NCBI GenBank assembly: GCA_030595925.1
Contig: JAUVLC010000124.1
Span: 1-6,945 of the forward strand
DNA: 6,945 nucleotides
From: Clostridia bacterium
GTDB lineage: Bacteria; CBDUZB01; JAGLHV01
Direction: 5' to 3'
A program made the translations under genes and the position numbers. Positions 1 to 6,945 of the stretch are shown here, piece after piece. Each line of letters opens with the position of its first letter. The stretch's first letter is position 1. The notes under the pieces were generated by a model. The model saw nothing but the letters and a program-made list of their open reading frames with translations, made no database searches and was not told where the DNA came from.

Positions 1-111
1 TTTCTTGAAAATTTGTTACAAACTTGAGCAAGTTTCAAATCAATAGTAGAAAATTTGAAAATGTTAAAAAAAAGAGTATATCTGCAACATTATCGATTAC
101 TAAATCATTGA

Positions 112-849
112 TTAGTTCCACAATAAATACGAATGAACCAATTTCTTTTTATATTTATCTCTAAATTTTTTTTTATCTTTATCGGTTTTCTGCTTTTCAA
201 GCTGTCCCCTAAAATTGATTAATTTTTGTGATTGCTTTGAAATATTCCGATAATCAATAAGAGTAGGAACAAAAAGTGAAAATTCTTCTTTACTAATACC
301 TTTTCGTTTATTTTTTAATGCTTCCCATTTTTGATTTACTTTATTGATCAAGTGTAAAGTAGCAATAAAAGGCTTAATTGCAAAACCGTCTTTTTGGGAA
401 AAACTTTTGGTATCAGGATTAGGTAATTGCCATTTGAGAAAATGAATAAAAAACAATTTACCTAAATCATAATCATCGGACAAAAAATATTCACCTAATT
501 CTGTAATTGCAAGACTTTCGGCAGAATTTTTTGCTATACATAATCCCATTTTATTTAACGGTGCTACTGAATTTCGTCCTCGCATTGCTGGATCTTCATA
601 GTTTTGACGATTAAAAACTTGCTCAGCAACAGAAAACGACATTTCTTTTTCAATATCATCAAAATAGTTTTTCTGTTCAGTTGTTAAAACAGTTGGTTTA
701 TATAGCTTGTTTTGTATTAGCAATATCTGATATTTAATTTGACTCTTTGAATCAAAATGTTTTCCCTCAAGAATTTTCAAAACACGGAGAAAACCTCGTA
801 AGCGTTCAGGATTTCTAACTGTTGTTGATATTGACCAGGGTTTTTTCAT
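112..849 (-). pseudogene. AlwI-family type IIS restriction endonuclease, C-terminally truncated
   Basis: The product (245 aa) begins MKKPWSISTTVRNPERLRGF, the hallmark N-terminus of the AlwI/PleI/MlyI/BstNBI endonucleases, which cut or nick a few bases outside asymmetric 5-bp sites such as GGATC or GAGTC. Further family-like segments are DPAMRGRNSVAPLNKMG (residues 86-102) and ITELGEYFLSDDYDLGKLFF...LKWQLPNP (115-145). From memory, relatives run to about 550-600 aa and keep catalysis in the C-terminal half. Here a TAA at 114-112 ends the frame, and all three frames downstream soon meet stops, so the nuclease part is absent or frame-shifted. A 9-A run (166-174) lies near the end. The ATG at 849 is chosen over the in-frame TTG at 870 because it matches the family N-terminus and has AAGGGA six bases upstream. 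It follows the methyltransferase gene by 2 bp, as expected for a restriction-modification pair. Target site unknown. Family assignment is firm; inactivity is inference. Confidence 0.82.
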
Positions 850-851
850 AA

Positions 852-2678
852 TTATTCCCTTACTTTGCAATAAAAAACTCTTTCACTATGTCCATTAGTA
901 TTACTCTTACCAGTTGTAAAAGCCTTATAATCACGTTCAAAAATTTCTACTTTTCCCTTGTTTTTTAAGATATTAATCATTACATCATCTTTGATACGAG
1001 CATTTGATCTACCGTTTTTTGACTTACCGGTATTGTTGTAAGAAACTAAAATATGCTTGCAACTTGCATTTCTAATTAAATCCGCAAATACTTTGGAGGC
1101 AATTTTTAAACAATATTCACTTTTTAAATGAGCTCTATCCATTTTTTTTGCTTTACCATATAATAATGGTTTTTCCCATGTTGCAAGATTTTCAAGCAAA
1201 TGATAAGCATCACTATATTGACGAGAATTATAAGGTGGATCTATATATAAAACATCACAAGATATTTTTTTGATAAGTTTATTAGCATCTTCTTTAAAAA
1301 TTTTATTGTTATAGTTGTTTCCTCTATCAATATTGGGCATTAAAAGCTGTATCGGTTGTACACTATCTAATTTTTTTCTGTAAGCATCGTAATGCCCTAC
1401 TGTATTTGCTACTTTGTCCGTAGCATATAATAAAGCAGTTATCAACAGCGATTTTTCATCGTCGTTTATTGCTATATCTTCAATCTTCTCCCTAATAATA
1501 TTTATTTTACGTGCATTTTCTAAAGTAAAATAAGTATTGCCATAATGGTTAGAAAAATAATTGTCTTGCTCCGGTTCTAAATTATTTAACAAATCAATTT
1601 TCTCTCTTAGAAAGTTTAAATCTATTTGTGTTGTTCCAAGAAAAGCTTTCAAGGAAATATAATTGTTAAATAATAAATCATTACTAATAATTTTGATATT
1701 TTTTCGGTTAAATCTTTCGCCTACAACTCCGGTCCCTGCAAAAATATCACAAAACGATTCAAACCCATTACATTTTTCATTGACAATGTCCTCAATAAAT
1801 CCGAGTAATTTATATTTATTGCCAAGAAACCTCCTGCTTTGTATTTGAAATTCTCCCGCAATATTCCTTTTTTTAGGTGTAAGATAAATTTTATGAACTT
1901 TCTTTGTAGCAGGAATATACGACGATGTTTCAGTTTCTAATAAATCGAAAAGTGAATATTGAATATCATCGGAAACATAACAAGCTAATTCATCTTCTCG
2001 CTGCTGTAAATTTTTAAAGAAACTATGAAAGTTGTTGTCTGTCATAATAATGAAATCAATAACATTTATTCCCATTATTTTTCCTGCTCCGACAATCTTA
2101 TTGACAACTTCAATATCTTGTTTGCTGGGTGCCAAATTACCCGATGGGTGATTGTGAACCAATATAATTCCTGCTGCTCTTAATTCCACTGCAGGACCAA
2201 AAATTTCACGAGGATGAACTATACTTTTATCAAGAATACCAATGGATACAACTTCCTTTTTTAGCAATACATTTCTTGCATTCAAATAAAGACAAACCAG
2301 ATATTCTTTTTTCTTGTTTTTTAAATCGGAATTGAGAGAAATTACATCTTCAGCAAACAAGATACGGCTTTCTTTTGATTCTCTCTCATCGTAAAATCTT
2401 TTAACTAAAGCAAGTGCAGCAATAATTTGTAAAGCTTTTATTTTTCCGATTCCTTTTACTTTAATCAAGTCATTAACTGTCAAATCTAAAAAATTATTTC
2501 CAAATTTTCTAATGATTTGTTCAGAAAGTTTTTTAACATTTTTCCCTTTAATTCCACTTCCTAATATAATAGCTAAAAGTTCGGATTTAGTTAATCCATC
2601 AGGACCCTGTAATTTCATTTTTTCACGCGGTCTATCAATTTTTGGGAGATCTTTAATTCTTTGAGTTAAAACTCGCAT
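852..2678 (-). CDS. RadC (HhH-JAMM) fused to a D12-class N6-adenine DNA methyltransferase
   Basis: A 608-aa two-part protein. Residues 5-225 are RadC-like: the N-terminal signature IKDLPKIDRPREK, a helix-hairpin-helix around KGIGKIKA (75-82), and a JAMM metal site H175-N-H177-(x7)-S185-x2-D188, with E142 as possible catalytic Glu. RadC proteins are common on mobile and defence DNA; a repair role is unproven. Residues 226-280 form a linker containing QYSLF (240-244). Residues 281-608 are a Dam-like adenine methyltransferase: motif X RRFLGNKYKLLGF (282-294), motif I DIFAGTG (311-317), a recognition region of roughly 340-470, and motif IV DPPY (480-483). It should methylate adenine in the endonuclease target, protecting host DNA. 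The ATG at 2678 is preferred over GTG at 2687 because AGGTG sits six bases before it, while the GTG would overlap that site. It lies 11 bp after lexA and 2 bp before the endonuclease gene. The frame is open throughout. Both domain calls are firm; how they cooperate is unknown. Confidence 0.92.
   Translation of the reverse strand: MRVLTQRIKDLPKIDRPREKMKLQGPDGLTKSELLAIILGSGIKGKNVKKLSEQIIRKFGNNFLDLTVNDLIKVKGIGKIKALQIIAALALVKRFYDERESKESRILFAEDVISLNSDLKNKKKEYLVCLYLNARNVLLKKEVVSIGILDKSIVHPREIFGPAVELRAAGIILVHNHPSGNLAPSKQDIEVVNKIVGAGKIMGINVIDFIIMTDNNFHSFFKNLQQREDELACYVSDDIQYSLFDLLETETSSYIPATKKVHKIYLTPKKRNIAGEFQIQSRRFLGNKYKLLGFIEDIVNEKCNGFESFCDIFAGTGVVGERFNRKNIKIISNDLLFNNYISLKAFLGTTQIDLNFLREKIDLLNNLEPEQDNYFSNHYGNTYFTLENARKINIIREKIEDIAINDDEKSLLITALLYATDKVANTVGHYDAYRKKLDSVQPIQLLMPNIDRGNNYNNKIFKEDANKLIKKISCDVLYIDPPYNSRQYSDAYHLLENLATWEKPLLYGKAKKMDRAHLKSEYCLKIASKVFADLIRNASCKHILVSYNNTGKSKNGRSNARIKDDVMINILKNKGKVEIFERDYKAFTTGKSNTNGHSERVFYCKVRE
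856..861 (-). promoter_or_regulatory. Ribosome binding site of the AlwI-family gene
   Basis: On the minus strand AAGGGA lies six bases upstream of the ATG at 849-847, inside the last codons of the radC-methyltransferase gene. It decides for the ATG start over the TTG at 870, and it suggests that the endonuclease is translated together with, and just after, the methyltransferase. Confidence 0.6.
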
Positions 2679-2684
2679 CTTAAG

Positions 2685-2689
2685 CACCT
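2685..2689 (-). promoter_or_regulatory. Ribosome binding site of the radC-methyltransferase gene
   Basis: AGGTG on the minus strand lies six bases before the ATG at 2678-2676 and directly follows the lexA stop codon TAG (2692-2690). This spacing supports the ATG rather than the upstream GTG as the start. It also implies translation of the fusion from the lexA transcript. Confidence 0.6.
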
Positions 2690-3328
2690 CTATATTTTTC
2701 TAATAACACCTTTTACTTTACCTATTATCATAAAGTTATTATAAGACGTATCTATAAATATTGGCTCCATACTATCATTTGCAGGTTGCAGAATTATTCT
2801 ATTATGCGTTTTGTCCTTATAAAATTTTTTAATTGTTGCTTCATCTTCAATAAGTGCAACGACTATGTCTCCTTCTTCCGCATTCTGTTGTTGACGAACT
2901 ATTACACAATCCCCATCTAATATACCAACATTAATCATGCTATCTCCTTCAACTCTTAAAGCAAAAATGCCTTCAGCATTTCTTGCAAGGGTTCTATCAA
3001 CAATTATTGTTCCTTCTATATTCTCTTGAGCAAGGATTGGTTTACCCGCTGATACTCTCCCTACTATAGGTACTTCAGTAATGTTATTCTTGTTTTCTCT
3101 TGGTGAGGTATGAATTAATATTTCAATGCCTCTTGACTTATGAGCACGGCGGGAAATATATCCTTTTCGTTCAAGAGCACCAAGATGATCTTGAACAGCA
3201 TTTGGAGATTTAAAAGAAAATTTATCTTGAACCTCCGGAATAGACGGAGGATATCCAAACTGCTTTACATTTGATAAAATAAATTCAAATATTTGCTGTT
3301 GGCGTTTTGTCAATAATGAATTTTTCAT
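2690..3328 (-). CDS. lexA: LexA repressor, first gene of the restriction-modification operon
   Basis: A full-length 212-aa LexA: a DNA-binding repressor that cuts itself when stimulated by RecA filaments, releasing SOS genes. The winged helix-turn-helix covers residues 1-70. Its recognition helix SPNAVQDHLGALERKG (41-56) resembles the E. coli SPNAAEEHLKALARKG, which agrees with the E. coli-type operator found upstream. The scissile Ala94-Gly95 lies in VGRVSAGKP, the catalytic serine is Ser130 in EGDSM, and the catalytic lysine is Lys167 in EATIKKF. All are in the expected order, so cleavage should work. The ATG at 3328 is chosen because the family starts at this MKNSLLTKRQQ segment and AAAGGT lies seven bases upstream; extending further would run through the -10 box and SOS operator. 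The gene ends in TAG and is followed after 11 bp by the radC-methyltransferase fusion. It may be the host lexA or a second copy dedicated to this cassette; the window cannot tell. Confidence 0.95.
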   Translation of the reverse strand: MKNSLLTKRQQQIFEFILSNVKQFGYPPSIPEVQDKFSFKSPNAVQDHLGALERKGYISRRAHKSRGIEILIHTSPRENKNNITEVPIVGRVSAGKPILAQENIEGTIIVDRTLARNAEGIFALRVEGDSMINVGILDGDCVIVRQQQNAEEGDIVVALIEDEATIKKFYKDKTHNRIILQPANDSMEPIFIDTSYNNFMIIGKVKGVIRKI

Positions 3329-3356
3329 ATTTTTTACCTTTGTAAAAATCAACACA

Positions 3357-3385
3357 ATTATACTGTAAGAATTTACAGTTGTCAA
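3357..3385 (-). promoter_or_regulatory. Sigma70-type promoter of the lexA operon
   Basis: Read on the minus strand, TTGACA (3385-3380) and TATAAT (3362-3357) are both perfect consensus boxes separated by 17 bp, the optimal spacing. Transcription should begin near 3350, giving a leader of about 22 bases that contains the AAAGGT ribosome binding site of lexA. No other promoter is evident before either downstream gene, so this one probably drives all three. The spacer is the SOS operator described separately. Confidence 0.87.
3361..3380. promoter_or_regulatory. SOS box (LexA operator) in the promoter spacer
   Basis: The plus strand reads TACTGTAAGAATTTACAGTT. The core CTGT-N8-ACAG (3363-3378) fits the E. 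coli-type LexA box, and the inverted arms ACTGTAA/TTACAGT match perfectly over 7 bp. It fills the interval between the -35 and -10 boxes, so bound LexA would block RNA polymerase directly. The site predicts autorepression of lexA and damage-inducible expression of the radC-methyltransferase and endonuclease genes. Confidence 0.9.
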
Positions 3386-3403
3386 GCAATTTTAGGGGAC
3401 AAA

Positions 3404-3979
3404 TTATATTAAATCGTAAAAAGACTCTTTGTTTAAATAAAAACAATATTTCTTTACCAGTCTCTCTAAGTTGTTATCTGTATCTAATAATATCCAATCA
3501 TCTGCAAAACCTTTAAAACAGCTCCTCTCAACACTAAATTCTCTCTTTGCCTCATCAATAAGGACAAAACGCATCATAGGCAAATAAGTAATAACTTGCT
3601 CTAAAACTCGATTGAATTTTTCTTCATTATACAAAGGAAAATCAGAAAAAGAATTTTTTAAAGAACCCACATTTTGATCCGGAAGGAATATAATAATTTG
3701 ATTGTTTTTAATGTCAATTTTAAAATTTTCTATTTTTGAAAAGTTTCTAACTCCATTTCTAATACTATCAATTTCTTTATCTGTAATAATTCTTGGAATA
3801 ATTTTTCTTAGAAAAACCTGGGCATTCGGATTCTCGTAAACTTCATATCCATCAGGAATTACTTTAACCAAATCATCACCTTCTTTCTTTGAAAAAAAAT
3901 ACTTCTACTTACCAGTTTTCGTTGTTTTATGATAAAGATAATATGTATCCCCTCGTCGATTTTTGTATATTATAGTCAT
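3404..3979 (-). pseudogene. Conserved-looking hypothetical protein interrupted by an in-frame TAG
   Basis: I do not know its function. Reading from the ATG at 3979, 24 codons (MTIIYKNRRGDTYYLYHKTTKTGK) lead into TAG at 3907-3905. The same frame then continues KYFFSKKEGDDLVKVIPDGY...NAQVFLRK for 166 residues to TAA at 3406-3404. Protein-like composition on both sides, and GAGGG six bases before the ATG, show that the whole 191-codon frame was one gene. lexA and the next gene upstream also end in TAG, so TAG is read as stop here. A nonsense mutation or a base error is the simplest explanation. A shorter product of 155 aa could start at TTG 3871, which has AAGGTG just upstream. The ATG lies 10 bp after the preceding gene, so the two were co-transcribed. 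No membrane segments or known motifs are visible. The stop is only 18 bp from the lexA -35 box, with no terminator between. Confidence 0.7.
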
Positions 3980-3989
3980 CAATTTCCCT

Positions 3990-4406
3990 CTATTTGAAAT
4001 ACTGAGCAATATATTTCCATAAATCAGTTTGATTTACCTTGTCTATTTTATTATTAATTTCATCCATATATTCACAAAGCTTTTCAAAAGCCTCATCTTG
4101 TGAAAATTTGATATCATTTTTTTTTGTTACTTCTTCCCGTTTTACTATAGCAATTTTTTCTACAAAATTTTCCCAAAAAGTACCACCCTCGAATTTATCT
4201 ATTTTTCCAAAAATATCATCGTATAAATTGTTATATTCCTCATCTGATAAACCGCAAAATTTAACAAATTCATCAATTAATGGTTTTTCATACTCAATCT
4301 TTTCCCCTAAAACCTCTTTGTTTGTATCATCTATTATTTCTTGATAGATGAATGCTTCCAATATTTTTCCAGCTTTCTCTATCTTAATTTTCATTTCTTT
4401 GTGCAT
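3990..4406 (-). CDS. Hypothetical acidic protein, 138 aa
   Basis: I do not recognise this protein. It is soluble-looking, rich in Glu, Asp, Lys and Ile, and has no signal peptide, membrane helix or catalytic motif. The N-terminal half looks like mixed sheet (KIKIEKAGKILEAFIYQEI). The C-terminal half is probably helical and ends KVNQTDLWKYIAQYFK. The ATG at 4406 has AAGGAG 12 bases upstream, slightly far; the next in-frame ATG (residue 5, at 4394) would be farther still. It ends in TAG 10 bp before the ATG of the interrupted gene, and the two form a small operon that may once have encoded interacting proteins. A toxin-antitoxin or accessory defence pair is possible but nothing in the sequence shows it. 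Confidence 0.65.
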   Translation of the reverse strand: MHKEMKIKIEKAGKILEAFIYQEIIDDTNKEVLGEKIEYEKPLIDEFVKFCGLSDEEYNNLYDDIFGKIDKFEGGTFWENFVEKIAIVKREEVTKKNDIKFSQDEAFEKLCEYMDEINNKIDKVNQTDLWKYIAQYFK

Positions 4407-4681
4407 ATAATTACCACACTCCTTTTTAAATAGTAAATAGAGAACAAAACCTGCTCCACCGCTTACTTAATTAATTGTCATCTCTATCTAATTTCTCTTT
4501 TCTTTTGTACAATCTACTTATTCCACTCCAATTTAATACTAATTTTTCTTTTCATGTCAACCATGTTACCCCCCTCCATTCTGTCCCTAATAAAAATCAA
4601 CAAACAAAATACTACAAAAATATAGCAATTGTTGATATATTTATTCTATTCTTTTTTTTAAATTAACAGGTATATTTTATA
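4407..4681. other. Intergenic region between the histidine kinase and the hypothetical operon
   Basis: About 275 bp with stops in all frames and pyrimidine-rich tracts on the plus strand. It holds the candidate promoter near 4533-4560 and the AAGGAG site at 4424-4419. I see no GC-rich hairpin with a T run after the kinase stop at 4682, so no rho-independent terminator is evident, and no RNA gene. Confidence 0.5.
4533..4560 (-). promoter_or_regulatory. Candidate promoter for the two-gene hypothetical operon
   Basis: Minus-strand TTGACA (4560-4555) is followed after 16 bp by TATTAA (4538-4533). The -35 is perfect; the -10 and spacing are imperfect. Transcription would begin near 4526 and leave a leader of about 120 bases. 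No operator-like palindrome overlaps it. In such AT-rich DNA this is only moderate evidence. Confidence 0.4.
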
Positions 4682-6436
4682 TTAACCTTGTTTTTTCATT
4701 ATAGGTAACTTAATGCTGATTTTTGTTCCTTTTCCAACTTTACTTTCTAATTCAATACTACCCAGATGTCCCTCAATAATAGTTTGACAAACCGTTATGC
4801 CCAGTCCACTTCCATTAGGTTTGGTGGTAAAGAGTGGGTCAAATACCTTAGCCAAATTTTCTTTCGTTATCCCTTCTCCTGTATCATCTATATTAATTTC
4901 TAAAAATTCATCTTTTTGGCTGCCGGTAAGAGTAATTTTTCCACCATCAGGCATAGCTTGCAGAGCATTTAAAATAAGGTTATAGAAAACAATTTTAATC
5001 TGCACCCTATCAACATTGACATAGGGCAACTGCCTTTCAACCTCTACACTTACCTTTATATTTTTTGGTATATTAATTTCGTGGAGTGATTCTTTTATAA
5101 TATCATAAATATTAAAATTACCTAAATGTGGTTCTTTTACCTGGCTAAATAATAAAAAATCATTAATAATCTTATCTGAAATATCCACCTCCTGATCTAA
5201 AATATCCAGTTGCCTTTTAATCTTTTCATCCGTTGATATCTCCAATCTCATTTTTAATAAATAGACTGATGATTTAATTATGCATAATGGATTTCTTAAT
5301 TCATGGCTTACCATACCGGCTAATTTACCTAATGCAGCCAATTTCTCTGAACGACTCATTTTATCCTGGATTTCCTTTAACTCCTTCTCTGCTTTTTTAT
5401 GTTTGGTGATGTCATTCGCGATAAAAACAATACCGGCAATATCCCCTGCTTCATTATGGATAGCAGACGTTGAAAAAAGTACTGAAATATTTTCTCCCCC
5501 CTTTTTATTAAAAATAAATTCATAATTCCTGATGGTTTCTCCTTTGATAATTTTATCTACCAGAAAATGCTTGGAATTTTGCGCCGTAAAAAACATATCA
5601 ATTGATTTTCCTTTTAACTCACTTCTTTTATATCCCACCAAGTTTAATGCTGCATTATTCACAGTTATAATTTTACCCTTAGTATCCAATAGGATTAAGG
5701 CATCGGTCATTGTAGAAATAATTTTTTCTGCCGCAATAGTTGGGGTAATGATTAAAAATTTATATTTAGTTATTGCATAAACTATTCCAAAGGACAAACC
5801 AAGTACAGCAATATTTCCTAAACGAGGTGTTGTATTAACTCCCAATTCCGGAAGGAGGGCATCCGATAAAGTACCAAGGATAAGAGAAATAATTGAACTA
5901 ATATAGATTATCTTTGCTTGTTTTTTCTCGATTAATTTCTTTGTCTTTTTACTGAAATTAACGGTTAAATAAATTCCTGTTAGTATAAATGAACTATAAT
6001 AAACATAAAAAAGATAGCGCCAAATTGACTCTCTCCATGTAAATACCCATCCCCAGGGTTGTTTGATAAAATATTCTTTTAAAAAACCTGCATAGTTTAC
6101 ATAAATGAATAATATAGGTAGTACAAAAAGAAAACCACGAAAAAGATTAGATTTTATTATCTCATTTTTTTTAGTAAAAATAAAAATAAACCAAATATAA
6201 AAACTAGCAAAACTACACCAGCCAATAGCACTGAAATTTTCGGCTACTCTGACAGTATTTAAAGAGACACTAGGATTTTGTATGAAAATTTGGGTAAAAC
6301 TCCACAAACAAAAACTAAAACAAAAAGCTGCACATGCTCTATTAAGTGAACCTTTCGGATTTTTAATTAATGCAAAACCCGCTAAATAAGAATATATTAA
6401 AGAAGCAAAAAAATGGATAAATGGTGACAAACACAT
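4682..6436 (-). CDS. Membrane sensor histidine kinase (7TM-PAS-HisKA-HATPase)
   Basis: A 584-aa sensor kinase that would phosphorylate itself on histidine and pass the phosphate to a response regulator not in this window. Residues 1-230 carry about seven hydrophobic segments separated by short loops, in the style of the HisKA_7TM sensor. Residues 235-347 are a PAS domain (DALILLDTKGKIITVNNAA) ending in DITKHKKAEKEL. The H-box VSHELRNPL has phospho-acceptor His378. The ATPase domain shows the N-box NLILNALQAM (486-495), G1 DTGEGI (518-523), the F-box region FDPLFTTKP (532-540) and G2 GSGLGI (542-547), so it looks catalytically intact. No receiver domain is attached. The ATG at 6436 begins just before the first membrane helix and has AGGAG 11 bases upstream. 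The signal sensed cannot be read from sequence. It shares strand but no tight spacing with the genes downstream, so I see no functional link to the SOS operon. Confidence 0.93.
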   Translation of the reverse strand: MCLSPFIHFFASLIYSYLAGFALIKNPKGSLNRACAAFCFSFCLWSFTQIFIQNPSVSLNTVRVAENFSAIGWCSFASFYIWFIFIFTKKNEIIKSNLFRGFLFVLPILFIYVNYAGFLKEYFIKQPWGWVFTWRESIWRYLFYVYYSSFILTGIYLTVNFSKKTKKLIEKKQAKIIYISSIISLILGTLSDALLPELGVNTTPRLGNIAVLGLSFGIVYAITKYKFLIITPTIAAEKIISTMTDALILLDTKGKIITVNNAALNLVGYKRSELKGKSIDMFFTAQNSKHFLVDKIIKGETIRNYEFIFNKKGGENISVLFSTSAIHNEAGDIAGIVFIANDITKHKKAEKELKEIQDKMSRSEKLAALGKLAGMVSHELRNPLCIIKSSVYLLKMRLEISTDEKIKRQLDILDQEVDISDKIINDFLLFSQVKEPHLGNFNIYDIIKESLHEINIPKNIKVSVEVERQLPYVNVDRVQIKIVFYNLILNALQAMPDGGKITLTGSQKDEFLEINIDDTGEGITKENLAKVFDPLFTTKPNGSGLGITVCQTIIEGHLGSIELESKVGKGTKISIKLPIMKKQG

Positions 6437-6628
6437 AAGCCAATAATCTCCTATATTTTTTCGATATTTCTATTTTTCAAATTTACATTTCTGGATTACT
6501 AAAATCCTTATGAAAATCGGGGGAAGAAAAACCGGGGGCAACTACCACATCAAAATCAGGGTTGTGACATAATCCAGTCACTTAGATTACCAAACTGTGT
6601 CATAACTCCATTTTTTGAGGCAATTGTA

Positions 6629-6650
6629 GGGGCGACATTTATGACGCCCG
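6629..6650. repeat. Short palindrome GGGCGACAT-TT-ATGACGCCC
   Basis: The arms 6630-6638 and 6641-6649 pair except for one A-A mismatch, around a 2-base centre. It resembles the short 'GTAGGGGCGAC...GTCGCCC' palindromes dispersed in many bacterial genomes (recalled, not searched). Its right half is part of the direct repeat at 6638-6659. Confidence 0.55.
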
Positions 6651-6659
6651 TCGAAAAAG
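6638..6659 (+). repeat. Direct repeat, copy 1
   Basis: This 22-base segment (TTTATGACGCCC then GTCGAAAAAG) recurs at 6787-6809 with a single extra C. The two copies bracket the large palindrome at 6673-6760, which suggests insertion into, or duplication of, a repeat unit. Confidence 0.7.
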
Positions 6660-6672
6660 GCCTTTTTGTTTC

Positions 6673-6760
6673 TGTCATTGCGAGCCCCTAAGGGCGCGGC
6701 AATCTCATTCTCCGACGATAACGACGAGATTGCTTCGTCGCTTCGCTCCTCGCAACGACA
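6673..6760. repeat. Palindromic dispersed repeat (GTCATTGCGAG type, MITE-like)
   Basis: Outer arms TGTCATTGCGAG (6673-6684) and CTCGCAACGACA (6749-6760) match in 11 of 12 positions when inverted. Inner arms GCAATCTC (6699-6706) and GAGATTGC (6726-6733) are perfect. The half CTTCGTCGCTTCGCTCCTCGC (6733-6753) is the familiar sequence that, when translated, gives spurious 'SLRGAKRRSN' proteins in many genomes. It carries no gene of its own and is a non-autonomous dispersed element. Confidence 0.8.
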
Positions 6761-6786
6761 CCTTAGAGGAGTTTTTCAACAATCTC

Positions 6787-6809
6787 TTTATGACGCCCCG
6801 TCGAAAAAG
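6787..6809 (+). repeat. Direct repeat, copy 2
   Basis: A 23-base copy of 6638-6659 with one additional C (GACGCCCC instead of GACGCCC). It lies between the large palindrome and the perfect hairpin at 6819-6844. Confidence 0.7.
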
Positions 6810-6818
6810 ATAATGAAC

Positions 6819-6844
6819 TACCCTGTGGCAGAGACCACAGGGTA
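6819..6844 (-). repeat. Perfect 10-bp hairpin after an incoming gene; possible terminator
   Basis: TACCCTGTGG and CCACAGGGTA are perfectly complementary around a 6-base loop. On the minus strand it lies 8 bases past the stop of the partial gene at 6945-6853. The first T-rich stretch comes about 10 bases after the stem, so it is not a textbook intrinsic terminator; it may be another dispersed palindrome that also helps end transcription. Confidence 0.6.
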
Positions 6845-6852
6845 TCAACAAC

Positions 6853-6945
6853 CTAAAATAATCGTAATTGCACTGCTTCTGGCTTATACCCTTGACCCTT
6901 AATATATTTTTCAACCACTATCCAATTCCCTCTTTCTCCTACTGT
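6853..6945 (-). CDS. Partial gene, C-terminal 30 codons (ends in QLRLF)
   Basis: From the window edge the minus strand reads TVGERGNWIVVEKYIKGQGY, then KPEAVQLRLF and TAG at 6855-6853. The composition is protein-like and the stop is followed by a strong hairpin, both consistent with the true end of a gene that enters from outside. QLRLF at the extreme C-terminus resembles the QL(S/D)LF sliding-clamp-binding peptide seen on DNA-processing proteins, including some transposases. The family cannot be named from 30 residues, and a chance open stretch is possible. Confidence 0.45.
   Translation of the reverse strand, partial: TVGERGNWIVVEKYIKGQGYKPEAVQLRLF

Follow-up and report, generated by a model that had tools for sequence, protein, structure and literature searches.

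A RadC module with a candidate clamp-binding motif is fused to exchangeable DNA methyltransferases in restriction-modification operons

One lineage of RadC stands, joined in frame, ahead of unrelated classes of DNA methyltransferase, and the linker between the two parts carries a short conserved motif that resembles the binding consensus of the bacterial sliding clamp. With slightly more than even confidence, we place the member described here, radC-M, in a type II (AlwI-family, probably IIS) restriction-modification (R-M) operon as its first modification methyltransferase, whose RadC and linker may serve as a clamp-docking adaptor, so that new DNA would be methylated ahead of cleavage. RadC occurs in a large proportion of bacteria, yet its function is debated and its repair role is disputed in the literature. 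At least 60 fusions with exchangeable methylases tie it to DNA modification, and make its role accessible to single-residue mutants.

The fused gene and its recurrence

The gene lies on contig C61, 6945 bases long, in a draft genome of 2.6 Mb; the whole contig is called the window below. The features discussed here are:

1..141, unstranded: dispersed repeat entered by the endonuclease frame, with identical copies (139-141 bases) on two other contigs of the genome
112..849, minus strand: AlwI-family restriction endonuclease, N-terminal fragment, starting 2 bases past the methylase stop
852..2678, minus strand: radC-M, RadC (HhH and JAMM) joined to a D12-class adenine methyltransferase, 608 aa
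855..1844, minus strand: D12 methyltransferase domain, residues 279-608 (RRFLGNK, FAGTG, DPPY)
1845..2009, minus strand: linker, approximately residues 224-278, with pLDDT <50 over 237-272 in the predicted model
1947..1961, minus strand: conserved motif QYSLF, residues 240-244, like the clamp-binding motif QxxLF; context YVSDDIQYSLFDLLE
2010..2678, minus strand: RadC module, approximately residues 1-223 (UPF0758_N/HhH and RadC JAB; JAMM residues H175, H177, S185 and D188)
2690..3331, minus strand: lexA, LexA repressor (HTH and S24 peptidase; Ala-Gly site and Ser/Lys kept), 11 bases before the radC-M start
3357..3385, minus strand: promoter TTGACA-ACTGTAAATTCTTACAG-TATAAT, with a LexA-type palindrome, CTGT-N8-ACAG, filling the 17-base spacer

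The radC-M frame runs without interruption from 2687 to 852 on the minus strand. The ATG at 2678 is preceded by AGAGGTG, a plausible ribosome site, and is the natural start, giving 608 codons to the stop at 852. Pfam profiles, numbered here from a GTG three codons ahead of this ATG, match UPF0758_N at residues 11-85 (E 2e-20, 72.9 bits), RadC JAB at 114-224 (E 2e-35, 121.6 bits) and MethyltransfD12 (PF02086) at 287-526 (E 7e-30). Both RadC domains exceed their curated cut-offs, which places the protein in the RadC family (UPF0758), and the NCBIfam RadC equivalog NF000642 scores 206.5 bits against a cut-off of 180. The JAMM zinc-site residues (H175-x-H177-x7-S185-x2-D188) are present and are kept in homologues, as are FAGTG (313-317) and DPPY (480-483), which assign the second part to the D12 (Dam-like) class; PADLOC MTase_II scores 382 bits. 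In a fold search the solved structure closest to the RadC part was 2qlc (Z 20.6, rmsd 1.7 over 123 residues), and the methylase part resembled many Rossmann methyltransferases, among them DpnM (2dpm). The first-pass annotation of the window had described a single 608-codon frame with an intact RadC module and a complete D12 methyltransferase, and every motif that it named was found.

The fusion is genuine. Among 386 whole genomes searched at the protein level there were three more full-length examples, in G219 (74% identity), G116 (71%) and G161 (60%), and many more exist in public genomes. With the same architecture at 48-74% identity in independent genomes, an assembly join or missed stop is ruled out as its source, and recurrence likewise disposes of the idea that the fusion is a unique case. 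Long-frame candidates among the first 60 genomes (G014, G050 and G003) proved to have unrelated N-terminal extensions or a different methylase. In G219, G116 and G161 the next gene after the fusion is an intact AlwI-family endonuclease of 605-617 aa, and the one after that is a separate methylase of the N6_N4 class.

An alignment of the four sequences was used to scan public species genomes, giving 80 loci. Adding the window and the three genomes above to the scan results gives 60 loci with RadC-methyltransferase frames longer than 500 aa; because the scan patterns were taken from the RadC side, a fusion involving another RadC clade would escape notice. By the names on their MAG records, where binning errors are possible, the 60 hosts include Patescibacteria, Omnitrophota, Atribacterota, Nitrospirota, Planctomycetota, Ignavibacteriota, Cloacimonadota, Campylobacterota, others and a few archaea. 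The archaeal clamp is PCNA, and the archaeal MAG hosts possibly reflect binning error or transfer. In phage and plasmid collections no record matched 80% of the query in one place, and two scans of viral contigs gave weak RadC matches only.

The next four frames on the same strand include an endonuclease gene in 56 of the 60 fusions, counting the truncated one of the window and one (L138) assigned by position only; of the remaining four loci, two are truncated at contig ends. The proposal that the covalent link signifies a role in R-M is thus strongly supported, by recurrence, by the R-M operons with their several endonuclease families, and by the methylase exchanges described below. A tie to AlwI genes in particular had also been suggested; AlwI neighbours do recur, but the range is broader and takes in NgoFVII-like and other endonucleases.

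The neighbouring restriction gene of the window belongs to the AlwI family, but it is an N-terminal fragment (245 aa) that enters the dispersed repeat where the contig ends, not the intact adjacent endonuclease of an AlwI-type R-M system; its relatives have 605-617 aa, and homology stops near residue 215-250 of ~610. The nearest PADLOC model is a type II nicking endonuclease. The repeat at 1-141 is common to many contigs of this genome, several times at contig ends, and probably explains why the contig breaks off within the endonuclease gene. Elsewhere in the assembly we found no remainder of this gene and, for the second methylase, only a 47% relative on another contig in place of a close copy. 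With its endonuclease truncated, the methylase may therefore persist as a solitary enzyme under control of the linked LexA, although an assembly gap is possible.

The operon can be placed among known systems as follows: (i) AlwI-family type II(S) R-M systems with D12 methyltransferases share with the window the methylase domain, the endonuclease family and the M-R gene order. (ii) The staphylococcal and enterococcal plasmid members of that family that were encountered here are unfused and lack RadC, whereas the window methylase carries the RadC and linker adaptor; also unlike these plasmid systems, relatives of the window fusion have their second methylase as a separate gene of the N4/N6 class. 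(iii) With the RadC family (UPF0758, PF04002/PF20582; 2qlc) radC-M has the full HhH and JAMM module in common, but differs in its fusion to a DNA methyltransferase and in belonging to a clade apart from the sampled stand-alone RadCs. (iv) Polyvalent-protein RadC and RadC-like DinG, in the available text of their descriptions, likewise place a RadC/JAB module in multidomain nucleic-acid enzymes tied to genome conflict (PMC5512222, PMC11981726). Published fusion partners of RadC are HhH, ArdC-N and DinG-type helicases, and the available text of the same two papers does not mention a DNA methyltransferase. Our literature search, in which subscription journals and preprints were scarcely covered so that priority is uncertain, returned no account of a RadC-DNA methyltransferase fusion.

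One RadC lineage ahead of unrelated methylases

An IQ-TREE phylogeny built on the RadC part sets the 60 fused RadCs, without exception, apart from the sampled stand-alone RadCs (98/94 support), and at least 15 changes of methylase class are needed on this tree. Type A (25 loci) has the D12 methylase of the window, usually with an AlwI endonuclease, intact in most relatives, and an N4/N6 methylase. Type B (26 loci) has a divergent D12 methylase with a shorter AlwI-like endonuclease and, in the cases examined, a second D12 methylase. Six fusions end in a C5 cytosine methylase; an NgoFVII-like endonuclease adjoins five of these, and four of those five also have a Vsr gene. In these four (L130, L132, L133 and L136) the order is RadC-C5 methylase fusion, then NgoFVII-like endonuclease and Vsr mismatch endonuclease. 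Two further fusions have a weakly recognised N4/N6-type methylase with the NgoFVII-like endonuclease family, and one has N6_N4_Mtase.

Pairs of fusions with different methylases mark the boundary of the exchanged module. Their protein identity is ~50-100% up to residue 250 and falls to ~8-60% in the following 25 residues, just past the linker motif; what travels is accordingly RadC together with the beginning of the linker, motif included. DNA similarity in five such pairs mostly covers only codons 1 to ~240-285, and upstream DNA is usually dissimilar. Exchanges in which methylase class differs behind a near-identical RadC (L095 against L116, L082 against L119), together with the end of similarity soon past the motif, are also what would be expected if the radC segment were mainly a genetic handle, providing homology for recombinational exchange of methylase-endonuclease cassettes and having little biochemical role. 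We consider this very improbable: a mere handle has no need of the strong conservation seen in the protein for both the catalytic JAMM residues and the motif, and the dissimilar upstream DNA also speaks against it.

The linker is predicted to be disordered, with the RadC and methylase domains folded in the model. Its sequence is divergent (mean 2.0 bits outside 232-250) save for one segment, YV[S/A][D/E]Gx-Q-x-[S/T]-L-F-D-L-x-E. Across 47 D12 fusions Y234, L243 and F244 never vary, and Q240 is conserved in 98%. The motif, Qx[S/T]LFDL.E, occurs in 60/60 fusions and in every methylase class, with one core residue varied in a few: in a table of 57 fusions, Q is found in 56 and F in 55, and the remaining three fusions read QLNLF. 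Because the adaptor of the fusions descends from one ancestor, this count does not stand for 60 independent gains. In other proteins of these loci the background rate of QxxLF is 1.0e-4 per residue, or 0.005 expected per linker, and inspection by eye of the last 28 residues of 91 stand-alone RadCs found nothing like the motif in these C-terminal tails.

The motif is also met where RadC is missing. Genome G185 has a related R-M unit without RadC, in which the N-terminus of the methylase consists of what appears to be the last RadC strand followed by a perfect QLSLF. An unfused methylase of the same family on an Enterococcus plasmid has QLELF at the equivalent place. The motif is absent from the unfused relative in genome G339, and is hence not essential for the methylase, and from a staphylococcal relative; it would be useful but not indispensable.

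A QxxLF-type motif in a predicted flexible segment is what the sequences of sliding-clamp binders have. The consensus for bacterial clamp binding is QL[S/D]LF, or more broadly QxxLF, with positions 1, 4 and 5 critical, according to the available text of PMC12309361; that of PMC4549789 gives a clamp-binding consensus in transposases. The likeness of radC-M to clamp-tethered polymerases and transposases consists in this motif within a predicted disordered segment, and on that likeness we infer that the motif docks on the sliding clamp DnaN. Position 2, often G, is variable and departs from the L preferred in the classical motif, and the residues next to the motif (Y-V-x-D/E-G ahead of it, D-L-x-E behind it) are conserved as well, which could point to another binding partner or a structural element. 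Accordingly the segment might be a short structural or partner-binding element, for instance for the endonuclease or the second methylase, with a fortuitous likeness to QxxLF. This seems quite improbable to us, given that the segment is kept alongside unrelated endonucleases (AlwI-like, NgoFVII-like) and methylases, making a specific R-M partner unlikely, and that it reads as a perfect QLSLF in the G185 methylase and as QLELF in the Enterococcus one.

Candidate roles of the RadC and linker module

In the mechanism that we propose, the N-terminus would be a separable adaptor of ~250 residues, made of RadC and a linker, predicted to be disordered, that bears the short linear motif QxxLF. The motif would dock on DnaN and hold the methylase at the replication fork, or on other newly made DNA that is loaded with clamps. 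The tethered enzyme could then modify unmodified or hemimethylated sites before the endonuclease cuts, lowering the risk of self-cutting, and RadC, through HhH and JAMM, might add a DNA contact or an enzymatic step at the clamp site. Such a delivery function would be generic, and for that reason the adaptor would suit adenine and cytosine methylases of differing specificity. Eukaryotic DNMT1 with PCNA is an analogous clamp-tethered enzyme. More tentatively, at somewhat below even confidence, we extend the proposal to RadC plus a clamp-docking linker as a portable fork-targeting adaptor ahead of unrelated methyltransferases in many R-M systems of uncultured prokaryotes, which would be a prokaryotic counterpart of PCNA-guided DNMT1 and would give RadC a defined role. 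If the motif does bind the clamp, it would show how an R-M system can methylate fresh DNA before its own endonuclease cuts. The literature search, with its scant coverage of subscription journals and preprints, returned no paper on R-M methylases that bind the clamp DnaN.

RadC may instead do the essential work, as a metal-dependent hydrolase of the JAMM type (nuclease or peptidase) that, for example, trims DNA ends or processes or inactivates a partner such as the endonuclease, with the motif only recruiting a partner or forming a processing site. The JAMM signature HNHPx6SxxD is kept in 59/60 fusions; this argues for a working site, and because of it an enzymatic role for RadC is possible. 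Stand-alone RadCs, too, can lie directly upstream of type I R-M genes: among 66 downstream neighbours, in a convenience sample biased to RadCs resembling that of the window, three were HsdM (HsdM_N) and three HSDR_N, against a base rate for HsdM of ~3e-4 per gene (estimated from ~50 HsdM_N matches in 60 genomes and the genome sizes). Aravind and colleagues, in the available text of PMC5512222 and PMC3482391, argue that RadC is a nucleic-acid-processing domain. The close R-M units of G185 and G339, on the other hand, do without RadC, so its activity is dispensable; the motif outlives the loss of RadC and is unlikely to be a mere RadC substrate; and the model (pLDDT <50) does not place the linker in the JAMM site with confidence. 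On these grounds we regard RadC as the working part as unlikely, and prefer the clamp-docking adaptor. Among the roles suggested for RadC in the first-pass annotation, the evidence favours that of directing the methylase, through a linker motif which that annotation did not include.

One of these pairings of a stand-alone RadC with type I R-M genes is in the window genome itself, where a second RadC gene, on contig C94, precedes an hsdM-hsdS cluster by ten bases; the cluster also has a RhuM-like gene (L021, 4274-4951 and 4961-6430).

LexA control and other genes of the window

The operon has its own LexA repressor gene. The palindrome CTGT-N8-ACAG in the spacer of the lexA promoter has a chance expectation of 0.01 per window, and an identical promoter and operator layout precedes the lexA-M-R operon of the distant genome G185. 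The window lexA is the only LexA found in its genome; no LexA DNA-binding domain was found in either of the two congeneric genomes, and another LexA is encoded elsewhere in G185, from which it appears that the window LexA travels with the R-M unit. An R-M operon with its own LexA and an operator in the promoter spacer is therefore seen in two distant genomes (window, 3357-3385 and 2690-3331; L060, 4166-4982), and damage-responsive expression of these lexA-linked operons would be a reasonable inference from the sequences. The unfused relative in G339 (L059, 6303-11320) follows not lexA but a pair made of an HTH protein and an ImmA/IrrE-like peptidase (domain call by eye), and its endonuclease gene seems to be divided between two frames.

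Upstream of the lexA promoter on the minus strand are frames of 155 and 138 aa (3404-3871 and 3990-4406) with no Pfam or NCBIfam match. Beyond them, also on the minus strand, is a 7TM-PAS sensor histidine kinase (4682-6436) with no evident tie to the R-M operon. The GC-rich stretch at 6600-6830 (GTCATTGCGAGCCCCTAAGGGCGCGGCAATC...) resembles, by eye, a dispersed inverted-repeat element.
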